From assembly GCA_022072445.1 (NCBI GenBank), contig JAJVHV010000012.1, forward strand, positions 16,897 through 80,896: 64,000 nucleotides of DNA, given 5' to 3'. The stretch comes from Phycisphaerae bacterium. GTDB taxonomy: Bacteria; Planctomycetota; Phycisphaerae; UBA1845; Fen-1342. Made by a program: the position numbers and the translations under genes. Shown one piece after another: positions 1 through 64,000 of the stretch. The notes below the pieces were generated by a model. That model was not told the origin of the DNA. It saw nothing but the letters and a program-made list of their open reading frames with translations, and searched no databases. The first letter of the stretch is position 1. Every line of letters begins with the position of its first letter.

Positions 1-540
1 CCGTTCGTCCGATGGGTCAACGTTCGTCGACCGCCCGATCCGAACCCCCGACGCCAGTCGGGGGTCGCTACGGCGAGGGCGCTGCTGCGCCGTGGCGACG
101 TTCCCGCCGCCGCGGCGCCCTGGCGACCTCTCCGTCGCCGGCCGCGGCGCCCTGGCGACGATTCTGACCCGGCAAGCCTGCCCCGCCTCCGGCCCCTCAC
201 TCGCGTGAGGGGTTCGGATGGCTGCGCCGTTCGTCCGATGGGTCAACGTTCGTCGACCGCCCGATCCGAACCCCCGACGCCAGTCGGGGGTCGCTACGGC
301 GAGCGCGCTGCTGCGCCGTGGCGACGTTCCCGCCGCCGCGGCGCCCTGGCGACCTCTCCGCCGCGGCGCCCTGGCGACCTCTCCGTCGCGGGCCGCGGCG
401 CCCTGGCAACGTTTCTGACGCGGCATGCCTGCCCCGCCTCCGGCCCCTCACTCGCGTGAGGGGTTCGGATGGCTGCGCCGTTCGTCCGATGGGTCCGATG
501 GGTCAAACTCCTTGCGGCACCGGCCCGCCGCCGGTAAACT
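1..540. repeat. Tandem repeat region upstream of rplU
   Basis: This non-coding stretch holds two copies plus the start of a third of a repeat unit beginning CCGTTCGTCCGATGGGTCAA at 1, 227 and 478. The periods are 226 and 251 bp; the second copy is longer because it has an extra block built on GCGGCGCCCTGGCGAC. Each full copy carries two perfect 8-bp-stem, 4-base-loop hairpins: CCCCCGAC/GTCGGGGG (45-64 in copy 1) and CCCCTCAC/GTGAGGGG (193-212 in copy 1). Open frames crossing it are Arg/Pro/Ala-rich in every frame and are not believable genes. Confidence 0.85.
512..540 (+). promoter_or_regulatory. Candidate rplU promoter
   Basis: TTGCGG (512-517) and TAAACT (535-540) are separated by 17 bp and lie 34 bp before the rplU start. 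The -10 fits the TANNNT pattern seen before many genes in this window. Sequence match only. Confidence 0.4.
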
Positions 541-574
541 GCCGGGTCTTTGGATCAAGCTGCGAGGTGAACGC

Positions 575-889
575 GTGTACGCGATTTTCGAAGATGGCGG
601 CAAACAGTATCGGGTGACCCAGGGCGACGCACTGCTGGTGGAAACGCGCGCCCTGGCCGACGGCCAGACCGAGCTGACATTCGACAAGGTGCTGATGGTC
701 GGCGACGGGGAACAGTCGCGGTTCGGCGCCCCCTGGGTCGCCGGCGCCAGCGTGACGGCGCGCGTCACCGACCAACTCAAGATGCCGCGCGTCCGGAGCT
801 TCAAGTTCCGTCGCCGCAAGGGCGTCGCCGTGCGCAAGGGCCATCGTCAGCCGGCGCTGCGCGTCGAGATCACCGGCATCAAGGCGTAA
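575..889 (+). CDS. rplU: 50S ribosomal protein L21
   Basis: The product binds 23S rRNA in the large ribosomal subunit. The 104-aa sequence opens with YAIFEDGGKQYRV and ends with a basic segment (KFRRRKGVAVRKGHRQ) followed by ITGIKA, the classic L21 profile and length. The start is GTG at 575, preceded by a GAGGTGA Shine-Dalgarno at 565-571; an in-frame extension to 425 runs through repeat DNA and is rejected. The usual partner rpmA (L27) does not follow. Instead there is a GC hairpin and an unrelated secreted protein, and obgE, which often completes the rplU-rpmA-obgE cluster, lies 5.7 kb away on the other strand. Confidence 0.97.
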   Translation: MYAIFEDGGKQYRVTQGDALLVETRALADGQTELTFDKVLMVGDGEQSRFGAPWVAGASVTARVTDQLKMPRVRSFKFRRRKGVAVRKGHRQPALRVEITGIKA

Positions 890-920
890 ACAAGGGGCCG
901 GCGCGCGGCGATCGCGGTCG

Positions 921-943
921 GGCGCGGCGCGGCCCGCCGCGCC
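921..943 (+). terminator. Hairpin downstream of rplU
   Basis: A perfect 9-bp stem (GGCGCGGCG/CGCCGCGCC) with a five-base loop sits 31 bp after the rplU stop. There is no T tract, so termination is possible but not certain. Confidence 0.4.
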
Positions 944-986
944 GATCACGCGCTCTTCCGGAGAGCAGCAGTTCGGCGGTGCTTCC

Positions 987-1550
987 ATGCGATTCGTCGC
1001 GGCCGCGGCACTGGTGACGCTCACGGCGGGGGCGCGACTCAGTCAATCCGACGCGCCCGCCCAGACGCTGTCGCAGGAATTGCAGACTCTTGCGCGCATC
1101 AAGCCCGCCGAGCGCACCCGCGATCAGTCCGCGCGGCGCTGCGCGATCCAGTTCATGCTCGCCCTGGCGACCGGCGAGCCCGAGCAGGCCGCCGCGCTGG
1201 TCGACCCGGTCGGATATCAGCCTCTGCCGTCCAGCGGTCCGCTGCCCGAGAAGCCGGCCAAGCCGGTCTTCGGCGCGGCGCTGCGCGAGATGCTGCAACT
1301 GCGCCGTTCGCCGATGCTCTCCGATCTGCCGAGCGCGATGGTTCGCCTCGTGCGGGCCGCCGATGCGCCGCCGGAGTTGGACGCGGCGCGAACGTGGATG
1401 CTGCCGGACGACCGCTTGCTGCTGCTGCTGCCGCCCGAGCCGCCCGTGCCGGGCTGGCCGAGCCGGCGGGCGTTCCTGGTGGTGCGCGTACGTGCGTCGC
1501 GGGCGCTCATCGTCGGAGGCGACCTGCTGGCGGCGATCGCCGAGCCGTAG
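987..1550 (+). CDS. Hypothetical secreted protein
   Basis: I do not recognise this 187-aa protein. It begins with a short Ala/Val/Leu-rich segment (MRFVAAAALVTLTAG) that looks like a signal peptide, followed by Gln/Ser-rich and then mixed alpha/beta-like sequence. A Leu run in 'RLLLLLPPEP' precedes a C-terminal hydrophobic strand-like stretch. No cysteine pair, lipobox or catalytic motif is visible. It lies between rplU and a DUF362 gene on the same strand, with gaps of about 97 and 87 bp. No strong Shine-Dalgarno sits before the ATG, so the start is chosen because it gives the signal-like N-terminus. Confidence 0.6.
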   Translation: MRFVAAAALVTLTAGARLSQSDAPAQTLSQELQTLARIKPAERTRDQSARRCAIQFMLALATGEPEQAAALVDPVGYQPLPSSGPLPEKPAKPVFGAALREMLQLRRSPMLSDLPSAMVRLVRAADAPPELDAARTWMLPDDRLLLLLPPEPPVPGWPSRRAFLVVRVRASRALIVGGDLLAAIAEP

Positions 1551-1597
1551 CGAAACGCCGCCTCCCCGCGCGGCGCGCCCGACGGCGGACAGCGGGC

Positions 1598-1603
1598 TAT
1601 AAT
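1598..1603 (+). promoter_or_regulatory. -10 element upstream of the DUF362 gene
   Basis: A perfect TATAAT lies 34 bp before the ATG at 1638. No convincing -35 is visible in the GC-rich sequence upstream. Confidence 0.45.
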
Positions 1604-1637
1604 CCGGCTTTGCGGCCGACGTGCCGATGGGAACCGC

Positions 1638-2921
1638 ATGAGCCGAACAACTGTCGCCATTCTCAAAACGACGCCCGCGACCGTCCTGCGCGATTACCAC
1701 GAGCTGCTGAATCTCGCCGGTTATCAGGACGTGATCGACAAATCCGCCGACACCGCGCTGAAGGTCAACATCAGTTGGCACTTCTTCTTCCCCGCCGCCT
1801 CGACCACGCCCTGGCAGCTCGACGGCGTCGTCCGCGCCATGAAGGCCGACGGCTACGACCCGAACCTGATCCACGCCTGCCACAACCGCACGGTCGTCAT
1901 CGACGCCCACCTCGGCGAGCGCGAGAACAAGCAACTCAACGTCGTCGAAGCCCACGGCCTGCGAAACGTGCATCTCTACGAAGGTGAGGATTGGATCCCT
2001 ATTCGCGAAGCCGTCGGCGACCTGACCGGGAAGTTCCTCTGCCTCAACGAGGTGTATCCCAAGGGCTTCATGATCCCCCGCCGCTTCATCGGCGAAAACA
2101 TCATCCACCTGCCCACGGTCAAGACGCACATCTTCACCACCACCACCGGCGCGATGAAAAACGCCTTCGGCGGCCTGCTGAACGAGCACCGCCATTGGAC
2201 GCACCCGGTCATCCACGAGACGCTCGTCGATCTGCTGATGATTCAGAAAAAAATCCATCGCGGCGTTTTCGCGGTGATGGACGGCACCTTCGCCGGCGAC
2301 GGCCCCGGCCCGCGCTGCATGATCCCGCACGTCAAAAACGCGATTCTGGCGAGCGCCGACCAGGTCGCGATCGACGCCGTCGCCGCCAAGCTGATGGGCC
2401 TCGACCCGATGTCGATCAAGTACATCAAGCTGGCGCACGACCTCGGCCTGGGCTGCGGCGATCCGGCGAAGATCGAACTGGTCGGCGACGCCGAAGCAGC
2501 CCGCGAGAACTGGCAGTTCCAGGGGCCGTTCAAGAAGATGACGTTTGCCAGCCGCATGCAGCACCTGATCTACTGGGGCTGGATGAAGCGGCCGGTCGAG
2601 TGGTCGCTCAAGACCTGGCTGGCGCCCTGGGCGTACATCGCCAGCGTGCTGTATCACGACAGCTTCTGGTACCCGGTGCGCGGCCGGCGGATGATGCACC
2701 CCGTCCTGCACAGCGACTGGGGCAAGCTCTTCCGCAACTGGGAATCGCTCGCGCCAGATCCGCAGGGTATCGGCTTCCCGAACGTCGGCGACGACACCGC
2801 CGAGATCAAGCGCACCGGCTTCGCCGCGTTCCTGCGGTCGCTGGGCATTCTCAAGACGTGCGTCATTCAAAATCCGGACGTCGGCACGCACCGCCGCAAG
2901 CTGGGGACAGAGTCGGCGTAG
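1638..2921 (+). CDS. DUF362 domain-containing protein
   Basis: This 427-aa soluble protein matches the DUF362 family. The recognisable features are the central 'ENIIHLPTVKTHIFTTTTGA' region followed by MKNAFGGLL, and the later 'LASADQVAIDAVAAKLMGLDP' segment that positions a conserved Asp/Ala-Ala-Lys helix. Some family members carry ferredoxin-like Cys clusters, but none is visible here. The biochemical role of the family is not established; members often neighbour redox or cofactor genes. The C-terminal 120 residues are rich in Trp and Tyr (YWGWMKRPVEW) and could be membrane-associated. The gene is transcribed alone from a TATAAT-bearing promoter region. Confidence 0.85.
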   Translation: MSRTTVAILKTTPATVLRDYHELLNLAGYQDVIDKSADTALKVNISWHFFFPAASTTPWQLDGVVRAMKADGYDPNLIHACHNRTVVIDAHLGERENKQLNVVEAHGLRNVHLYEGEDWIPIREAVGDLTGKFLCLNEVYPKGFMIPRRFIGENIIHLPTVKTHIFTTTTGAMKNAFGGLLNEHRHWTHPVIHETLVDLLMIQKKIHRGVFAVMDGTFAGDGPGPRCMIPHVKNAILASADQVAIDAVAAKLMGLDPMSIKYIKLAHDLGLGCGDPAKIELVGDAEAARENWQFQGPFKKMTFASRMQHLIYWGWMKRPVEWSLKTWLAPWAYIASVLYHDSFWYPVRGRRMMHPVLHSDWGKLFRNWESLAPDPQGIGFPNVGDDTAEIKRTGFAAFLRSLGILKTCVIQNPDVGTHRRKLGTESA

Positions 2922-3022
2922 GGCGCCGCGGCCGGCATGCGTGGCTTGGGTGGCATGGCGTCACGCGAAGCGCGTCGCCAGGCATGCGCGATGCAGCGCG
3001 CGAACGCTCCGTCTCGGAAGCA

Positions 3023-3052
3023 GCACGCTCACGCCTGACGGCGAGAGCATGC
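3023..3052. repeat. REP-like hairpin, class II copy 1
   Basis: GCACGCTC-A-CGCC-TGAC-GGCG-A-GAGCATGC folds into an interrupted hairpin with one arm mismatch. The same element, with perfect arms, occurs at 11338-11367. Both copies lie between genes in spacers that also share a GGTGGCATGG/CCAGGCCACC-like flanking segment. Confidence 0.7.
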
Positions 3053-3156
3053 CGCCGAACGAGAGCTTGCCGCACGCGCCGCGTTCCCGGTTTGACGCTC
3101 TTCCGCGCCACGCATAGCATGCGACACCCTTATTCCGACCCAGGCGCAACGGCTCG

Positions 3157-5016
3157 ATGACGGCAAAGACACACCACGAAACGCCCCCAGTTCCGCCACC
3201 CTCCCAGCCGCCGCCACTATCGGCCCCGCGCCGTGCCACGGCAGCCGATCTGGCGTTGGTAGCCGTGCTGATCGCGGCGCTGGAAGCGCTGCTCTACCAC
3301 TTCTGGTTCGTGTGCGACGACGCCTTCATCACCTTCCGCTACGCCCGCAACCTGGCGACCGGCAACGGCCTGGTCTACAACGTCGGCGAGCGCGTCGAGG
3401 GCTACAGCAATTTCCTCTGGACACTGCTTTGCGCCGCGCTCTACGCCCTGCGCCTGAATCTGCCCCAGGCCGCCCCCGCGCTCTCCGCCGCCTGCGCCGC
3501 CGGCCTCGTCACTTACGTCTACGTTTCGCTTCGCCGGCACCTTCTAACACCCCCCCTGCCGGCCGGCCTCGCGACCGCCTTCATGTCGTGCAGCATGCCG
3601 TTCGTGGTCTGGTCCACCGGCGGCCTGGAGACGATGGCTTTTTCGCTGGCGCTCTTCGCGCTCTTCGAGCGGCTCATCCTGACAGCCTCCGCCGGCGTCG
3701 CGGCGCGCGAGCAGCGGCGCGGAAAACCGCGACCGTCCTATTCTCAGACGCCCGCTCGCGCCGAGCCCGCGACCCGCGGCGACGCGGTCAACCGCTGGAT
3801 CAGCACCGGCGTCATCGCCCTGCTGGTCGCACTGCTCCGAACGGAGGGCGTCTGCTGGGTGCTGGTCGTTGTGCTGCTGGCGGCGATCGGTCGATGGCTC
3901 GCCGGCGCCGCCGTCGGCCGGCCGCTGGCGACGGTCGCCGGCGTGCTGCTCGTCGGCTTCGGCGCGTTTTTCGCGTGGCGCTACAGCTACTACGGCGCGG
4001 CACTTTCGAACACGGCGGCGGCGAAGGCCGAGTTCAGCCCCGATCGACTCAGCCGCGGTTTTGACTACGTCGCCGTGCTTTTTCTGACCGTCACTTCGTT
4101 CTTCGCGATCATCCCTGCGATCCCAGTGGTCCTGCGCACCAGGCCGTGGTCCACCGCCGTCCCGCTCGCGCTCATGGCGCTGGCGTTTCCCGCCTATGCG
4201 GTCGTCGTCAGCGGCGACTTCATGACCTTCGGCCGCTTCGTCGTACCGTCGCTGCCTTTCATGGCCCTGTGCGTCGGGCCCATGCTCGCCGCCATCGACC
4301 GCGGCGGGGTCGGGCGGCGGGCCCTGGCGGCGCTGCTCGGCGCCGGCCTGATCGCGCTCGGGCTGCTGCCCGGCTGGGACGTGCACCTCGTGCCCGAGTC
4401 GATCCGCGCCCGCCACCATTTCCGCAAGAACACGCCCAAGTATCAGAGCGAGCTGGCGCAGTGGAAGTATCAGAAGGAGAACGCCGCCGACTGGGCGCTG
4501 CAGGGTGCCGCCTTGCGGCAGATCGCTCGCGCCGGCGATTCGCTCGTGATCGGCGCGATCGGTGCCGTCGGCTACTATTCCGAGCTCTACATCTTCGACA
4601 AATTCGGCCTGGTCACGCCCGCCGTCGCCCAGCGCCAGACCGCTGCCGCGGCCGACCGTTCACCCGGACACGACAAGCTGGTCGAGCCCGACTGGTTCAT
4701 CCAGCACGGCGACCGCCCCACTTTTCTGGACGCCAAGCTCATCCGCGAGCCCTCGCGCATGTCGTTCGCTCAAGCGCTTCAGGGCTACGCGTCGTTGCTC
4801 GCCGTGCGGCTCAAGCTCGGCTCGATGTACGTGCCGCGCTTCGCGGAGCTGCGCGTCCGCGGCGAAACCAGCGACCTGACGCAATACCTGCTCTACTGGG
4901 AGCGGCTCGACGACCCGTCGCTCGAAGGCCCCGCCTGGACCGAGCTCCGCCGGCTGCTTCAGGAATACGTTACCAACGGCTCCATTCGCGTGATCGAAAT
5001 CGACCGACCGAAGTGA
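3157..5016 (+). CDS. Polytopic membrane glycosyltransferase (GT39/GT-C-like)
   Basis: This 619-aa integral membrane protein probably transfers sugars from a lipid-linked donor on the outer face of the membrane. Near the N-terminus, after a first membrane helix, it has the GT-C-type loop '[20 protein letters not shown]' followed by [14 protein letters not shown], with the acidic DD pair expected in the active site of this fold. About ten hydrophobic helices follow to roughly residue 430, then a soluble C-terminal domain of about 190 residues with charged helices. Residues 1-25 are Pro-rich and cytoplasmic. The acceptor is unknown and no polysaccharide gene cluster surrounds it. The ATG at 3157 has only a weak ribosome-binding site. 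Confidence 0.8.
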
Positions 5017-5080
5017 TCGAAATCGACCGCCCGAAGTAATCGTCGTGCTGTCGCAATCGAGTCTCACCGTCGAGCGCTCC

Positions 5081-5714
5081 CCAGCCGAGCCCCGACCGTG
5101 AGGGAGGGGTTCGGACGGCGAATGCCACCGTCGAGCGCACAAACTCCCTCATCCGAGCCCCGACCGTCAGGGAGGGGTTCGACCGAGAGTTGCGATCGTC
5201 GAGCAGCACAAACTCCCCCATCCGAGCCCCGACCGTCAGGGAGGGGTTCGACCGAAAGTTGCGATCGTCGAGCGCACAAACTCCCTCATCCGAGCCCCGA
5301 CCGTCAGGGAGGGGTTCGACCGAGAGTTGCGATCGTCGAGCAGCACAAATTCCCCCATCCGAGCCCCGACCGTCAGGGAGGGGTTCGACCGAGAGTTGCG
5401 ATCGTCGAGCAGCACAAACTCCCCCATCCGAGCCCCGACCGTCAGGGAGGGGTTCGACCGAAAGTCGCGATCGTCGAGCAGCACAAACTCCCCCATCCGA
5501 CCCCGACCGTCAGGGAGGGGTTCAACCGAAAGTTGCGATCGTCGAGCAGCACAAACTCCCCCATCCGAGCCCCGACCGTCAGGGAGGGGTTCGGACGGCG
5601 TATGCCACCGTCGAGCGCGGAGTCTTGAGTGTTCACTCCGGCGCGACGCGCGACGTGCCAAGTTCGAGGGCACACTCAGGTCGAACCCCTCCCTCACGGT
5701 CGGGGCTCGGCTGG
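5081..5714. repeat. 68/69-bp tandem array bounded by 33-bp inverted repeats
   Basis: Eight direct copies begin with CCGAGCCCCGACCGT (one with a 2-base deletion) at 5085, 5153, 5222, 5290, 5359, 5428, 5497 and 5565. Spacing is 68 or 69 bp, and both the core and the linker (GTTGCGATCGTCGAGCAGCA) are conserved. The first copy lies in a 33-base segment (5081-5113) that recurs exactly, inverted, at 5682-5714. These two terminal copies share CCGTGAGGGA, whereas internal copies have CCGTCAGGGA. Some frames stay open through the array only because 69 is a multiple of three; no gene is supported here, so 5017-5761 is non-coding. Confidence 0.9.
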
Positions 5715-5761
5715 GCGCGCTCTCCTTCATTCGGCGCGCTGCTCACTTTGCTCGGTATGCC

Positions 5762-6556
5762 TCACTCTGCCGTCGTCACTGCTCCCGACGCCTTCCGGTA
5801 CGCCAACGCCACTCCGCGCAGACAAAGATCGGGCACCAGCGAATCGGCGAAATCCACGAGCTCCGCCACCAGCGGCGCCGCGCCGCCCGTGAGCACGAGG
5901 TGCGGCCACTGCCCCAGCTCGGTCGCGAACCGCTCGACGATCTCGCGCAACGCCCCGGCCGCGCCATACAGCACGCCGTTCACCATGCAGTCGTGCGTGC
6001 TCTTGCCGAACGGGCTGCGACCCACTGCCCCGCTCACCTGCGGCAGCGCGGCGGTGAACTCATGCAGCGCCCGCCACGACATCTCGACGCCAGGCATGAT
6101 CGTCCCGCCGATGAAGTGGCCTTCGGACGAGACGCAGTCAATCGTCGTCGCCGACCCGAACGACGCAATCGCACACGGTCCGCCGATCGCGTCGAACGCC
6201 GCCGCCGCCGAGCAAACCCGATCGACGCCCACCTCGTCATCGCGATCCAGTTCGAGCGGCATCGGCAGCGGCAGGTCATCGCGGATGCGCAGCGGCTCAA
6301 CGTCGCACACGTCGCCGGCCAGCTTGCAGACCGCCGCCGTCGCCCCCGGCACGACACTGCCGACCACCACCGTCCGCTTCCCATGCCGCGCCAGATGAGA
6401 CCACGTGATCCGCAGCGCGTCCCGCCAGCTCTGCGGATCGGCCAGTTGCACGTGCCGCGCGTGATGCAGCCCGTGCGTGTCCCATGCCGCCATCCCGACC
6501 CGTGTGTTTCCGATGTCGATCGCCAGCAATCCATCCATCGGCGGAAACCCGACCAT
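5762..6556 (-). CDS. coaX: Type III pantothenate kinase
   Basis: The enzyme phosphorylates pantothenate in the first step of coenzyme A synthesis. The 264-aa length and the ASKHA-fold motifs fit CoaX: DIGNTRVG near residue 14 (phosphate 1), GVDRV near residue 108, and FGSATTIDCVSSEGHFIGG followed by TIMPG near residues 128-150. The ATG at 6556 is preceded by GAGGAG at a 4-base spacing, and that Shine-Dalgarno overlaps the obgE stop region 8 bp upstream. The gene is therefore probably co-transcribed and translationally linked with obgE. The 3' end abuts the repeat array. Confidence 0.93.
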   Translation of the reverse strand: MVGFPPMDGLLAIDIGNTRVGMAAWDTHGLHHARHVQLADPQSWRDALRITWSHLARHGKRTVVVGSVVPGATAAVCKLAGDVCDVEPLRIRDDLPLPMPLELDRDDEVGVDRVCSAAAAFDAIGGPCAIASFGSATTIDCVSSEGHFIGGTIMPGVEMSWRALHEFTAALPQVSGAVGRSPFGKSTHDCMVNGVLYGAAGALREIVERFATELGQWPHLVLTGGAAPLVAELVDFADSLVPDLCLRGVALAYRKASGAVTTAE

Positions 6557-6564
6557 GCCGCTCC

Positions 6565-7761
6565 TCAGGCCTTCTCCGGCGTAAAGTCGCGCGGGTCGGC
6601 AGCCGCAATCGCGCCGCTGTCCGCCGCTTCCACGCCGGACTCGCTATTGTCGGCCTGTTCCCAGCCGGCGTCGAGGTCGTCATCCGGCAATGGCTCCGCC
6701 GGCACGCGGACGCCACCCGCGGCGTCCAGATTGATCGGCGTCGGCGCTCCGGCCGTCACAGCCGACGCGCCGACTTCCTGAACGGCGGCCCATAGCACTT
6801 CCGATAGCTCGCGCAGCCCCTCGCCGCTCACGCCGGAGATCGCGTGCACTGGAACGGGCAGCTCTCGCCGCAACGCGTCCAGGTTTTCGGACGCATCGGT
6901 CAGGTCCATCTTATTGGCCACGACGATCTCTCGCCGCTCCGCCAGCGCCGCGCTGTATGCCGCCAATTCGTGTCGAATAATCCGATATGCCTCCGCCGGC
7001 CCCGGCGTGCCGTCGGGCGGCGCGATGTCGAGCAGGTGCACAATCAGCCGCGTCCGCTCGATGTGCCGCAGGAACGCGTCGCCCAGCCCCGCGCCACTGT
7101 GTGCACCGGCGATAAGTCCGGGAATGTCGGCGAGCACCAGTCGCCGGAATCCGGGTAAGTCCATAATTCCGAGCATGGGCTCCAGCGTGGTAAATGGGTA
7201 AGCGGCGATTTTCGGACGTGCGCGTGAGAGACGTGAAAGTAGAGTACTTTTCCCCGCATTAGGCATACCCACAAATCCAACGTCCGCGATCAACTTCAAC
7301 TCGAGGCGCAACGATCGCTCACGGCCGGCACGTCCGGGAAGTGCGGTCCGCGGCGCCTGGTTGGTTGACGACACGAAATGCAGATTCCCATAACCTCCAG
7401 CGCCACCCGCAGCGACTCGGACGAGCTGCCCGTCGCGCACCAGGTCCTTGAGAAGCGTGTTGTTATCGGCATCGTAGACCAGCGTTCCGACCGGCACGCC
7501 GAGCACGAGGTCTTCGCCGTTTCGGCCATAGCACTTGCTGCCCTGCCCGTGGACGCCGTTTTCCGCCTTGACGTGGTGTTTTCCGGCGAGGTCGAGGAGA
7601 GTGTTGAGGTCGGCGCGGGCGTGGAGATAGACGGACCCGCCGCGGCCGCCGTCGCCGCCGTCGGGACCGCCCTTGGGTACGAACTTTTCGCGGCGGAAGC
7701 TGGCGCAGCCGTTTCCGCCGCGGCCGCCGGCGACGTGTATGAGGACCTCATCGACGAACAT
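6565..7761 (-). CDS. obgE: GTPase Obg
   Basis: Obg is a conserved ribosome-associated GTPase involved in 50S maturation and the stress response. The Gly-rich N-terminal Obg fold ([18 protein letters not shown]... with [11 protein letters not shown]) covers residues 1-158. The G domain follows with Walker [10 protein letters not shown], the switch region [16 protein letters not shown], and NKMD. The last 80 residues are an acidic, Ala/Pro-rich tail without an obvious OCT or TGS domain. The start is the ATG at 7761, where family homology begins; 72 further in-frame codons upstream look non-coding. No Shine-Dalgarno precedes this ATG, but TACACT sits exactly 6 bases before it. coaX follows 8 bp downstream. 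Confidence 0.96.
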
Positions 7762-7767
7762 GGTGTG

Positions 7768-7773
7768 AGTGTA
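7768..7773 (-). promoter_or_regulatory. -10 element abutting the obgE start (leaderless candidate)
   Basis: TACACT on the minus strand is separated by six bases (CACACC) from the obgE ATG, placing the predicted first transcribed base at the start codon. Confidence 0.5.
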
Positions 7774-7850
7774 GCATGGCGCCGGGGTGATGGGGATTTC
7801 GGGTGCGAGTGTCCAAGGTCTGAAAAAAATGTGGTATTTGCGTGTGAGAT

Positions 7851-7880
7851 TTGTAGGGCTGGTGCGTTCTGGATTATGAT
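7851..7880 (+). promoter_or_regulatory. Candidate promoter for the H-X9-DG gene
   Basis: TTGTAG (7851-7856) and TATGAT (7875-7880) are 18 bp apart in a locally AT-richer patch, about 100 bp before the start at 7977. Confidence 0.35.
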
Positions 7881-7976
7881 GGGGAGCAGCCGGGCTGCTC
7901 AGCCGAGGATGCCGCCGTCGGGTCGTTCGGGCGCTGACGAGCGGATGGGTGTTCGAGATCGGGCGAGGACACGACA

Positions 7977-8819
7977 ATGGGTCTCAGCCAAATGGGATCG
8001 GCTTGCGCGCCGGTTCGACGTGTGACACGCGCACGGCGAGCCGCGGCGCGGGGCTTCACGGTGATCGAGCTGTTGGTGGTAGTGGCGATCATCGCGCTGC
8101 TGGTCGGAATTCTGATGCCGTCGCTGGCCGGCGCGCGGGCGCAGGCAAAGCGCGTGCTGTGCGGCACGAACATGCGGTCGCAGGGGCAGTCGGCGTATCT
8201 GTATGCGCAACAGAACGGCGACACCGTGTTGCGCGGAGAGACGGCGAAACTACAATTCGCGTGCATCCTGCTGCCGGGGCTGGCGTGGGATGGATCGATT
8301 CACGATATCTACCGTCGTACGGGCGATCAGTCGCGTTTTTTTGAAGCCTGCGGCAAGACTAAGCCGCTTCAGTGCCCGACATTTCCGAATCCCGAGCAAT
8401 CGCTCGACTACGTCGTCAATGCATTTCCGACACCCTATACCGATCTGAACATCTTTCGCGACGTAAGCGGCGGGGGCCAGGCGGGTTCGCGCAGCCGGCA
8501 GGAGTCGGTGTACGACGTGACGACCTGGTTCAAGCTGACGGGGTTCCTGAGCCCGCTGAACCCGTCGCGCGTAGTGTACATCGCGGAAGGTCACGAAACG
8601 ATCGACACGGACAATGCGACGCTGCATGACGTGTTCTTCACGTCGCAGCTTCCGTATGGTGCCTACCCGCGCATGGCGAACGACAAGCGGCATCCGGCCG
8701 GGGCGAACGTACTGTTCTTCGACGGCAGCGTGCGGCTGATGACGTACTCGGAAGTGGACGCGGGCTGGCCGAATCCGCTCGCCATCCGGCTCAAGTGGTT
8801 TACGGCCGTGCCAGAGTGA
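7977..8819 (+). CDS. Prepilin-type H-X9-DG protein
   Basis: This 280-aa protein has a type II secretion/type IV pilin leader: a basic segment, then [21 protein letters not shown] near residues 27-46, with the prepilin-peptidase site before Phe and Glu at +5. The C-terminal region contains [19 protein letters not shown], a clear H-X9-DG signature found on planctomycete pseudopilin-like proteins. The middle is a variable, probably beta-rich domain with several Cys and Pro residues. It should be processed by a prepilin peptidase and exposed at the cell surface or in the periplasm. Its function is unknown. It sits alone between divergent obgE and convergent htpX. Confidence 0.88.
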
Positions 8820-9104
8820 TGCGGGCCGTGCGCAAGTCTGCTTGGCTTTGCTAGCGCGGTGCGTGGCGTGGCTGTCGCGAAGCACAGCCATGACGAGGGC
8901 GCCGAATTGCCCGGTCGCCATGCCACTCGGCTGATGCGGTCCGTCGGGGGTCGTTCGTTTCCGCCGCTTCCTGACTGGCGCGGCTCTGGAACGGTCCAGC
9001 CGCATCGGACCGCCAACCCGCAGGCATGAAGTGGGGCCGACCCGAAATCGTCAAGTGGCGCGTCCTCCGCGTCCTCCGCGTAGATGCCATCCGAGCCTGA
9101 CATG
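8820..9104. other. Intergenic spacer between convergent genes
   Basis: No gene is supported in these 285 bp. The spacer contains a small hairpin, GGCTGT-CGCGAAGC-ACAGCC, near 8870-8890, and a distant GCGGTCCG/CGGACCGC inverted pair (around 8937 and 9006). Either could contribute to bidirectional termination. Confidence 0.5.
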
Positions 9105-9980
9105 CTACGCCTGCGGCGAGAGCTTCCCACGCAAGCCTTCGGCCTGTTCGCGCAGGGCCGCGATACGACGGGCGGTCGGCGGATGCGTCGCGAAAAGCGT
9201 CGCCACACCCTCGCCCAGGAACGGCTCGACGATGAACAGGCTGTTGAACGACGGGTTGCTGTCGGTCGGGATGCGCTGATTGGCCGACTCGAGCCTTGCC
9301 AGCGCCGCCGCCAGCTTCAGCGGGTCGCCGCATAATTCGCCGCCATAGCTGTCCGCGGCAAATTCGCGCTGCCGCGAGATGGCGAGCTGAATGAGCGTGG
9401 CGGCGATCGGCGCGAGCACGAACGCCAGGACGGCCCCGAGCGGACCGAGCGGGTTGGAGTTCTCGCGGCTGGCGCCGCCGCCGACGTACATCGACATGTA
9501 CGCGGCGTAGCTGATGATTCCTGCGAGCGTGGCGGCGATGGTGGAGATCAGCACGTCGCGGTGCTTGATGTGAGCGATCTCATGCGCGAGCACGCCCTCG
9601 ACCTCATGCGGTGGAAAGCCGCGCAGCAGCCCCTGCGTGACGGCGACCGCCGCGTTGGCCGGATTGCGTCCGGTGGCGAACGCGTTGGGCGCCGGCTGCG
9701 GGCATACGTAGAGGCGCGGCATCGGCAGGTCGGCACGCTGCGCGAGCCGTTCGACAGTGTCATGCAGCCAGGGCGCCTCGGCGCGGGTCACCTGCTGCGC
9801 GCCCATGGTGGCGAGTGCAATCCGGTCGGAGAAGAAATAGGCGATCAGGTTGCCGACGCCGCCAAAAACGAACCCGAGTATGACGCCGGTCGGCCCGCTG
9901 ATGAAGTAGCCGATGGTCATGCAGATTCCCATCAAGCTGGCCAGCAGCACGGTCGTCTTCAGATGGTTGATCAGTCTCAC
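9105..9980 (-). CDS. htpX: HtpX-like M48 membrane metalloprotease
   Basis: This zinc endopeptidase of the cytoplasmic membrane degrades misfolded membrane proteins. The 291-aa protein has two N-terminal membrane helices (residues 8-55), the zinc motif HEIAH at about 132-136 (in EGVLAHEIAHIKHRD), two more helices at about 145-200, and a downstream FAAD region whose Glu (REFAAD) supplies the third zinc ligand. It ends with ATHPPTARRIAAL, typical of HtpX. The start is GTG at 9980, preceded by GGAGG at proper spacing. It lies divergent from the secreted M28 peptidase gene. Confidence 0.93.
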   Translation of the reverse strand: MRLINHLKTTVLLASLMGICMTIGYFISGPTGVILGFVFGGVGNLIAYFFSDRIALATMGAQQVTRAEAPWLHDTVERLAQRADLPMPRLYVCPQPAPNAFATGRNPANAAVAVTQGLLRGFPPHEVEGVLAHEIAHIKHRDVLISTIAATLAGIISYAAYMSMYVGGGASRENSNPLGPLGAVLAFVLAPIAATLIQLAISRQREFAADSYGGELCGDPLKLAAALARLESANQRIPTDSNPSFNSLFIVEPFLGEGVATLFATHPPTARRIAALREQAEGLRGKLSPQA

Positions 9981-10218
9981 GCGTACCTCCAGGTTGACGC
10001 TGGCGGCTGGGTAGATCCCGTCGCCGTGAAATCATCGTATTCACTTCGAAGGACGGTGGCGGGCGGTTCGGCCGGTTCCAAATTCCTGGAAACTAGATAA
10101 TCGACACGACATGTCCCATTTGTGGGGAAGAATGCGAACTTGCGGCGAACTGCGCCGGAAATTGCTGGGTGCGACAGGTGACATGTCACTCGCTCACTGG
10201 TCCATGGAGGTCCTCGCG

Positions 10219-11313
10219 ATGAACCCCCGATCCCGCAAACCTGGCCGCTGCATCCTGGTGCTGTTCGCCCTGTTCGCCGCGACAGCCGCGCTGGCACAAT
10301 CGACACCCGCCGGCAGCTACGCCGCCAGCCTGGTCGACGAGGCGGAGTACACGTACGTGCACAGCGAGATGCTCTACACACACGACGGCGACAACCGCGG
10401 GTATGGGGCGGAGCACAACCTGGCGCGGGCCAACATCCAGTCGCTCTTTCAGAGCTTCGGGCTGACGACGACGCTCGAGTCGTTCCGCTACAACAGCGTG
10501 ACCTATTACAACGTGGTGGGTGTGCACACCGGCACAACCGCGCCCTCGCAGGTCTACATCATCGGCGGGCACTTCGACTCCGTGAACAACCCCGGCGCTG
10601 ACGACAACGCCAGCGGCGTGGCCGGCGTGATCGAGGCGGCTCGGCTGCTGTCGCAATGGCCGTCGGACGCGACCATCCGCTTCATCGCGTTCGACCGCGA
10701 GGAACAGGGCCTGATCGGTAGCGACGCCTACGCGACCGCACACGCGGCGGACGACATTCGCGGCATGATCTCGATGGACATGATCGCCTATCGCGGAAGC
10801 AGCGGCGACCGCGCCCGCATCTACGGCCGCACAGCGTCGAATCCGCTCAAGAACGCGCTGTCCGCCGCGCTGACGTCGTACGGCGGGCTGACCGTGACGC
10901 TCGGCGGCGAGTTCGACGCCAGCGACCACGCGCCGTTCGAGTGGCAGGGCTTCGACGCCTGCTGCCTGATCGAATACGCCTGGAGCAGCAATCCAAACTA
11001 TCACACGCAGGATGACTCGGTCGACACGCCCAATTACATCAACTATCCGTACGCGGCCGACATGACGCGCGGCGTCGTCGGCTGGCTGGTGGACGCGGCG
11101 GGCGCGACGCCGGACTTTCCGCTGGGCGACTGCAACGGCGACTATTCCGTGGACGGCTTCGACGTCGATCCGTTCGTGCTGCTGTTGACCGATCCGGCGG
11201 AGTACGCGGTGCAATACCCCGAGATCGACCCGCTCATGGTCGGCGATTGCAATGTCGACGGTTCGATCAACGGATTCGACGTGGATGCGTTCGTCGCGCT
11301 GCTGGGCGCGTAG
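10219..11313 (+). CDS. Secreted M28 aminopeptidase with dockerin-like repeats
   Basis: This is a zinc peptidase exported by a signal peptide (CILVLFALFAATAALAQ, residues 11-27). The M28 catalytic domain has the expected metal and catalytic residues: GGHFDS, GADDNASG, FDREEQG, SMDMI and YHTQDD. After residue 300 come two copies of a calcium-binding-like repeat, GDCNGDYSVDGFDVDPFVLL and GDCNVDGSINGFDVDAFVAL, which resemble type I dockerin loops. The last gene of the window carries the same pair. The ATG at 10219 follows GGAGG with an 8-base spacing, so 36 in-frame codons upstream are excluded. No cohesin is visible nearby; the repeats may anchor or stabilise the enzyme rather than form a cellulosome. 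Confidence 0.9.
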   Translation: MNPRSRKPGRCILVLFALFAATAALAQSTPAGSYAASLVDEAEYTYVHSEMLYTHDGDNRGYGAEHNLARANIQSLFQSFGLTTTLESFRYNSVTYYNVVGVHTGTTAPSQVYIIGGHFDSVNNPGADDNASGVAGVIEAARLLSQWPSDATIRFIAFDREEQGLIGSDAYATAHAADDIRGMISMDMIAYRGSSGDRARIYGRTASNPLKNALSAALTSYGGLTVTLGGEFDASDHAPFEWQGFDACCLIEYAWSSNPNYHTQDDSVDTPNYINYPYAADMTRGVVGWLVDAAGATPDFPLGDCNGDYSVDGFDVDPFVLLLTDPAEYAVQYPEIDPLMVGDCNVDGSINGFDVDAFVALLGA

Positions 11314-11337
11314 CCGAAAGCACGCCCTGCGCTGATC

Positions 11338-11367
11338 GCATGCTCACGCCTGACGGCGAGAGCATGC
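11338..11367. repeat. REP-like hairpin, class II copy 2
   Basis: GCATGCTC-A-CGCC-TGAC-GGCG-A-GAGCATGC is a perfect two-stage hairpin located 25 bp after the M28 peptidase stop. It matches the copy at 3023-3052. Confidence 0.75.
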
Positions 11368-11496
11368 CACGCCGCCCAGGCCACCCAAGGCCGCATGGTT
11401 AGCGGCGTTGCATGCCACCACTTCGGGTTGCGGTCAGTTCACCGTATGATCCGCCCTCGCTCGGCGCGCCGATCGACCAGCATAGGAGAACGCCGC

Positions 11497-12285
11497 TTGA
11501 CCCCCGAACAGCGTGGCGGACTTGATCCGACGCGACGATTCGACCGCCGGGTCGACGACTACGCCCGCTACCGCCCCCGCTATCCGTCGGCGCTCATTGA
11601 CCACATCGTCGCCACCGGCCGCCTTCACCCCGGATCTGCGGTCGCCGACGTGGGCAGCGGGACCGGAATCTCCGTGCGGCTGCTGCTGGAGCGCGGGCTG
11701 CACGTCCTTGGCGTCGAGCCGAACGCGAGCATGCGCCAGGCGGCCGAGGCCGCATTCGCGGAAGACCCGAGATTCACCAGCGTCGACGGCCGGGCCGAGG
11801 CGACAGCGCTGCCCGACGCCAGCGTCGACGCGATCGTCGCCGCACAGGCCTTTCACTGGTTCGACCCGCCCGCCGCCCGCCGTGAGTTCGCCCGCATTTT
11901 GCGGCCGGGCGGCCGCGTGTTCTTGATCTGGAACGACCGGCAGACGGATTCGACGGAGTTTCTGCGGGCGTACGAGGCGCTGTTGCGCCGCCATTGCCCC
12001 GACTACGCCCTGGTGACCAGCGAGCATGCCGCCGAGCAGAGCATCGCGCAGTTCTTCGCGCCGCAGACGGTGCAGCGCTGGGTCGGCCCGTACGAGCAGC
12101 AGCTTGACTGGGAAGCGCTGTGCGGGCGGCTGCGCTCGTCGTCCTACGTCCCGGCGGCCGGCGTGGCGCGCGACGAGCTGTTCGCGGCGATGCGCGAAGC
12201 TTTCGAGCGTTGCGCGCAGGAAGGTTGCATCCGCCTCATCTATGACACGAAGTGCTTCGACGGCGAGTTGCTCGCGCTCCGGTGA
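11497..12285 (+). CDS. Class I SAM-dependent methyltransferase
   Basis: The 262-aa protein matches the small methyltransferase-11 group that acts on unknown small molecules. Residues 15-25 contain FDRRVDDYARYRPRYP, typical of this family. Motif I is VADVGSGTGISVRLL, followed by the acidic GVEPNASM, and the SAM-pocket segment VAAQAFHWFDPPAA comes later. I choose TTG at 11497 because AGGAG lies 8 bases upstream and protein homology begins just after it. An in-frame ATG at 11446 is the alternative and would add 17 residues. The gene follows the M28 peptidase after a REP-like hairpin and precedes a divergently unrelated regulator. Confidence 0.87.
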   Translation: MTPEQRGGLDPTRRFDRRVDDYARYRPRYPSALIDHIVATGRLHPGSAVADVGSGTGISVRLLLERGLHVLGVEPNASMRQAAEAAFAEDPRFTSVDGRAEATALPDASVDAIVAAQAFHWFDPPAARREFARILRPGGRVFLIWNDRQTDSTEFLRAYEALLRRHCPDYALVTSEHAAEQSIAQFFAPQTVQRWVGPYEQQLDWEALCGRLRSSSYVPAAGVARDELFAAMREAFERCAQEGCIRLIYDTKCFDGELLALR

Positions 12286-12372
12286 GAGGCGCTGACCGCG
12301 CACCGGCCACGCCGAATTCCGCGGCGGCAGTGCCGAAGCGCGCGGCGCTTGCGGAGGCGGCGCGGATCGGGC

Positions 12373-12378
12373 GATAAT
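12373..12378 (+). promoter_or_regulatory. -10-like element before the GbsR-family gene
   Basis: GATAAT lies 29 bp before the ATG at 12408; no clear -35 is seen. Confidence 0.3.
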
Positions 12379-12407
12379 TCCTGTCATTGCAGAAAGGACA
12401 GGAACAC

Positions 12408-13019
12408 ATGCCGATGTCGCCGGTCGTTCAGAAGTTCGTGCTGCACTGGGGCGAGATGGGCACGCGCTGGGGGATCAACCGCACGGTGGCGCAGATTCAC
12501 GCGCTGCTCTATCTTTCGCCGGAGCCGCTCAACGCCGAGGAGATGGCCGAGACGCTTTCAGTGGCCCGCTCGAACGTGAGCAACAGCCTGCGCGAGCTTC
12601 AGGGCTGGGGCATCGTCCGCGTGGTTCACAAAATGGGCGACCGGCGCGACCACTTCGAGAGCATGCAAGACGTGTGGGAGATGTTCGTGCGCATCCTCGA
12701 CGAACGAAAACGCCGCGAGATCGACCCTACGCTCGCCGTTCTGCGTGAAGCCGTCGCCGACGCGCGGCCGGCCCGCGCCGGCTCCGACGCCCCCAAGCCG
12801 CGGCGCGGGGCCGAGCGCCCGCCGCCGGCGGCTGGAGAGAGTGCCGGCCGGCCGCGTGGCGGGGCCGACGCGCACGTCCAGGCGCGCCTGGCCGCCATGC
12901 TCGATTTCTTCGAGCAGATGAACGAGATGTATGGCAACATGCGCGGCATGCCGATCGAGGCGCTGATGAAGATGGCGCGGCTGAGCGACAAGCTCCGCAA
13001 GCTGCTCGGCGCCGGCTGA
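12408..13019 (+). CDS. GbsR/MarR-family transcriptional regulator
   Basis: The 203-aa protein has an N-terminal winged helix-turn-helix of the GbsR type: HWGEMGTRWGINRTVAQIHA, then the recognition region LNAEEMAETLSVARSNVSNSL and the wing KMGDRRDHFES. Residues 115-155 form a Pro/Arg/Ala-rich linker that looks like an insertion, and the last 45 residues form a helical dimerisation-like segment. Relatives repress osmolyte or efflux genes, but the target here cannot be told. The start is the ATG with AAGGA 9 bases upstream. The AMP-binding gene begins 17 bp downstream, though that gene has its own -10 element. Confidence 0.88.
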   Translation: MPMSPVVQKFVLHWGEMGTRWGINRTVAQIHALLYLSPEPLNAEEMAETLSVARSNVSNSLRELQGWGIVRVVHKMGDRRDHFESMQDVWEMFVRILDERKRREIDPTLAVLREAVADARPARAGSDAPKPRRGAERPPPAAGESAGRPRGGADAHVQARLAAMLDFFEQMNEMYGNMRGMPIEALMKMARLSDKLRKLLGAG

Positions 13020-13024
13020 CCCGC

Positions 13025-13030
13025 TACAAT
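13025..13030 (+). promoter_or_regulatory. -10 element abutting the AMP-binding gene (leaderless candidate)
   Basis: TACAAT is separated by six bases (CCCGGC) from the ATG at 13037. There is no Shine-Dalgarno in between. Confidence 0.5.
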
Positions 13031-13036
13031 CCCGGC

Positions 13037-14143
13037 ATGACCGCACAGGACATTCGACAAGCGCGCGGCCCGGCATCGGCCGAAGCCGTCCGCGCGGCGC
13101 GCGAGGCGCTCGACGCACACGTCCGCGCGACCGTCGCGTGGCATTTCGACCCGCAGACCGGCTGCCCGTTCTGGCTGGAACGCGCGACGACGCTGGGCTT
13201 CGATCCGCGGCGCGAGATCCGCGGCTACGCCGACCTGGCACGCTTCGGCCACTTCGAGGACGAGTGGCTGCGCGGCGGGCCCGTGCGGCGCTGGGTGCCG
13301 CGCGCGTATGCCGACCGGCCGATCAGCGTTTTCGAGACCGGCGGGAGCACCGGCGTGCCCAAGTCGCGCGTCAACTACGAGGATTTCCGGCTGGATTACG
13401 AGGCCTTTTCGCTCACGCTTTCCGAATCCGGCTTTCCGCGCGGCGCCAACTGGCTGATGGTTGGGCCGACCGGCCCGCGCCGGCTGCGCCTGGCCATCGA
13501 GCATCTCGCGCAGCACCGCGGCGGCATCTGCTTTCTGGTCGATCTCGATCCGCGCTGGGTCATCAAGCTCATCAAGAAACGCTGGATCGAGCACCTCGGG
13601 GCCTACAAGGACCACGTCATCGACCAGGCCATCACCATCCTGCGCGCCAAGCACGACATCCGCTGCCTGTTCATCACGCCCAAGCTGCTCGAAGCACTGT
13701 GCGAGAAGGTCTCGCTCGGCGAGTTCCGCATTCGCGGCGTCTTCTGCGGCGGGACGGAGATTACGCCGCAGTTCTGCCGCTTCGCGACGGAGGAGCTGCT
13801 GGAGGGCGCGGAATTTGTGCCGACGTATGGCAACACGCTGATGGGGCTGGCGTGCCACAAGCCGCTGTCGAGCGAGGATGGCTACAAGGTGGCGTATTAC
13901 GCGCCGCAGCCGCGAGCGGTGGTGGAAGTGGTCGATCCGAACGATCCGGAGCGCGTCGTTCCCGACGGCGCGACGGGCCGCGTCATGCTCACGACGCTGA
14001 CGCGCGAACTCTTCATGCCGCGCTTTCTCGAACGCGACGAGGGCGAGCGCGAGCCGCCGTGCGGGCTTTATCCGTGGTACGGCGTCAGCGGCGTGCGGCC
14101 GTTCGGCGGGTTGAGTGAGAGTGTGACGGAAGGCGTTTATTAG
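13037..14143 (+). CDS. AMP-binding (PaaK/ANL-like) adenylate-forming enzyme
   Basis: The 368-aa protein resembles the phenylacetate-CoA ligase branch of the ANL superfamily, which activates carboxylates as acyl-AMP. The P-loop-like motif is FETGGSTGVPKSRVN near residue 98, followed by VFCGGTEI near 236 and the aromatic/acid stretch VPTYGNTLMG near 262. At 368 residues it is shorter than standard 430-aa PaaK proteins, so the mobile C-terminal domain is reduced or missing. The second half-reaction (CoA or another acceptor) is therefore uncertain. It sits just behind a GbsR-family regulator that may control it. The carboxylate substrate is unknown. Confidence 0.75.
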   Translation: MTAQDIRQARGPASAEAVRAAREALDAHVRATVAWHFDPQTGCPFWLERATTLGFDPRREIRGYADLARFGHFEDEWLRGGPVRRWVPRAYADRPISVFETGGSTGVPKSRVNYEDFRLDYEAFSLTLSESGFPRGANWLMVGPTGPRRLRLAIEHLAQHRGGICFLVDLDPRWVIKLIKKRWIEHLGAYKDHVIDQAITILRAKHDIRCLFITPKLLEALCEKVSLGEFRIRGVFCGGTEITPQFCRFATEELLEGAEFVPTYGNTLMGLACHKPLSSEDGYKVAYYAPQPRAVVEVVDPNDPERVVPDGATGRVMLTTLTRELFMPRFLERDEGEREPPCGLYPWYGVSGVRPFGGLSESVTEGVY

Positions 14144-14329
14144 AGTGCCTATCCGAACCCCGCACGCGAGTGCGGGGCGGCTGCCATAACGGCAATGCAG
14201 AATGAAGAATGCAGAACGCCCGCGAACGGCGGGGAGTGCATCCGAGGGCGCCCGCGAACGGCGGGGAGTGCAGCCGAGGGCGGCTGCTCTCCACCGGTCT
14301 CAACGCGCGACCCATCGCCAATGTGAACG
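14144..14329. repeat. REP-like hairpin and 32-bp direct repeat
   Basis: This spacer holds a perfect hairpin, CCCCGCAC-GCGA-GTGCGGGG (14158-14177), preceded by CCGAA as in the other class I REP-like elements. Two tandem 32-bp copies follow at 14217-14248 and 14249-14280, identical except for one base and beginning CGCCCGCGAACGGCGGGG. The hairpin is 14 bp after a stop codon and could also aid termination. Confidence 0.8.
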
Positions 14330-16240
14330 GTGAGAAGTAGAATCGCCCGCGTGACACGGTTCGGCCTTCGCATGCTTCTCGCTGGTGGCGCGCTGCTTGC
14401 AGCATTGTGCGCGGCGAGCTGCGCTGGCCGAGGCGAGCGCTACGCCGCTTCGTCGGGCCGCCTGCCGGATTCGGGCTCCCCGGCCGTCGCGCTGGGGAAC
14501 CTGCGCGTCGGCAGCGACCCTTCGCCCGGACAGGTTGAGCTGGTGCGCTTCCTCTTCGGGGAAGAGCCCGACCCGACGCTGGGTCTGATCAAGCCGGTCG
14601 ACGTCGCGCTGTTTGGCGATCAGGTTCTGGCCTGCGACGCCGCACTGCTGGGTATTCTGCGTGCTGACACGCGGGCGGGGTATCAAGCGCTGCCGATCGC
14701 TGAAACGCCACGCCTCCCTGCGGCGCTGGCAGTGCACGGAGATTCGGTGTTGCTGGCGGACGCCGCGGGCGCCGTGCTGCGTTTCGACGCGCGCGGCGGG
14801 CTGCGGCAGCGCTACGCACTTCCGGCCGATACGCGGCCCTTCCGACCGTCGGGTCTGCTGGTGCTGGACGACGAGCTGTGGATTGCCAACGCCGCTGCGC
14901 ACACGCTGGAAATCTTCGGCCTGGAGCGCGGCGAGCTGCGCCGCTCGATCGGCGGACGGGGCAGCGGCCCGGGACGCTTCGCCGTCCCGGTCGGACTGGC
15001 GGCGACGCCCGAGGGGCAAGTGTGCGCCGTGGACATGCTGGGATGCCGCGTCGAGGTCTTCGATCGCGCCGGCGTCTGGCAGCGCGACATCGGCGGACCG
15101 GGCGACCGGCTGGGCCGCTTTGGCCGCCCGCGCGACGTCGCCGTCGGCCCGGACGGAGTCGTTTTCGTCAGCGACGCCGCCTCGCAGCGCGTGCACGCCT
15201 TTTCGCCAGCCGGAACGCCGCTGGCAATGTTCGGCGGACCCGAGGATGGCGACGATGCGCTGGTGTTGCCGGGCGGGCTGGCGATCGCGGCGTGCGGGGT
15301 GGCGGCCGAGCGCGCTGCGCCGCCCGGCTTCGAGCCGCGGTACTGCGTGCTCGTGGCCGAGCAGATTGCGCGACCCGGTATTCGCGTCTTTGCCTGGCGC
15401 GGCCCGCAGGGCGATGACCCGCGCAGCAGCAGTGTGGCCGCGACGCGTCCGCCGCCGACGGTGGCGAATCCGCACTGGACGGCGGATGGCTGCGGTTCGT
15501 GCCACGAGACGCGTGACGGTGTGATTCTGCCGATTGAGCCGCGCGGAGTCGATGCGCTGTGCTTGAAGTGCCACGACGGCGAGCAGGCGATCGATGAGCC
15601 ACATCCGATTGGCCGCCCCGCGGCCGGCTCGCGCACGCAGGCGCCGCCGGACTGGCCGCTGATCGACGGGCGGCTGACCTGCCTCACCTGTCACGACATC
15701 CGGCGGCACTGCGACGCGGCGGCGATTCGCCCGATGCAGAACAGCGCCCTGGTTCGCGGCTTCGACGCTCAGGCTCCGACCAGGAGCTGCACGCAGTGCC
15801 ACACAGCGGAGCTGTGGCGGATCAATCCGCACCGCGCGCAATCCAGCGAGGCGCTCGACCGCGCCGCCTGCACGTTCTGCCACACACACGCCACCGAGCT
15901 CGACCGAAGCGGCGTTCGCCGCGGCGACGCGCGGCTGCGCGATTCGAGCTCGGGCCTGTGCCTGACTTGCCACACGATGCACGCCGACCCCGCGCCGCGC
16001 GGGCACCTGGGCGCCGAGCTGACCAGCGCGGTGCAGGCGGCCCTCGAGCGGCCGGGCAGCGCCGGGCGCCTGCCGATGAGCGACGAGCGCGTCACGTGCT
16101 TTTCGTGCCACAATCCGCACGCGGCGGAGACGTTTCCCGCCGGCACACCGCTGGCAATCCGCTCGGACCGGCCGGAAGATGCGAAGAAGTCGCTTCGCGC
16201 CGCGCACATCGAGCTCTGCCTGCACTGCCACCCGAGATGA
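14330..16240 (+). CDS. NHL-propeller/octahaem cytochrome c lipoprotein
   Basis: The 636-aa exported protein joins two modules. After an N-terminal hydrophobic signal ending in a lipobox-like LCAASC (near residues 26-31), residues about 75-330 form NHL-type propeller blades (for example GRFGRPRDVAVGPDGVVFVSD). From about residue 380 to the C-terminus there are eight CXXCH haem sites: CGSCH, CLKCH, CLTCH, CTQCH, CTFCH, CLTCH, CFSCH and CLHCH. It should be a periplasmic or cell-surface electron carrier. The next gene, 19 bp downstream, encodes a seven-haem partner. The start is uncertain: GTG at 14330 is used, with GTG 14351 and ATG 14372 as alternatives; a TAGAAT hexamer lies at 14338-14343. 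Confidence 0.85.
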   Translation: MRSRIARVTRFGLRMLLAGGALLAALCAASCAGRGERYAASSGRLPDSGSPAVALGNLRVGSDPSPGQVELVRFLFGEEPDPTLGLIKPVDVALFGDQVLACDAALLGILRADTRAGYQALPIAETPRLPAALAVHGDSVLLADAAGAVLRFDARGGLRQRYALPADTRPFRPSGLLVLDDELWIANAAAHTLEIFGLERGELRRSIGGRGSGPGRFAVPVGLAATPEGQVCAVDMLGCRVEVFDRAGVWQRDIGGPGDRLGRFGRPRDVAVGPDGVVFVSDAASQRVHAFSPAGTPLAMFGGPEDGDDALVLPGGLAIAACGVAAERAAPPGFEPRYCVLVAEQIARPGIRVFAWRGPQGDDPRSSSVAATRPPPTVANPHWTADGCGSCHETRDGVILPIEPRGVDALCLKCHDGEQAIDEPHPIGRPAAGSRTQAPPDWPLIDGRLTCLTCHDIRRHCDAAAIRPMQNSALVRGFDAQAPTRSCTQCHTAELWRINPHRAQSSEALDRAACTFCHTHATELDRSGVRRGDARLRDSSSGLCLTCHTMHADPAPRGHLGAELTSAVQAALERPGSAGRLPMSDERVTCFSCHNPHAAETFPAGTPLAIRSDRPEDAKKSLRAAHIELCLHCHPR

Positions 16241-16259
16241 AAGGCTCGCCCGCCTGATC

Positions 16260-17594
16260 ATGCGACGACCGCAATCATCGACTCTGCTGGATCCGCAAGC
16301 CGCCCGTCGTTCAACCCACGGTGGACGTTGCGGTACGCTCACCGCCCTGCTCGTGCCGCTGCTGGCACTATTCGCCGGCTGCCCGGCCGACGACAACCAG
16401 CGCGACCAGCCCTACGCGAATCAGTCCGACAAGAGCAACGGCGGCGCGGCCCTGATCGGGGCCAGCGCCTGTCGGCAGTGTCATGCCGACATCGCCGAAG
16501 TGCTCGCGACACATCCGCACACCTCGGCGCTTTCCGCCGTCTCGGGCGCCGCGCCCGAGCTGGCGATCGGGCCGGGCGTGCCCGATCCGCCGGCGGGCTT
16601 CGAATGGTCCGACATCGCGTACCTGATCGGCGGGACCGCCCGCCGCGCGCTGTTCGTCGGATCGGACGGCTTCGTGCTGACCAGCGGTGCGACGGGAGTG
16701 GACACGCAGTACAACCTGGCATTCGGCCCGAACGGCACGCCGGCCGGATTTGTCCCATTCGTTTCGGACTCGGCCGAGCCGCTGGCGCTGGAATTCGAGG
16801 ACTTCAGCCACCGCACGACGGGTCCGGTAGAGTTCGACCCCGGCGCGCCGCGGAATCAGGACAGCCGCCGCGGAATTCTCGGCACGTGGAGCGAGCCCGG
16901 CGTGCAGTGCGAGGCTTGCCACGGACCCGGCGGAGCGCACTTCCGCACCGTCAATCGCGAGGTCGAGATTCACACCGACCGCATCTTCGTCGACAGCAGC
17001 GGCAGGCAGACTTGCGTTGGCTGCCACAGTCGGCCATTTGGCAGCGGCGGCACCACCATCCTGGCGGAGGGTGGGTTCGTTCGCGACCAGCAGCAGGCGT
17101 CGGAGCTGAAAGCGAGCGGCGGGCACGCCGCGTTCGCCTGCACGATCTGCCACGACCCGCATCGCTCGCTCGTGCAGGGCGAGACCGGGCTGCGAAACAC
17201 GTGCACGGTCTGTCACACCGACGTAACCATGGGCGGGCATCGCGGCAAGGTCTATCGCCGCAGCAGCGACGGCTACACCGAGGCGCTGGCGTGCGAGAGC
17301 TGTCACATGCCGTACGCGACGCTCTCAGCGGGCAGCGCCGGGCCGTCGGTCGTGCCGGCGGGGCGGATCGGCGACGTTCGCACGCATATTTTCCGCGTGA
17401 GCGCCGAGCCCGACGCCGACTTCCGCGCGTTTCTGACCGACGATCAGGCGGCCGTGCGGCTCGACGCGCAGGGTCGGGCCGCGGTGACGGTCGATTACGT
17501 GTGCCTGCGGTGTCATAACGGCGGCGGCGTGTTCGTGCTGACCGCGTCGCGGGCCGCGGAGATCGCGCCGCACGTGCACGATTTTCCGGAATAG
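16260..17594 (+). CDS. Heptahaem c-type cytochrome lipoprotein
   Basis: The 444-aa protein begins with a signal ending in a lipobox (LLALFAGC, near residue 40) and should be anchored outside the cytoplasmic membrane. It contains seven CXXCH sites: CRQCH, CEACH, CVGCH, CTICH, CTVCH, CESCH and CLRCH. The layout, with CEACHGPGGAH in the middle and CESCHMPYA near the end, is like the multihaem cytochrome c554/nitrite-reductase-related families, but the catalytic Lys or Tyr/His set of a known reductase is not evident. It lies 19 bp after the octahaem gene and is probably its electron-transfer partner. The ATG at 16260 gives the signal peptide directly; upstream in-frame codons overlap the preceding gene. 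Confidence 0.87.
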   Translation: MRRPQSSTLLDPQAARRSTHGGRCGTLTALLVPLLALFAGCPADDNQRDQPYANQSDKSNGGAALIGASACRQCHADIAEVLATHPHTSALSAVSGAAPELAIGPGVPDPPAGFEWSDIAYLIGGTARRALFVGSDGFVLTSGATGVDTQYNLAFGPNGTPAGFVPFVSDSAEPLALEFEDFSHRTTGPVEFDPGAPRNQDSRRGILGTWSEPGVQCEACHGPGGAHFRTVNREVEIHTDRIFVDSSGRQTCVGCHSRPFGSGGTTILAEGGFVRDQQQASELKASGGHAAFACTICHDPHRSLVQGETGLRNTCTVCHTDVTMGGHRGKVYRRSSDGYTEALACESCHMPYATLSAGSAGPSVVPAGRIGDVRTHIFRVSAEPDADFRAFLTDDQAAVRLDAQGRAAVTVDYVCLRCHNGGGVFVLTASRAAEIAPHVHDFPE

Positions 17595-17747
17595 GTGCGC
17601 TGCCGCGCTTTATGACCCGTTCGCCCGCGGCGCGTTGGGCGCGTCGAGGGCGGCAGGTTTCGCTGTGCTTAACCCGCCCTACCGGTTCCGCATGACCGGC
17701 GCAATCGCCGTCATTTCCCGTGCGCGGATGAGCGCGCGAATGGCGCT

Positions 17748-20700
17748 CTATCTCCGCCGCTCGCGCTCGGCATTGTCAGTGCTGGCCGGCCGTGCGGTGC
17801 CGGTGAGGCCGCGCAGCAGACCCCAGAGCTGCGCCAGCAATCCGCCCGAGCGTTCGACCGAGCTGAGCGTCGCAGGCTCGGCGACCGCCACCGCGTCGTG
17901 CCGAGACGCGTCCGGCGCGTCGGTTGGCGAGGCCGATTCGTCCTGTGCCGCCGGCACTCGTCGGCCGGCGAGGACCACGTCGGGTTCGGGGCTGGCGAAC
18001 ACCTGCTCGAACGATTGACCGACCGTGTCGCGCGGCATGCTGAACGCGGCCTCGGCCGGCCGCGTCGGCAGCTCGATGGCCTGCGTCTCCAGAAAAGCGC
18101 CGCTGCCGCGCGGCGCGGGCTCCGACAGGTCGGGCACGCGGTCGAACGTGCCGACCGGGCCGTCTGCGGTCTCAACGGGTTCGTTCCCGTCGCCGATCGC
18201 CGACGGGTCGAGCACGCGCAGCTCCTCGCTCCCGTCCCAATCCGAATGGGCGTCTCCGCCCGCGAACGACGTATGACTTGCCGCCGCCGCGATGCTGTCC
18301 GCTGAGAAGCGCGTCATACGCTGCACGGTCTCCGTTGCGCCAGGTTCCGCCCCTTCGACGGTGCTGCCCCCAAACGGCGCGACGTCGGACGATGGCTGGC
18401 CGGCGTGCGGCGGAGCGTTCGTCGCCGCTGGAACAACCGTCGGCGTTGAAGGCGGCGCGGTCGGCGTGTCGCTCGGCGTCGGATCCACCTGTGACGTTGG
18501 TCCACCTGGCGTCGGCGCAACCGGCTGATCCGGGGCACTCGGCGATTCGGGCGCCGCGTCGTGCGGCGTCTGGCCGCTCGTTCCGCCCGATTCCGGAATC
18601 ACGTCGGTCGTGCCACCGTCATGCGAGTCCACGTCGGTGGTTCCGCCCTGATGAGGCGTGTCGTTCGCGGTTCCCCCGTCGTGCGGCGTCACATCGGTGG
18701 TCCCGCCGTCCTGAGGGCCAAGGTCGGTAGTTCCTTCCTGATCGTCGTCAGCATCAGTCGCTCCGCCGTCGTTGGGCGTTGCATCCGTCGGCTCGGAGTC
18801 TTCAGTCGGAACATCGGGAGCGGCATCCTCGTCCGGCAGGTCGTATGACACCGCGTGCTGTCCATCGTCGAGCTGCACCGCCTCGATGTTGGTGTGGTTG
18901 ATCGTGAACGAGCCGCCTTCCGGCAGATCGACCACGATCGTGCCCGGACTGACGTGCACGCTTTCCGGCGGGTACGCGCTGAGGTCGATCATGTCGCGGT
19001 CGTCGCCGCCGTCGACGGTGTAGACGTCGCCGTCGCTCGGGTTCTCAAAGCGGAACGCGTCATCGCCGAATCCGCCGCGCATCTGGTCGTTGCCGCCGCC
19101 GCCGATAAGCAGGTCGTTGCCCGTGCCGCCGTCGAGCGTGTCGCTGCCGGCGCCGCCGTCGAGGACGTCTTTGCCCGCGCTGCCCGTCAGCACGTCATCT
19201 CCGGCTCCACCGCGCATGTTGTTGACGTTGCTGTTGCCGGTCAGCGTCTCATCGCCCGCGCCGCCGAGAAAAGTGACGCCGGTCAATCCGCTACCCAGGG
19301 CGCGAATCTGGTCGTGCGTCAGGCCCTCTTTCTGACCGGCGGAAAGCGTGTTGAACCAGCTCGTATTCGGAATCGACGCGATCTGCGCGGCGGTCAGGTC
19401 CGCCATTCGGTCGGCAGGGACATACCGGAACTGCGTGTAGCCTAGCTTCTGTATCTGACCGTCGGTCAGCCACTCGCGCTGCTCGGCGGTCAGGTGCCCG
19501 ATGCTCACGCTGGTCGTGTTGAGCGCCTGGACTTGCGCTTCATCCAGCGACGCCCGCGCTTCGGCCGACATCGTCGCCAACCAGTCGCTGTTCGGAATCG
19601 TCGCCACCTGCGCCGGCGTCAGATGATCCACACCCTCGGCGTCGAGATACCGGAACTGCGTGTAGCCCAGTTGCTGTATCTGACCGTCGGTCAGCCACTC
19701 GCGCTGCTCGGCGGTCAGGTGCCCGATGCTCACGCTGGCCGTGTTGAGCGCCTGGACTTGCGCTTCATCCAGCGACGCCCGCGCCTCGGCCGACATGGTC
19801 GCGAACCAGTCGCTGTTCGGAATCGTCGCCACCTGCGCCGGCGTCAGATGATCCACACCCTCGGCGTCCAGATACCGGAACTGCGTGTAGCCCAGTTGCT
19901 GTATCTGACCGTCGGTCAGCCACTCGCGCTGCTCGGCGGTCAGGTGCCCGATGCTCACGCTGGTCGTGTTGAGCGCCTGGACTTGCGCTTCATCCAGCGA
20001 CGCCCGCGCTTCGGCCGACATCGTCGCGAACCAGTCGCTGTTCGGAATCGTCGCCACCTGCGCCGGCGTCAGATGATCCACGCCCTCGGCGTCCAGATAC
20101 CGGAACTGCGTGTAACCCAGGTCCTGAATCTGGTCGGCCGTCAGCCACTCGCGCTGCTCGGCGGTCAGGTGCCCGATGCTCACGCTGGTCGTGTTGAGCG
20201 CCTGGACTTGCGCTTCATCCAGCGACGCCCGCGCTTCGGCCGACATGGTCGCGAACCAGTCGCTGTTCGGAATCGTCGCCACCTGCGCCGGCGTCAGATG
20301 ATCCACGCCCTCGGCGTCCAGATACCGGAACTGCGTGTAACCCAGGTCCTGAATCTGGTCGGCCGTCAGCCACTCGCGCTGCTCGGCGGTCAGGTGCCCG
20401 ATGCTCACGCTGGTCGTGTTGAGCGCCTGGACTTGCGCTTCATCCAGCGACGCCCGCGCTTCGGCCGACATGGTCGCGAACCAGTCGCTGTTCGGAATCG
20501 TCGCCACCTGCGCCGGCGTCAGATGATCCACACCCTCGGCGTCCAGATACCGGAACTGCGTGTAACCCAGGTCCTGTATCTGACCGTCGGTCAGCCACTC
20601 GCGCTGCTCGGCCGTCAGATGTCCGATACTCACGCTGGCCGTGTTGAGCGCCTGGACTTGCGCTTCATCCAGCGAGGCGCGGGCATCGGCGGACATCGTC

Positions 20701-22574
20701 GCGAACCAGTCGCTGTTCGGAATCGTCGCCACCTGTTGCGGCGTCAGATAATCGACCTGGTCGGCGGAGAGATCTCGAAATTGGGTGTAGTTCAGGCCGT
20801 GAACGAACGACTCGACCTGCGGATCGCCCACCGCGACCTCGACGGTGTCAACGTGCGTCGCGCCGGAAGCGTCAGTCACGCTGACTTCGAACGTCAGTTT
20901 CGAAATGCCGGTCGTGTCGGGCGCGGTGAAGGTGGGCGAAGCTTGGTGCGTGTCGCTGAGCGCGACGACCGGGCCGCCGACCTGCCGCCACTCGTAACTC
21001 AGCGTGTCGCCTTCGTCGGCATCGTGGCTGCCGGCGGCATTCAGGACCACGGTACTACCTTCGTGCACGTACTGGTCGGCACCAGCGTCGGCGACGGGCG
21101 CGTCGTTCATACCGGCGATGTTGACGGTCACGTCGTCAACACTGGTGTGCGTGCCGTCGCTGACGCGCAGTTCAAATGTGATGGGCGTATCGGCGGTGAC
21201 GTTGGGCGCCTGGAAGGTCGGGTTCGCGGCGTGCACGTCACTGAGGGAGACCTGCGGGCCGCCGGTCTGCACCCACTCGTACGTCAGTTGGTCGCCGGCG
21301 TCGGGATCGTGCGAGCCTTCGGCGTGCAGTGTGACGGTCTGGCCTTCGACGGTCGAGACGTCCTGGCCGGCGTCGGCCAGCGGGACAGAGTTGTGAACGT
21401 CATCGGTATTGAGTTCGGCGGAATCGCTGTCGGGGGCGTCGTCGCCGGTGTCCGTGCCGTTGGTTTCGTGCTGGTGATCTTCGCTGGCGGCTTGCTGGGC
21501 CTCGTGCGCGTCAGCAGCCGCCTGCATTGAGACATTGGAGGCATGCGTCGGGGCATGCACGACGCCATCGGAGAACTGGACGTTCTCGATCTGGCTGTGG
21601 TGGATCGTGAAGCTGGTGCCGTCGTCGGCGTGAACGTCGAGCCGGCCGGCGGCGACGTCGACCTGGGAGCTGTGCACGTGAGACAGGTCGATCGTGTCGT
21701 TCCCCGAACCGCCGGAGACGCGGTAGATGTCGCCATCCTGCGCGCCGTCGAACGAGAACGTATCGTCGCCTTTGTCGCCGTAGAGCGTGTCGTGCCCGCC
21801 GCCGCCGGTGAGGTGGTCGTTTCCAGCGCCGCCTCGGAGAAGGTCGTTCCCCGTGCCCCCGTGGAGCGTATCATTACCGCCCTCTCCGAGGAGCGCGTCG
21901 TCGCCCGCACCGCCGGCGAGGTGGTCGTGACCTGAGCCGCCGCGCATGGTGTCGTTTCCGTCGTCACCGGCCAGGCGGTCGTCTCCACCATCGCCATAGA
22001 TGACGTCGTGGTCCGCGCCGCCGGAAATCTCGTCGTGTCCGCCGCCGCCGCGCATGACGTCGCGGCCAGCGCCGCCGGCGACGTGATCGTCGCCGCTGTC
22101 GGCCCGAATTGAATCGTCCCCGTCCCCGCCGTCGATCTCGTCGCTCCCGCTGCCGCCGCGGATGACGTCATTGCCGGCGTCGCCATGAAGCAGATCGTTT
22201 CCGCTGCCACCGCTGAGCGAATCGTGGCCGTCGTCGCCAAAGAGCTGGTCGGCGCCGCCATCGCCCCGGAGGACGTCGTCGCCCGCGCCGCCATGGAGCA
22301 GGTCGTTGCCGCCGTTGCCGTCGAGCAGGTCGTCTCCGTCGAGGCCGTCGGCGGCATTCGCGGCGCTGTCGCCGTGGTACACGTCGTCGCCGTCGGTCGC
22401 ACTCGCGTGGTGCTCGCCGGTGTCGGCGTCGGTCCAGGTGGCGGAGAGGAGGATACGTGGTTCGAGCGATTCGACTGAGAATCCGGCCCGCTTACGCGGT
22501 TTCTTCTCGGACGCCACTTCACCGGCCTCTGTCGTGGGAATGGTCGGGTTGCGCTTCGTTCGGTCCTTGCTCAT
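17748..22574 (-). CDS. Giant LEPR-XLL/RTX surface protein with 75-aa repeats
   Basis: This 1608-aa exported protein begins with a basic segment and the planctomycete LEPR-XLL motif (LEPRILLSA, residues 37-45). Residues about 60-300 are RTX nonapeptide repeats (GGAGNDxLxGG) that bind calcium. Two PKD/cadherin-like domains follow (about 395-590), then six almost identical 75-aa repeats plus a partial seventh (about 590-1095). Each repeat contains LTPAQVATIPNSDW and LTAEQREWLTxxQIQ. A second short RTX block (about 1100-1190) precedes a Gly/Thr/Asp/Pro-rich low-complexity tail with GGTTDV units. It is probably a surface adhesin or matrix protein. No type I secretion genes are nearby. The start at 22574 has GGGGA 8 bases upstream; ATG 22589 is an alternative. 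Confidence 0.9.
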   Translation of the reverse strand: MSKDRTKRNPTIPTTEAGEVASEKKPRKRAGFSVESLEPRILLSATWTDADTGEHHASATDGDDVYHGDSAANAADGLDGDDLLDGNGGNDLLHGGAGDDVLRGDGGADQLFGDDGHDSLSGGSGNDLLHGDAGNDVIRGGSGSDEIDGGDGDDSIRADSGDDHVAGGAGRDVMRGGGGHDEISGGADHDVIYGDGGDDRLAGDDGNDTMRGGSGHDHLAGGAGDDALLGEGGNDTLHGGTGNDLLRGGAGNDHLTGGGGHDTLYGDKGDDTFSFDGAQDGDIYRVSGGSGNDTIDLSHVHSSQVDVAAGRLDVHADDGTSFTIHHSQIENVQFSDGVVHAPTHASNVSMQAAADAHEAQQAASEDHQHETNGTDTGDDAPDSDSAELNTDDVHNSVPLADAGQDVSTVEGQTVTLHAEGSHDPDAGDQLTYEWVQTGGPQVSLSDVHAANPTFQAPNVTADTPITFELRVSDGTHTSVDDVTVNIAGMNDAPVADAGADQYVHEGSTVVLNAAGSHDADEGDTLSYEWRQVGGPVVALSDTHQASPTFTAPDTTGISKLTFEVSVTDASGATHVDTVEVAVGDPQVESFVHGLNYTQFRDLSADQVDYLTPQQVATIPNSDWFATMSADARASLDEAQVQALNTASVSIGHLTAEQREWLTDGQIQDLGYTQFRYLDAEGVDHLTPAQVATIPNSDWFATMSAEARASLDEAQVQALNTTSVSIGHLTAEQREWLTADQIQDLGYTQFRYLDAEGVDHLTPAQVATIPNSDWFATMSAEARASLDEAQVQALNTTSVSIGHLTAEQREWLTADQIQDLGYTQFRYLDAEGVDHLTPAQVATIPNSDWFATMSAEARASLDEAQVQALNTTSVSIGHLTAEQREWLTDGQIQQLGYTQFRYLDAEGVDHLTPAQVATIPNSDWFATMSAEARASLDEAQVQALNTASVSIGHLTAEQREWLTDGQIQQLGYTQFRYLDAEGVDHLTPAQVATIPNSDWLATMSAEARASLDEAQVQALNTTSVSIGHLTAEQREWLTDGQIQKLGYTQFRYVPADRMADLTAAQIASIPNTSWFNTLSAGQKEGLTHDQIRALGSGLTGVTFLGGAGDETLTGNSNVNNMRGGAGDDVLTGSAGKDVLDGGAGSDTLDGGTGNDLLIGGGGNDQMRGGFGDDAFRFENPSDGDVYTVDGGDDRDMIDLSAYPPESVHVSPGTIVVDLPEGGSFTINHTNIEAVQLDDGQHAVSYDLPDEDAAPDVPTEDSEPTDATPNDGGATDADDDQEGTTDLGPQDGGTTDVTPHDGGTANDTPHQGGTTDVDSHDGGTTDVIPESGGTSGQTPHDAAPESPSAPDQPVAPTPGGPTSQVDPTPSDTPTAPPSTPTVVPAATNAPPHAGQPSSDVAPFGGSTVEGAEPGATETVQRMTRFSADSIAAAASHTSFAGGDAHSDWDGSEELRVLDPSAIGDGNEPVETADGPVGTFDRVPDLSEPAPRGSGAFLETQAIELPTRPAEAAFSMPRDTVGQSFEQVFASPEPDVVLAGRRVPAAQDESASPTDAPDASRHDAVAVAEPATLSSVERSGGLLAQLWGLLRGLTGTARPASTDNAERERRR
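19290..20800 (-). repeat. 225-bp near-identical intragenic repeats
   Basis: Six units have the landmark CACTCGCGCTGCTCGG at 19471, 19696, 19921, 20146, 20371 and 20596, exactly 225 bp apart, with degenerate flanking units. The high nucleotide identity, including synonymous sites, suggests recent tandem duplication or active homogenisation. Confidence 0.95.
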
Positions 22575-22846
22575 GTCGCGTGTCCCCATGGCGAGAAAGC
22601 CCGCGCGCAGGGTGGCGCGCGGGTTGACAATCGAAAGTGTATGAAATGAACGAGCGGGATGCGGCGACGTTGGGCGGCGACCGATAATCGCAGGGCTGAT
22701 CCGGAAAGCACTCGGGGCGCGAAACGCCGGCCCGAGCGGCGGCATCTGACCTGTGCGGAAGTCCGGTTGTCGGGACCGGACTTTCCGGCGGCGCGCGGCA
22801 CCGATAGAATGTGGTGCCACCCGCTGTGTGCCTCGGGAGCCACACC
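22575..22846. promoter_or_regulatory. Divergent intergenic region with two -10 elements
   Basis: This spacer separates the divergent RTX gene and the gene at 22847. On the minus strand TACACT occurs at 22636-22641 (61 bp before the RTX start). On the plus strand TAGAAT occurs at 22805-22810, 36 bp before ATG 22847. Confidence 0.35.
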
Positions 22847-25228
22847 ATGCATCTACGTGCCGCCGGCGTCGTTGCGTATCTTCTTGCCAGTTGGGTACTT
22901 GCGCAAGACACCTCCCCTGCCGATCGTTCTGAACCGAATCCGCCGGCTGCCGATGCGATGCGCCATGCCGAGCAGGACCGGGCGCGTCGCGATCCGCTCC
23001 GTACGGCGACCTCAACGAACCGGCGGTTTGAGCTGCGCATCAAGCCCGGCCGGCCGGAGCGCGCCGCTTGCCGCGCGACACTGCATGAGAAGGTGCGCGG
23101 CTCGGGCCGCAGAACGGTCTGGGAGGCGGAACTCGTCAACGACGTCGCGCCGGGCGTCGTCGAAATCCGCGACGACGGCAAGTTCGTGGTAACGCTGGAT
23201 GAGCATCGCGTGGGCGGCGCGCGGCACGCGGCTGCGATCTACGACGAGCATGGCAAGCTGCTGCGCGAATTCAAGCTGCGCGAGCTGCTGCGACGGTCTG
23301 ACTGGGACGAAGTGCGTCGCGAGGACCGCGCGGTCATCTGGCTCGATCGCGCCCGTTTCGCCTTTGAACGCGACCCCGATCGATTTGTGATCCGCACGGC
23401 GTGGGACCGCGAGATCGTCATCAACCTCGAAACCGCGGAATTGACCGCCGATCGGGATGACAATGCCGCCGCGGACGGCGGGGGTGACGCAGACGGCGAG
23501 GCAGCCATTCCGCCTGAGCTGTTTGAGCTGCTTGAAGGATCAGTTCCGCAGGCCAACCCGGTCGAGTTCGAGGAACTGGAACGGCTGCTGCACGGTCGAG
23601 CGACGCTGGAGGCGATGATCGCGGAAGCGGCCAGTGCGGGCGAGGAGGCCGATCCGGCGTTGCTGGCGAAGCTGGCCGAGGCCACCGCCGGGATCGCCGA
23701 GCTCGAAGCCCGTGTGGCCGCGGAATCTGGCGCGGCTGACTCTGCCGAACTGGCCGATGCCGCCGGCGGCGACGAGACGTCCGACGACACGATGGATGAG
23801 GCCGGTAATTCGGCGGGCGTGCCCGCGGCGGCGGTCGACGCGCAGATTGCCGAGCAGGCGGCGCAGAGCTTCTCGCCGGCTGAGCCGGGCGCCGGCCAAG
23901 TCGAACAGGCGGCCGACGAGGCGCTGCTGGCCGACGTGGCGGCGGAAGCGCAGGGCATGACGTCGCGGCTTCCGACTCCGTTGCCGAATCCGGCACAGCC
24001 GGTGGACTATGTGGCCTGGTACAACGCGAACACGCAGACCGCGGGGCCGAGCGCCGCACCGCTGCTCGAAGCCGCCGGACAGTCGACGGTCATCTGGGAA
24101 GGCGACGGGGCGCTGCGCGACGCGGCGCTGGCGGGCGATGCGGCGGCGCTGCAGTCGCCGGAGGTGACGGCGTGGCTGGCAGCGAATCGCGCGGCGTTGG
24201 AGCAGTTTCGGGCGGCGCGCGGACTGGAATACCACGGATCGCCGTCGGAAAGTACGAACGGCTCGCTGATCGGGATTCTACTGCCGAACCTCTCGCGCTA
24301 TCGCGAGCTGGCGCGGGTTTCGACGGTCGAAGGCAAGCTGCTCGAATCGCAGGGTCGGCACGAAGACGCGATGATTACCTACGCCGACGGACTGGCCGCC
24401 GGCGCCCAGATTGCGCATGGACAGACGCTGATCGAGAACCTGGTTGGGTCGGCGGTGCAGGGGCTCTCGTCGGAGTCGCTGCTCGATTCGCTGGCGAGCG
24501 CTCCGGCGAACACCGATTTTGCGCGCGTCGCCGGAGAGCTGTCGAAGCCGGCGATGGCGGCGCCGACGGCGGCGGCGGCGATGCGCGGCGAGCGGGCGAT
24601 GGTGCTCGAGACGCTGCAGCGTGTGTACTCGGTCGATCCGGCGAGCGGCAGGTACGTTCCGTCGCGCGAAGGCGTGGCGAGCTTTCTGTCGATGACGTCG
24701 GAGGACGGCAACAACGATCAGCGCGTCATCGAGATGACCGAGCATTTGGCAAACGCCGACTTTGACACGCTGGTGCGGCAGGCCAACGAGCACTATGACC
24801 AGCTCGAGGCGGCCATGTCGGCGCCGTACGCGCAGGCGCGGCAGTTGTTCAGCGATCTGGAAAGTCGCATCGCGGCGCCCGATTTCAAGCAGAGCAATCC
24901 GATCCTGGCGGAGCTGTTGCCGTCGCTCTCGCGGGCGTCGTTCATCAGCAGCCGCTCCGACGGCGCCCGCCGGGCGGCGTCGGTGGTCAGCCAGTTGAAG
25001 GCGTTTCGCCAGCAGCATGGGGCGTACCCCGAGTCGCTCGACGTGCTTGCGAACGAAGCGACGGTTGATCCGTTCGCGCAGCAGCCGTTCCGCTATCAGC
25101 GCGTCGGCGACGATTTTGTGCTCTATTCGGTTGGCGGGAACGGGCTCGACGACGGGGGCGCGCATGACGCCCGCGGCGACACAAACGACATCCGCTATTG
25201 GCCGCGCCCGCCAAAGACACCGAAGTGA
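22847..25228 (+). CDS. Large secreted protein of unknown function
   Basis: I do not recognise the family of this 793-aa protein. It has a signal peptide (MHLRAAGVVAYLLASWVLAQ), then a beta-rich domain (residues about 55-200) with the pattern GVVEIRDDGKFVVTLDEHR. A long acidic Ala-rich segment (about 205-370) looks disordered. A helical domain (about 390-700) has an Asn-Leu-Ser-Arg-Tyr motif. The C-terminal 100 residues resemble secretion-associated planctomycete proteins: YPESLDVLANEATVDPFAQQ leads to FRYQRVGDDFVLYSVGGNGLDDGG. The ATG at 22847 has GGGAG 7 bases upstream. It is divergent from the RTX gene and may be regulated with it. Confidence 0.75.
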   Translation: MHLRAAGVVAYLLASWVLAQDTSPADRSEPNPPAADAMRHAEQDRARRDPLRTATSTNRRFELRIKPGRPERAACRATLHEKVRGSGRRTVWEAELVNDVAPGVVEIRDDGKFVVTLDEHRVGGARHAAAIYDEHGKLLREFKLRELLRRSDWDEVRREDRAVIWLDRARFAFERDPDRFVIRTAWDREIVINLETAELTADRDDNAAADGGGDADGEAAIPPELFELLEGSVPQANPVEFEELERLLHGRATLEAMIAEAASAGEEADPALLAKLAEATAGIAELEARVAAESGAADSAELADAAGGDETSDDTMDEAGNSAGVPAAAVDAQIAEQAAQSFSPAEPGAGQVEQAADEALLADVAAEAQGMTSRLPTPLPNPAQPVDYVAWYNANTQTAGPSAAPLLEAAGQSTVIWEGDGALRDAALAGDAAALQSPEVTAWLAANRAALEQFRAARGLEYHGSPSESTNGSLIGILLPNLSRYRELARVSTVEGKLLESQGRHEDAMITYADGLAAGAQIAHGQTLIENLVGSAVQGLSSESLLDSLASAPANTDFARVAGELSKPAMAAPTAAAAMRGERAMVLETLQRVYSVDPASGRYVPSREGVASFLSMTSEDGNNDQRVIEMTEHLANADFDTLVRQANEHYDQLEAAMSAPYAQARQLFSDLESRIAAPDFKQSNPILAELLPSLSRASFISSRSDGARRAASVVSQLKAFRQQHGAYPESLDVLANEATVDPFAQQPFRYQRVGDDFVLYSVGGNGLDDGGAHDARGDTNDIRYWPRPPKTPK

Positions 25229-25303
25229 CGTGGCGCGCGACACTTCGGCGCGGCGTGCGGGGTGGCGGGGAGCGGCGCAATTCGTTGGGGCGAGGCCGGC
25301 TTT

Positions 25304-25552
25304 CTACGCTGACGTCTGATCATCCGCGCCTGGCTCGATCGTGGCGAAGATTCCATCCACGATGCCGGTCAGCAGGCTGACGATCCCGTCGCGCAGCTCG
25401 GGATTCGCCGCCGTGCGGAATTCTTCGTCGACGCATCCGCCGGAGAGCAAGCCAAGGGAGATCAGCAGCGGCCAGGCGGCGCGGCGGGTGTGCCGGCGAC
25501 CGGGCTGGCCATTGGCGCCGTGGGTGCGAAGATCGGTCATAATCAGACGCAT
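25304..25552 (-). CDS. Small lipoprotein
   Basis: This 82-aa protein carries a hydrophobic segment ending in a lipobox, WPLLISLGLLSGGC (Cys near residue 37). A short amphipathic helix (ELRDGIVSLLTGIVDGIFATIE) and a polar tail follow. Together with the protein at 27540-27713 it belongs to a group of tiny lipoproteins with a lipobox and one helix that I associate with planctomycetes; the function is unknown. The ATG at 25552 has GGGAG 6 bases upstream. ATG 25540 is an alternative with no better support. Its start codon overlaps that of the divergent gene at 25551 in GCATGC. Confidence 0.6.
   Translation of the reverse strand: MRLIMTDLRTHGANGQPGRRHTRRAAWPLLISLGLLSGGCVDEEFRTAANPELRDGIVSLLTGIVDGIFATIEPGADDQTSA
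25538..25543 (+). promoter_or_regulatory. -10-like element before 25551 (leaderless candidate)
   Basis: CATAAT is followed by seven bases and then the ATG at 25551. It lies inside the divergent small lipoprotein gene. Confidence 0.35.
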
Positions 25553-26486
25553 GCAAGACTCCCGCAGGCCGTTGGGCGAGTCGAATCCGAGTCGCAAGAT
25601 TCTATCGGCCGATTGCGGCGGCGAATCGCTCGTAACCGCGCTTCGGCAGGTTCTGCGCGTCGCGTCACGGGACGTTGACGCAGACGAGCTCACGGCGCTG
25701 CTCGGACTGGGCCTGGCGATGACCGCGTCAGCCAGCGAGCAGGACGTGCAGACCTGGACCGGGCTGGGCCGCCACGTGCAACTGGCACCGGCCTGCGATC
25801 TGCTCGGCGTGCGGTTGCGCGGGCTGCACCCCGACTGGGCGGCGCGGGGGCTGGGAACGTCGGCAGAATTCGCCGCGCACTTTCGCGACAGCTACGCTCC
25901 GCTGATTCGGCGTGCGATTCAGCACGGGCAAGCCGTGCTGGCCTGGCGCGGCTGGGAGGGCGAGCCGCGACCCGAATGGGGGCTGATCGAGTCGTCCGAG
26001 GGCGATTTGTTCCTCGGCCGCGGCGCCGCCGACGGAGCCGAACGCCGGCTTATCGGTCCGGCGCACCTGGTCTACGTGGTTGAGGCGGTCGAGCCGCGCG
26101 ACGAGCCGCCCTGCGCACAGCGAAGGTTGGATTTCGCCGTCCGCTCGGCGCGACGATTCTGGAATGACGAGCCGGCCGAGGATGGCGTGCTGCTTGGACG
26201 CGCGGCCTACGCGCGCTGGGCGGCGGCGGCGCGCCAGCCGGCAATGGCGTCGGACCTCTTGGCGGCGCTGGCAACGGTTAAGAGTGCGCGGCACGCGCTG
26301 GCACGCTGGCTGGCGGTTATCGGTCCGCAGTGTGACCGCGGTGGCGCCGAACGGTGCCGGACGGCGGTAGCCCGACTGGAGAAATGGCGCGACGCGTGGA
26401 CGGAGGGGGAGGCGACGCCAAACGAGGTGCTGGAGCGCGGGCGGGAGACTGACGAGGCGGTGGTGGCGGGTCTGAGCCAGCTGTGA
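25551..26486 (+). CDS. Hypothetical protein
   Basis: The 311-aa protein is not recognised with confidence. There is no signal peptide or membrane helix. A Cys at position 22 precedes GGESLVTALRQVL, and later segments (QAVLAWRGWEGEPRPEWGLI, then GPAHLVYVVEAVEP) have the strand pattern of papain-like/C39 or BtrH-like folds. That similarity is only suggestive: a clear catalytic His/Asp set is not visible. The C-terminal third is helical and rich in Arg and Ala. It begins at an ATG overlapping the divergent lipoprotein start and may be translated from a leaderless message. Confidence 0.6.
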   Translation: MQDSRRPLGESNPSRKILSADCGGESLVTALRQVLRVASRDVDADELTALLGLGLAMTASASEQDVQTWTGLGRHVQLAPACDLLGVRLRGLHPDWAARGLGTSAEFAAHFRDSYAPLIRRAIQHGQAVLAWRGWEGEPRPEWGLIESSEGDLFLGRGAADGAERRLIGPAHLVYVVEAVEPRDEPPCAQRRLDFAVRSARRFWNDEPAEDGVLLGRAAYARWAAAARQPAMASDLLAALATVKSARHALARWLAVIGPQCDRGGAERCRTAVARLEKWRDAWTEGEATPNEVLERGRETDEAVVAGLSQL

Positions 26487-26571
26487 GGATTCAACGTCGC
26501 CTGGAAAGCTGAGGGAGAGTCGGGCCGGGCGCCCAAACGCGACCAGCCCTATCCGTCGGCCCTGGTTGCGG

Positions 26572-27540
26572 CTAGGGCGCTGACGGCTCGCCAGGTGGAG
26601 CAAGTCCGCGGTCGGCGGCGCGCACCGTTTCTCGACACGTGGTGATCAGGCTCTCCGGCGGTTCGATCCAGCGTTCGATCTGAAGCGCGTCCAGCACTTT
26701 CGCATTGCGCTGATGCGCGGCGAGCATGAAGTCGCGCACGCGACGGAGCGTGGCTTCGTCCGCTCGCGGCGAGGCCAGGAGCAGCGCGTCGGGCAGCGCC
26801 GCGGTCCGGCCGAGAATTCGGAACTGCGACTGGCTGATGCGCTGGTCGGCGGCGTCGGTGGGCAGCGTCGCCCAGAATTTCGCATCGACGAACGCGGCGT
26901 CGAATTTGCGGCTCAGCAGGTCGCGCAGCGCGGCGGACGGATCATCGACGTGCGTCAGGCTGTGGCCCGGTGTGAGCAACGCGAGCGGGCCGGGCTCCTG
27001 CACGACGCCCTGCGCGCCAAGCAGGCAGACCGCGGCGTGATGCGTGCGGCAATCGCCGACTTTTCCCAAGGCGATGGGCCGGCCGCGAAGGTCGGCCACG
27101 GACTGGAGCCCCGCGTCGCCGCGCACGAGCAGCAGAGCGCTGCGCGTGGGATTTCCGGCGGCGTCGGCGGAGGCGGCCAAGACGCGCGGAGCGGCGGCGG
27201 CGCTGAGGCGCGAGAACTGCGACGGTGTCGCCAATGCGAACTGGTAGAGCCCGCTCTCGAGATAGGGCGCCGCCTGGAACGGCAGGCAGAAGTCGACGGC
27301 GACCGGGCGGCCGAGCTCCAGCGCCAGGGCGTGCCGAAGGTCGGCATAGGCCGAGAACGGGTTGGCCGCCGCGAGCGGATCGTCGGTGACGACGGCGATC
27401 GCGACAGGCTTGGCTCCGACCGCATGGCCGATGACAAGCAGCGCCTCGCGAACACAGCCCGGGACCGAGGTAGCGATCAGGCTGGCGAGGAGGCCGCCGG
27501 CGACGGCCCGGCGACGCAAGCGCCGTCGTGTCCGGCACAT
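26572..27540 (-). CDS. PhnD-like phosphate/phosphonate substrate-binding lipoprotein
   Basis: The 322-aa protein is a periplasmic-binding-protein-like lipoprotein of the PhnD/SsuA-like group. The signal ends in a lipobox (LIATSVPGC, Cys near residue 29). The domain then shows PLAAANPFSAYADLRHAL, the ligand-loop region GLYQFALATPSQFSRL and the hinge LLVRGDAGLQSVADLRGRPIAL, followed by a second lobe with AAFVDAKFW. No permease or ATPase gene is adjacent, so it may act as an orphan sensor or feed a transporter elsewhere. Its ATG overlaps the TGA of the upstream small lipoprotein (TGATG), which is strong evidence of translational coupling. Confidence 0.8.
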   Translation of the reverse strand: MCRTRRRLRRRAVAGGLLASLIATSVPGCVREALLVIGHAVGAKPVAIAVVTDDPLAAANPFSAYADLRHALALELGRPVAVDFCLPFQAAPYLESGLYQFALATPSQFSRLSAAAAPRVLAASADAAGNPTRSALLLVRGDAGLQSVADLRGRPIALGKVGDCRTHHAAVCLLGAQGVVQEPGPLALLTPGHSLTHVDDPSAALRDLLSRKFDAAFVDAKFWATLPTDAADQRISQSQFRILGRTAALPDALLLASPRADEATLRRVRDFMLAAHQRNAKVLDALQIERWIEPPESLITTCRETVRAADRGLAPPGEPSAP

Positions 27541-27713
27541 CAGGCGGTCGTCGTTCCCGTTCCGCTGGTGAGCAGTTCGTTGATCAGACCGAGAAGGATG
27601 ACGGGCACCTGCTGCACGACGATATCAGCCACCAGCGCGACACATCCGCCGAACTGGAGCAAAACGCCGCCGGCGAGGAACAGTGCGGCGTATTTGATCG
27701 CGCGAGTCTTCAT
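27540..27713 (-). CDS. Small lipoprotein coupled to the PhnD-like gene
   Basis: This 57-aa protein has a basic start (MKTRAIKY), a hydrophobic segment with the lipobox LLQFGGC near residue 23, one more apolar helix (VADIVVQQVPVILLGLINELL) and a short Thr/Gly tail. It is too small for an enzyme and probably acts as a membrane-bound accessory peptide. The ATG at 27713 is chosen because GGAG lies 9 bases upstream. Its stop overlaps the start of the binding-protein gene. A similar small lipoprotein lies at 25304-25552. Confidence 0.75.
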   Translation of the reverse strand: MKTRAIKYAALFLAGGVLLQFGGCVALVADIVVQQVPVILLGLINELLTSGTGTTTA

Positions 27714-27806
27714 AAGAGCGGTCTCCGAGTGTGAGCCCATGGCGGGCCGGTCCGGGGCAGCAGTATAGGCTGCGGCGAACGCAGCGGCAACCGCGAGGCC
27801 GTGTGT

Positions 27807-29519
27807 CTAGCCGCCGCGCGAAATCTCTTCCATGACCGCATCGATGCAGGGCCTCAAGGTGGCTTCCGAGAAGTCGAAGCGCAGGCCGGCGGTGGCGAAC
27901 AGCTCCGGCAGCGGGCGCGATCCGCCGAGGGCGAGCGTGGCGCGGTACATCGCGACGGCCTGGGCATAGTCCTGGCGCGCGTTCAGCCAGACCTGAAGCG
28001 CTCCGAGTTGGGCGATGCCGTACTCGACGTAGTAGAACGGCACTTCGAAGAAGTGCAGTTTGCGATGCCACGAATTGCGGTCATAGGACTCGAGCCCGCT
28101 CCAATCGACGAAGGGCGCGAAGCGGCGGGTGAGCGTCTGCCACTCGTCGAGCCGCCGATCGACGCTGTGCGACACGTGCGTGTAGACGTAATGCTGGAAG
28201 GCGTCGACGCGGGCCATCCAGGGGAAGAAGTTGAGGATGTCGGTCAGGTGGCGGCGGCGGGCGCGGCCGGCGTCGGGGCCGTAGAACTCCTCGAGGTGCG
28301 GGTGGGCCAGGCACTCCATGCCCATCGAGGCGACCTCGGCGATTTCCATCGGATAGGTGCGGTAGGGCAACAGCGGCTCGTTCCGGCACGACCAGGTGTG
28401 AAAGGCGTGGCCGCCCTCGTGCAGCAGCGTGCCGACGTCATCCTCGGTACCGACCGCGTTCATGAAGATGAACGGCATGCGGCGTTCGTGATAAGTGAGC
28501 TGATAGCCACCGGGCGCCTTGCCCTTGCGGCTGCCCAGGTCGAGCAGTTGCTGCGTGCGGAGCGTGTCGAAGATCCTGCCGAATTCGGGCGTGACGCGAT
28601 GGAAGATTCGCGCGCAGCCCGCGCTGAGCTGCTGGTCGGTCTCGAACGGGCGCAGCGGCGCGCGGCCCTCCGGGTCGACATCCAAGTCCCAGGGCCGCAA
28701 GCGCGGCACGTTCAGCTTTCGGCGGCGCTGTTCGGCCAATTGCGCGGCGGCAGGAACAACGACCCGCTCGATCGCGTCGTGAAAGCGCAGGCAGTCGTCG
28801 GGCGTGTAGTCGAAGCGCTCGAGTCGGCGAAACATGTACTCGCGATAGTCGGCGAAGCCCGCGTTGCGGCCGACCTGGTGGCGCAGCGCGACCATGTCGT
28901 CGTACAGCCGGTTCAGCGCGTCGGCGTCGGCCAGATAGCGGTCCGACGCGAGTCGCCACGCTTCCTCGCGGACAGCGCGGTCCGGCTCCTCCAGGTAGCG
29001 CCCGAGCTGTTGGATCGTGTGCTCCTGACCGTGGTACGTGCAGGTCATGGCGGCGGTGAGTTTTTGATACTGCTGGCTGAGCTTGTCGTCCTCGGTCAGC
29101 AGCGGCACGTTGTCCACGCGAAACAGCTCGATGGCGTTGCGCAGCTTCCGCGTCAGGACTTCGTAGCGCTTCGGCGGCAGCGGGAAGCGGACGGCGTGTT
29201 CGGCGAAGCGCCGCCGCAGGCGGTCGAGCCACGGTTCGCGGCGCGGCTTGAGGTGCTCGACATAGTCGAGGTAACGCCGCTCGCGCTGCGGGTCGTCCGT
29301 CTGGCAGGTGTATTGGATGTAGCGGGCGGCGCCCTCCTCATCAAACACCGCGTCCAGCTCCGACCAGTCCCGCAGCCAGCGATCGAGTCCATCCGCGGAG
29401 TCGATCGCCCGTTCGGACAATTCACGATAGTGCGGCTCGGCTCGATCCCACGTCGTGACGTCGGCGGACGCCGGCAGGTACTGACGCGGAAACTCCCGCA
29501 CGTCGGCGGTCGCGGCCAT
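27807..29519 (-). CDS. M3-family oligoendopeptidase (PepF-like)
   Basis: This cytoplasmic zinc metallopeptidase cleaves short peptides. The 570-aa length and the motif LLHEGGHAFHTW (about residues 368-379, HExxH zinc site) identify family M3; the later TYPMEIAEVASMGME carries the third Glu zinc ligand. The C-terminal FYYVEYGIAQLGALQVW segment is also typical of oligoendopeptidase F. No signal peptide is present. The ATG at 29519 follows AGGAG by 6 bases. The gene is upstream of, and in the same direction as, the lipoprotein/PhnD pair, with a 93-bp gap. Confidence 0.93.
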   Translation of the reverse strand: MAATADVREFPRQYLPASADVTTWDRAEPHYRELSERAIDSADGLDRWLRDWSELDAVFDEEGAARYIQYTCQTDDPQRERRYLDYVEHLKPRREPWLDRLRRRFAEHAVRFPLPPKRYEVLTRKLRNAIELFRVDNVPLLTEDDKLSQQYQKLTAAMTCTYHGQEHTIQQLGRYLEEPDRAVREEAWRLASDRYLADADALNRLYDDMVALRHQVGRNAGFADYREYMFRRLERFDYTPDDCLRFHDAIERVVVPAAAQLAEQRRRKLNVPRLRPWDLDVDPEGRAPLRPFETDQQLSAGCARIFHRVTPEFGRIFDTLRTQQLLDLGSRKGKAPGGYQLTYHERRMPFIFMNAVGTEDDVGTLLHEGGHAFHTWSCRNEPLLPYRTYPMEIAEVASMGMECLAHPHLEEFYGPDAGRARRRHLTDILNFFPWMARVDAFQHYVYTHVSHSVDRRLDEWQTLTRRFAPFVDWSGLESYDRNSWHRKLHFFEVPFYYVEYGIAQLGALQVWLNARQDYAQAVAMYRATLALGGSRPLPELFATAGLRFDFSEATLRPCIDAVMEEISRGG

Positions 29520-29739
29520 CGGACTCTCCTGAAAGAACGCTTTTCCGGCCGATTATTCGGCGCCCGGCGGCGGCGTGCAAGCCGGCGCCCTTGCCGGCGC
29601 ACCCTTCGCTCGCTGCCGCACCACGCTTGCCGGAATTCTGGGATCGCCGTATATTTCGGACGGCTGGTGCTATTCGTCGCCGACCCGGCCCGCGGCGGCA
29701 TTGGCGTGAGCGGCGACGCGGCACGCTTGGAGTTCCAAC

Positions 29740-30765
29740 TTGAAGAGCCCTCGATACTTAGTGCTGATCGGTGCTGGCGCTGCGTTGCTGGGAATTGGCG
29801 CGACACTGCTCGGCTGTGCGTCAGGTTTCGGCAGTTTTGGCCTGCTCGGTTCGCCGTTCTTCCTGTTCGATCCCGCTCTGGGCAGCCAGAATACACCCAC
29901 CGGGCCCAACAGCACGCTGACCGGCTCGGGCGGGACGGTCGGCGGCGCGACCGGCGCGACCGATCCGTGCGACGAGCAGCAGTCGCGCAAGTTCGTCCGC
30001 ATCTCGATGCGGAATCTCAACGAAGTGGACAACATCCACTACTTTCTGATCCTGATCGCGTTCGTCAACGGCGACCAGTATCCGTCCGGCGCAGTGTGTG
30101 TCGACGACGTGTCGATCTACCGCTCGTTCGGCTACGAGGAGGTGGCCGAGGGCGACGAGTTTCCGATCGGGAACACCTGCGTGACCGGACCCGCGCTGGT
30201 TTACTTCCACGAGAACGGCAACTACCGCGCCGCCGACGGAAGCCTCGCTTCGGGTATCGAGCCGTCGCGCGGCACCGGAGCGACGTTCGACAACTTCTTC
30301 ACCAGCGCCGGAGCGCTCGTGCCCGTGCCGGATCGCATCCTCTTCCAGAACCCGGGCACCGGCGACGGCTTCGATCTGAAGGTCGCGTTCACGCCGAACA
30401 ATCCGTGCACCGAGTCCGTGGGCGTGTCGCAGTGCGGCGTCGATGCGTTTTATTACGTCGACGAGAATGACCTGCCGGTCGGATCGACGGCGTTGGGCGT
30501 CGGTTCGTCGCGGCGCGTTCCGGCCGAGATTCAGGGGACCGGCTGCGAATGCCGCGGCTCGGCCGAACCATTCCAGGTCCTGGCGCCTTCCGGCACGACC
30601 GCGTCGAACGCGGAGTGCAACGAGTTCGTTCGCGGCGGCCGGATCGATTACGCGTTCATTCGCGACGACGTGACGCCGCCGATCCCGCAGCTCGTGTGGC
30701 GCGTGACGGACGCCTCGGGCAGCGTGATCCACGACTTCGATGACGCGGCGAACGTCAGCCCGTAA
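29740..30765 (+). CDS. Hypothetical lipoprotein
   Basis: The 341-aa protein is probably exported and lipidated: a hydrophobic helix (YLVLIGAGAALLGIGATLLGC) ends in a lipobox Cys near residue 26. It is followed by a Gly/Thr/Pro-rich segment. The rest is predicted beta-rich with several Cys residues (DPCDEQ, GTGCECRG, NAECNEF) likely to form disulfides. The tail has HDFDDAANVSP. No enzyme motif is visible. The start is TTG at 29740 with GGAG 7 bases upstream, the only start that yields the lipoprotein signal. It stands alone between the M3 peptidase and a sugar-binding protein. Confidence 0.7.
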   Translation: MKSPRYLVLIGAGAALLGIGATLLGCASGFGSFGLLGSPFFLFDPALGSQNTPTGPNSTLTGSGGTVGGATGATDPCDEQQSRKFVRISMRNLNEVDNIHYFLILIAFVNGDQYPSGAVCVDDVSIYRSFGYEEVAEGDEFPIGNTCVTGPALVYFHENGNYRAADGSLASGIEPSRGTGATFDNFFTSAGALVPVPDRILFQNPGTGDGFDLKVAFTPNNPCTESVGVSQCGVDAFYYVDENDLPVGSTALGVGSSRRVPAEIQGTGCECRGSAEPFQVLAPSGTTASNAECNEFVRGGRIDYAFIRDDVTPPIPQLVWRVTDASGSVIHDFDDAANVSP

Positions 30766-30808
30766 GCCAGGCCGTGTCGCACGGCCGCCCTTCGCTCTCG
30801 CGAAACAT

Positions 30809-30836
30809 GTAGCACAGCCGCGCCCGGCTGTGCTAC
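30809..30836. terminator. Perfect 12-bp hairpin after the lipoprotein gene
   Basis: GTAGCACAGCCG and CGGCTGTGCTAC pair perfectly with a CGCC loop, 44 bp after the stop at 30765. No T tract follows. It may be a terminator or a dispersed repeat: a related, shorter motif, AGCACAGCC, occurs near 8882. Confidence 0.55.
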
Positions 30837-30956
30837 TGCTACAAGTGACCTGTCATCCGCGATTCGCTCTTGCAGTGCATCTCCGGCTTCTCCGCTACAC
30901 TGGTTCTCCGAACGGACCTATGGCCGGACAGCCCGCACCACGTACGGAGCCGAATC

Positions 30957-31967
30957 ATGATGCCTGTTCTTGCGCTCGCCCTGCTCTCGACATTCGCCGC
31001 TGAATCGCAGCCGGCCGCGACCGCGTGCCAACCGGCGGAGCCGGCCCAGAAGCGCATCACGGTCTGCCTGCTGCCCAAGAAAAAGGGCGTGCCCTATTTC
31101 ACGAGCTGTGCCAAGGGTGCGCAGGAAGCCGCGGCCGAGCTGGGCGGCGTCGAGCTGATCTATGACGGCCCGACCGACGGCTCGCCCGAAAAGGCGGCTG
31201 CTATGATCGAGCGCTGGGCGCTCCGCGGCGTCGACGTGATCGCCGTCTCGCCGAATGACCCCGACGTGCTGGCGCCGGCGATGAAGAAGGCTCGCGAGAA
31301 GGGCGTGCACGTGGTGACGTGGGATGCGGACGGGAAGAGCGACGCGCGGGAGTTCATGGTGAATCAGGCGACTTCGCGCGAGATCGGCCGCGCCCTGGTA
31401 GACGCGATGGTCGCCGACCTGGGCGGAGCACAGGTCGCCGGCGAGGTCGCTATCATCACGGCGACGCTGACGGCCGCGAATCAGAATGAGTGGATCGTGC
31501 ACATCAAGGAGCGCCTGGCGGACTTTCCGGGGCTTTCGCTGGTTGCGGTGCGGCCGTCGAACGAGGACCAGAAGCTGGCCTTTCAGGCCACGCGCGACTT
31601 GATCGGCGCGCACCCGCGGCTGCGCGGCATTTTCGCCATCAGCTCCGTCGCCTTTCCCGGCGCTGCCGAGGCCATTCGGCAGGGCGGGCTGGGCGGCAAA
31701 GTGCTGGTGACGGGGCTTTCGACCCCCAATGACATGCGCGCTTACGTGAAAGACGGAACCGTCCGCTCCGTCGTGCTGTGGAACACGGTAGACCTCGGGT
31801 ATCTGACCGTGCACGTCGCCGACGCGGTCGCGCGCGGCCGGCTGAAACCGGGTGCCACGGCGATGAGCGCGGGCCGGCTCGGCGAGAGAGTGGTCGCGGG
31901 CGACCAGGTTCTGCTTGGCAAGATTCTGATTTTCAACGCCGAGAACATCGACAAGTTTGACTTCTAG
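30957..31967 (+). CDS. Sugar ABC transporter substrate-binding protein (LsrB/RhaS-like)
   Basis: The 336-aa exported protein is a periplasmic-binding-protein-type sugar binder. It has a short signal (VLALALLSTFAAE), then the fold: RITVCLLPKKKGVPYFTSCAKG, ELIYDGPTDGSPEKAAAMIE, VDVIAVSPNDPDVLAPAMKKA and VVTWDADGKSDAREFMVNQA. This pattern is characteristic of the autoinducer-2 (LsrB) and rhamnose (RhaS) branch. No permease or ATPase is adjacent, so it is an orphan binding protein. ATG 30957 follows GGAG by 7 bases; a TACACT hexamer at 30896-30901 may be its -10. The ligand is inferred only from the family. Confidence 0.85.
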   Translation: MMPVLALALLSTFAAESQPAATACQPAEPAQKRITVCLLPKKKGVPYFTSCAKGAQEAAAELGGVELIYDGPTDGSPEKAAAMIERWALRGVDVIAVSPNDPDVLAPAMKKAREKGVHVVTWDADGKSDAREFMVNQATSREIGRALVDAMVADLGGAQVAGEVAIITATLTAANQNEWIVHIKERLADFPGLSLVAVRPSNEDQKLAFQATRDLIGAHPRLRGIFAISSVAFPGAAEAIRQGGLGGKVLVTGLSTPNDMRAYVKDGTVRSVVLWNTVDLGYLTVHVADAVARGRLKPGATAMSAGRLGERVVAGDQVLLGKILIFNAENIDKFDF

Positions 31968-31987
31968 AGAGTCGCCCCGCATACACT
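31957..31987 (+). promoter_or_regulatory. Candidate promoter for the NUDIX gene
   Basis: TTGACT (31957-31962) and TACACT (31982-31987) are separated by 19 bp, 28 bp before the TTG start at 32016. The -35 lies in the end of the preceding gene. Confidence 0.35.
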
Positions 31988-32015
31988 TCCGTCGCACATT
32001 TGTCAGGGGTTCGCA

Positions 32016-32579
32016 TTGAGCGACCGTCCTCCGCAGCCGGCTGAACACGATACGGTGCTTGCCGAGGGGAAGTTCATGCGCCTGGTGGCTCGTGGCCATT
32101 GGGAGTTCGCCGAACGCATTGGCTGCCGCGCCGCGGTCGTCATTGTCGCCGTGTCACCCGACGGCCGGCTGCTGCTGGTCGAACAGCATCGTGTGCCCCT
32201 GCGGAGGGACGTGATCGAGCTTCCCGCCGGCCTGGTCGGCGACGATGGCGACGCGGATGAACCCATCGCCGACGCTGCCCGGCGCGAGCTGCGTGAGGAG
32301 ACCGGCTACGAAGCGGCGGGGGTCGAGGAGTTGATGTTCGGGCCGACGTCGGCGGGCTTCAGCACGGAGGTCGTGCACTTTGTGCGCGCCACGGGGCTGC
32401 GGCGGGTGGCGGACGGCGGGGGCGTCGGGCACGAGCGGATTCGCGTACACGAAGTGCCGCTCGCGGATGCCGCCGGCTGGCTTGAAGGCCGCCGCGCTGC
32501 CGGCGTGCTGATCGATCCCAAGGTCTACGCCGGCGTGTATTTCGCGACTGCCGCACCCGATGCGGCGCGGCACGACTGA
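32016..32579 (+). CDS. NUDIX hydrolase (ADP-ribose pyrophosphatase-like)
   Basis: This enzyme hydrolyses nucleoside diphosphates linked to another group. The 187-aa protein has the Nudix region [20 protein letters not shown] followed by [14 protein letters not shown], matching the box except that one extra residue lies between the first Gly and the first Glu (G-x6-E rather than G-x5-E). The preceding IELPAGLV and following TSAGFSTE fit the ADP-sugar pyrophosphatase branch. The start is TTG at 32016 with AGGGG 7 bases upstream. Confidence 0.88.
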
Positions 32580-32625
32580 TTGGTGCGGCTGTGCCGCGCG
32601 CGACGACCGGAGCGAGCGATGCCGG

Positions 32626-32631
32626 TATACT
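32626..32631 (+). promoter_or_regulatory. -10 element before the SEC-C gene
   Basis: TATACT lies 22 bp before the GTG start at 32654. The upstream sequence is too GC-rich to show a clear -35. Confidence 0.4.
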
Positions 32632-32653
32632 CTCTGGAAGAAGGAGCGCAGAC

Positions 32654-32860
32654 GTGTCCAAGCCCGATAAGTTGACATCCCGATTTGAGCAGCGTGAGGA
32701 GCGCAAGCGGCTCGACCGCGCCGTCGTCTCACCCGACGATCCCCCGCTGCCTGACACGCCGGTCGAGCAGGCTCACGCGGCGAAAACCGTCGGCCGCAAC
32801 GACGAATGCCCGTGCGGCTCGGGGAAGAAATACAAGAAGTGCTGCGGGAAGTCGAAGTAG
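32654..32860 (+). CDS. SEC-C motif protein
   Basis: This 68-aa protein ends with a SEC-C zinc motif, [18 protein letters not shown], the short Zn-binding tail known from SecA. The N-terminal 40 residues are charged and probably helical. Such stand-alone proteins are thought to bind ribosomes or other proteins, but a role cannot be assigned here. The start is GTG at 32654, preceded by a near-ideal AAGGAG with a 7-base gap. Its TAG is immediately followed by the ATG of the Fe-S cluster gene, so the two are likely one transcript. Confidence 0.85.
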
Positions 32861-33322
32861 ATGACCTCAGCGCCGCAACAGACTCGCCGGCCGGTCTGGT
32901 ACACGGACGGTCTGCGCTTCACGTGCACGCAGTGCGGCAACTGCTGCGGCGGCGCGCCTGGCTATGTGTGGGTGACCGACGACGACGTGGCTCGCATCGC
33001 GCAGAGTCTGAGCATGCCGGTGCCGCGCTTCATCGAGCTGCACGTGCGCGACGTCGGCGTCCGCCGCAGTCTGAAGGAGCGGCCGAACGGCGACTGCGAG
33101 TTTCTGGCGCGCGATGCGGCGGGTAAGGCGCGTTGCGAGATCTACGCGCAGCGACCGATGCAGTGCCGCACGTGGCCGTTCTGGGAAGGTAACCTGGAAT
33201 CGCCGCGGGCGTGGGCCGAGGCGGCCGAAGGGTGTCCCGGCATCAATCGCGGCCAGCACCACCCGTTGCCGGTGATTCAAGCTGCGCTGTCGCGGAACGG
33301 GGCCGTTCCTGCCGCGCTTTGA
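32861..33322 (+). CDS. YkgJ-family cysteine cluster protein
   Basis: The 153-aa protein contains the CxxCxxCC pattern FTCTQCGNCCGGAPG near residues 20-35, a further Cys in GDCEFLARD and a later RPMQCRTWPFWEG. This matches the YkgJ (UPF0153) family of putative zinc or iron-sulfur cluster proteins. It begins at the base after the stop of the SEC-C gene. Its last 80 bp overlap the 3' end of a convergent gene. Function is unknown beyond the metal-binding prediction. Confidence 0.85.
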   Translation: MTSAPQQTRRPVWYTDGLRFTCTQCGNCCGGAPGYVWVTDDDVARIAQSLSMPVPRFIELHVRDVGVRRSLKERPNGDCEFLARDAAGKARCEIYAQRPMQCRTWPFWEGNLESPRAWAEAAEGCPGINRGQHHPLPVIQAALSRNGAVPAAL

Positions 33323-34154
33323 GCGCCAGCGTCAGCCAGCCGGCCAGTGTGGCCAGCCCACCCACCCAGACGAGTGTCGGAAAGCTGGTCTGCCAGGCGA
33401 TTTCGCTGTGATCCGTCAGCCGGAAGCAGCACAGCGCCGCGACCAGAAGGAGACAGCCGAAAACGCGCCTGGCGGGCGACGAGCGCGGATGGAGCGTCAG
33501 GCCACACAGCGCCGCCAGGATGATGATGAGTCGCAGTAGCGGAAACACCGCCACGCCATAGGACAGTCCGCGGCTGAGATTCCAGACCAGTCCCCAGGTG
33601 AGGCGCTTTTGCGTGCCGCCCTCGGCCCCCTCGAGCGTCTTGGGCCCCAGGCCGGGGCTCATGGTTTCGAGCGGAGCGCTGCCCGGCGTGGCGCGTGAGC
33701 GTGCCGCGACCCACGTGTGCAGCACGTCGTTTACCAGCCAGGCGTCGTAGCCCATGTGGCGCAAGACCGAAGCGGCCAGCACCGCGCGGCCGTCGCAGTC
33801 TTCGCGACCCAATCGCAGAACCTCCGCCGTCGTCGGCAGATAATCCATGACGCCCCAGGTTTCCCAATCCCAAGCATAGGGAATTCGCTCGTACACCACG
33901 GCCTGAACGGCCGCCAGCACCGCCTTGTCGTCTGCGCCGGGCGCGACGCGCTCGCGCGCCGCGGTGGCGAACGGGCCGAGCCCGCGGGCGTTGGCGTCAA
34001 TGACGCTGTTCATGTCGTTGATCCGCCGCAGCCACTCCGGGAGCATCCAGACGCGCGGAAAGCAGGTCAGCGCGACCACTGCTAGGAATAACGTCGCTTT
34101 CAACGGCCAGCGCGACCATGCCGGCCAGCGGTGAATTTTCAGCCACCACGACAT
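33243..34154 (-). CDS. Transglutaminase-like membrane protein
   Basis: The 303-aa protein has one N-terminal membrane helix (WPLKATLFLAVVALTC) and three or more C-terminal helices. Between them is a transglutaminase-like domain with the Cys motif LGREDCDGRAVLAASVLRHM (Cys near residue 117) and a downstream His in DVLHTWVAA (near 146). This matches cysteine-protease-like transglutaminase homologues; substrate unknown. The start ATG is preceded by GAGGA. Its C-terminal 26 codons overlap the convergent YkgJ-family gene, which is unusual and may mean one of the two stops is mis-assigned. Confidence 0.7.
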   Translation of the reverse strand: MSWWLKIHRWPAWSRWPLKATLFLAVVALTCFPRVWMLPEWLRRINDMNSVIDANARGLGPFATAARERVAPGADDKAVLAAVQAVVYERIPYAWDWETWGVMDYLPTTAEVLRLGREDCDGRAVLAASVLRHMGYDAWLVNDVLHTWVAARSRATPGSAPLETMSPGLGPKTLEGAEGGTQKRLTWGLVWNLSRGLSYGVAVFPLLRLIIILAALCGLTLHPRSSPARRVFGCLLLVAALCCFRLTDHSEIAWQTSFPTLVWVGGLATLAGWLTLALKARQERPRSATAQLESPATGGAGRD

Positions 34155-34217
34155 ACGCAGTCCTCGGCCAATCTCACGCCGCCCGATCTCGCGCGCCCCG
34201 TGCCCGCGGCGCCACCC

Positions 34218-34676
34218 TTATCGCGCGCTGCCCGCGTCAACCGCGCGGCGCTGCTGCACAAGCGACGTAACGAAAGCGACGGTCGCAAATGCCGCGAAGA
34301 CCATCGGCGGAGGAAACTGGAACGCAATCGTGATTATCAGCAGCAGAGCGGCGAAAATCACGTTCGCCAGCGTTGCGCTGCGCAAGTCGGGCGCCCGATC
34401 GACGATTCGGAGCCGAAGGAGGTTCAAAACGCCCACTTGAATCAGAAGCACGCTGAAGCTCGCGTTGAGGATCTGCATGCCGTGCCAGGCCGTCGGCCGG
34501 AACGGGCCGATTGCGGTGCTCAACGCGCGCAGAGCGCGGTCCGCCGTGATCTCCTGCGGCGACGAAGGCCGGACCACCAGAGCCTTGCCCACGGCGAGCA
34601 GGTGAACACCGCCGAAAACGATCAGCGAGATCGATGCGATCCTGAATGCGCGGCGGCCGGGCGCGGCGTGGGTCAT
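34218..34676 (-). CDS. Four-helix membrane protein of unknown function
   Basis: The 152-aa protein has four predicted membrane helices: RIASISLIVFGGVHLLAVG, SFSVLLIQVGVLNLL, ANVIFAALLLIITIAFQF and MVFAAFATVAFVTSLV. The segment AWHGMQILNASFS lies between the first two and is the most conserved-looking part. It resembles small uncharacterised membrane proteins of the LIC_13387 type, without a known role. The ATG at 34676 has GGAG 9 bases upstream; an in-frame ATG at 34691 adds five residues inside a 28-bp repeat and is less likely. Confidence 0.6.
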   Translation of the reverse strand: MTHAAPGRRAFRIASISLIVFGGVHLLAVGKALVVRPSSPQEITADRALRALSTAIGPFRPTAWHGMQILNASFSVLLIQVGVLNLLRLRIVDRAPDLRSATLANVIFAALLLIITIAFQFPPPMVFAAFATVAFVTSLVQQRRAVDAGSAR

Positions 34677-34742
34677 CGGCGGATTCTCCATTCGATCCGT
34701 CCATCGGCGGAATTTCCAGTTGATCTGCCCATCGGCGGCTGG
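34674..34742. repeat. 28-bp direct repeat at a gene start
   Basis: Copies beginning CATCGGCGG lie at 34674, 34702 and 34730, exactly 28 bp apart (the third is partial). They overlap the alternative start codons of the minus-strand membrane protein gene, so they may have been spread by slippage. Confidence 0.8.
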
Positions 34743-34811
34743 TCAGTCTAATGAAGTTGCGCCAGGTTCACCAAGTGGCGGCCTGTCGCGACGGCGGCGG
34801 CTGGATTTCTG

Positions 34812-34841
34812 TTGCAAGTTACGGTGTGGCGGCGGTAATCT
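34812..34841 (+). promoter_or_regulatory. Candidate promoter for the PEP-CTERM gene
   Basis: TTGCAA and TAATCT are 18 bp apart in an AT-richer patch. The implied leader is about 95 bases, unlike the short leaders elsewhere in the window. Confidence 0.3.
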
Positions 34842-34942
34842 TTCGAATCAGGTAGTCGGGCGCCGGGCCGGCGTGACTCATGACCATCCACATCTGCCGA
34901 TCCGGTTGCGCGCATTCCACGGGGTTGGAGAGGAGTGTCGCC

Positions 34943-35635
34943 GTGCAAGCGAGACGCTTCGGACGCGGGCCCGCCGGATGGCTCGCTGCTGCTATCGTGC
35001 TGGTCGCGCCGGCTGTTGCGGCAGCTCAACCCGGTGCTTTCAACTACCCGCCGATCGGCGAGGCGATCCTCTCGGCTGAGTTTGTCCTGGATACGGCCGA
35101 GCTGAACGCGCATCGATTCTTCGCCGGTCTGGAAATCAACCATGTCGAGCTGGTCGACGTCGCCGGCGTGCTCGCCGCTGAGGACCTGTCGACCGCGCTT
35201 TTCGGCGTCTCGGCTTTTCCGGCGCCGCCGCTGGTGGATCAGCCGCCGACGGCGACCGGGCTGCTGGTGGCGGGCGTGTCGCCGGCGTTCTTTCCCGCGC
35301 TGGCGGGAGGTTCGGTCGGGCTGCGGGCCGTGCTGACCGATAGCATCGACGCGGCCTTCGCGATCGACACGATCCGTCTGCACATCGTCACCGCGCTGAC
35401 GACCATCGACGCGCACTACGGCAGCGCCAACGACGGTTTCGGGCTGGGGATTCCCGATGGCGGCTTTCTACCCGGTCCGCTGCCGGCGTCGCTCCCGCCG
35501 GGATCGACCGGCACGGGTTTCGACGAGACGATCAGCACCAAGTCGATCAACGTCGTGCCCGAGCCGGCGGCGATCGCGTGTGGCGTCGCCGCGTACGCCT
35601 GGCTCCTGCGTCGCCGCGAGTCGCCGAGTTCGTGA
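34943..35635 (+). CDS. PEP-CTERM sorting-domain protein
   Basis: The 230-aa protein has a signal peptide (WLAAAIVLVAPAVAAAQ) and a C-terminal sorting signal, VPEPAAIACGVAAYAWLLRRR: a VPEP motif, a membrane helix and an Arg cluster. That layout is the substrate mark of exosortase systems. The middle is a secreted beta-rich domain of unknown function, with the segment ISTKSINVVPEP leading into the motif. No exosortase gene is in the window. GTG 34943 is chosen because AGGAG lies 7 bases upstream. Confidence 0.8.
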   Translation: MQARRFGRGPAGWLAAAIVLVAPAVAAAQPGAFNYPPIGEAILSAEFVLDTAELNAHRFFAGLEINHVELVDVAGVLAAEDLSTALFGVSAFPAPPLVDQPPTATGLLVAGVSPAFFPALAGGSVGLRAVLTDSIDAAFAIDTIRLHIVTALTTIDAHYGSANDGFGLGIPDGGFLPGPLPASLPPGSTGTGFDETISTKSINVVPEPAAIACGVAAYAWLLRRRESPSS

Positions 35636-35691
35636 GTCAACGAGTTGCGGCGGCGAATCACCATCGGCGCGCGCAACGGAGGGTCATTGCA

Positions 35692-37056
35692 ATGATTGCG
35701 ATCCTGCATCCCGGCCAATGGGCGGTCGTGCTGGCGGCGCTGGCGGCGTCGATGCGTCCGATGCTGGCGGAAGACGACGGCTACAAGCCGCTGGCCAAGG
35801 ACAAGACCATTCTTTACAAGGTGGTGACCAAGTATCAGCCTGAGAAAAGCACAACCGGCAAGCGGCTGGACGTGATCGCCACGAGCGTCAAGATGAAGAA
35901 CATGGGCGACAAGGCCCGCACGATCGTCGTCTGCGTGGCGGGCGAGTCCGAAGCGACCAAGCCCTCCATGGGTCCCAAGAAACTGACGATTGAATTCAAG
36001 GACAACAAGCTCGACTGCTCCGAAAGCGAGCGAGAAAAGAAGCTGCTCGACCGCCGGCTTGGCAACATGGGCTGCCAGAAGGTCGCGCTGGCGAAAAAGG
36101 GCGACGCCGGTGACGAAAAGGAGCTGACGTTCTACTCCGGCGGAACGTCGAGCGATTCGAACAGCGTCGTGAAAGTGGCGCGCCCGCATAAGCCGCTCAG
36201 CGACGGCAAGAACCCGCTCGGCTGGCTCTCCAAGACGATGGTCGGGTTCATTCTGCTGGTGGACGACTCGATCGGCCTGGTGCACTGCTCCGAGTGCTAC
36301 GCCATGGAGCGCATGTTCGTCTTTCCACCCGCCAACGCCGAGAAGTATGTCGTCGACGAAGAGGTGCTCACGTTTGCGGCGCTTGACGCCAAGCCGCTCG
36401 GCCACGTCGCCGCCCGCATGAACCTGCATTCACCGGGAACGCTGACCGCCGACCAGCCCGTGGTCGCCTATTTCGATATCGAACCGGTCAACGTACCTCT
36501 GTCGCCGCCGGAGGAACGCTGGAACTGGTTCGTCGATGCGGCCGGTCCGCAGGAGTTCGAGCTGTTCACAGTCGAGCCGTGGAAGACGCCGACCGCGACG
36601 CTGCACGTCGACTTTCCGAGCGTCATCCGCCGCGATCTGGTGGCCGGCTTCGTCGTCACAGTGCGCCAGCCGCGGCCCGACGGCGTGCCGCGGCCGGACG
36701 ATCCGGTGCTTTTCGAGGACTGGATCGCGCTGCGGCCCCCGCCCGATCAGCTTCACGTGACGGCCTACCCGAGCAACCGTGTCGCGACCGGCGGGCAAAT
36801 CATGCTGGAAGCATCGGTGCAGTCTGGATTCATCGGCGCGCCCGGCCGCGCGGTCGAGTTTCGCGTCCTCACTGGCGACGTGTCGCTGCCGGTCGACGAC
36901 GAGGCCCCTGACGACCGCGTGCTCACGTACTTCACGCACTTCGACGGCCGCTTGAGCGTCGAAGCGACCGGCGGATCGCCCGGGGTGGCGCTGGTTCAGG
37001 CGAAGGAGATCGGCACGGGCATGACGGCCTATGTCGTGCTGGAGGTTGTGCCCTGA
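35692..37056 (+). CDS. Secreted protein of unknown function
   Basis: This 454-aa protein begins with an apolar segment (WAVVLAALAASMRPMLA) that should be cleaved as a signal peptide. Residues 30-160 are Lys/Asp-rich, and a Cys pair occurs in LVHCSECYAMERM. The C-terminal 200 residues have repeated strand patterns (QLHVTAYPSNRVATGGQIML, GRAVEFRVLTGDVSL) typical of immunoglobulin-like folds. I cannot name the family. The ATG at 35692 has GGAGGG 8 bases upstream, which rules out the in-frame extension that overlaps the preceding gene. It follows the PEP-CTERM gene by 56 bp in the same direction. Confidence 0.72.
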   Translation: MIAILHPGQWAVVLAALAASMRPMLAEDDGYKPLAKDKTILYKVVTKYQPEKSTTGKRLDVIATSVKMKNMGDKARTIVVCVAGESEATKPSMGPKKLTIEFKDNKLDCSESEREKKLLDRRLGNMGCQKVALAKKGDAGDEKELTFYSGGTSSDSNSVVKVARPHKPLSDGKNPLGWLSKTMVGFILLVDDSIGLVHCSECYAMERMFVFPPANAEKYVVDEEVLTFAALDAKPLGHVAARMNLHSPGTLTADQPVVAYFDIEPVNVPLSPPEERWNWFVDAAGPQEFELFTVEPWKTPTATLHVDFPSVIRRDLVAGFVVTVRQPRPDGVPRPDDPVLFEDWIALRPPPDQLHVTAYPSNRVATGGQIMLEASVQSGFIGAPGRAVEFRVLTGDVSLPVDDEAPDDRVLTYFTHFDGRLSVEATGGSPGVALVQAKEIGTGMTAYVVLEVVP

Positions 37057-37108
37057 CGTCCGTCCGCCGGCGCGGGGTCACGCGGCTCCTACCGAGGGCG
37101 TCGACGCA

Positions 37109-37136
37109 TCCGAACCCCTCACGCGAGTGAGGAGCC
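37109..37136. repeat. REP-like hairpin, class I
   Basis: CCGAA is followed by CCCCTCAC-GCGA-GTGAGGAG (37115-37134), an 8-base-stem hairpin with one mismatch and a GCGA loop. The arms and flank match the elements at 193-212 and 14158-14177. It sits between two convergent genes. Confidence 0.75.
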
Positions 37137-37207
37137 GGAGGCCCGGCAGGCGTACCGCGCCGGAAACGTCGCCAGGTCGCGGCGGCATCCCCACGTTGCG
37201 GCCCGTG

Positions 37208-40200
37208 CTAAGCGCTCGACTTCAACTCGACGCGAAGCTCCGCGCCGGCCTCGATCGTGACCCAATCGTCGAACTCGACGATCGCGCGCGGGCCGTCGGC
37301 TGCGACGCGAATCTTCTCCTCCCGCCCGTTCAGCGTCGCCGATCCGCCCGTGGCCCGCGTTCCTTCCGCCAGTTCCAGCGCCAGGCGCCGCAAACGCAGC
37401 TTGCCCCACACAATCCGAAGCGACGCCGTCAATCCGCCCGCGGCCCGCGTCTGCTCAAAGCTGCCCCAGCCCTCGGCGGCGACGAAGGCTGCCTTGAATT
37501 TCTCGGGCGAAAGCCGCGGCGTGAAGCCGACGTGTCCGGCGGGGCCGTGATATTCGAACCCGCACGCGGACACGTATGTGCCATAGCTGGACATGGCGCG
37601 GGCGTAGTGACTCGAGCACTCGACCTCGTTCCACGGGTTGCGTCGCGCCGCGTCATGCCGGTCGTGCACCAGCCGCTCCACCGCCAGACCCTCCAGCACC
37701 AGCCCGTCGGCCAGCATCTGCGCCGCGACGTGATGCTCAAAGCCCGTCCAACACTCGTTGAAGTAGCCGGCGGCCCAGCCGTCGCTGCCGGCGCCGGTCG
37801 CCGACTCGGCGCCGCCTCTCGGCCACGTGCACAGCAGCAGCCCGCCCTCGCCGGGCATCGCGTACCAGCGGCCGCCTTTGATGAGCGGGTCGAATCGGCG
37901 GCGATAGACTCCAATGTCGGGTGCGAGGTTGTAGCGATAGAGCGCCCGCAAGGCGCTGACCGTCTGCTCGCGCGGGACGATCCGCTCCAACCCGAGCTGC
38001 TCGGTCCAGAACTGTCCGAGAAGCTGATCGGCGTGGCAGCCGGTCGCCGTCCGGTTGGCTTCTGGATGGGCCGCGTCGTGCAGTTGAATGAAATACTCGC
38101 CGTCGTAGAGCCGCTCCGTCATCGAGCGAGAACCGCGTTCGGCCCGATCACGACACGACGCCGCGAACGCCTCGTCTCCGACCTCGGCGGCCATGGCCGC
38201 GGCGGCGCGGACCGCGGCGATGAAGAGCGAGCTGATCCACGCGATCTGACCCCACCAGGTTGTGTCGAGCGTGTTGTATTGCGGGCCGTCGAGCAATCCG
38301 TCGCCGTCGGTGTCGCGTTCCAGCAGACACTCGGTCGCGCGCCGCACGCGCGGCCAGATCTTCCGCAACATCGAGTCGTCGGCCGACATCTGATGCTCGC
38401 GATAGGCCCGCAGGATCACGCCGGCCTGTCCATCCACGGCCAGCTCGTGGGCGGCCTCGCCGCGGTAATGCACGATGCCGGTCTTCTCGTCGAATTCGGC
38501 GCCGAAATCGACCATTTCGCGCAGCGAGCGTTCGAGCTGCGGGAAGAGCCGGGCTACGGAGTGCGCGTATTGCCACACGTGCGTGCACGTCCCGGCGCAG
38601 CAGTGTGTTCCCTCCCAGGCGTAGAAGCGGCCGCTGTCGAACAGATGGCACGTCGCCGTCGCCAGCGTCGAGGTGTTCGCCATCGTGCGGTCGAGGAACC
38701 AGAGGGGCAGCGTCGAGTCGTACCACGTGTCGCGCCACAGACGCGTGCGGCGCGTCATCTCGTCGGCTTCCGCCGCGATGCGCGCCACCACGGCCAGCGC
38801 GTCCGCGTAGTCCTTCGCGTAATGCCGTCGCAGCGATTCGATGCCGCTGAGAAAGCCCAACTCGGTCCGCAGCGGCATCGGGAAGTGCCAGGCGTAGACG
38901 AATTTCAGTTCGGCGGCCTCTCCCGCCGCCAGCACTGCCTTTCCGGTAACCGTCGCCAGCGGCCGCTCGGGAAACGCGACGCGCGCCTGCTCGGCGTCGC
39001 CGGCGTCGGCAGCAGCGGTGGTGGCGTCTCCCGCGCCCAGCACCGCGACCGCCATGCTGCCGAAATCGGGCTGCTCGCTGAGCACAACGCGGTCGACGCG
39101 CGGTTCGTCGGTCAGAATGATGTCGTCGCAGCCCACGTTCCCCCACCCGCCGCGGTAGCCGTCGACGATCTGAAACTGCGCTTCGCGCCCGGCGAACTCC
39201 CGTACATCCCAGTTCTCCACGCGCATGCGGTTGTTGTTCTGGCCGGTCGCCGTTCGCACCGGCGCCCCGTCGATCAGCAGGTTGACGCAGGTCTGCCCCG
39301 GATGGTTGCCCCCGCCGATGCGAAAGCTCACCCAGTCGCGGCTGAGCACGAACGGCCGGCTCAGCAACGTTCCGATGTGCGTGTCGGGTGCCGTTTCACC
39401 CGCCTGCCGAGTGTCGTGCGAATTGACCACCCATTCGCCCTGCGCGTTGAGATGCGCCTGGTACGCGGCGATGTCGCGCAGGTTCCGCGGGCGGTCGCCA
39501 AACGCAGTTCCCGTAACAGTCCACCCCTCGTACGTACCCTTCTCGAAATCTTCCAACGGCTCGTCCGGCCGCTGTGGGTGCCGCTCCTTGAGCGGCGCCG
39601 GTTCGGCGCTGCACGCGACCGCGGTGAATCCCGGCCGGCGCACGACCTGGTTGACGCGCCTGCCGCGCCCCATTTCCCCGCTGCTGATACACACCGCGTT
39701 GGCCAGCCGCGCCGCAACCTCGACCTCGACGCGCTCCTTCGACGCGTTCCGCACCGTGACGCGCATCAGCGTCGCCGGCAGGGATGAGAACGCCACGTCG
39801 AGCGGCGACAGCGGCGAGAACGCTTCGAGATCGACCTCCACCGGGCAGCGCGCGTCGCGATACCGCACCAGCCCGATCGGCCACTCCCCACGGAACTCGA
39901 CCTCGGCAAAACCGCGCGCGTCGAGCGATCGCTCGTCCGTGCTCTCGCCGGACTTCAGCCGCAACGTCAGCCCCTGCTCCACGGGCGAGGCCACCGCCGC
40001 CGGCGAGGCATAGAGCGGTCCGGCGGTCGAATTCCACTCGTTACTCTGCCGCGTGTTGAACACGTCCCAGTGCCACAGCCGGCCGTCGCCCGACAAATAG
40101 AGCTGTCCGCAGCAAATTCCGCCGACCGGAAAACCGATCCACGAAAGCTCGTGCCGCGACGCGCGGTAGACGCGCGGCTCGCCCCGTTCGAACAACGAGC

Positions 40201-40432
40201 GCACCCACGCCGCGTCCCACTTCTTGTCGGCGGGAATCGGAAATCCATCTCCCGAAGCGACGAAGGGGCCGGCAATCGCGCCGGCGGGGCGCAATCCGCC
40301 GGCGGAGGCGAGCAACAGTCCGGTTGACGCGATGAAGTCGCGCCGCGAAGTTCCAACGCCGGTAGACGCGGGGCCGCAGCCGCAGCCCGGACTGTCACAC
40401 GATCCGATGGGGCGAGTCGGGGTCGGGTCCAT
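37208..40432 (-). CDS. GH116-family glycoside hydrolase (glucosylceramidase-like), Tat-exported
   Basis: The 1074-aa enzyme probably removes beta-linked glucose or xylose from glycans or glycolipids. A twin-arginine signal is present (TSRRDFIASTGLLLASAGG, residues about 28-46), preceded by a Cys-rich start (CDSPGCGCGP). The N-terminal GH116 domain contains GFPVGGICCGQLYLSGDG. A carbohydrate-binding-like insert (about 290-440; DFEKGTYEGWTVTGTAFGD) follows. The catalytic (alpha/alpha)6 barrel has the nucleophile region YAWEGTHCCAGTCTHVWQYA (about 605) and the acid/base region GPQYNTLDTTWWGQ (about 720). The start has no Shine-Dalgarno but TACACT lies 6 bases upstream. A carbohydrate-type esterase gene is divergent, 69 bp away. 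Confidence 0.88.
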   Translation of the reverse strand: MDPTPTRPIGSCDSPGCGCGPASTGVGTSRRDFIASTGLLLASAGGLRPAGAIAGPFVASGDGFPIPADKKWDAAWVRSLFERGEPRVYRASRHELSWIGFPVGGICCGQLYLSGDGRLWHWDVFNTRQSNEWNSTAGPLYASPAAVASPVEQGLTLRLKSGESTDERSLDARGFAEVEFRGEWPIGLVRYRDARCPVEVDLEAFSPLSPLDVAFSSLPATLMRVTVRNASKERVEVEVAARLANAVCISSGEMGRGRRVNQVVRRPGFTAVACSAEPAPLKERHPQRPDEPLEDFEKGTYEGWTVTGTAFGDRPRNLRDIAAYQAHLNAQGEWVVNSHDTRQAGETAPDTHIGTLLSRPFVLSRDWVSFRIGGGNHPGQTCVNLLIDGAPVRTATGQNNNRMRVENWDVREFAGREAQFQIVDGYRGGWGNVGCDDIILTDEPRVDRVVLSEQPDFGSMAVAVLGAGDATTAAADAGDAEQARVAFPERPLATVTGKAVLAAGEAAELKFVYAWHFPMPLRTELGFLSGIESLRRHYAKDYADALAVVARIAAEADEMTRRTRLWRDTWYDSTLPLWFLDRTMANTSTLATATCHLFDSGRFYAWEGTHCCAGTCTHVWQYAHSVARLFPQLERSLREMVDFGAEFDEKTGIVHYRGEAAHELAVDGQAGVILRAYREHQMSADDSMLRKIWPRVRRATECLLERDTDGDGLLDGPQYNTLDTTWWGQIAWISSLFIAAVRAAAAMAAEVGDEAFAASCRDRAERGSRSMTERLYDGEYFIQLHDAAHPEANRTATGCHADQLLGQFWTEQLGLERIVPREQTVSALRALYRYNLAPDIGVYRRRFDPLIKGGRWYAMPGEGGLLLCTWPRGGAESATGAGSDGWAAGYFNECWTGFEHHVAAQMLADGLVLEGLAVERLVHDRHDAARRNPWNEVECSSHYARAMSSYGTYVSACGFEYHGPAGHVGFTPRLSPEKFKAAFVAAEGWGSFEQTRAAGGLTASLRIVWGKLRLRRLALELAEGTRATGGSATLNGREEKIRVAADGPRAIVEFDDWVTIEAGAELRVELKSSA

Positions 40433-40438
40433 GCCGGG

Positions 40439-40444
40439 AGTGTA
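40439..40444 (-). promoter_or_regulatory. -10 element abutting the GH116 start (leaderless candidate)
   Basis: Minus-strand TACACT is followed by CCCGGC and then the ATG, the same arrangement (even the same spacer) as before the gene at 13037. Confidence 0.5.
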
Positions 40445-40501
40445 CCATGTGAGTCGCCGGCGCACCCGGCCACGATGGGCGCCGCGCACGAGGATTCCGC
40501 G

Positions 40502-41554
40502 ATGACGCGCACCAACCGTGCGGTGAGAACCGCATCCACAAGCCGGCACTCGTCTTTCGCACGCCTCCGAGGGTGCTGGCTGCTCATCGCCGCAACGCTC
40601 GCTCTGTGCGCCGGCAGCGCCGACGACCGCCGCGAATGCCGCTTCGCCGCGACCGAGCCGGCCGCCGCTGAAGCATGGCAGCGCACTACCCGCCAAACGC
40701 TCTTCGATCTGCTCAAGCTGGCGGACCTGCACAAGTCCAACGCCCCGCGCGACCGCCGCACTCCCGGCCTGCCGCTGAACGCCAAGACGCTCGACGCACG
40801 GCGTGAGGAAAACCACACGCGGTTCGAGATCGAGTTCGACTCGACGCCGACGCGCCGCATCCGCGCTGTCGTGACAATCCCGGCCGCCACGGCGACACGT
40901 CCAGCGGTCGGCTTTCCCGCGGTCGTCTGCATCCACGGCCACGGCGGGAACGCCGACGTCGTTTACGACACGGGCAGCATCTACCACGGATTCGCCCGCG
41001 CGTTGGCCGACTCGGGCTATGTGACGATTTCGGCCGCCGTGGGGCAGCACCAGGTGTACGAGCCGGGACGGACGCTGATGGGAGAGCGGCTCTGGGACGT
41101 GATGCGCTGCGTTGACTACCTGACCACGCGCGACGACGTGGATGCCGCGCGCCTGGGCTGTGCCGGGCTCTCGCTGGGCGGAGAAATGGCCATGTGGCTC
41201 GGGGCCATGGACCCGCGCATGCGCGTGACTGTCAGCTCCGGCTTTCTGACGACCGTGGCCAACATGCGCCGCGGGCATTGCCCGTGCTGGGAGTTCGACG
41301 GCCTGACGGCGCGCTTCGACTTCGCCGATATCTACAGCCTGACCGCGCCGCGCGCCCTGCTGTGCCAGATCGGCGAGTTGGAGCGCGCCCCGGGCGGCTT
41401 CCCCGTCGACCTGGCCCGCCCGGCGATGGAGGAGATTCGCGCCTGCTACCGCGTCTTCGGTTCCGCCGACCGCGCCGTGCTGCGCATCCACCCGCGCGGC
41501 CACGAGTTTGAAAACGACTCGGCGCTCGAATTCATCGCCGGCGCGCTGCGCTGA
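40502..41554 (+). CDS. Secreted alpha/beta hydrolase (acetyl-xylan-esterase-like)
   Basis: The 350-aa protein has an N-terminal apolar signal (GCWLLIAATLALCAGSA) and an alpha/beta-hydrolase fold. The oxyanion region is PAVVCIHGHGGNAD and the nucleophile elbow GLSLGGEMAMW (Ser near residue 225). The C-terminal HPRGHEFENDS should supply the catalytic His. The family includes carbohydrate and dienelactone esterases; substrate unknown. It is divergent from the GH116 gene, so the pair may act together on a substituted glycan. GAGGA precedes the ATG by about 8 bases. Confidence 0.82.
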   Translation: MTRTNRAVRTASTSRHSSFARLRGCWLLIAATLALCAGSADDRRECRFAATEPAAAEAWQRTTRQTLFDLLKLADLHKSNAPRDRRTPGLPLNAKTLDARREENHTRFEIEFDSTPTRRIRAVVTIPAATATRPAVGFPAVVCIHGHGGNADVVYDTGSIYHGFARALADSGYVTISAAVGQHQVYEPGRTLMGERLWDVMRCVDYLTTRDDVDAARLGCAGLSLGGEMAMWLGAMDPRMRVTVSSGFLTTVANMRRGHCPCWEFDGLTARFDFADIYSLTAPRALLCQIGELERAPGGFPVDLARPAMEEIRACYRVFGSADRAVLRIHPRGHEFENDSALEFIAGALR

Positions 41555-41617
41555 TTCTCAATCCGCTGCGTGTTCTCTTGCGACCGCGCACGAGTTTCCA
41601 GAAATCAAACGCGCGTA

Positions 41618-41645
41618 TTGACGCGTTCACACGAAGCTGTAATCT
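41618..41645 (+). promoter_or_regulatory. Sigma70-like promoter of the beta-helix gene
   Basis: TTGACG (41618-41623) and TAATCT (41640-41645) are 16 bp apart; a TG precedes the -10. The leader to ATG 41713 would be about 60 bases. This is one of the best -35/-10 pairs in the window. Confidence 0.45.
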
Positions 41646-41712
41646 ATTCGCATCGGGTCGAATTTCATTTCACCGGCGCTAGCCTAGCGCATTGCCCGAA
41701 AGCGAGGAATCG

Positions 41713-44700
41713 ATGGTCACGGGACACGACGGCGGGTCGGGGGAATGTCGTTCAATTGATGACAGAAGTGCACGAAGGGGCAGACCGCCCCACCCGGGCA
41801 GCAACAACCGGCGGCGGTCGCTCACGTGTCTTACACTGATCGTCGCGGCGGCGACCTCACCGGCCGCGGCCGATGAGTGGTACGGAACCCTGCAAACGGC
41901 CGATTGGTACGACTTCTACTTGATCCCCTGCGAACCGGCGTGCGGATGGCTGTGCATCACCAATTGGAGTGTGCTTCCCACGGTTGACTGCGACTTCCCG
42001 CTCCCGGTCGATAGTGCAGTCATCCCATCCGGATACTCCGTTGATCTCTCCGAGCCCGCGATCGTGCTCTACCTCGATTGCGCGGGCGACCTGACGCTTC
42101 GTGGCGACCTGACGGTCCTACTGGATTCGCAGTTCAGCGGCGATCTCACCTGGCGGAACGGACATATCGATGCGAGCGACGCAACGGTTTCAAGCAGCGA
42201 TCTTGTCGAGCTGATATCCGACGAGACCAAGTGGCTCGACAACGCGGTGTTTCAGAATGACGGCTTCGTCTTGTGGTTGGACGGCGGTAATCTCGAATTC
42301 CACGACTCGACGTTCGAAAACAACGGAACGTTTGACATTCACAACGACCAATCACTCTTCGGAACGAATGCAATCTTTGACAATAACGGAGTGCTCCAAA
42401 AGGTCGGTGGCGGTGGCACCACGTACTTAGCCAACGATCTTGAGTTCAATAACCTCGGAGTGGTGAATGTCGCTGCCGGCCGGCTTGAGGTTCAGGGTGG
42501 TGGATCGGCTGGCGGGTCCTTTCAAGTCGGACAGGCGAGTTCCGTCGATATCGTCACTTCGCCATATACATTCGCCGACGGCGCCTCGCAAACTGGGGCG
42601 GGCGTTCTCAGGATCGCGGGTACGACCGCGACGTGCCAGGGTGCGATGTCGGCCGCGAACATGCAGCTCGACGGATGCACGTTTCGGCTCGGCGCGCTCA
42701 CCGTTTCGAATGCGCTGCGCCTCACTGGTGACACGGGAAACACGCTCGACGCCTCGCAGATCGTCAGTCTGGGCGGCGGCGAATGGTCGGGGCTGGGCGA
42801 CGTTACGATGCAGTCCTCCGCGGTCCTGGAAAACCGCGGGACCTTCGACATCATGAATGATCAGACGGTGCTGAATGGTCCGCTCGGTTCAGTCATTCGA
42901 AATCTCGGCCTTTTGCGCAAGTCTGGCGGGCCCGGCGTGACTACCATATCCATCCGTACCGGCTTGGAAAACTCCGGCGATATCGCGGTGAATCAGGGCT
43001 CGATTCTCACGCTGGGCGGCGGGTGGAGCAGCGGCCCATTTTCACTCTCGGATGGCGCCGCCTTCGAGATCAACGCGACGACCTTCACGCTTTTGCCGGG
43101 GGCAGGCGTGACAGGCGGCGGGTACTTTCGTCTCCGGGATGGCGTCACGCTTTCGGTGGACGCCGACGTGATAGCCGAGAATGTCGAGGTGGCGTCACAG
43201 ATCGCTGGTGGCACAATCGGAGGTACGGGCAAGCTCACCGTTACAAGTCATTGGAATCTGCTCGGGGACGCAACCAAAGCGCTGCGAACGCCCGTCCTGG
43301 TGAACCAGGGCCGCGCAGTGTGGAGCGGTGGCGGCGACATCTCATTTTTCTCAACGTCGCCGTTCGCCAATGAGGGCATATTCGAAGTTCAGAACGATCG
43401 CACCTTCCAAGGGACCGCCGGAGTTGCCTTCGAGAACATCGGCACGTTTCGCAAGTCGGCGGGGGACGGTGAGACGACGATTCTCGGCGCACCATTCAAC
43501 AACTCCGGGCTTGTCGAGCTCCAGCGCGGGACGCTGAAGCTACGCGGAGGCGGCTCCGCCATCGGACGCTTTGAACTCGCTGCGGGAACGACCTTGCACA
43601 TTGCCCAGGGTGACTACACGCTAAACATCGGGAGCGCAGCTATCGGCGACGGCTACGTCCGTGTGCAGGGCGCAACCCTCAACGTCCCCGGGGCGGCTCG
43701 GGCCGACAACGTCGACATGTTCAGTCAGCTCATCGTCGATGGTACACTGACGAGCGCTGATCACTTCATCTGGAACGGTTCACCGCTCAACGGCGATGGA
43801 ATGCTCCTGCTCGAGCCGCAGAGCATGATGGACATTACCGGGTCGGCCAATCGAAACCTCAATATCGCATTGCTGCGCACCGAAGGACAGACGAATTGGA
43901 CCGCGACTGGGACCGTGTCAATGGCACAGGACGCCGTCTGGGAAAACTCCGGTACGCTCGACGTTTACTCGGACGCCGCAGTCCCATGGGGTGGGGGATC
44001 GCCGCGCATCGACAACTCAGGGACGTTTCGGAAACTCGGCGGTTCGGGCATCAAGTCGATCCACGTCGCGTTCAACAACAGTGGGATCGTCGAGATGTCG
44101 TCGGGAACGCTTGACCTTCATGGTGGCACGAGCAGCGGATTGTTCACGCTTGGCGACGGTACACTCCTTCAATGGGGCGCGAACTCGTCTCTTGAGGACG
44201 GAGCATTGATTCAGGGTGTTGGCTACGCAAAGACCGCGGGAAATAGACCAACCATCAATGGCGCTGTTTCGATCGAACACGCGGACATCAACGGGTTGTC
44301 CGTAAATGGCACACTGACAGTCGACGCGCATGCGATCGGTGGGATTGGAACGCTCACGGGACCCGGCACGTTGCGGATCGCCCCGGCCGCATCGATGGAG
44401 ATTGTCGGCAGCGGATCACTTAATCTCCCTCTGTTCGACAACGCGGGAATGATCACTTGGACCGGAACAGGCTCGCTCACCATGAACTCGACTGCGGTGT
44501 GGCGTAATCGCGGAACCATCGAAGCGTATACGGACGCCGCTGTGCCGCGCGGCAGCGGCACGCCGCGCATTGAGAATGAGGGCGCATTCCGCAAGCTCGG
44601 CGGCTCCGGCACCAAGACAATTTACGTGGCCTTCAGCAACACCGGAGAGATCGAGGTGGCGGCCGGAACGCTGCGCGTCGGCGTCGACCAATTGGTGAGC

Positions 44701-45315
44701 GGCGTCCTGACCGCCGGAACATGGCTGGTACGCGATAACGCCACACTTGACCTCAGCAATTCGCAGAACATCACGACGAATCGCGGCGTTGTCGTGCTTG
44801 ATGGTCCGACCTCGAGCTTTCCGCGCTGTGACTCGCTTCGCACCAACGAAGGAACCTTCGTACTCGATCATGGGCGCACGTTCGCCAGCGCGACTGCGTG
44901 GACGAACAGCGGCGTATTGACAGTGGGTGCCGGAGGTTCTCGCCTGGACATCGGCTCAAACCAGTCATTCGATCAGATGACCAACGGCAGGCTGGATGTA
45001 CACGTAGCCGGAGCCGGCGCGGGCGAAAACGGCGTTGTCCAGGTGTCCGGAACGGCGACCCTCGCTGGTCGGCTCACTGTGACCATGGTCGACGGCTTTG
45101 TCGCGACGGCAGGCGATCAATTCACAATCCTCACCGCTGCTGCGATCAGTGGCGTGTTCAGCGAGATTGATGCCGTCGGACTGCCGGCGAAGCTCCAACT
45201 TGCGGTGAGCTACTCGAACACCGCGGTTGTGGTCAGCGTCGAGTCGCGGTCCGACGGCGGGCCAACGGGCGACGAGCAGAACAATGGCAGCATGCGCCGA
45301 CTATCGCCGCCGTAA
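41713..45315 (+). CDS. Large secreted beta-helix repeat protein
   Basis: This roughly 1200-aa protein has a late signal peptide (TCLTLIVAAATSPAAA) behind a polar N-terminal tail. It then consists mostly of degenerate repeats with patterns such as VFQNDGFVLWLDGGNLEFHD and FNNSGLVELQRGTLKLRGG: the N-x-G and G-T-L-x-L-x-G turns expected for a right-handed beta-helix. The C-terminal 130 residues (LAGRLTVTMVDGFVATAGDQ, FTILTAAAISGVF) look like the cap region seen in autotransporter/PEP-CTERM-like passengers, but no beta-barrel or sorting signal follows. Base composition is clearly less GC-rich than its neighbours, suggesting transfer. ATG 41713 is preferred to TTG 41692 because of GAGGA upstream. 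Confidence 0.75.
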   Translation: MVTGHDGGSGECRSIDDRSARRGRPPHPGSNNRRRSLTCLTLIVAAATSPAAADEWYGTLQTADWYDFYLIPCEPACGWLCITNWSVLPTVDCDFPLPVDSAVIPSGYSVDLSEPAIVLYLDCAGDLTLRGDLTVLLDSQFSGDLTWRNGHIDASDATVSSSDLVELISDETKWLDNAVFQNDGFVLWLDGGNLEFHDSTFENNGTFDIHNDQSLFGTNAIFDNNGVLQKVGGGGTTYLANDLEFNNLGVVNVAAGRLEVQGGGSAGGSFQVGQASSVDIVTSPYTFADGASQTGAGVLRIAGTTATCQGAMSAANMQLDGCTFRLGALTVSNALRLTGDTGNTLDASQIVSLGGGEWSGLGDVTMQSSAVLENRGTFDIMNDQTVLNGPLGSVIRNLGLLRKSGGPGVTTISIRTGLENSGDIAVNQGSILTLGGGWSSGPFSLSDGAAFEINATTFTLLPGAGVTGGGYFRLRDGVTLSVDADVIAENVEVASQIAGGTIGGTGKLTVTSHWNLLGDATKALRTPVLVNQGRAVWSGGGDISFFSTSPFANEGIFEVQNDRTFQGTAGVAFENIGTFRKSAGDGETTILGAPFNNSGLVELQRGTLKLRGGGSAIGRFELAAGTTLHIAQGDYTLNIGSAAIGDGYVRVQGATLNVPGAARADNVDMFSQLIVDGTLTSADHFIWNGSPLNGDGMLLLEPQSMMDITGSANRNLNIALLRTEGQTNWTATGTVSMAQDAVWENSGTLDVYSDAAVPWGGGSPRIDNSGTFRKLGGSGIKSIHVAFNNSGIVEMSSGTLDLHGGTSSGLFTLGDGTLLQWGANSSLEDGALIQGVGYAKTAGNRPTINGAVSIEHADINGLSVNGTLTVDAHAIGGIGTLTGPGTLRIAPAASMEIVGSGSLNLPLFDNAGMITWTGTGSLTMNSTAVWRNRGTIEAYTDAAVPRGSGTPRIENEGAFRKLGGSGTKTIYVAFSNTGEIEVAAGTLRVGVDQLVSGVLTAGTWLVRDNATLDLSNSQNITTNRGVVVLDGPTSSFPRCDSLRTNEGTFVLDHGRTFASATAWTNSGVLTVGAGGSRLDIGSNQSFDQMTNGRLDVHVAGAGAGENGVVQVSGTATLAGRLTVTMVDGFVATAGDQFTILTAAAISGVFSEIDAVGLPAKLQLAVSYSNTAVVVSVESRSDGGPTGDEQNNGSMRRLSPP

Positions 45316-45369
45316 GTGCCGTTGCCCCTTGCGAGAATCGGCTGCCTCGTTGAGGCCTCGCCGGCACGC

Positions 45370-46368
45370 TCAGCAGCGGACCGCGCCGGCCTGGGCCGGC
45401 GCGCTGCCGGGCGGATTCACGCAGTTACGCAGCGTGCCCGACTCGACGAACGCCTGGACGATCCGCACGGTCTCCTCGGCGACGGCCTGCTGTGCCTGCT
45501 CGGTCGATGCGCCGACGTGATGCGTCCCGTAGGCATGCGCGACCTGCCCGATCGGGTCCTTGAATTCCGTGTCGGTCGCGGCCGGCTCCTGCTCGTAAAC
45601 GTCGAACGCCGCGCCGGCGATCCGCCGATCGGCCAGCGCCGCGCCGACCGCCTTTTCATCCACAACGTCCCCGCGCGCGCAGTTCAGCAGAAACGCGGTC
45701 GGTTTCATCAGCGCCAGCTCGCGCGCCGCGATCAAATGGCGGTTGTCCTTGCCGCCGGTGATGTGCAGCGTGACGAAATCGGACGTGCGCAGCAGCTCGT
45801 CCAGCGGCACCAGTCGGGCATCCAGCTCGCTCTCGATCTCGGGCCGCGGCACCACGTCGTGATACAAGATCGCCATCTCGAAGGCCCGCGCCCGCCTGGC
45901 GACCTCATATCCGATTCGCCCCATCCCGATAATGCCCAGCGTCCGGCCCTTCAGCCCGCGCGCCTTGCTGTACTCCTTCTTGTTCCAGACGCCACGCTTC
46001 AGGTCGTCGGTCTCATCGACGATTCGGCGGTCAAGCGCGATCATGAGCCCCAGTGTCAGTTCGGCCACCGCGACGGCGTTCATTCCCGGGCAGTTGCACA
46101 CGCGAATGCCGAGCTCCGTCGCGGCGTTGACGTCGATCGTATCGACGCCCGACCCGGCGCGAATGACAAGTCTCAGGTCCTCGGCCGCTTTCAGCGTCGC
46201 GGCCGGCACCTTGGTCGAGCGCACGATCAGAACTCTCGCACCCGTCTCGCGCAACGCCGCCGTCAGCTCGGCACCCTGCGTTCCGGGCCGGCAAACCACC
46301 TTGCACCCGAGGCGTTCCAGAGCGGTGACGCCTTCGGCTTCGAACTTGTCTGCGATGAAGATCGTCAT
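45370..46368 (-). CDS. serA: D-3-phosphoglycerate dehydrogenase (SerA-like)
   Basis: This 2-hydroxyacid dehydrogenase probably makes 3-phosphohydroxypyruvate for serine synthesis. The 332-aa protein has the NAD-binding motif GIIGMGRIGYEVARRA near residue 150, and the catalytic Arg, Glu and His in NCARGDVVDE, YEQEP and YGTHHVGAST. It lacks a C-terminal ACT regulatory domain, so it resembles short PGDH forms. Other hydroxyacid substrates remain possible. GGAG precedes the ATG by 7 bases. The reading frame is open upstream into the next gene without a stop (see findings). Confidence 0.9.
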   Translation of the reverse strand: MTIFIADKFEAEGVTALERLGCKVVCRPGTQGAELTAALRETGARVLIVRSTKVPAATLKAAEDLRLVIRAGSGVDTIDVNAATELGIRVCNCPGMNAVAVAELTLGLMIALDRRIVDETDDLKRGVWNKKEYSKARGLKGRTLGIIGMGRIGYEVARRARAFEMAILYHDVVPRPEIESELDARLVPLDELLRTSDFVTLHITGGKDNRHLIAARELALMKPTAFLLNCARGDVVDEKAVGAALADRRIAGAAFDVYEQEPAATDTEFKDPIGQVAHAYGTHHVGASTEQAQQAVAEETVRIVQAFVESGTLRNCVNPPGSAPAQAGAVRC

Positions 46369-47568
46369 GCGAAATCTCCTTGAGCGCGGACCGCCGTCCG
46401 TTCGAGAGAACTCTCGTATCGGACGGGAAGCAAACCGCGCGCCACACGCCGGCCGGGCGGCGGACGCGTCCGGAAAACGCGTGCCGACGGCTCGCAGACG
46501 CTTTCCGTCCGCGGAATTTCGGCAAGATCGAGAAACGTCCAGGATTCGCCGGACAAGCCCCGCCATCCGGCCCGCCCCACAAAGTGCGCCAATCGCCCCA
46601 CCATGCGGTGCGGTCGGCGCGCGCCAGGTGATCTCGCTTTCATACCCGGGAGGATCGGTCACCGCCGAGAACGTGATCGGCTCGCCCTCGCGCACATAGT
46701 CGATCGCGCTGTGATGACTCATAATCGTCGTGCGGTACGTCTCCAGTGACGCCAGCGCGGGCGCCGCCGGCGGCCCGACTGAGATCTGCCGTACGCCCGG
46801 CGTCACATACATGATCGTGCGCTCTGGTCCCAGCGCCGGAGGCAGATCGCCCAGTCGAAATTCCATGATCGACGCGAAAGCCGGCGGATCGACTGTCGCC
46901 ACGACCTGCACGTCGCGCTCGCACGACGTCCGAAACTGACCGTTGCCCAGGTCGCGCAGCGCCGCCACCGACGGAAATCCGAAAAACACGCTCACGGTCT
47001 CGGCGTTCGACGACTGCTCGGTCAGGTTGTGCGGCGTGACCGACAACGCCAGCGACACGTGAATGTCCTCAAGCGCGACGTTGACCACATTCACCGTGCA
47101 CGTATTAACATTCGTCGTTCCGTCGGGATGCGTGACGACCGCATTGACCGTGTGCGGACCGAGGCCGACCGGCGTCGCGATCGCCTGGCACACGCAGATG
47201 CCGCGCACGGACTCGGTCGCACCGTTCCACGTCACACGGGCGCCCATCTCGTATTCTTGGCGGAACTCCAGCGTCGTCCCGAGCGGAACCGCAACCGCCT
47301 CCGGCGCGATGTGCCAGTTCAGCGTCAGACCGGCCACCGGCCCGATCTGAAGCGCTTCGATCGGATCGCGACCCAGAACCGACGTGCCGGCGCTGCTGGC
47401 GCCTTTGTGCGTGCCGCCCTGTTGGCTTACTTGAAACGCGGTCCCGCCGGCCGCGACGAGCGTCACGACCAGGCCGAACATCAGCGCTGCTCTCCGCGGA
47501 AATCTGGCGGCCCTCCCTACGACGTGACGTCGGTCTCCGCGCGTGCGCATAGCGGAATTCGTGGGCAT
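46369..47568 (-). CDS. Secreted Ig-like protein, 3' end unresolved
   Basis: The protein starts at ATG 47568 (GGAGG 6 bases upstream) with a basic segment and a membrane-targeting stretch (LMFGLVVTLVAAGGTAFQ). The following 270 residues have Ig-like strands (VTWNGATESVRGICVCQAIA, PHTVNAVVTHPDG, SVSVFFGF-like segments) and end with ITFSAVTDPPGYESEITWRA near 46610. Beyond this the frame turns into Arg/Ala-rich sequence that does not look like protein and stays open straight into serA. A frameshift, a sequencing error or a real fusion are all possible; I cannot decide the stop. A strong promoter lies at 47635-47663. Confidence 0.55.
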
Positions 47569-47634
47569 GGTTTTCCTCCGCATTGTTGGAATGAAGTGGC
47601 CCGGCGTGGCCCAGAAACCGCCGGGCGGAAGGCG

Positions 47635-47663
47635 AGAATACGCCGCGCGTTGTCGTATTTCAA
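47635..47663 (-). promoter_or_regulatory. Sigma70-like promoter upstream of the secreted Ig-like gene
   Basis: On the minus strand TTGAAA (47663-47658) and TATTCT (47640-47635) are separated by exactly 17 bp, with a leader of about 60 bases to ATG 47568. Confidence 0.5.
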
Positions 47664-47759
47664 GATGATTCCAGCGATTCCAGCCGCGCACAGGCTGGCT
47701 TCAGTGATTCTTCGTCGCTCGCATCGCCCCACCCGCGCGTCCGTCTTGACTCTCAATCG

Positions 47760-48638
47760 CTACATCGCGCCGAACCGCGTCACTGGAACCAGCTCTACGG
47801 TCGCCGCCACCGGGAAGTGATCCGACGGAAATCTCGTCCCGAACATGCGCGTGTCCACGTCCGCGTCGAGCACGCGCCAGCGCTGATTGTGGAGAATCCA
47901 GTCGATTCGCTCACCGTCGCGCGTGCCCTGAAAACCGTGATACGTCCCGCTGCCGCGTGCCGGCACACGTCCCGCGTGGGCATCGTACATCTCCATGGCG
48001 TTTCGCCACTCTTCCGTGAGCACACGGTACGGCGCCGAGGCCGGCCCACAATTGAAGTCGCCGACCAGCAGCACCGGCTGCCCGCCGATCGACTCAATGA
48101 CGCGGCGCAGCAGGCGGGCCGACTCGAGCCGGGCCGTCTCGCCCTTGTGGTCAAAGTGCGTGTTCAGAACATAAATCTCACTGAGCGGATGTGAGGAAAA
48201 CTTCAGCCGTACCCAGGTCACGATGCGCGGCAGGGCCGCGTCCCAACCCACGCTGCCCGGCTGGTCGCTCTGCGGGCTTAGCCAGTAATGCCCGCCGTCG
48301 ACCAGCGAGAATCGCCGCTTGCGGAACATGATCGGGGCCATCTCGCCGGCCCGCTCGCCGTCGTCCCGGCCGACGCCGACGAACGCATAGTCGGAAAGCT
48401 GCTCGCGAAGCTCGTCGGCCTGGAATGCCAGCACTTCCTGCATCGCGAGGATGTCGGGCTCGGCGGCGCGAATCGTCTCGAGCACAAACGGCTGGCGCAC
48501 CTCCCAGCGATTCGCGCCGTCATCCGCCGTCCCGTACCGGATGTTGAACGACATCACACGCACCGCGGGCGGCATGCCGCAGCCGAACAGGACGACGCCC
48601 GCCAACATCCCACATGTCAGACTGATCCGCCGCGGCAT
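47760..48638 (-). CDS. Endonuclease/exonuclease/phosphatase family lipoprotein
   Basis: This 292-aa exported protein has a lipobox signal (GMLAGVVLFGCG, Cys near residue 19). It has the metal-dependent EEP motifs VRVMSFNIRYGTADDG, ILAMQEVLAFQ (Glu), NTHFDH, VGDFNCG and RFPSDHFPVAATVE. Members cleave nucleic acids, phosphoinositides or sphingomyelin; the exported location makes an extracellular phosphodiesterase plausible. ATG 48638 has GGAG 6 bases upstream. It lies in a minus-strand run after the GNAT gene, 76 bp downstream. Confidence 0.9.
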   Translation of the reverse strand: MPRRISLTCGMLAGVVLFGCGMPPAVRVMSFNIRYGTADDGANRWEVRQPFVLETIRAAEPDILAMQEVLAFQADELREQLSDYAFVGVGRDDGERAGEMAPIMFRKRRFSLVDGGHYWLSPQSDQPGSVGWDAALPRIVTWVRLKFSSHPLSEIYVLNTHFDHKGETARLESARLLRRVIESIGGQPVLLVGDFNCGPASAPYRVLTEEWRNAMEMYDAHAGRVPARGSGTYHGFQGTRDGERIDWILHNQRWRVLDADVDTRMFGTRFPSDHFPVAATVELVPVTRFGAM

Positions 48639-48714
48639 GCGATGCTCCACAGAACTGAGTGCCAGCGGACTTCGCAAACCGACGGCGCGCCAGGCAGCGA
48701 CCGGGCCGACACAC

Positions 48715-49152
48715 TCACGCTTCCTCGCTCTCCTGCCAGACTGAGGGATCAGGTTTCAGCTCCATCCACCACTCCGGCACGACCGGCTGAAATCCCAGAC
48801 CGCGGTAAAGCTCGTGCGCGTCGCGCGTTGCAAGCACCCAGCGCCGCACGGTCCGAATGTCGGGATGGGCGAGCAGCGCCTGGCACATCCGTTTCGCCAG
48901 TCCGTGCCCGCGATGCTCCTCGTCCACAAAAACGTCGCTCAGCCACGCAAACGTAGCCCGGTCGGTGACGGCCCGCGCCACACCGACCTGCCGCCCGTCG
49001 CTCTCATCAAACGCGCCGACGCAGATGCTGTTCTCCACGGCGCGGCACACGATGCTCCGCCGAACACGCTCCGCCCAGTACGAGCGGCGCAACATCCGCC
49101 AGATCGCGTCCACGTCCATTCGTGCCGTGTCGGTTTCGATTCGATAGGCCAT
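48715..49152 (-). CDS. GNAT-family acetyltransferase
   Basis: The 145-aa protein matches the GNAT fold: WRMLRRSYWAERVRRSI, the beta4 strand WLSDVFVDEEHRGHGLAKRM with the acetyl-CoA-binding R/Q-x-x-G-x-G/A (HRGHGLA), then the C-terminal WVLATRDAHELYRGLGFQPV. The acceptor is unknown. ATG 49152 lies seven bases after the -10-like TATCAT and has no Shine-Dalgarno, so it is a leaderless candidate. ATG 49161 is an alternative adding three residues. Confidence 0.9.
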   Translation of the reverse strand: MAYRIETDTARMDVDAIWRMLRRSYWAERVRRSIVCRAVENSICVGAFDESDGRQVGVARAVTDRATFAWLSDVFVDEEHRGHGLAKRMCQALLAHPDIRTVRRWVLATRDAHELYRGLGFQPVVPEWWMELKPDPSVWQESEEA

Positions 49153-49159
49153 GCGCGGC

Positions 49160-49165
49160 ATGATA
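49160..49165 (-). promoter_or_regulatory. -10 element abutting the GNAT start (leaderless candidate)
   Basis: TATCAT on the minus strand is seven bases before the ATG at 49152. Confidence 0.4.
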
Positions 49166-49220
49166 TCCGCGGATGAATCTGCGCGGGGTTCGCGGCCAAG
49201 ACGCACGCCCAGCCGATGGA

Positions 49221-49226
49221 TATAAT
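49221..49226 (+). promoter_or_regulatory. -10 element before the coiled-coil gene
   Basis: A perfect TATAAT lies 39 bp before ATG 49266, giving a leader of about 32 bases; no clear -35. Confidence 0.45.
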
Positions 49227-49265
49227 CCGAGGTTTGGCGACGTCATGAACACCGGGAGCGCGAAT

Positions 49266-50108
49266 ATGGGACCTTGGGCAAGATGGTTGATCGGCGGCAT
49301 GCTGGTTGCGTCGATCGCAATGGCGCAGGACGACAAACCCCCGCAGACCGAGCCGGGCGAGCCGCCGGCCAGCGGCGAGCAGGCCACGACCAAGCCGCGG
49401 TTTGAAGAGCACCGCTTCGGTCAGATTCCGTACAAGCATGCCTGGGAGCGGGATCTCACCCAACTGCGCACTAAGCTGAAGCTGACCGATGAGCAGAACT
49501 CGCAACTCGACGAGATGCTCAAGCGGCTCTCGCGGCGCTGGAAGGAGCAGCAGGAGAAGTACGAGGGCCGGGCCGAGAAAATCAAGCCGCTGCAAATGGA
49601 GCGCGCCCGGGCGCTGAAGGACGGCGATGAGAAACTGGCCGGCGAGTTGGCCGAGAAAATCCGCAAGATCAAGGACGAGTTTCGCCGGCCCGCGCAGCTC
49701 GAAGACGTGCTGCACGACGTCGAGACGATTCTGACCGCGGAGCAGAAACCCATCCTCGAGGAATCGCGTAAGGCCTACACCGAGGCCCTGGTGCGCGTCA
49801 GCGCCGACGCCGATGCACTGCTGAAGATCCTCAATCGCCTGAATCTGAACGAAGAGCAGCAGAAGAAGGTCGAGGACATCCGCAAGGAATACGCCGAGCA
49901 ACTGGCGCGTTACGGGAAGATGGAGTCCCGCGAGCGCGAGAAGCTCTTTGACGACATCTACAAGCGCGTCGTCCCGCTGCTCAACGAGCCGCAGAAAGAC
50001 GAGCTCGACTGGCTCATGGATCGCCGCCGCCGGCCGCGGGCCGACTTCGGCCGGCAGGAGAATCCAGCCGCGGAGCAGGCGAAGCCGCCGGCCAAGGAGA
50101 AGCCGTAG
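49266..50108 (+). CDS. Secreted coiled-coil protein (Spy/LTxxQ-like)
   Basis: The 280-aa exported protein has a signal peptide (WLIGGMLVASIAMAQ) and then almost only charged helices. It contains LTxxQ-like units: LKLTDEQNSQLDEML, ILTAEQKPILEES and LNLNEEQQKKVEDIRK. These resemble the Spy/CpxP periplasmic chaperone repeats, though the length and spacing differ. The tail is Pro/Glu/Ala/Lys-rich (EQAKPPAKEKP). ATG 49266 is preferred to 49245 because GGGAG lies 7 bases upstream. It may act as a periplasmic scaffold or chaperone. Confidence 0.75.
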   Translation: MGPWARWLIGGMLVASIAMAQDDKPPQTEPGEPPASGEQATTKPRFEEHRFGQIPYKHAWERDLTQLRTKLKLTDEQNSQLDEMLKRLSRRWKEQQEKYEGRAEKIKPLQMERARALKDGDEKLAGELAEKIRKIKDEFRRPAQLEDVLHDVETILTAEQKPILEESRKAYTEALVRVSADADALLKILNRLNLNEEQQKKVEDIRKEYAEQLARYGKMESREREKLFDDIYKRVVPLLNEPQKDELDWLMDRRRRPRADFGRQENPAAEQAKPPAKEKP

Positions 50109-50135
50109 CGGCCGCTCCGGCGTGCAATCGGCGTC

Positions 50136-51089
50136 TCAAGCGCCGGGCTCGTCACGCAGCAACGACAGCACAGATTCGACGAGGGCGGCGGCCTCGCCGC
50201 CCTCGTTCGTTTCCAGCCAGCGGATCGCGTCGAACCGCTTCAGCCAGGAGCGCTGGTGCTTGGCCAGGCGGCGCGAGTTCACCTTGATCGCCTCGAGCGC
50301 GTCTTCGAGCGCGATTTCACCGCGAAAGTGCGCGAACAGCTCCGCGTAGCCGACGGCCTGCGCCGCCTGCGCGCTCACGCCACGCGGATCACTCCATAGC
50401 CGGCGTGCCTCTTGGACCAGGCCCAGCGCGACCATGCGGCGGACGCGATCGTTGATGCGCCGGCTCGCCAGCGCCGTCGGGCAGCGCAGTCCGAGCAATG
50501 TCCAATTCCAGTCGGCCCGGCGCGGCCCCTCGGCATTCCACTCGCGTTGCAACCGGCTGATCGGCACGCCGGTCAGCTCATGGACCTCCAGTGCCCGTTC
50601 GATGCGCCGCAAGTCGTTGCGGTGAATGCGTCGGGCGGCGTCCGGATCGACGGTGGCGAGGTCGGCGTGCAGTGCGTCGAGGCCTTCGCGCTCCGCCCGC
50701 TGCCGCAGTCGCGCCCGCAGCACCGGATCGGCCGACGGGCCGGCGAAGAGCCCCTTGTACAGGCAATTGAAGTACAGGACCGTTCCGCCCACGACGATGG
50801 CGGGCCGGCCGCGGGCGTGGATGGCGTCGATCGCCGCATCGGCCAGTTCGACGAAACGCGCCGCACTGAATGGCTCCCACGGTTCGACCACGTCAAGCAG
50901 GTGGTGTGGAACGTCGCGCCGCTCGTCGAGCGCGGGCTTGGCCGTGCCGATGTCCATGCGGCGATAGACCTTCATGGAATCGACGCTCACGAGCTCCGTA
51001 TGAAGCCGGCGCGCCAGCTCCCGCGCCAGCGAGCCCTTGCCCGAGGCGGTGCAGCCCAGGATCGCGATGACGCGCTTCGTTTCGGACAT
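50136..51089 (-). CDS. miaA: tRNA dimethylallyltransferase
   Basis: MiaA prenylates A37 of tRNAs that read UNN codons. The 317-aa enzyme shows the P-loop IAILGCTASGKGSLA, VSVDSMKVYRRMDIGTAKP, the DVVEPWEPFSAARFVEL segment and the second signature IVVGGTVLYFNCLYKGLF. It also has KVNSRRLAKHQRSWLKR near the C-terminus. The ATG at 51089 is where homology begins; 24 further upstream codons are in frame but not conserved. No clear Shine-Dalgarno. The gene is divergent from addB, 80 bp apart. Confidence 0.94.
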   Translation of the reverse strand: MSETKRVIAILGCTASGKGSLARELARRLHTELVSVDSMKVYRRMDIGTAKPALDERRDVPHHLLDVVEPWEPFSAARFVELADAAIDAIHARGRPAIVVGGTVLYFNCLYKGLFAGPSADPVLRARLRQRAEREGLDALHADLATVDPDAARRIHRNDLRRIERALEVHELTGVPISRLQREWNAEGPRRADWNWTLLGLRCPTALASRRINDRVRRMVALGLVQEARRLWSDPRGVSAQAAQAVGYAELFAHFRGEIALEDALEAIKVNSRRLAKHQRSWLKRFDAIRWLETNEGGEAAALVESVLSLLRDEPGA

Positions 51090-51169
51090 GCCGCCGCAAT
51101 TCGTTCCACCGAGTTCCAACCCGGACGCCGACATGTTAGGCTCCCGCCCGCCAGGGAGCACGTATCGCC

Positions 51170-54100
51170 ATGCCCGTCCGCTTCGTGCTGGGTCGCGCCG
51201 GAACCGGAAAGACGCACGCCTGCCTTCAGGAAATCGCCCACGAGCTGGCGCGCCCCGGCGACGAGCGCCTGATCCTGCTCGTGCCCGAGCAGGCCGGCTT
51301 GCAGATGGAACGCGCCCTGGCGGCGCGCACCGCCGCGGGCGGCTACTGGCGGGCCGAGGTGACCAGCTTCACGCGGCTGGCGCGGCGGCTGATCGGCGAA
51401 TGCGGCGCGGCCCCGCCGCTGACGCGGCCCGCGGCGCGGACGATGATCCTTCGGCGGATTGCCGGCCAGACCTCGGGCTGCCGCGAGGCGTTCGGCGTCG
51501 CGGCCGACATGCGCGGTTTCTATGCGCGGCTCGATCAGTTCATCGAGGAGGTTCTCAGCGAAGACGTTTCGCCGGCCGATCTCGCGGCCGCCGTCGAGCA
51601 GCTTCCCGCCGGTGCGACGCGTGAGAAGCTGGGCGTCGTGTCGCGGGTTTACGGCGCGTATCTCGACTCGGCCGGTGAGGAGCGGCTCGACGCGGCCCTG
51701 CATCTTTTGCTGCTCCGTCGCCGGCTCGCCGAGATTCCCTGGTTGAGGTCCGCGTCGATCTGGGTGGATGGTTTCGCCGGTTTCACCGGCCAGGAATTCG
51801 CCACGCTGACCGCACTGGCGCAGGCGGCGCGGCGGCTGACGGTGTCGCTGCTGGTCGACGCCGATCAGGCCGACTTGCACGCCACCGCCGTCGTCGCCGA
51901 TCCGCTGCGGCTGTTTCACCGCACCGAGGCGACGTTTCAACGGTTGCACGCCGCGCTCCGCGACGCCGGCTTGGCGATCGAGATTCTGCGGCTGCCGTGC
52001 CGGCCGAACCCGCGTTTCGTCGCCAGTCCGAGCCTCGCGGCGCTGGAGGCGCGCCTCGCGGGCGCGCCGCCATCCGACCCCCCGCCGCCGCGCGGCGCGC
52101 TCCGCGTGCTGGCGTGCAGCGACCACCGCGACGAGCTGCGCCGCGCGGCGCGCTGGATTCGTCGCAGCATCGTCGAATCACGCGGCGCGCTGCGCTTCGC
52201 AGACTTCGCGCTGGTGGCCCGCTCGGTCGAGCCGTTCGCCGCGCTGGCCGCGGCGGTGCTGGAGGAGTTCGACATCCCGTATTTCATCGACGTGCGCCGG
52301 CCGCTCCGGTCGCACGCCCTGGCCCGCTGCCTGCTCGCGCTGCTGGAGGCCGCCCGCGACGAACTGCCTCCCGGCGCGATGATGCGCCTGCTGCGCACCG
52401 GGCTGCTGCCGCTCAGCCGTCATCAGGCCGAATGGCTTGAGTCGATCGTAGCCCAGCAGTCGCTACGCGGCCGGCGCGACTGGGGCGCGACGCACTGGCG
52501 CCCGTTCCGCCCCGACTGGTTCGAGCCGCCCGACCCGACGGACGAACCACACGCCGCGGCGACGCCCGCCGCACCACGCCCGACCGATCTGGCTCGGATG
52601 CATATCGCGGAATCGGTCGGCAAGCTGTGCGACCTGGCGCAGCGGACCGATCGGCCGACCGGCGAGCAGTGGGCCCGCGAGCTGGCGGCGGCGCTGCGCG
52701 CGCTGGAAATTGACCGACGCACGCAGTCCTGGATCGACGAGGCCGCCGCCGAACGCCGCTGGGAGGAGGCCGAGTGGCATCGGCTGGCCTGGGAGACGCT
52801 GTGTGACGTGCTGGACGACGTCGGCACGATCTTTGCTCACACCCCGCTCGCGATCGACGAGCTCTACGACATCGTCGCCACGGCCCTGGAAGACTCGACC
52901 CTGGGCCTGGCTCCGCCCACGCTCGATCAGGTGCTGGTCGGAGGAATCGAGCGCAGCCGTCACCCCGACATCCGCCACGTGTGGCTCTTTGCCTTCAACG
53001 ACGGCATCTTTCCGGCGACACCGGCCGACGACGCCGTCTTCAGCGAGTCGGAGCGCCGCGCGCTGCTCCGCGCCGGTCTGCCGGCGCTGCGCTCGCGCCG
53101 CGATGACATTCACAGCGAGCGGTTGCTGGCGTACGTCGCGGCGACGCGCGCCTCGCAGAGCCTGACGATATCGTTCGCGCGCTGCGACGCGGAAGGCGCC
53201 GCACTCGCGCCGTCTTCGCTGCTCGCCTGGTTGGCGCCGCAAGCACCCGAACAATCGGGTGGGGCCGACAACCTGCCTGCCATCGGGTACCCCAACGGCG
53301 CGCCGTCCGGCGCCGCTGCCCGCCAAGCCGATTGGGACGACGAACTTCCCGTCACGGTGCCCGATGCGATCCGCATGTCGTTCGACTCCCGCGGCGGGCC
53401 GGCGGCAACGCGCCATGCGGAGCTGGTCCAAACGCTGGGCAGGCCCGCCGACTCGCCGCTGGCTGATCTGGTCGCGCGCCTGACTCGGGGCGCCGGTTAC
53501 ACCAATCTGCCTGTGACACGGCCGCTCGTGGCCACGGAGCCGGGCGGACCGGTCTGGAGCGGCAGCGTCTCCCAGCTTGAGACACATGTGAGCTGCCCGT
53601 TCAAGCACCTCGCCGAGTTCCGGCTGCGGCTCGACACGCGCCGCGGTCCTCGGCCCATAGCCTGGGACCTCGGGTCGGCGGCGCATCGCGCCCTGGCCGA
53701 GGTCTTCAGCGCCGCCATTGCCCGCCCGGACGGGGCACGCGACTGCCCCGAGGAGGCGTGGTGCGTTTACCTTGAACGCGCACTCGAAAAGCTCGCCGCC
53801 GCCGCCCCGGACGCCGCGCGCCGGCCGGACCTGCGCTTCATGCTCGACCACCTGGGAAAGTTCCTGCGCGAAGTCGTGCGCGTCCATGCCGAGCGGCTGC
53901 GGCGAGGGGCGCTGCGGCCCTGGCTGGTGGAAGTCCCGTTCGGCGGTGGCGTCGCGGGGGAGCAAACGTGGATCGAACTGCCGCTCGCGTCGGGCGCCAC
54001 GGCGCGCATCGAGGGCAAGATCGATCGCGTCGATCGCGTCGATTCCGACGGCGTCACGCATCTTCTGATCTACGACTACAAAACCTCGGCCGATCTGCCG

Positions 54101-54658
54101 CCAAAGCACTGCCTGGTTGGCCCGTGGCTTCAGCTCGGCGCCTACCTGATGGCACTCGACGCGTGGGGCGCGGGTCGCTGGCGCGTCGCGGGGGGCCTGA
54201 TCGCACCGCTGCGGCCCGGCGCCGACCAGTTGAAGACCGACGACACGCTCGCGCGGCCCGAAATCGAGCAGTTGATGTTCATGTACCAGCCGCGTGGGAT
54301 GTTCGCCCGAGCGCTGGCCGAAGCGCTCGACAGCGGGCTGGGCGTGCAGCGCTCGCCGGTCGCGATGATGAGGCGGAAGAAATCGGGAGAGTTGATTGCC
54401 AAGTCGGATGCCCGCCGGGCCGAGGATATCGCGGGCATCGTCGAGGCGGCCCGCGCCACGTTCAGTGAGACGCTTGACGAGCTCTGTGAAGGAGGTGTCG
54501 CCCCCGCGCCGCTGCTGCATCAGCGTCGCCTTACGTGCCGCGTGTGCGAATTTCAGGCCGTGTGCCGCTTCGACCGCGCTTACAACCGGCCGCGCGACTC
54601 AAGAGTCGCGTTGCCGCGACTGGATGCGGCCCGTGACGTGCCAGAGGACGATTCATGA
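51170..54658 (+). CDS. addB: Helicase-nuclease subunit AddB
   Basis: AddB is the recombination and DNA-end-processing partner of AddA. The 1162-aa protein has an N-terminal P-loop (FVLGRAGTGKTHACLQ) and the inactivated-helicase layout of AddB. Its C-terminal PD-(D/E)XK nuclease includes IEGKIDRVDR (about 947) and LIYDYKTSA (about 967). The Fe-S cluster cysteines are visible: one in HVSCPFKHLAEF (about 808) and three in LTCRVCEFQAVCRFD (about 1122-1131). The final TGA overlaps the ATG of addA (ATGA). A ribosome-binding site (GGGAG) lies 11 bases before the ATG. Confidence 0.93.
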   Translation: MPVRFVLGRAGTGKTHACLQEIAHELARPGDERLILLVPEQAGLQMERALAARTAAGGYWRAEVTSFTRLARRLIGECGAAPPLTRPAARTMILRRIAGQTSGCREAFGVAADMRGFYARLDQFIEEVLSEDVSPADLAAAVEQLPAGATREKLGVVSRVYGAYLDSAGEERLDAALHLLLLRRRLAEIPWLRSASIWVDGFAGFTGQEFATLTALAQAARRLTVSLLVDADQADLHATAVVADPLRLFHRTEATFQRLHAALRDAGLAIEILRLPCRPNPRFVASPSLAALEARLAGAPPSDPPPPRGALRVLACSDHRDELRRAARWIRRSIVESRGALRFADFALVARSVEPFAALAAAVLEEFDIPYFIDVRRPLRSHALARCLLALLEAARDELPPGAMMRLLRTGLLPLSRHQAEWLESIVAQQSLRGRRDWGATHWRPFRPDWFEPPDPTDEPHAAATPAAPRPTDLARMHIAESVGKLCDLAQRTDRPTGEQWARELAAALRALEIDRRTQSWIDEAAAERRWEEAEWHRLAWETLCDVLDDVGTIFAHTPLAIDELYDIVATALEDSTLGLAPPTLDQVLVGGIERSRHPDIRHVWLFAFNDGIFPATPADDAVFSESERRALLRAGLPALRSRRDDIHSERLLAYVAATRASQSLTISFARCDAEGAALAPSSLLAWLAPQAPEQSGGADNLPAIGYPNGAPSGAAARQADWDDELPVTVPDAIRMSFDSRGGPAATRHAELVQTLGRPADSPLADLVARLTRGAGYTNLPVTRPLVATEPGGPVWSGSVSQLETHVSCPFKHLAEFRLRLDTRRGPRPIAWDLGSAAHRALAEVFSAAIARPDGARDCPEEAWCVYLERALEKLAAAAPDAARRPDLRFMLDHLGKFLREVVRVHAERLRRGALRPWLVEVPFGGGVAGEQTWIELPLASGATARIEGKIDRVDRVDSDGVTHLLIYDYKTSADLPPKHCLVGPWLQLGAYLMALDAWGAGRWRVAGGLIAPLRPGADQLKTDDTLARPEIEQLMFMYQPRGMFARALAEALDSGLGVQRSPVAMMRRKKSGELIAKSDARRAEDIAGIVEAARATFSETLDELCEGGVAPAPLLHQRRLTCRVCEFQAVCRFDRAYNRPRDSRVALPRLDAARDVPEDDS

Positions 54659-57600
54659 TCCTCACGCCCTCGCAACGCTGTGCCGTCGAGCATCGTGCCG
54701 AATCGCTGCTCGTCAGTGCTTCGGCCGGCTCGGGCAAGACCGAGGTCATGGCGCAGCGCTGCTTATGGCTCATCACGCAGGCCGCGCCCGCCTGCGACAT
54801 CGATCGGCTCCTGGTCGTCACCTTCACCCGCGCCGCCGCGGCCGAGCTCCGCGCTCGCATCGCCCGGCGGCTGCATGGGCTGGCGGCGGACACTTCCGCG
54901 GGCGCGGCGCGCGACCGGCTCCGCCGCCAGGCGGTGCTGGTCGATGTGGCCGACATCTGCACGTTCGACAGTTGGTGCGGACGGTTGGTGCGCGAGCATT
55001 TCGCCGCGGCCGGCGTCGACCCGGCCTTTCGCACCTTGTCGCCCGAGGAGGCGGCGCTTCTGCGGCACCAGACGCTCGACGCGCTGCTGGACGGAATCTA
55101 CCGCGGCAGCGAGACAGCGTCCGAGAACGCATTGAACCTGCTGGCCCGCAACGCGCACACCGGAGATGCGTTCCTGCGGCAGTGGATTCAATCCATCGAC
55201 GCCTGGCTGGACCGCGTCATCGAACCAGAAGTCTGGATCGCCGCCGCGCTGCGCACGCATGAAGCTCCAGCCGACGAGCGCCGCCGCGGCGCACAGCACA
55301 CGCTCTCCGCGGCCCTCGTCCGTGAACTCGCCTTTCAGTCCGGACAGCTTGCCGCACTCCCTGCCACCCAGATGCGCGCTAACCCGTACGTGCAGACGTA
55401 CGCACGCCAGATCGAAGACTGGCGGAAGGCGCTGGACGACGGCGGTGAAGACGTGATGTCGATCGTGAAGCGGTTCAACGCGTGTGAATTCGCGCCGCGC
55501 GGCGAGCTCAAACGCGCCTCGCCGCTGACCGTCGAAATTCACGACACGTGGTTTGTCAGACGGCTGCAGCGCGCCTGGGACGCCGAGCAGGTCGCCGAGA
55601 TCGTGCAGGATGCTCCCGATTCCTCGGCCCTGGCCTCGACCGCGCTGCGCCTGACCGTCCGGTATCGCGAGCTCCTGACGCAGCGCAAACGGCAGCGCGG
55701 CGCGCTGGAGTTTGCGGACGTTGCCCGCCGAGCGCTCGCTGTGCTATCGGACGAATCGCCGGGCGGCGTCGCCAGCCGGCTGCGCGACCGATACGAACAC
55801 GTCCTGGTCGACGAGTATCAGGACGTAAGCCCGCTCCAGACCGCGCTGCTGGCGCGCGTCGCACGCACCGGCCACGCCGCCAATCGCTTTCTCGTCGGCG
55901 ACGTCAAGCAATCGATCTATGCGTTTCGCTCGGCCGAGCCGCGGTTGTTTCTGGAAGCGCAGGCCGCGCTGCGCGCCGGCGGCGAGCGCGGAACCGTCCT
56001 GACGCTGGCCGATAACTTCCGCAGCCACCCGCGACTGCTGGAAACGCTCAACACGTTATTCGGACGGCTCTTTTCAGAGGCGTTTGGCGGCAGCGCGTTC
56101 GCGGACGGGGAGTTGCTGGTTGCGCGGCGGACCGAGGTCCCCAATCCGTCGCTCGACGACTCCCCGCGCGTCGATGTGCACATCATCGACGAATCGCAAC
56201 CGAATTCGCGCGAGGAGGAAGAGGACGATGAGAGCGACGATCTGACGGAGCGGATCGATCGCGAGGCGGCGCTGGCGGCGGAGATGATTATCGGCTTGCG
56301 GAGCGAGGGGGTGCGCGTGCCGCGGCGTGCCGGCGACGGCGTGACTCTGGAGCCGGTGCGATTTTCGGACGTGGTGATCCTGCTGCGCGCCGCGCACGTC
56401 AACGCGGCGCGGATCGCCGCGGTGTTGCGCGACGCCGGCATCCCATGCCTGACTGCGGGGCGCGAGTCGCTGCTGCGGTCGGTCGAAGTGCAGGATGTGC
56501 GCGCGGTGCTGGCGTTGCTGGCGAGCCGCCGGCAGGACGTGCCGATGGCCGCGTATCTGCGCGGGCCGTTTGTCGGATTATCGGCGCAGGAGCTGCTGGA
56601 TATTCGGACCGCGCAGCCGCGCGGAGGATTCGCCGAAGCTGCGGAGCATTATGCGACCGAGGGGAGCGACGCGGCTCTGCGGGCGCGGGTGCAGGCGGGG
56701 ATGAGCTGGCTGGACGAGCTGTCGCGTGAAGCGCGCCTGCACGAGCTGCCGACGATTCTGCGGCGCATCATTCACAGCAGTGGTTATGAGCTGTTCGCGC
56801 GCGGGCAGCGTGGCGGGCGGCACCGCGCCGAACTGCTGGCGGCGCTGGAGCGCTATGCCGGGCAGTTTGCGAGGACCGGACTTTCGGGCGTGCACGAATT
56901 CGTCGAGTTCCTGGACGACATTGCGCAGCGTGATCTGGATCTGGAGGCGGCGGTCGCGGCCGGCGAGGACGCCGTGCGCATCATGACCATTCATGCCGCC
57001 AAAGGGCTCGAGTTTCCGTTCGTATTTCTGCTGAATGCCGGCGCGGAGTTCAACAACCGAAGGTGCTCGCAGGCGATCCAGTGCGACGAAGCGGGGCTGG
57101 GGCTGCGATTTCTGGACTATCCGCAACGACGTACGCTGACGACACCGGAACACCCGGTGATTGGGCAGCGCGGCGTGCAGCGCGAGCGCGAGGAGGAGTT
57201 GCGGCTGCTGTACGTCGCCGCGACGCGCGCCCGCGAAAAACTGACGATTATCGGACACGGTAGTGGCGAAGGGGCGGAGGGCATTCGGGCGCGGGCGGCG
57301 TGCTTCGGCGATCGGCCGCCGCTGGCGACGCTGCTCGGAGCGAAAAGTCACCTGGAGTGGGTGCAGTGGGCGGTAGCGTGCGGTGGCTGCGACCGCGCGG
57401 CGCCGCCGCTGGTCACCGTCACGACGCACGCGGCCGGGGCGATTGGCGGGCCGGACCGGTCCGCCGCACCGGAGCCTCCGCCGGCGATGACTCCGGACGA
57501 CGCGGCGTGGGTGGCGCGCGCGGAGGCGCTGGTGCGTGCCGGCGTGCGGCGTGCGGCGTCGGACTTGCCGGCTGCGCTTTCGGTCAGTGCGCTGAAACAG

Positions 57601-58281
57601 TCGGCCGAGGCGTTGCACGACGAAGGACGTCGAGTCTACGGACACGCGATTTCGCTGCGGCGGAGCCGGTTCGACGAGCGGGCGCCGGCGTCGAGCCCGA
57701 CGGCGGCTGGCATTGCGGTTCACCGCTTCCTCCAGTTCGCCGATCTGGCCGAGCTGGACACGGTCGGCCGCGTCGCCGCGCAGGTTGCCGAACTGGTTGC
57801 GGCGCGCCGCCTGACCCTGGAGGAGGCGGCGTTGATCGAGCCTGATCCGATCGTGTGGTTCGCGTGTACGCCGCTGGGGCGGCGGGTCGCGGCGCAGAGC
57901 GGGACGGCGCGGCGGGAACTGGCGTTTGTATATCTGCTGCCTGGCGCGGCCGAGGCGGAGCGTGTCATGGCGCGTGGCGTGATCGACTGCCTGTTCGAGG
58001 ACGAGCACGGGTTGTGCATCGTCGATTACAAAACGGACCGCTTGAAGAGTGAGGAGGAGCTGAGCGCGCGCGTCGCGGTCTACCGCACGCAGGTGGAGCT
58101 CTACGCGCGTGCCGTGGCGGCAGTTTCGGGCAAGCCGGTTGGCAGCGCGTCGCTGGTCTTCTTCGGCCCGCGGCGCGTCGTCGAGGTGAGCCTCGCGGAT
58201 GAGATGGGCGCTGCGTGGGCCACGCCGCTGCTGACGGCGACAACACACGTGCCGGCTCTGGAGCGCGTGCGGATTGTCTAG
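54655..58281 (+). CDS. addA: Helicase-nuclease subunit AddA
   Basis: This 1208-aa UvrD-like (SF1A) 3'-5' helicase has all motors: ASAGSGKTEV (I), FTRAAAAELRARI (Ia), VDEYQDVSPLQ (II, about 385), GDVKQSIYAFRSAEPRLF (III, about 415), LADNFRSHP (IV), MTIHAAKGLEFPFVFLL (V, about 779) and LRLLYVAATRAREKL (VI). A C-terminal nuclease follows, with VIDCLFEDEHGLCIVDYKTD (about 1107-1124). With AddB it degrades broken DNA ends for RecA loading. The start overlaps the addB stop by 4 bases. Confidence 0.95.
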   Translation: MILTPSQRCAVEHRAESLLVSASAGSGKTEVMAQRCLWLITQAAPACDIDRLLVVTFTRAAAAELRARIARRLHGLAADTSAGAARDRLRRQAVLVDVADICTFDSWCGRLVREHFAAAGVDPAFRTLSPEEAALLRHQTLDALLDGIYRGSETASENALNLLARNAHTGDAFLRQWIQSIDAWLDRVIEPEVWIAAALRTHEAPADERRRGAQHTLSAALVRELAFQSGQLAALPATQMRANPYVQTYARQIEDWRKALDDGGEDVMSIVKRFNACEFAPRGELKRASPLTVEIHDTWFVRRLQRAWDAEQVAEIVQDAPDSSALASTALRLTVRYRELLTQRKRQRGALEFADVARRALAVLSDESPGGVASRLRDRYEHVLVDEYQDVSPLQTALLARVARTGHAANRFLVGDVKQSIYAFRSAEPRLFLEAQAALRAGGERGTVLTLADNFRSHPRLLETLNTLFGRLFSEAFGGSAFADGELLVARRTEVPNPSLDDSPRVDVHIIDESQPNSREEEEDDESDDLTERIDREAALAAEMIIGLRSEGVRVPRRAGDGVTLEPVRFSDVVILLRAAHVNAARIAAVLRDAGIPCLTAGRESLLRSVEVQDVRAVLALLASRRQDVPMAAYLRGPFVGLSAQELLDIRTAQPRGGFAEAAEHYATEGSDAALRARVQAGMSWLDELSREARLHELPTILRRIIHSSGYELFARGQRGGRHRAELLAALERYAGQFARTGLSGVHEFVEFLDDIAQRDLDLEAAVAAGEDAVRIMTIHAAKGLEFPFVFLLNAGAEFNNRRCSQAIQCDEAGLGLRFLDYPQRRTLTTPEHPVIGQRGVQREREEELRLLYVAATRAREKLTIIGHGSGEGAEGIRARAACFGDRPPLATLLGAKSHLEWVQWAVACGGCDRAAPPLVTVTTHAAGAIGGPDRSAAPEPPPAMTPDDAAWVARAEALVRAGVRRAASDLPAALSVSALKQSAEALHDEGRRVYGHAISLRRSRFDERAPASSPTAAGIAVHRFLQFADLAELDTVGRVAAQVAELVAARRLTLEEAALIEPDPIVWFACTPLGRRVAAQSGTARRELAFVYLLPGAAEAERVMARGVIDCLFEDEHGLCIVDYKTDRLKSEEELSARVAVYRTQVELYARAVAAVSGKPVGSASLVFFGPRRVVEVSLADEMGAAWATPLLTATTHVPALERVRIV

Positions 58282-58431
58282 TGTAGTGCCTCAGAGCTGC
58301 CGTGCGGTATTCCGAAGGGGATGGCCTCCGGCCGGTCCGCATCGGCCTGCGGCCACTGCGGACGGCGATTCGCACCGGCCAGAGGCCGATGCTCCCCGAA
58401 TCGGGGACGCAATATCTCTGAGGCAGTACAC
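58281..58431. repeat. 151-bp long imperfect palindrome between addA and uvrD
   Basis: The ends are inverted repeats of 16 bases matching at 15 (GTGTAGTGCCTCAGAG at 58281-58296; CTCTGAGGCAGTACAC at 58416-58431). Inside, GGCCTCCGGCCGGT and ACCGGCCAGAGGCC pair again at 13 of 14. The whole element could fold into one long hairpin of about 70 bases per arm. It begins on the last base of the addA stop codon. Confidence 0.8.
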
Positions 58432-58458
58432 CAGGTGGACGCGGCCGGCGCGAGCCGG

Positions 58459-58464
58459 TATACC
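58459..58464 (+). promoter_or_regulatory. Weak -10-like element before uvrD
   Basis: TATACC is six bases before ATG 58471; it does not end in T, so it is a weaker leaderless candidate than the others. Confidence 0.3.
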
Positions 58465-58470
58465 GCCGGC

Positions 58471-60732
58471 ATGTCGGACTCGGGCGACGATTTTATTTTC
58501 GGCGATCTGAACGCGGCGCAGCGCGAGGCGGTGGCGCACCGTGACGGGCCGCTGCTGGTGTTGGCCGGTCCGGGCAGCGGGAAGACGCGCGTCATCACGC
58601 GGCGGGCGGCGAATCTGGTGCGGCAGGGAGTGCCGCCGTGGGCGATCCTGGCGATCACGTTCACGAACAAGGCCGCGGACGAGATGCGGCAGCGCATCTG
58701 GGGTCTGGGCGTGGAACGCGGGATGTCGATCCACACGTTTCACGCGCTGGGGGCGCGGCTGCTGCGGACGTATGGCGAGGTACTGGGGATCGATCCGGGA
58801 TTCTCGATCTACGACGAAGCGGACCAGACGGCGGTGATGCGGGAGGCAATGGAGCGCTGCGCGGTGGGCGAGGGGCTGGTGGACTGTGACGCGGCGCTCT
58901 CGTGGGTGAGCGACGCGAAGAACCTGCTGCTGTCGCCGGCGGAGGCGGCGCAGCGTGCCGAGCGGCACGATGGGCGAACGATGGCGCGGCTGTACGAGGC
59001 GTACGACGCGCTGCTGCGCGAGCGCGGGGCGGTGGATTTCGACGACCTGCTGCTGCACGTGGCGATGCTGCTGCGCGAACACGCGGACGTGGCGGAGCAG
59101 TTGAACGAGCGTTTCCAGTACATTCTGATCGACGAGTACCAGGACACGAACCACGCGCAATACATGATCGCGCACGGGTTGTCGCGCGTGCGGCGGAACA
59201 TCTGCGCGACCGGCGACCCGGATCAGAGCATCTACGCGTGGCGCGGCGCCGACCTCCGCAACATTCTTGAGTTCGAGCGCGACTTTCCCGATGCGGTGGT
59301 TGTACGCCTGGAGCAGAATTACCGCTCGACGGGGAACATCCTGCGGGCGGCGTCGAGCCTGATCGCGCACAACCGCTGGCGCAAGCCCAAGAGACTCTGG
59401 ACGGAGGCAGGCGACGGGCCGCCGGTGCACGTGCGCGGCTTCGAGACGGGCGAGGACGAGGCACGTTTCGTGGCGCTGGACATCCGGCGGGCGCACACGG
59501 CCGGGCGGCCGTTCAGCGACATGGCGGTGTGCTACCGGACGAACGCGCTGTCGCGGGCGCTGGAAGAGGCGTTTCGCCGGGAGGGCATCCGCTACCGCAT
59601 TGCGCGGGGCGTCGAATTCTACAACCGGCGGGAGGTGCGCGACGCGCTGGCGTATCTGCGCGTGCTGGTCAACCCGCTCGATCAGATCGCGCTGCTGCGG
59701 ATCATCAACACGCCGCCGCGCGGCATCGGCAAGACGACGGTCGAGCGGCTGGTGCATTTCGCGGAGCGCGAGGGGCTTCCGCTGCTGGAAGCGCTGCGGC
59801 GGTGCGAGTCGATCGAGTCGTTGCGGAGCGCGGTGCCGCGTGTGCGGGCTTTCGTGGGATTGCTGGAGGAACTGAAACTGTTCGCGCAGGGGACGGTCGC
59901 CAGCGCGCTGTCGTCGGTGCTGTCGCTGAGCGGTCTGGAGGCGGCGTTGCGTGAGGAAGCGGCGGCGACGCAGGCGGTCGAGGAGTCGCGGCTTTCCAAC
60001 GTGCAGGAGCTGGTGAGCGCCGCGGCGGCGTATGACCGCGAGGCGGAGGAGCCGAGCCTGGCGGACTTCCTGCGGCGGGTGGCGCTGACCAGCGACCAGG
60101 ACGCGGTGGACGCGTCGGCGGGGTGCGTGCTGCTGTTGACGCTGCACGCGGCCAAGGGGCTCGAGTTTCCGGTTGTTTACGTCATCGGCGTGGAGGACGG
60201 GCTTTTGCCGCATGAGCGGACGCGCTCGTATCCGGACGCGGTCGAGGAAGAGCGGCGGCTGCTGTTCGTCGGGATGACGCGCGCCCGGGAGCGGCTGACG
60301 CTGTCGCATGCGCTGATGCGAACGACGCGCGGCGTGCCGATGCCACGGCGGCCGAGCGAGTTCGTGCAGGAGCTGGGCGAGGAGGGTGTCGAACAAGAGC
60401 GCGCGGCGCCGCGCACGCCGCCGCGCGACGGCTGGCGTCGCGGCGCTGGCGACGACGACTACGACCAGCGGCCGGACGATGAAATCGGCGCGCGGCGGTT
60501 GCGGGACGGGCGGCGAACGTCGCGCGAAGCAGCGCTGCCGAGCGACGGGGTGGACGACGGGCCGTACGCGGACTGGACGGCGGGCACGGTCGTGGCGCAT
60601 TCGACGTACGGCGTGGGTGAGATCGTCTGGATCCGCCCGTCGTTTTCGCGGACGCGTGCCGGAGTGCGGTTTCCGTCGGTCGGTGAGAAGACACTGATAC
60701 TCGATATCGCGCCGATTCGGCGATTGGGATGA
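58471..60732 (+). CDS. pcrA: UvrD/PcrA-type DNA helicase
   Basis: This ATP-dependent 3'-5' helicase of nucleotide-excision and mismatch repair is 753 aa long. Motifs: LVLAGPGSGKTRVI (I, about 32-45), TFTNKAADEM (Ia), ILIDEYQDTNHAQY (II, about 221), TGDPDQSIYAWRGAD (III), LEQNYRST (IV), LTLHAAKGLEFPVVYVIG (V) and RRLLFVGMTRARERL (VI). The C-terminus has a Tudor-like extension (AGTVVAHSTYGVGEIVWIRP) seen in PcrA/UvrD. The start ATG 58471 is chosen by homology; 50 upstream in-frame codons lie in the palindrome region. Confidence 0.94.
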   Translation: MSDSGDDFIFGDLNAAQREAVAHRDGPLLVLAGPGSGKTRVITRRAANLVRQGVPPWAILAITFTNKAADEMRQRIWGLGVERGMSIHTFHALGARLLRTYGEVLGIDPGFSIYDEADQTAVMREAMERCAVGEGLVDCDAALSWVSDAKNLLLSPAEAAQRAERHDGRTMARLYEAYDALLRERGAVDFDDLLLHVAMLLREHADVAEQLNERFQYILIDEYQDTNHAQYMIAHGLSRVRRNICATGDPDQSIYAWRGADLRNILEFERDFPDAVVVRLEQNYRSTGNILRAASSLIAHNRWRKPKRLWTEAGDGPPVHVRGFETGEDEARFVALDIRRAHTAGRPFSDMAVCYRTNALSRALEEAFRREGIRYRIARGVEFYNRREVRDALAYLRVLVNPLDQIALLRIINTPPRGIGKTTVERLVHFAEREGLPLLEALRRCESIESLRSAVPRVRAFVGLLEELKLFAQGTVASALSSVLSLSGLEAALREEAAATQAVEESRLSNVQELVSAAAAYDREAEEPSLADFLRRVALTSDQDAVDASAGCVLLLTLHAAKGLEFPVVYVIGVEDGLLPHERTRSYPDAVEEERRLLFVGMTRARERLTLSHALMRTTRGVPMPRRPSEFVQELGEEGVEQERAAPRTPPRDGWRRGAGDDDYDQRPDDEIGARRLRDGRRTSREAALPSDGVDDGPYADWTAGTVVAHSTYGVGEIVWIRPSFSRTRAGVRFPSVGEKTLILDIAPIRRLG

Positions 60733-60735
60733 ATG

Positions 60736-60957
60736 AAAAGCCACGGAGCCACGGAGCCACGAAGCCACGAAGAGAAAAGCCACGGAGCCACGAAGCCACG
60801 AAGAGAAAAGCCACGGAGCCACGGAGCCACGAAGCCACGAAGAGAAAAGCCACGGAGCCACGGAGCCACGGAGCCACGAAGGGAAAAGCCACGGAGCCAC
60901 GGAGCCACGGAGCCACGAAGCCACGAAGAGAAAAGCCACGGAGCCACGAAGTTACGG
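60736..60957. repeat. Tandem repeat of CCACGGAGCCACGAAG units
   Basis: The spacer after uvrD is almost wholly made of short units such as AGCCACGGAGCCACGAAG and CCACGAAGAGAAAAGC, in irregular copies. Open frames across it are pure repeats (GSVAPW/SWLRG types) and are not genes. Confidence 0.9.
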
Positions 60958-60987
60958 AGCCGGGATTGCGAGGCGCGGGAGTGAGTG

Positions 60988-62388
60988 ATGGGTGTTGAAT
61001 TTCTTTTCTGCGGAGCCGCGGGCGAGGTCACCGGTTCGATGCACCTGATCCGACACCGCGATGGTTGGGTGGCGCTGGATTGCGGGCTCTTTCAGGGACG
61101 CCGCGAGGACGCTGAGCGCAAGAATCGCAAGTGGCTGGTCGAGCCGTCGGAGATTCGGGCACTGGTGCTCTCGCACGCGCACACCGATCACACGGGCCGC
61201 GTCCCGCGGCTGGTGGCGGGTGGATTCGACGGGCCGATCTACTGCACGCCGGCGACGCGCGATCTGTGCGCGGTGATGCTGCCGGACTCGGCACAGATTC
61301 AGATGGAAGACATTCAGTACGTCAACAAGAAGCGGGCGCGCCAGGGGCTGCCGCCGGTGGAGCCGTTGTATGACGACAAGGACGCGCTGGCGGCGGTTCG
61401 GCTGATGCAGACGATTCCGTACGAGCGTGGCTTCGAGGTGCTTCCCGGGTTGCGGGCGGTCTTCCACGAGGCCGGGCACATGCTCGGGTCGGCGGCGATC
61501 GAGCTTCACATCGGCGACGGCGACGCGGCGCGGACGCTGGTGTTCAGCGGCGACGTGGGCAGCCCGGACAAGCCGATCATCCGCGATCCAGCGCCGTTTC
61601 CGCCGGCGGATTACGTCATCTGCGAGAGCACGTATGGCGGGCGCGTGACGGAGAGCGTTTCGGATGCCGAGCAGCGCATCACGGAGGTTGTGCGGCGGAC
61701 GTACGAGCGGGGCGGGAAGGTCATTATTCCGGCGTTTTCAGTGGGGCGGACGCAGACGATCGTCTATTTTCTGCATCAGAAGATCGCGCGGAAGGAGCTT
61801 CCGCCCTATCCGGTCTACGTGGACAGCCCGCTGGCGGTGAACGCGACCGAAGTGTTCCGGATGCACCCCGAGTGTTACGACGACGACGCGGCGAAGTTTC
61901 AGCGCTCGACGGGCGACATGCTGGGGATGGGCTGCTGCGTGTACGTGCAGGACGTGGAAGAGAGCAAGCGGCTGCACCGGCGGCGGAAGCCGTGCACGAT
62001 CATCAGCGCGAGCGGCATGTGCGAGGCCGGGCGGATCCGGCACCATCTCAAGAACAACATTCGCAATTCGAAGAACACGATTCTGCTGCCAGGGTATCAG
62101 GCCGAGAACACGCTCGGCCGCAAGCTGGCGGACGGCGAGGAGTACGTCAACATATTTCACGAGCGCTATCACGTGCGGGCCGAAGTCGTGCAGATTCACG
62201 GATTCAGCGCGCACGCCGACCAGTCGCAACTGCTCAAGATGTTGACGCCGCTGAGCGGGCGCGCCCGGCGGACGTTCCTGGTGCACGGGGAGCGCGAGCA
62301 GAGCGAGGCGCTGGCGGGGCTGCTGAGGGAGCGCGGCTTTGGCGAGGTGTCGATCCCGGCGCTGGGAGAGAGGATTGCGTTGAGCTGA
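60988..62388 (+). CDS. MBL-fold/beta-CASP RNA hydrolase
   Basis: The 466-aa metallo-beta-lactamase-fold enzyme has the zinc motif VLSHAHTDHTGRVP (about 61-74), a HEAGHMLGSAA His, the beta-CASP region SASGMCEAGRIRHHL (about 340) and IHGFSAHADQSQLL (about 405). This matches the RNA-processing branch (CPSF-73/YsgA-like) of beta-CASP hydrolases. Substrate unknown; a role in RNA maturation or decay is likely. The ATG at 60988 has GGGAG about 6 bases upstream. Confidence 0.92.
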   Translation: MGVEFLFCGAAGEVTGSMHLIRHRDGWVALDCGLFQGRREDAERKNRKWLVEPSEIRALVLSHAHTDHTGRVPRLVAGGFDGPIYCTPATRDLCAVMLPDSAQIQMEDIQYVNKKRARQGLPPVEPLYDDKDALAAVRLMQTIPYERGFEVLPGLRAVFHEAGHMLGSAAIELHIGDGDAARTLVFSGDVGSPDKPIIRDPAPFPPADYVICESTYGGRVTESVSDAEQRITEVVRRTYERGGKVIIPAFSVGRTQTIVYFLHQKIARKELPPYPVYVDSPLAVNATEVFRMHPECYDDDAAKFQRSTGDMLGMGCCVYVQDVEESKRLHRRRKPCTIISASGMCEAGRIRHHLKNNIRNSKNTILLPGYQAENTLGRKLADGEEYVNIFHERYHVRAEVVQIHGFSAHADQSQLLKMLTPLSGRARRTFLVHGEREQSEALAGLLRERGFGEVSIPALGERIALS

Positions 62389-62467
62389 CGGGCGGGCGCG
62401 CTGTGGAAGCGCACCGGAGCTGGCTCCGCGGGCGTGATCAAGCCCGTCTCGGGGAACTTGCTGAAGA

Positions 62468-62498
62468 GAGCGAGCCCGCGTCATCCGCGGGCTCGCTC
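62468..62498. terminator. Perfect 13-bp hairpin between convergent genes
   Basis: GAGCGAGCCCGCG and CGCGGGCTCGCTC pair perfectly around the five-base loop TCATC. It lies 79 bp after the MBL stop and 62 bp before the stop of the minus-strand gene, so it can serve as a bidirectional terminator. Confidence 0.75.
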
Positions 62499-62560
62499 GG
62501 AGAGTTGCGAGTTGTGACGCCGGTCCGGCCGAGTTCGGTCGGTCGGCGTCAATCGTTACG

Positions 62561-64000
62561 TCAACACGGGTTGCCGCTGAGGGCCGCGACAAACGGGTCG
62601 ATGTCGAAGCCGTTCACCGAACCGTCGTTGTTTACGTCGCCGGCGCACGGGGCGCAGGGCGAACCCGAGCCCGACAGCAATCCGACGAACGGATCGATGT
62701 CGAAGCCGTTCACCGAGCCGTCGCAGTTGGCGTCGCACGGAACGCACGTGACGCCTTCGCACTCGGTGCCAGTGACGGTGATCGTGCCGCTCGGCAGCGT
62801 GCCGCTGGCGCCGAACGTCCAGTTAGCCTCGTTGTTGATCGCGTCGAGCCAGTCGGTCTTGGTGCCGCTGCTCAGCACGCCCGTGTTGAAGCCCATGAAA
62901 TTCTCGCCGCTCACGTTGCGCGTGAACGTCACGGCGGTGTCGCCGGCAACGGACAGGCCGGGTGAGACGTCGCCTTCATTGCTGTTGGTCGCGGGCTCGA
63001 ACGCGCCCGTGTCGTCCAGCACGAAGATGTGATTGCTGACGTTCAGCAGCGGGTTGCTCGCCGGTCCCTGAATGATGTAGATCTGGTCGCCGCTCTGGCT
63101 GAGCGCGACGGGTCCAAACGAGCCGCTGGTCGTGTCGACGATCAGGCCGGAGCTGGTCCAGGTGTAATCGGCCGAGGTGTCCGTGCTGCTGATGATCGTG
63201 CCCTTCGGGACGTTCGCGTGCGCCGACCACTTCAGCAGGCTCTCGTTGCCGTCGCCGTCGCCGGCGTCCGGGCTGCGATACTGCGTGCCGGTCCAGCCGT
63301 TGTCGGTGAAGAGCAGCACGGTGCCAGTGGGCAGATCGCCGAGCGCCACCATCGTGAAGATGTCGTTCGGGCTGCCGTTGTCGACCCAGCCGATCAGCGC
63401 CACGCAACCGGGGTCAATCGTGGTCTGGCTGACGACGGTGATCGTCGCCGCCGCGCTGGTGTCGGTGCCGCAGTTGTTGGTGACGACGCAGTCGTACGCG
63501 CCGGCATCGCCCGACTGCACGGTGGGCAGATTCAGCGTGGCGCTGGTCTCCCCGCCGATGTCCGACCCGTCCTTGCGCCACTGATAGCCGAGCGGCTCAT
63601 CGCCGGTGGCCGTCACGCTGAGCATCACGCCGCCGCCGTCGCCGACCGTCTTGCCGACTGGGTCGCCAGTCACGTTTGGCGCCGCGCCTGAGGAGAGCAC
63701 CGCCGCCGCGCTGGTGTCATTGCCGCAGTCGTTCGTCACGACGCAGTCGTAGCTGCCCGCGTCGCCGCCGCTGTACGACGCGATCGTCAGCGTGTCGCTC
63801 GTCTCGCCGCCCAGATCGTTCGTGTCCTTGCGCCACTGATAGCTCAGCGGCGCCGAGCCCGACGCGCTGACCGTCAGGATGATCGTGTCGCCCGGGCAAG
63901 CCGTCTGGCCGATCGGATCAACCAGCACCGTCGGCGGCGTGCACTCATCGTCGACCGTGATCGTCGTGCCGCACGCCATTGTGCCGCTGGCGCCAAACGT
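62561..64000 (-). CDS. Secreted Ig-like/dockerin-like protein, 5' end outside the window
   Basis: The frame is open to the right edge, so only about 479 codons are seen. It contains two Ig-like domains with Cys pairs and the repeated phrase QWRKDxxDxGGETSxTLxx, then a domain beginning ALIGWVDNGSPNDIFTMVAL (lamin-tail or CBM-like). The C-terminus has two dockerin-like repeats, GSVNGFDIDPFVGLLSG and GSVNGFDIDPFVAALSG, like those of the M28 peptidase. A 7-residue stretch at the edge (TFGASGT) repeats one found later in the protein. The product is secreted or surface-exposed; function unknown. Confidence 0.85.
   Translation of the reverse strand, partial: TFGASGTMACGTTITVDDECTPPTVLVDPIGQTACPGDTIILTVSASGSAPLSYQWRKDTNDLGGETSDTLTIASYSGGDAGSYDCVVTNDCGNDTSAAAVLSSGAAPNVTGDPVGKTVGDGGGVMLSVTATGDEPLGYQWRKDGSDIGGETSATLNLPTVQSGDAGAYDCVVTNNCGTDTSAAATITVVSQTTIDPGCVALIGWVDNGSPNDIFTMVALGDLPTGTVLLFTDNGWTGTQYRSPDAGDGDGNESLLKWSAHANVPKGTIISSTDTSADYTWTSSGLIVDTTSGSFGPVALSQSGDQIYIIQGPASNPLLNVSNHIFVLDDTGAFEPATNSNEGDVSPGLSVAGDTAVTFTRNVSGENFMGFNTGVLSSGTKTDWLDAINNEANWTFGASGTLPSGTITVTGTECEGVTCVPCDANCDGSVNGFDIDPFVGLLSGSGSPCAPCAGDVNNDGSVNGFDIDPFVAALSGNPC

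Follow-up and report, generated by a model that had tools for sequence, protein, structure and literature searches.

The model we propose for the 151-bp palindromic element lying between an addA-like and a uvrD/pcrA-like gene combines two kinds of repeat. Very probably, the element is the relic of a non-autonomous IS630/Tc1-type transposon (a MITE) whose IS630-type ends enclose a REP-like cargo, and which entered at the TA of a CTAG target, thereby rebuilding the stop codon of addA. An IS630-type MITE inserting at TA within CTAG is indicated by the ends shared among the copies, their CTA and TAG flanks, an IS630 gene with matching ends and the CTAGTG termini of related insertion sequences; the interior is regarded as cargo because its palindromes also occur on their own as a dispersed repeat. 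Judged by the tested features, the element is an IS630-type MITE, as are the RUP and Correia elements.

Structure of the element

The sequence-only reading of the window (the whole 64,000-nucleotide stretch of Phycisphaerae bacterium DNA analysed here) had described a 151-bp palindrome starting on the last base of the addA stop, with terminal and internal inverted pairs, and both its coordinates and its features hold (Table 1). The terminal arms match at 15 of 16 positions and the internal pair, 58323-58336 with 58374-58387, at 13 of 14, the latter as read from the sequence, the inverted-repeat search having returned a longer 29-nt arm at 79%. The predicted RNA fold of the element reaches -90.9 kcal/mol versus -63.1 +/- 4.3 for 200 shuffled sequences (z = -6.5), none of which folds as well. 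Within the 64-kb window, the terminal motif is found only at the two ends of the element, for 0.00 expected occurrences. The window copy carries small deletions relative to the four full copies found elsewhere, which measure 154-158 bp, and is flanked by TA on the left-hand side and by CA on the right-hand side.

Table 1. Features at the addA-uvrD junction (positions in the window)
Feature	Position	Strand	Basis
addA-like gene, UvrD helicase and PD-(D/E)XK nuclease; TAG stop shared with the element edge	54655..58281	+	Pfam
Left TA of the CTAG target, completed to the addA TAG stop by the first G of the element	58279..58280	+	sequence; target pattern of 36 copies
Whole element, IS630-type MITE with REP-like core, 151 bp	58281..58431	.	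copy comparison
Left terminal inverted repeat GTGTAGTGCCTCAGAG	58281..58296	+	
Third REP-like unit, 4-base deletion relative to other copies	58317..58338	+	copy alignment
Second REP-like palindrome, degenerate	58339..58360	+	alignment with other copies
Intact REP-like palindrome GGGGAGCATCGGCCTCTGGCCGGTG	58373..58397	-	listing of exact cores, G000:C20:75269-75293
Right terminal inverted repeat GTGTACTGCCTCAGAG	58416..58431	-	
CA, probably what remains of the right-hand TA of the duplication	58432..58433	+	inferred from other copies with TA there
uvrD/pcrA-like gene, likely start 58471	58471..60732	+	Pfam

Copies in the genome and its relatives

Its own genome contains 55 matches to the element. 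Besides the element itself, five of these are near full length at 88-91% identity (92-94% when gaps are ignored), and the remaining ones are truncated or restricted to the core; the four full copies are 97-99% identical among themselves. In total, 22 distinct related elements were tabulated in this genome, three of which are without set ends and several of which have one set end only. The copies share the 16-bp ends GTGTA(C/G)TGCCTCAGAA, preceded mostly by CTA and followed mostly by TAG. A search with the terminal repeat in this genome and its relatives yielded further elements of 116-214 bp with the same ends and other interiors, and some part of the element was matched in 9 of 41 genomes, its own included, mostly by the core alone.

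The palindrome is thus short, multi-copy and bounded by terminal inverted repeats, and its size leads us to judge it non-coding: it is a MITE and not an RNA confined to one locus. The proposal of a MITE, already made from the sequence alone, is borne out by these multiple copies (22 related ones in the genome, where a single one would have spoken against it), by their common terminal repeats, by TA flanking both ends in a CTAG context and by the IS630 gene with matching ends.

Two arrangements were observed in passing. At about 1394-1412 of locus L023, a MITE copy adjoins the apparent terminus of a second element of this kind, which is what reuse of rebuilt CTAG edges as targets would produce. 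At G000:C4:237979-238343 and G000:C31:9752-10176, regular repeats lie about 116 and 200 bp apart, with chance-level matches of the end pattern.

A CTAG target with duplication of TA

The target was reconstructed for 36 paired copies, 15 from this genome and 21 from relatives (four whose flank on one side fell short of 300 bases were kept). It reads CTAG in 27 of the 36; at non-genic TA sites the share is 5.8% (P = 2e-26), with a background taken from this genome alone for both CTAG and TA, sampled over 464 kb (the window plus L236-L255). TA is present on both sides in 20 of the 36 copies, on at least one side in 33 and on neither in 3, counts to be read in the light of a search pattern that included the TA, mismatches allowed, and left out the outer C and G. 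Duplication of TA on insertion, the mark of an IS630-type MITE, is therefore seen here. As for known systems, the excerpts of PMC2170065 used here report that ISY100 duplicates TA on insertion, and the title of a 1991 IS630 paper in its reference list announces a preference for TA in CTAG; our element resembles ISY100 in the former respect and IS630 in the latter, but both of these are complete and encode their transposase.

The same flanks could be read otherwise, the CTA and TAG edges being part of the element itself, that is, of a 19-bp repeat starting with CTAG, so that the element would bring its own stop and slightly alter the ends of genes. Most edges are indeed CTAG, also in IS630 relatives from many phyla. 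We consider this reading improbable: the flanks vary like those of a target, ATA, GTA or TTA standing beside some copies instead of CTA, and the published CTAG preference of IS630 and TA duplication of ISY100, as given in those excerpts of PMC2170065, run against it, as does the case of an acyl-CoA dehydrogenase gene whose Pfam domain stops only two residues short of the rebuilt stop. An empty orthologous addA-uvrD site was sought in the relatives and not found, uvrD not lying beside addA there.

Coincidence with stop codons

At addA, the stop consists of TA plus the first base of the element. An element with G as its first base and C as its last leaves, once inserted into CTAG, CTA before that G and TAG after that C, so that a TAG stop at the target is rebuilt. 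Automatic classification placed 16 of the 36 paired copies exactly on the TAG stop of a gene, and 17 when addA is counted; the two figures arise because gene calls on the joined flanks gave an antisense open reading frame at addA, while calls on the whole window, together with Pfam, support addA itself. All calls were made by a simple codon-usage script trained on this genome and applied to the relatives too. In the own genome, 9 of 22 copies end on the TAG of a called gene (eight flagged automatically, the ninth, L020, read from coordinates) and none of the 22 lies inside a called gene; among the 36 paired copies, five were classed inside a gene, addA being one of them. Pfam domains were found in seven of ten stop-associated genes scanned.

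This share of stops exceeds the 12.5% seen at non-genic TA sites (P = 2e-6). Against non-genic CTAG sites, 34% of which are stops, P is only 0.12 (0.01-0.03 against all CTAG sites), and for that reason no preference for stops beyond that for CTAG is claimed. CTAG itself is scarce, with 94 sites in the 464 kb versus 1411 predicted from base composition (about 15-fold rarer); 22 of them fall at called stops, 42 are intergenic and 30 are inside called genes. CTAG targeting, the scarcity of CTAG in genes and the loss of damaging insertions suffice to explain the coincidence. A bolder picture, to which we give a small but real chance, would have a near-purged CTAG channel IS630 elements and their MITEs to TAG stops, where they would serve as mobile 3'-end modules adding a REP-like hairpin to transcripts without damage to the gene; every insertion would leave two CTAG sites where there had been one, the elements would thereby create new targets as they spread, and CTAG avoidance by the host and the spread of the elements would shape each other.

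IS630 ends and a candidate parent transposase

By profile search, the genome holds a single gene with Pfam DDE_3, the IS630 catalytic domain. Its frame of 370 aa is intact, with helix-turn-helix and DDE_3 domains, and is bounded by the inverted ends CTAGTGTAGTGTCTCACGA and CTAGTGTAATGTCTCATCA, which differ from those of the MITE at 2 to 4 of 19 positions; the three closest relatives of the transposase are Planctomycetota records. Among 80 related IS630 loci taken, 70 had enough flank to be scored: CTAGTG stands at both ends in 51 and at one end in 16, versus 0 and 2, respectively, for the reversed motif used as a control. At 22 of 30 positions, the consensus of 34 MITE ends is the same as that of 33 IS ends. 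Since the outer part had served to find the IS ends, only the inner 14 positions are independent, and 9 of these 14 agree (binomial P about 0.002).

The ends of the MITE therefore match those of an IS630-family element, though they are identical to those of no insertion sequence found: none with identical ends turned up in 27 genomes of the family, and of 29 loci scanned for ends, one (L202, in genome G016) is bounded on both sides by ends of the type found with the IS630 transposase of L087. The true driver may have been lost or may be unsampled.

Other end types starting with CTAGTG, CTAGTGCTCCGTCA, CTAGTGTAGCTAGTCAG and CTAGTGCTCTGTCAC, were noticed at L042, L043, L050, L197, L189 and L196, some enclosing the same REP-like core and some located at IS630 genes. 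Miniatures of this kind seem to exist for several IS630 lineages.

An independent REP-like core

The core palindrome has the form GGGGAGCATCGGC(C/G)TC(C/T)(G/C)GCCGGTG, with two units head to head in the shorter types of element and about three in that of the window. It is not bound to the IS630-type ends: 19 of the 40 exact core copies in this genome lie outside the tabulated elements, many in tandem arrays, and G015, from a related genus, has 187 exact copies for only 5 matches of the terminal repeat (at most 2 mismatches). In the wider class, the core is present in 3 of 101 genomes sampled. Among 56 distinct copies, the pair closing the loop is G-C in 29, C-G in 26 and A-T in one; this suggests, but does not prove, a selected hairpin, since the search pattern fixed the neighbouring bases and the copies are related to one another. 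Conversely, L074 (1501-1624) and L046 (2771-2886) have the same IS630-type ends around a different palindromic core, of GGGTGGGGCGGGC type, so that ends and cores act as interchangeable modules.

The core palindromes are a separate REP-like dispersed family enclosed by IS630-type ends. The features of a REP, namely a tagged palindrome, high copy number and inverted pairs, are found in the core only, with GGAG as the tag and not GTAG. The earlier suggestion of a REP-like pair (BIME) thus stands for the interior, and fails for the element as a whole, which has IS630-type ends.

Could the whole be a REPIN or BIME mobilised by a RAYT (Y1) transposase, for which the outer repeats would be incidental? 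The GGAG-headed inverted palindromes, which also occur in tandem and dispersed without the outer repeats, and the presence of Y1_Tnp genes in this genome would fit. But the outer repeats bound copies with two different core types, a REP unit is without TA duplication, and no core copies accompany the strong Y1_Tnp genes here or in the relatives, which makes this origin very improbable. Among the 39 Y1_Tnp loci scanned (the best matches), the palindrome was not found flanking a RAYT gene; exact-type cores occur near Y1_Tnp only at L097, where the Y1_Tnp match is weak and has no matching open reading frame. A RAYT-driven unit was rejected, as no cognate RAYT was found among these loci.

Tandem arrays of the palindrome, mostly with a 42-bp spacing, were observed at L097 (798-1370, on G000:C27), which has 14 units, and at G000:C8:140034-140526.

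Origin of the composite and comparison with known elements

The origin we infer for this IS630-ended MITE involves transposition in trans, capture of the core and no needed role at the locus. An IS630 transposase would act in trans by recognising the GTGTA(C/G)TGCCTCAGAA ends, between which a REP-like core would have been captured, and would insert the element at the TA of CTAG with duplication of TA. With G at one end and C at the other, the element would restore CTAG at both its edges; where the TAG of the target is the stop of a gene, as at addA, this stop would be rebuilt in place and the gene would not be truncated. The hairpin added to the addA-uvrD transcript would be a by-product.

RUP of Streptococcus pneumoniae, the MITE of IS630-Spn1, is described in the consulted excerpts of PMC2229807 and PMC3049150 as an element of about 107 bp with IS630-like ends, a TA target, no coding capacity and a mostly intergenic location. 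Our element is likewise short, IS630-ended, TA-targeted and without coding capacity, and its copies too are mostly intergenic; it differs from RUP in sequence and in its location at CTAG, often on stop codons, and those excerpts present RUP as AT-rich and mention no REP-like core. Like the Correia/NEMIS elements of Neisseria, it is an IS630-related MITE forming a long hairpin beside genes, but ends and host are different, and the accounts of Correia/NEMIS consulted in part describe no enclosed independent REP-like family. The inner palindromes have the form of the RAYT-associated GTAG REPs and REPINs, and share their inverted doublets and clusters as outlined in the parts of PMC3733652 consulted, where the GTAG REP ends are also said often to supply a TAG stop to flanking open reading frames; they differ from these in the GGAG tag, in having no cognate RAYT found and in lying between IS630-type ends. 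No description of a composite of IS630 ends and REP core was found in the titles and abstract starts of the open-licence PMC papers retrieved.

IS630-type MITEs are well known; here, though, the ends surround a REP-like family that is also dispersed independently, which brings together two kinds of bacterial repeat that are mostly discussed separately, and such a composite may show how cores pass between mobile ends. The coincidence of CTAG with stops provides a simple and testable reason for elements gathering at gene ends without harm to the gene.

The addA-uvrD locus

The sequence-only reading had also considered a structured RNA or terminator separating the two helicase genes, and this finds no support. 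The very stable predicted fold and the position between co-oriented genes would agree with a conserved RNA of regulatory function, an attenuator or a terminator at this junction; against such a role are the many copies at unrelated genes, the lack of an Rfam family and of a terminator-like site in the element, and an adjacency of addA and uvrD that is not conserved, and we hold it to be very improbable. The element has no Rfam match (one chance-level match falls outside it) and contains no intrinsic terminator in the sense of a G+C-rich stem followed by a T run. In the 23 other genomes of the family with an addA match, uvrD was not seen beside addA within 1.5 kb downstream (less at some loci). 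A single-locus RNA was rejected on the missing Rfam family and the many copies, and an intrinsic terminator because the only predicted site, 58472-58489, is downstream of the element.

Once the element and one TA are subtracted, the addA stop and the uvrD ATG are 36 bases apart, and so the element probably entered an operon, where it is most likely a tolerated relic. Upstream of its likely start, uvrD stays in open frame through part of the element, as far back as an ATG at 58321 that a small deletion in the window copy created; an extended UvrD starting there could exist but seems unlikely. An addB-like frame, addA and uvrD follow one another in a row over 51170-60732 of the window.
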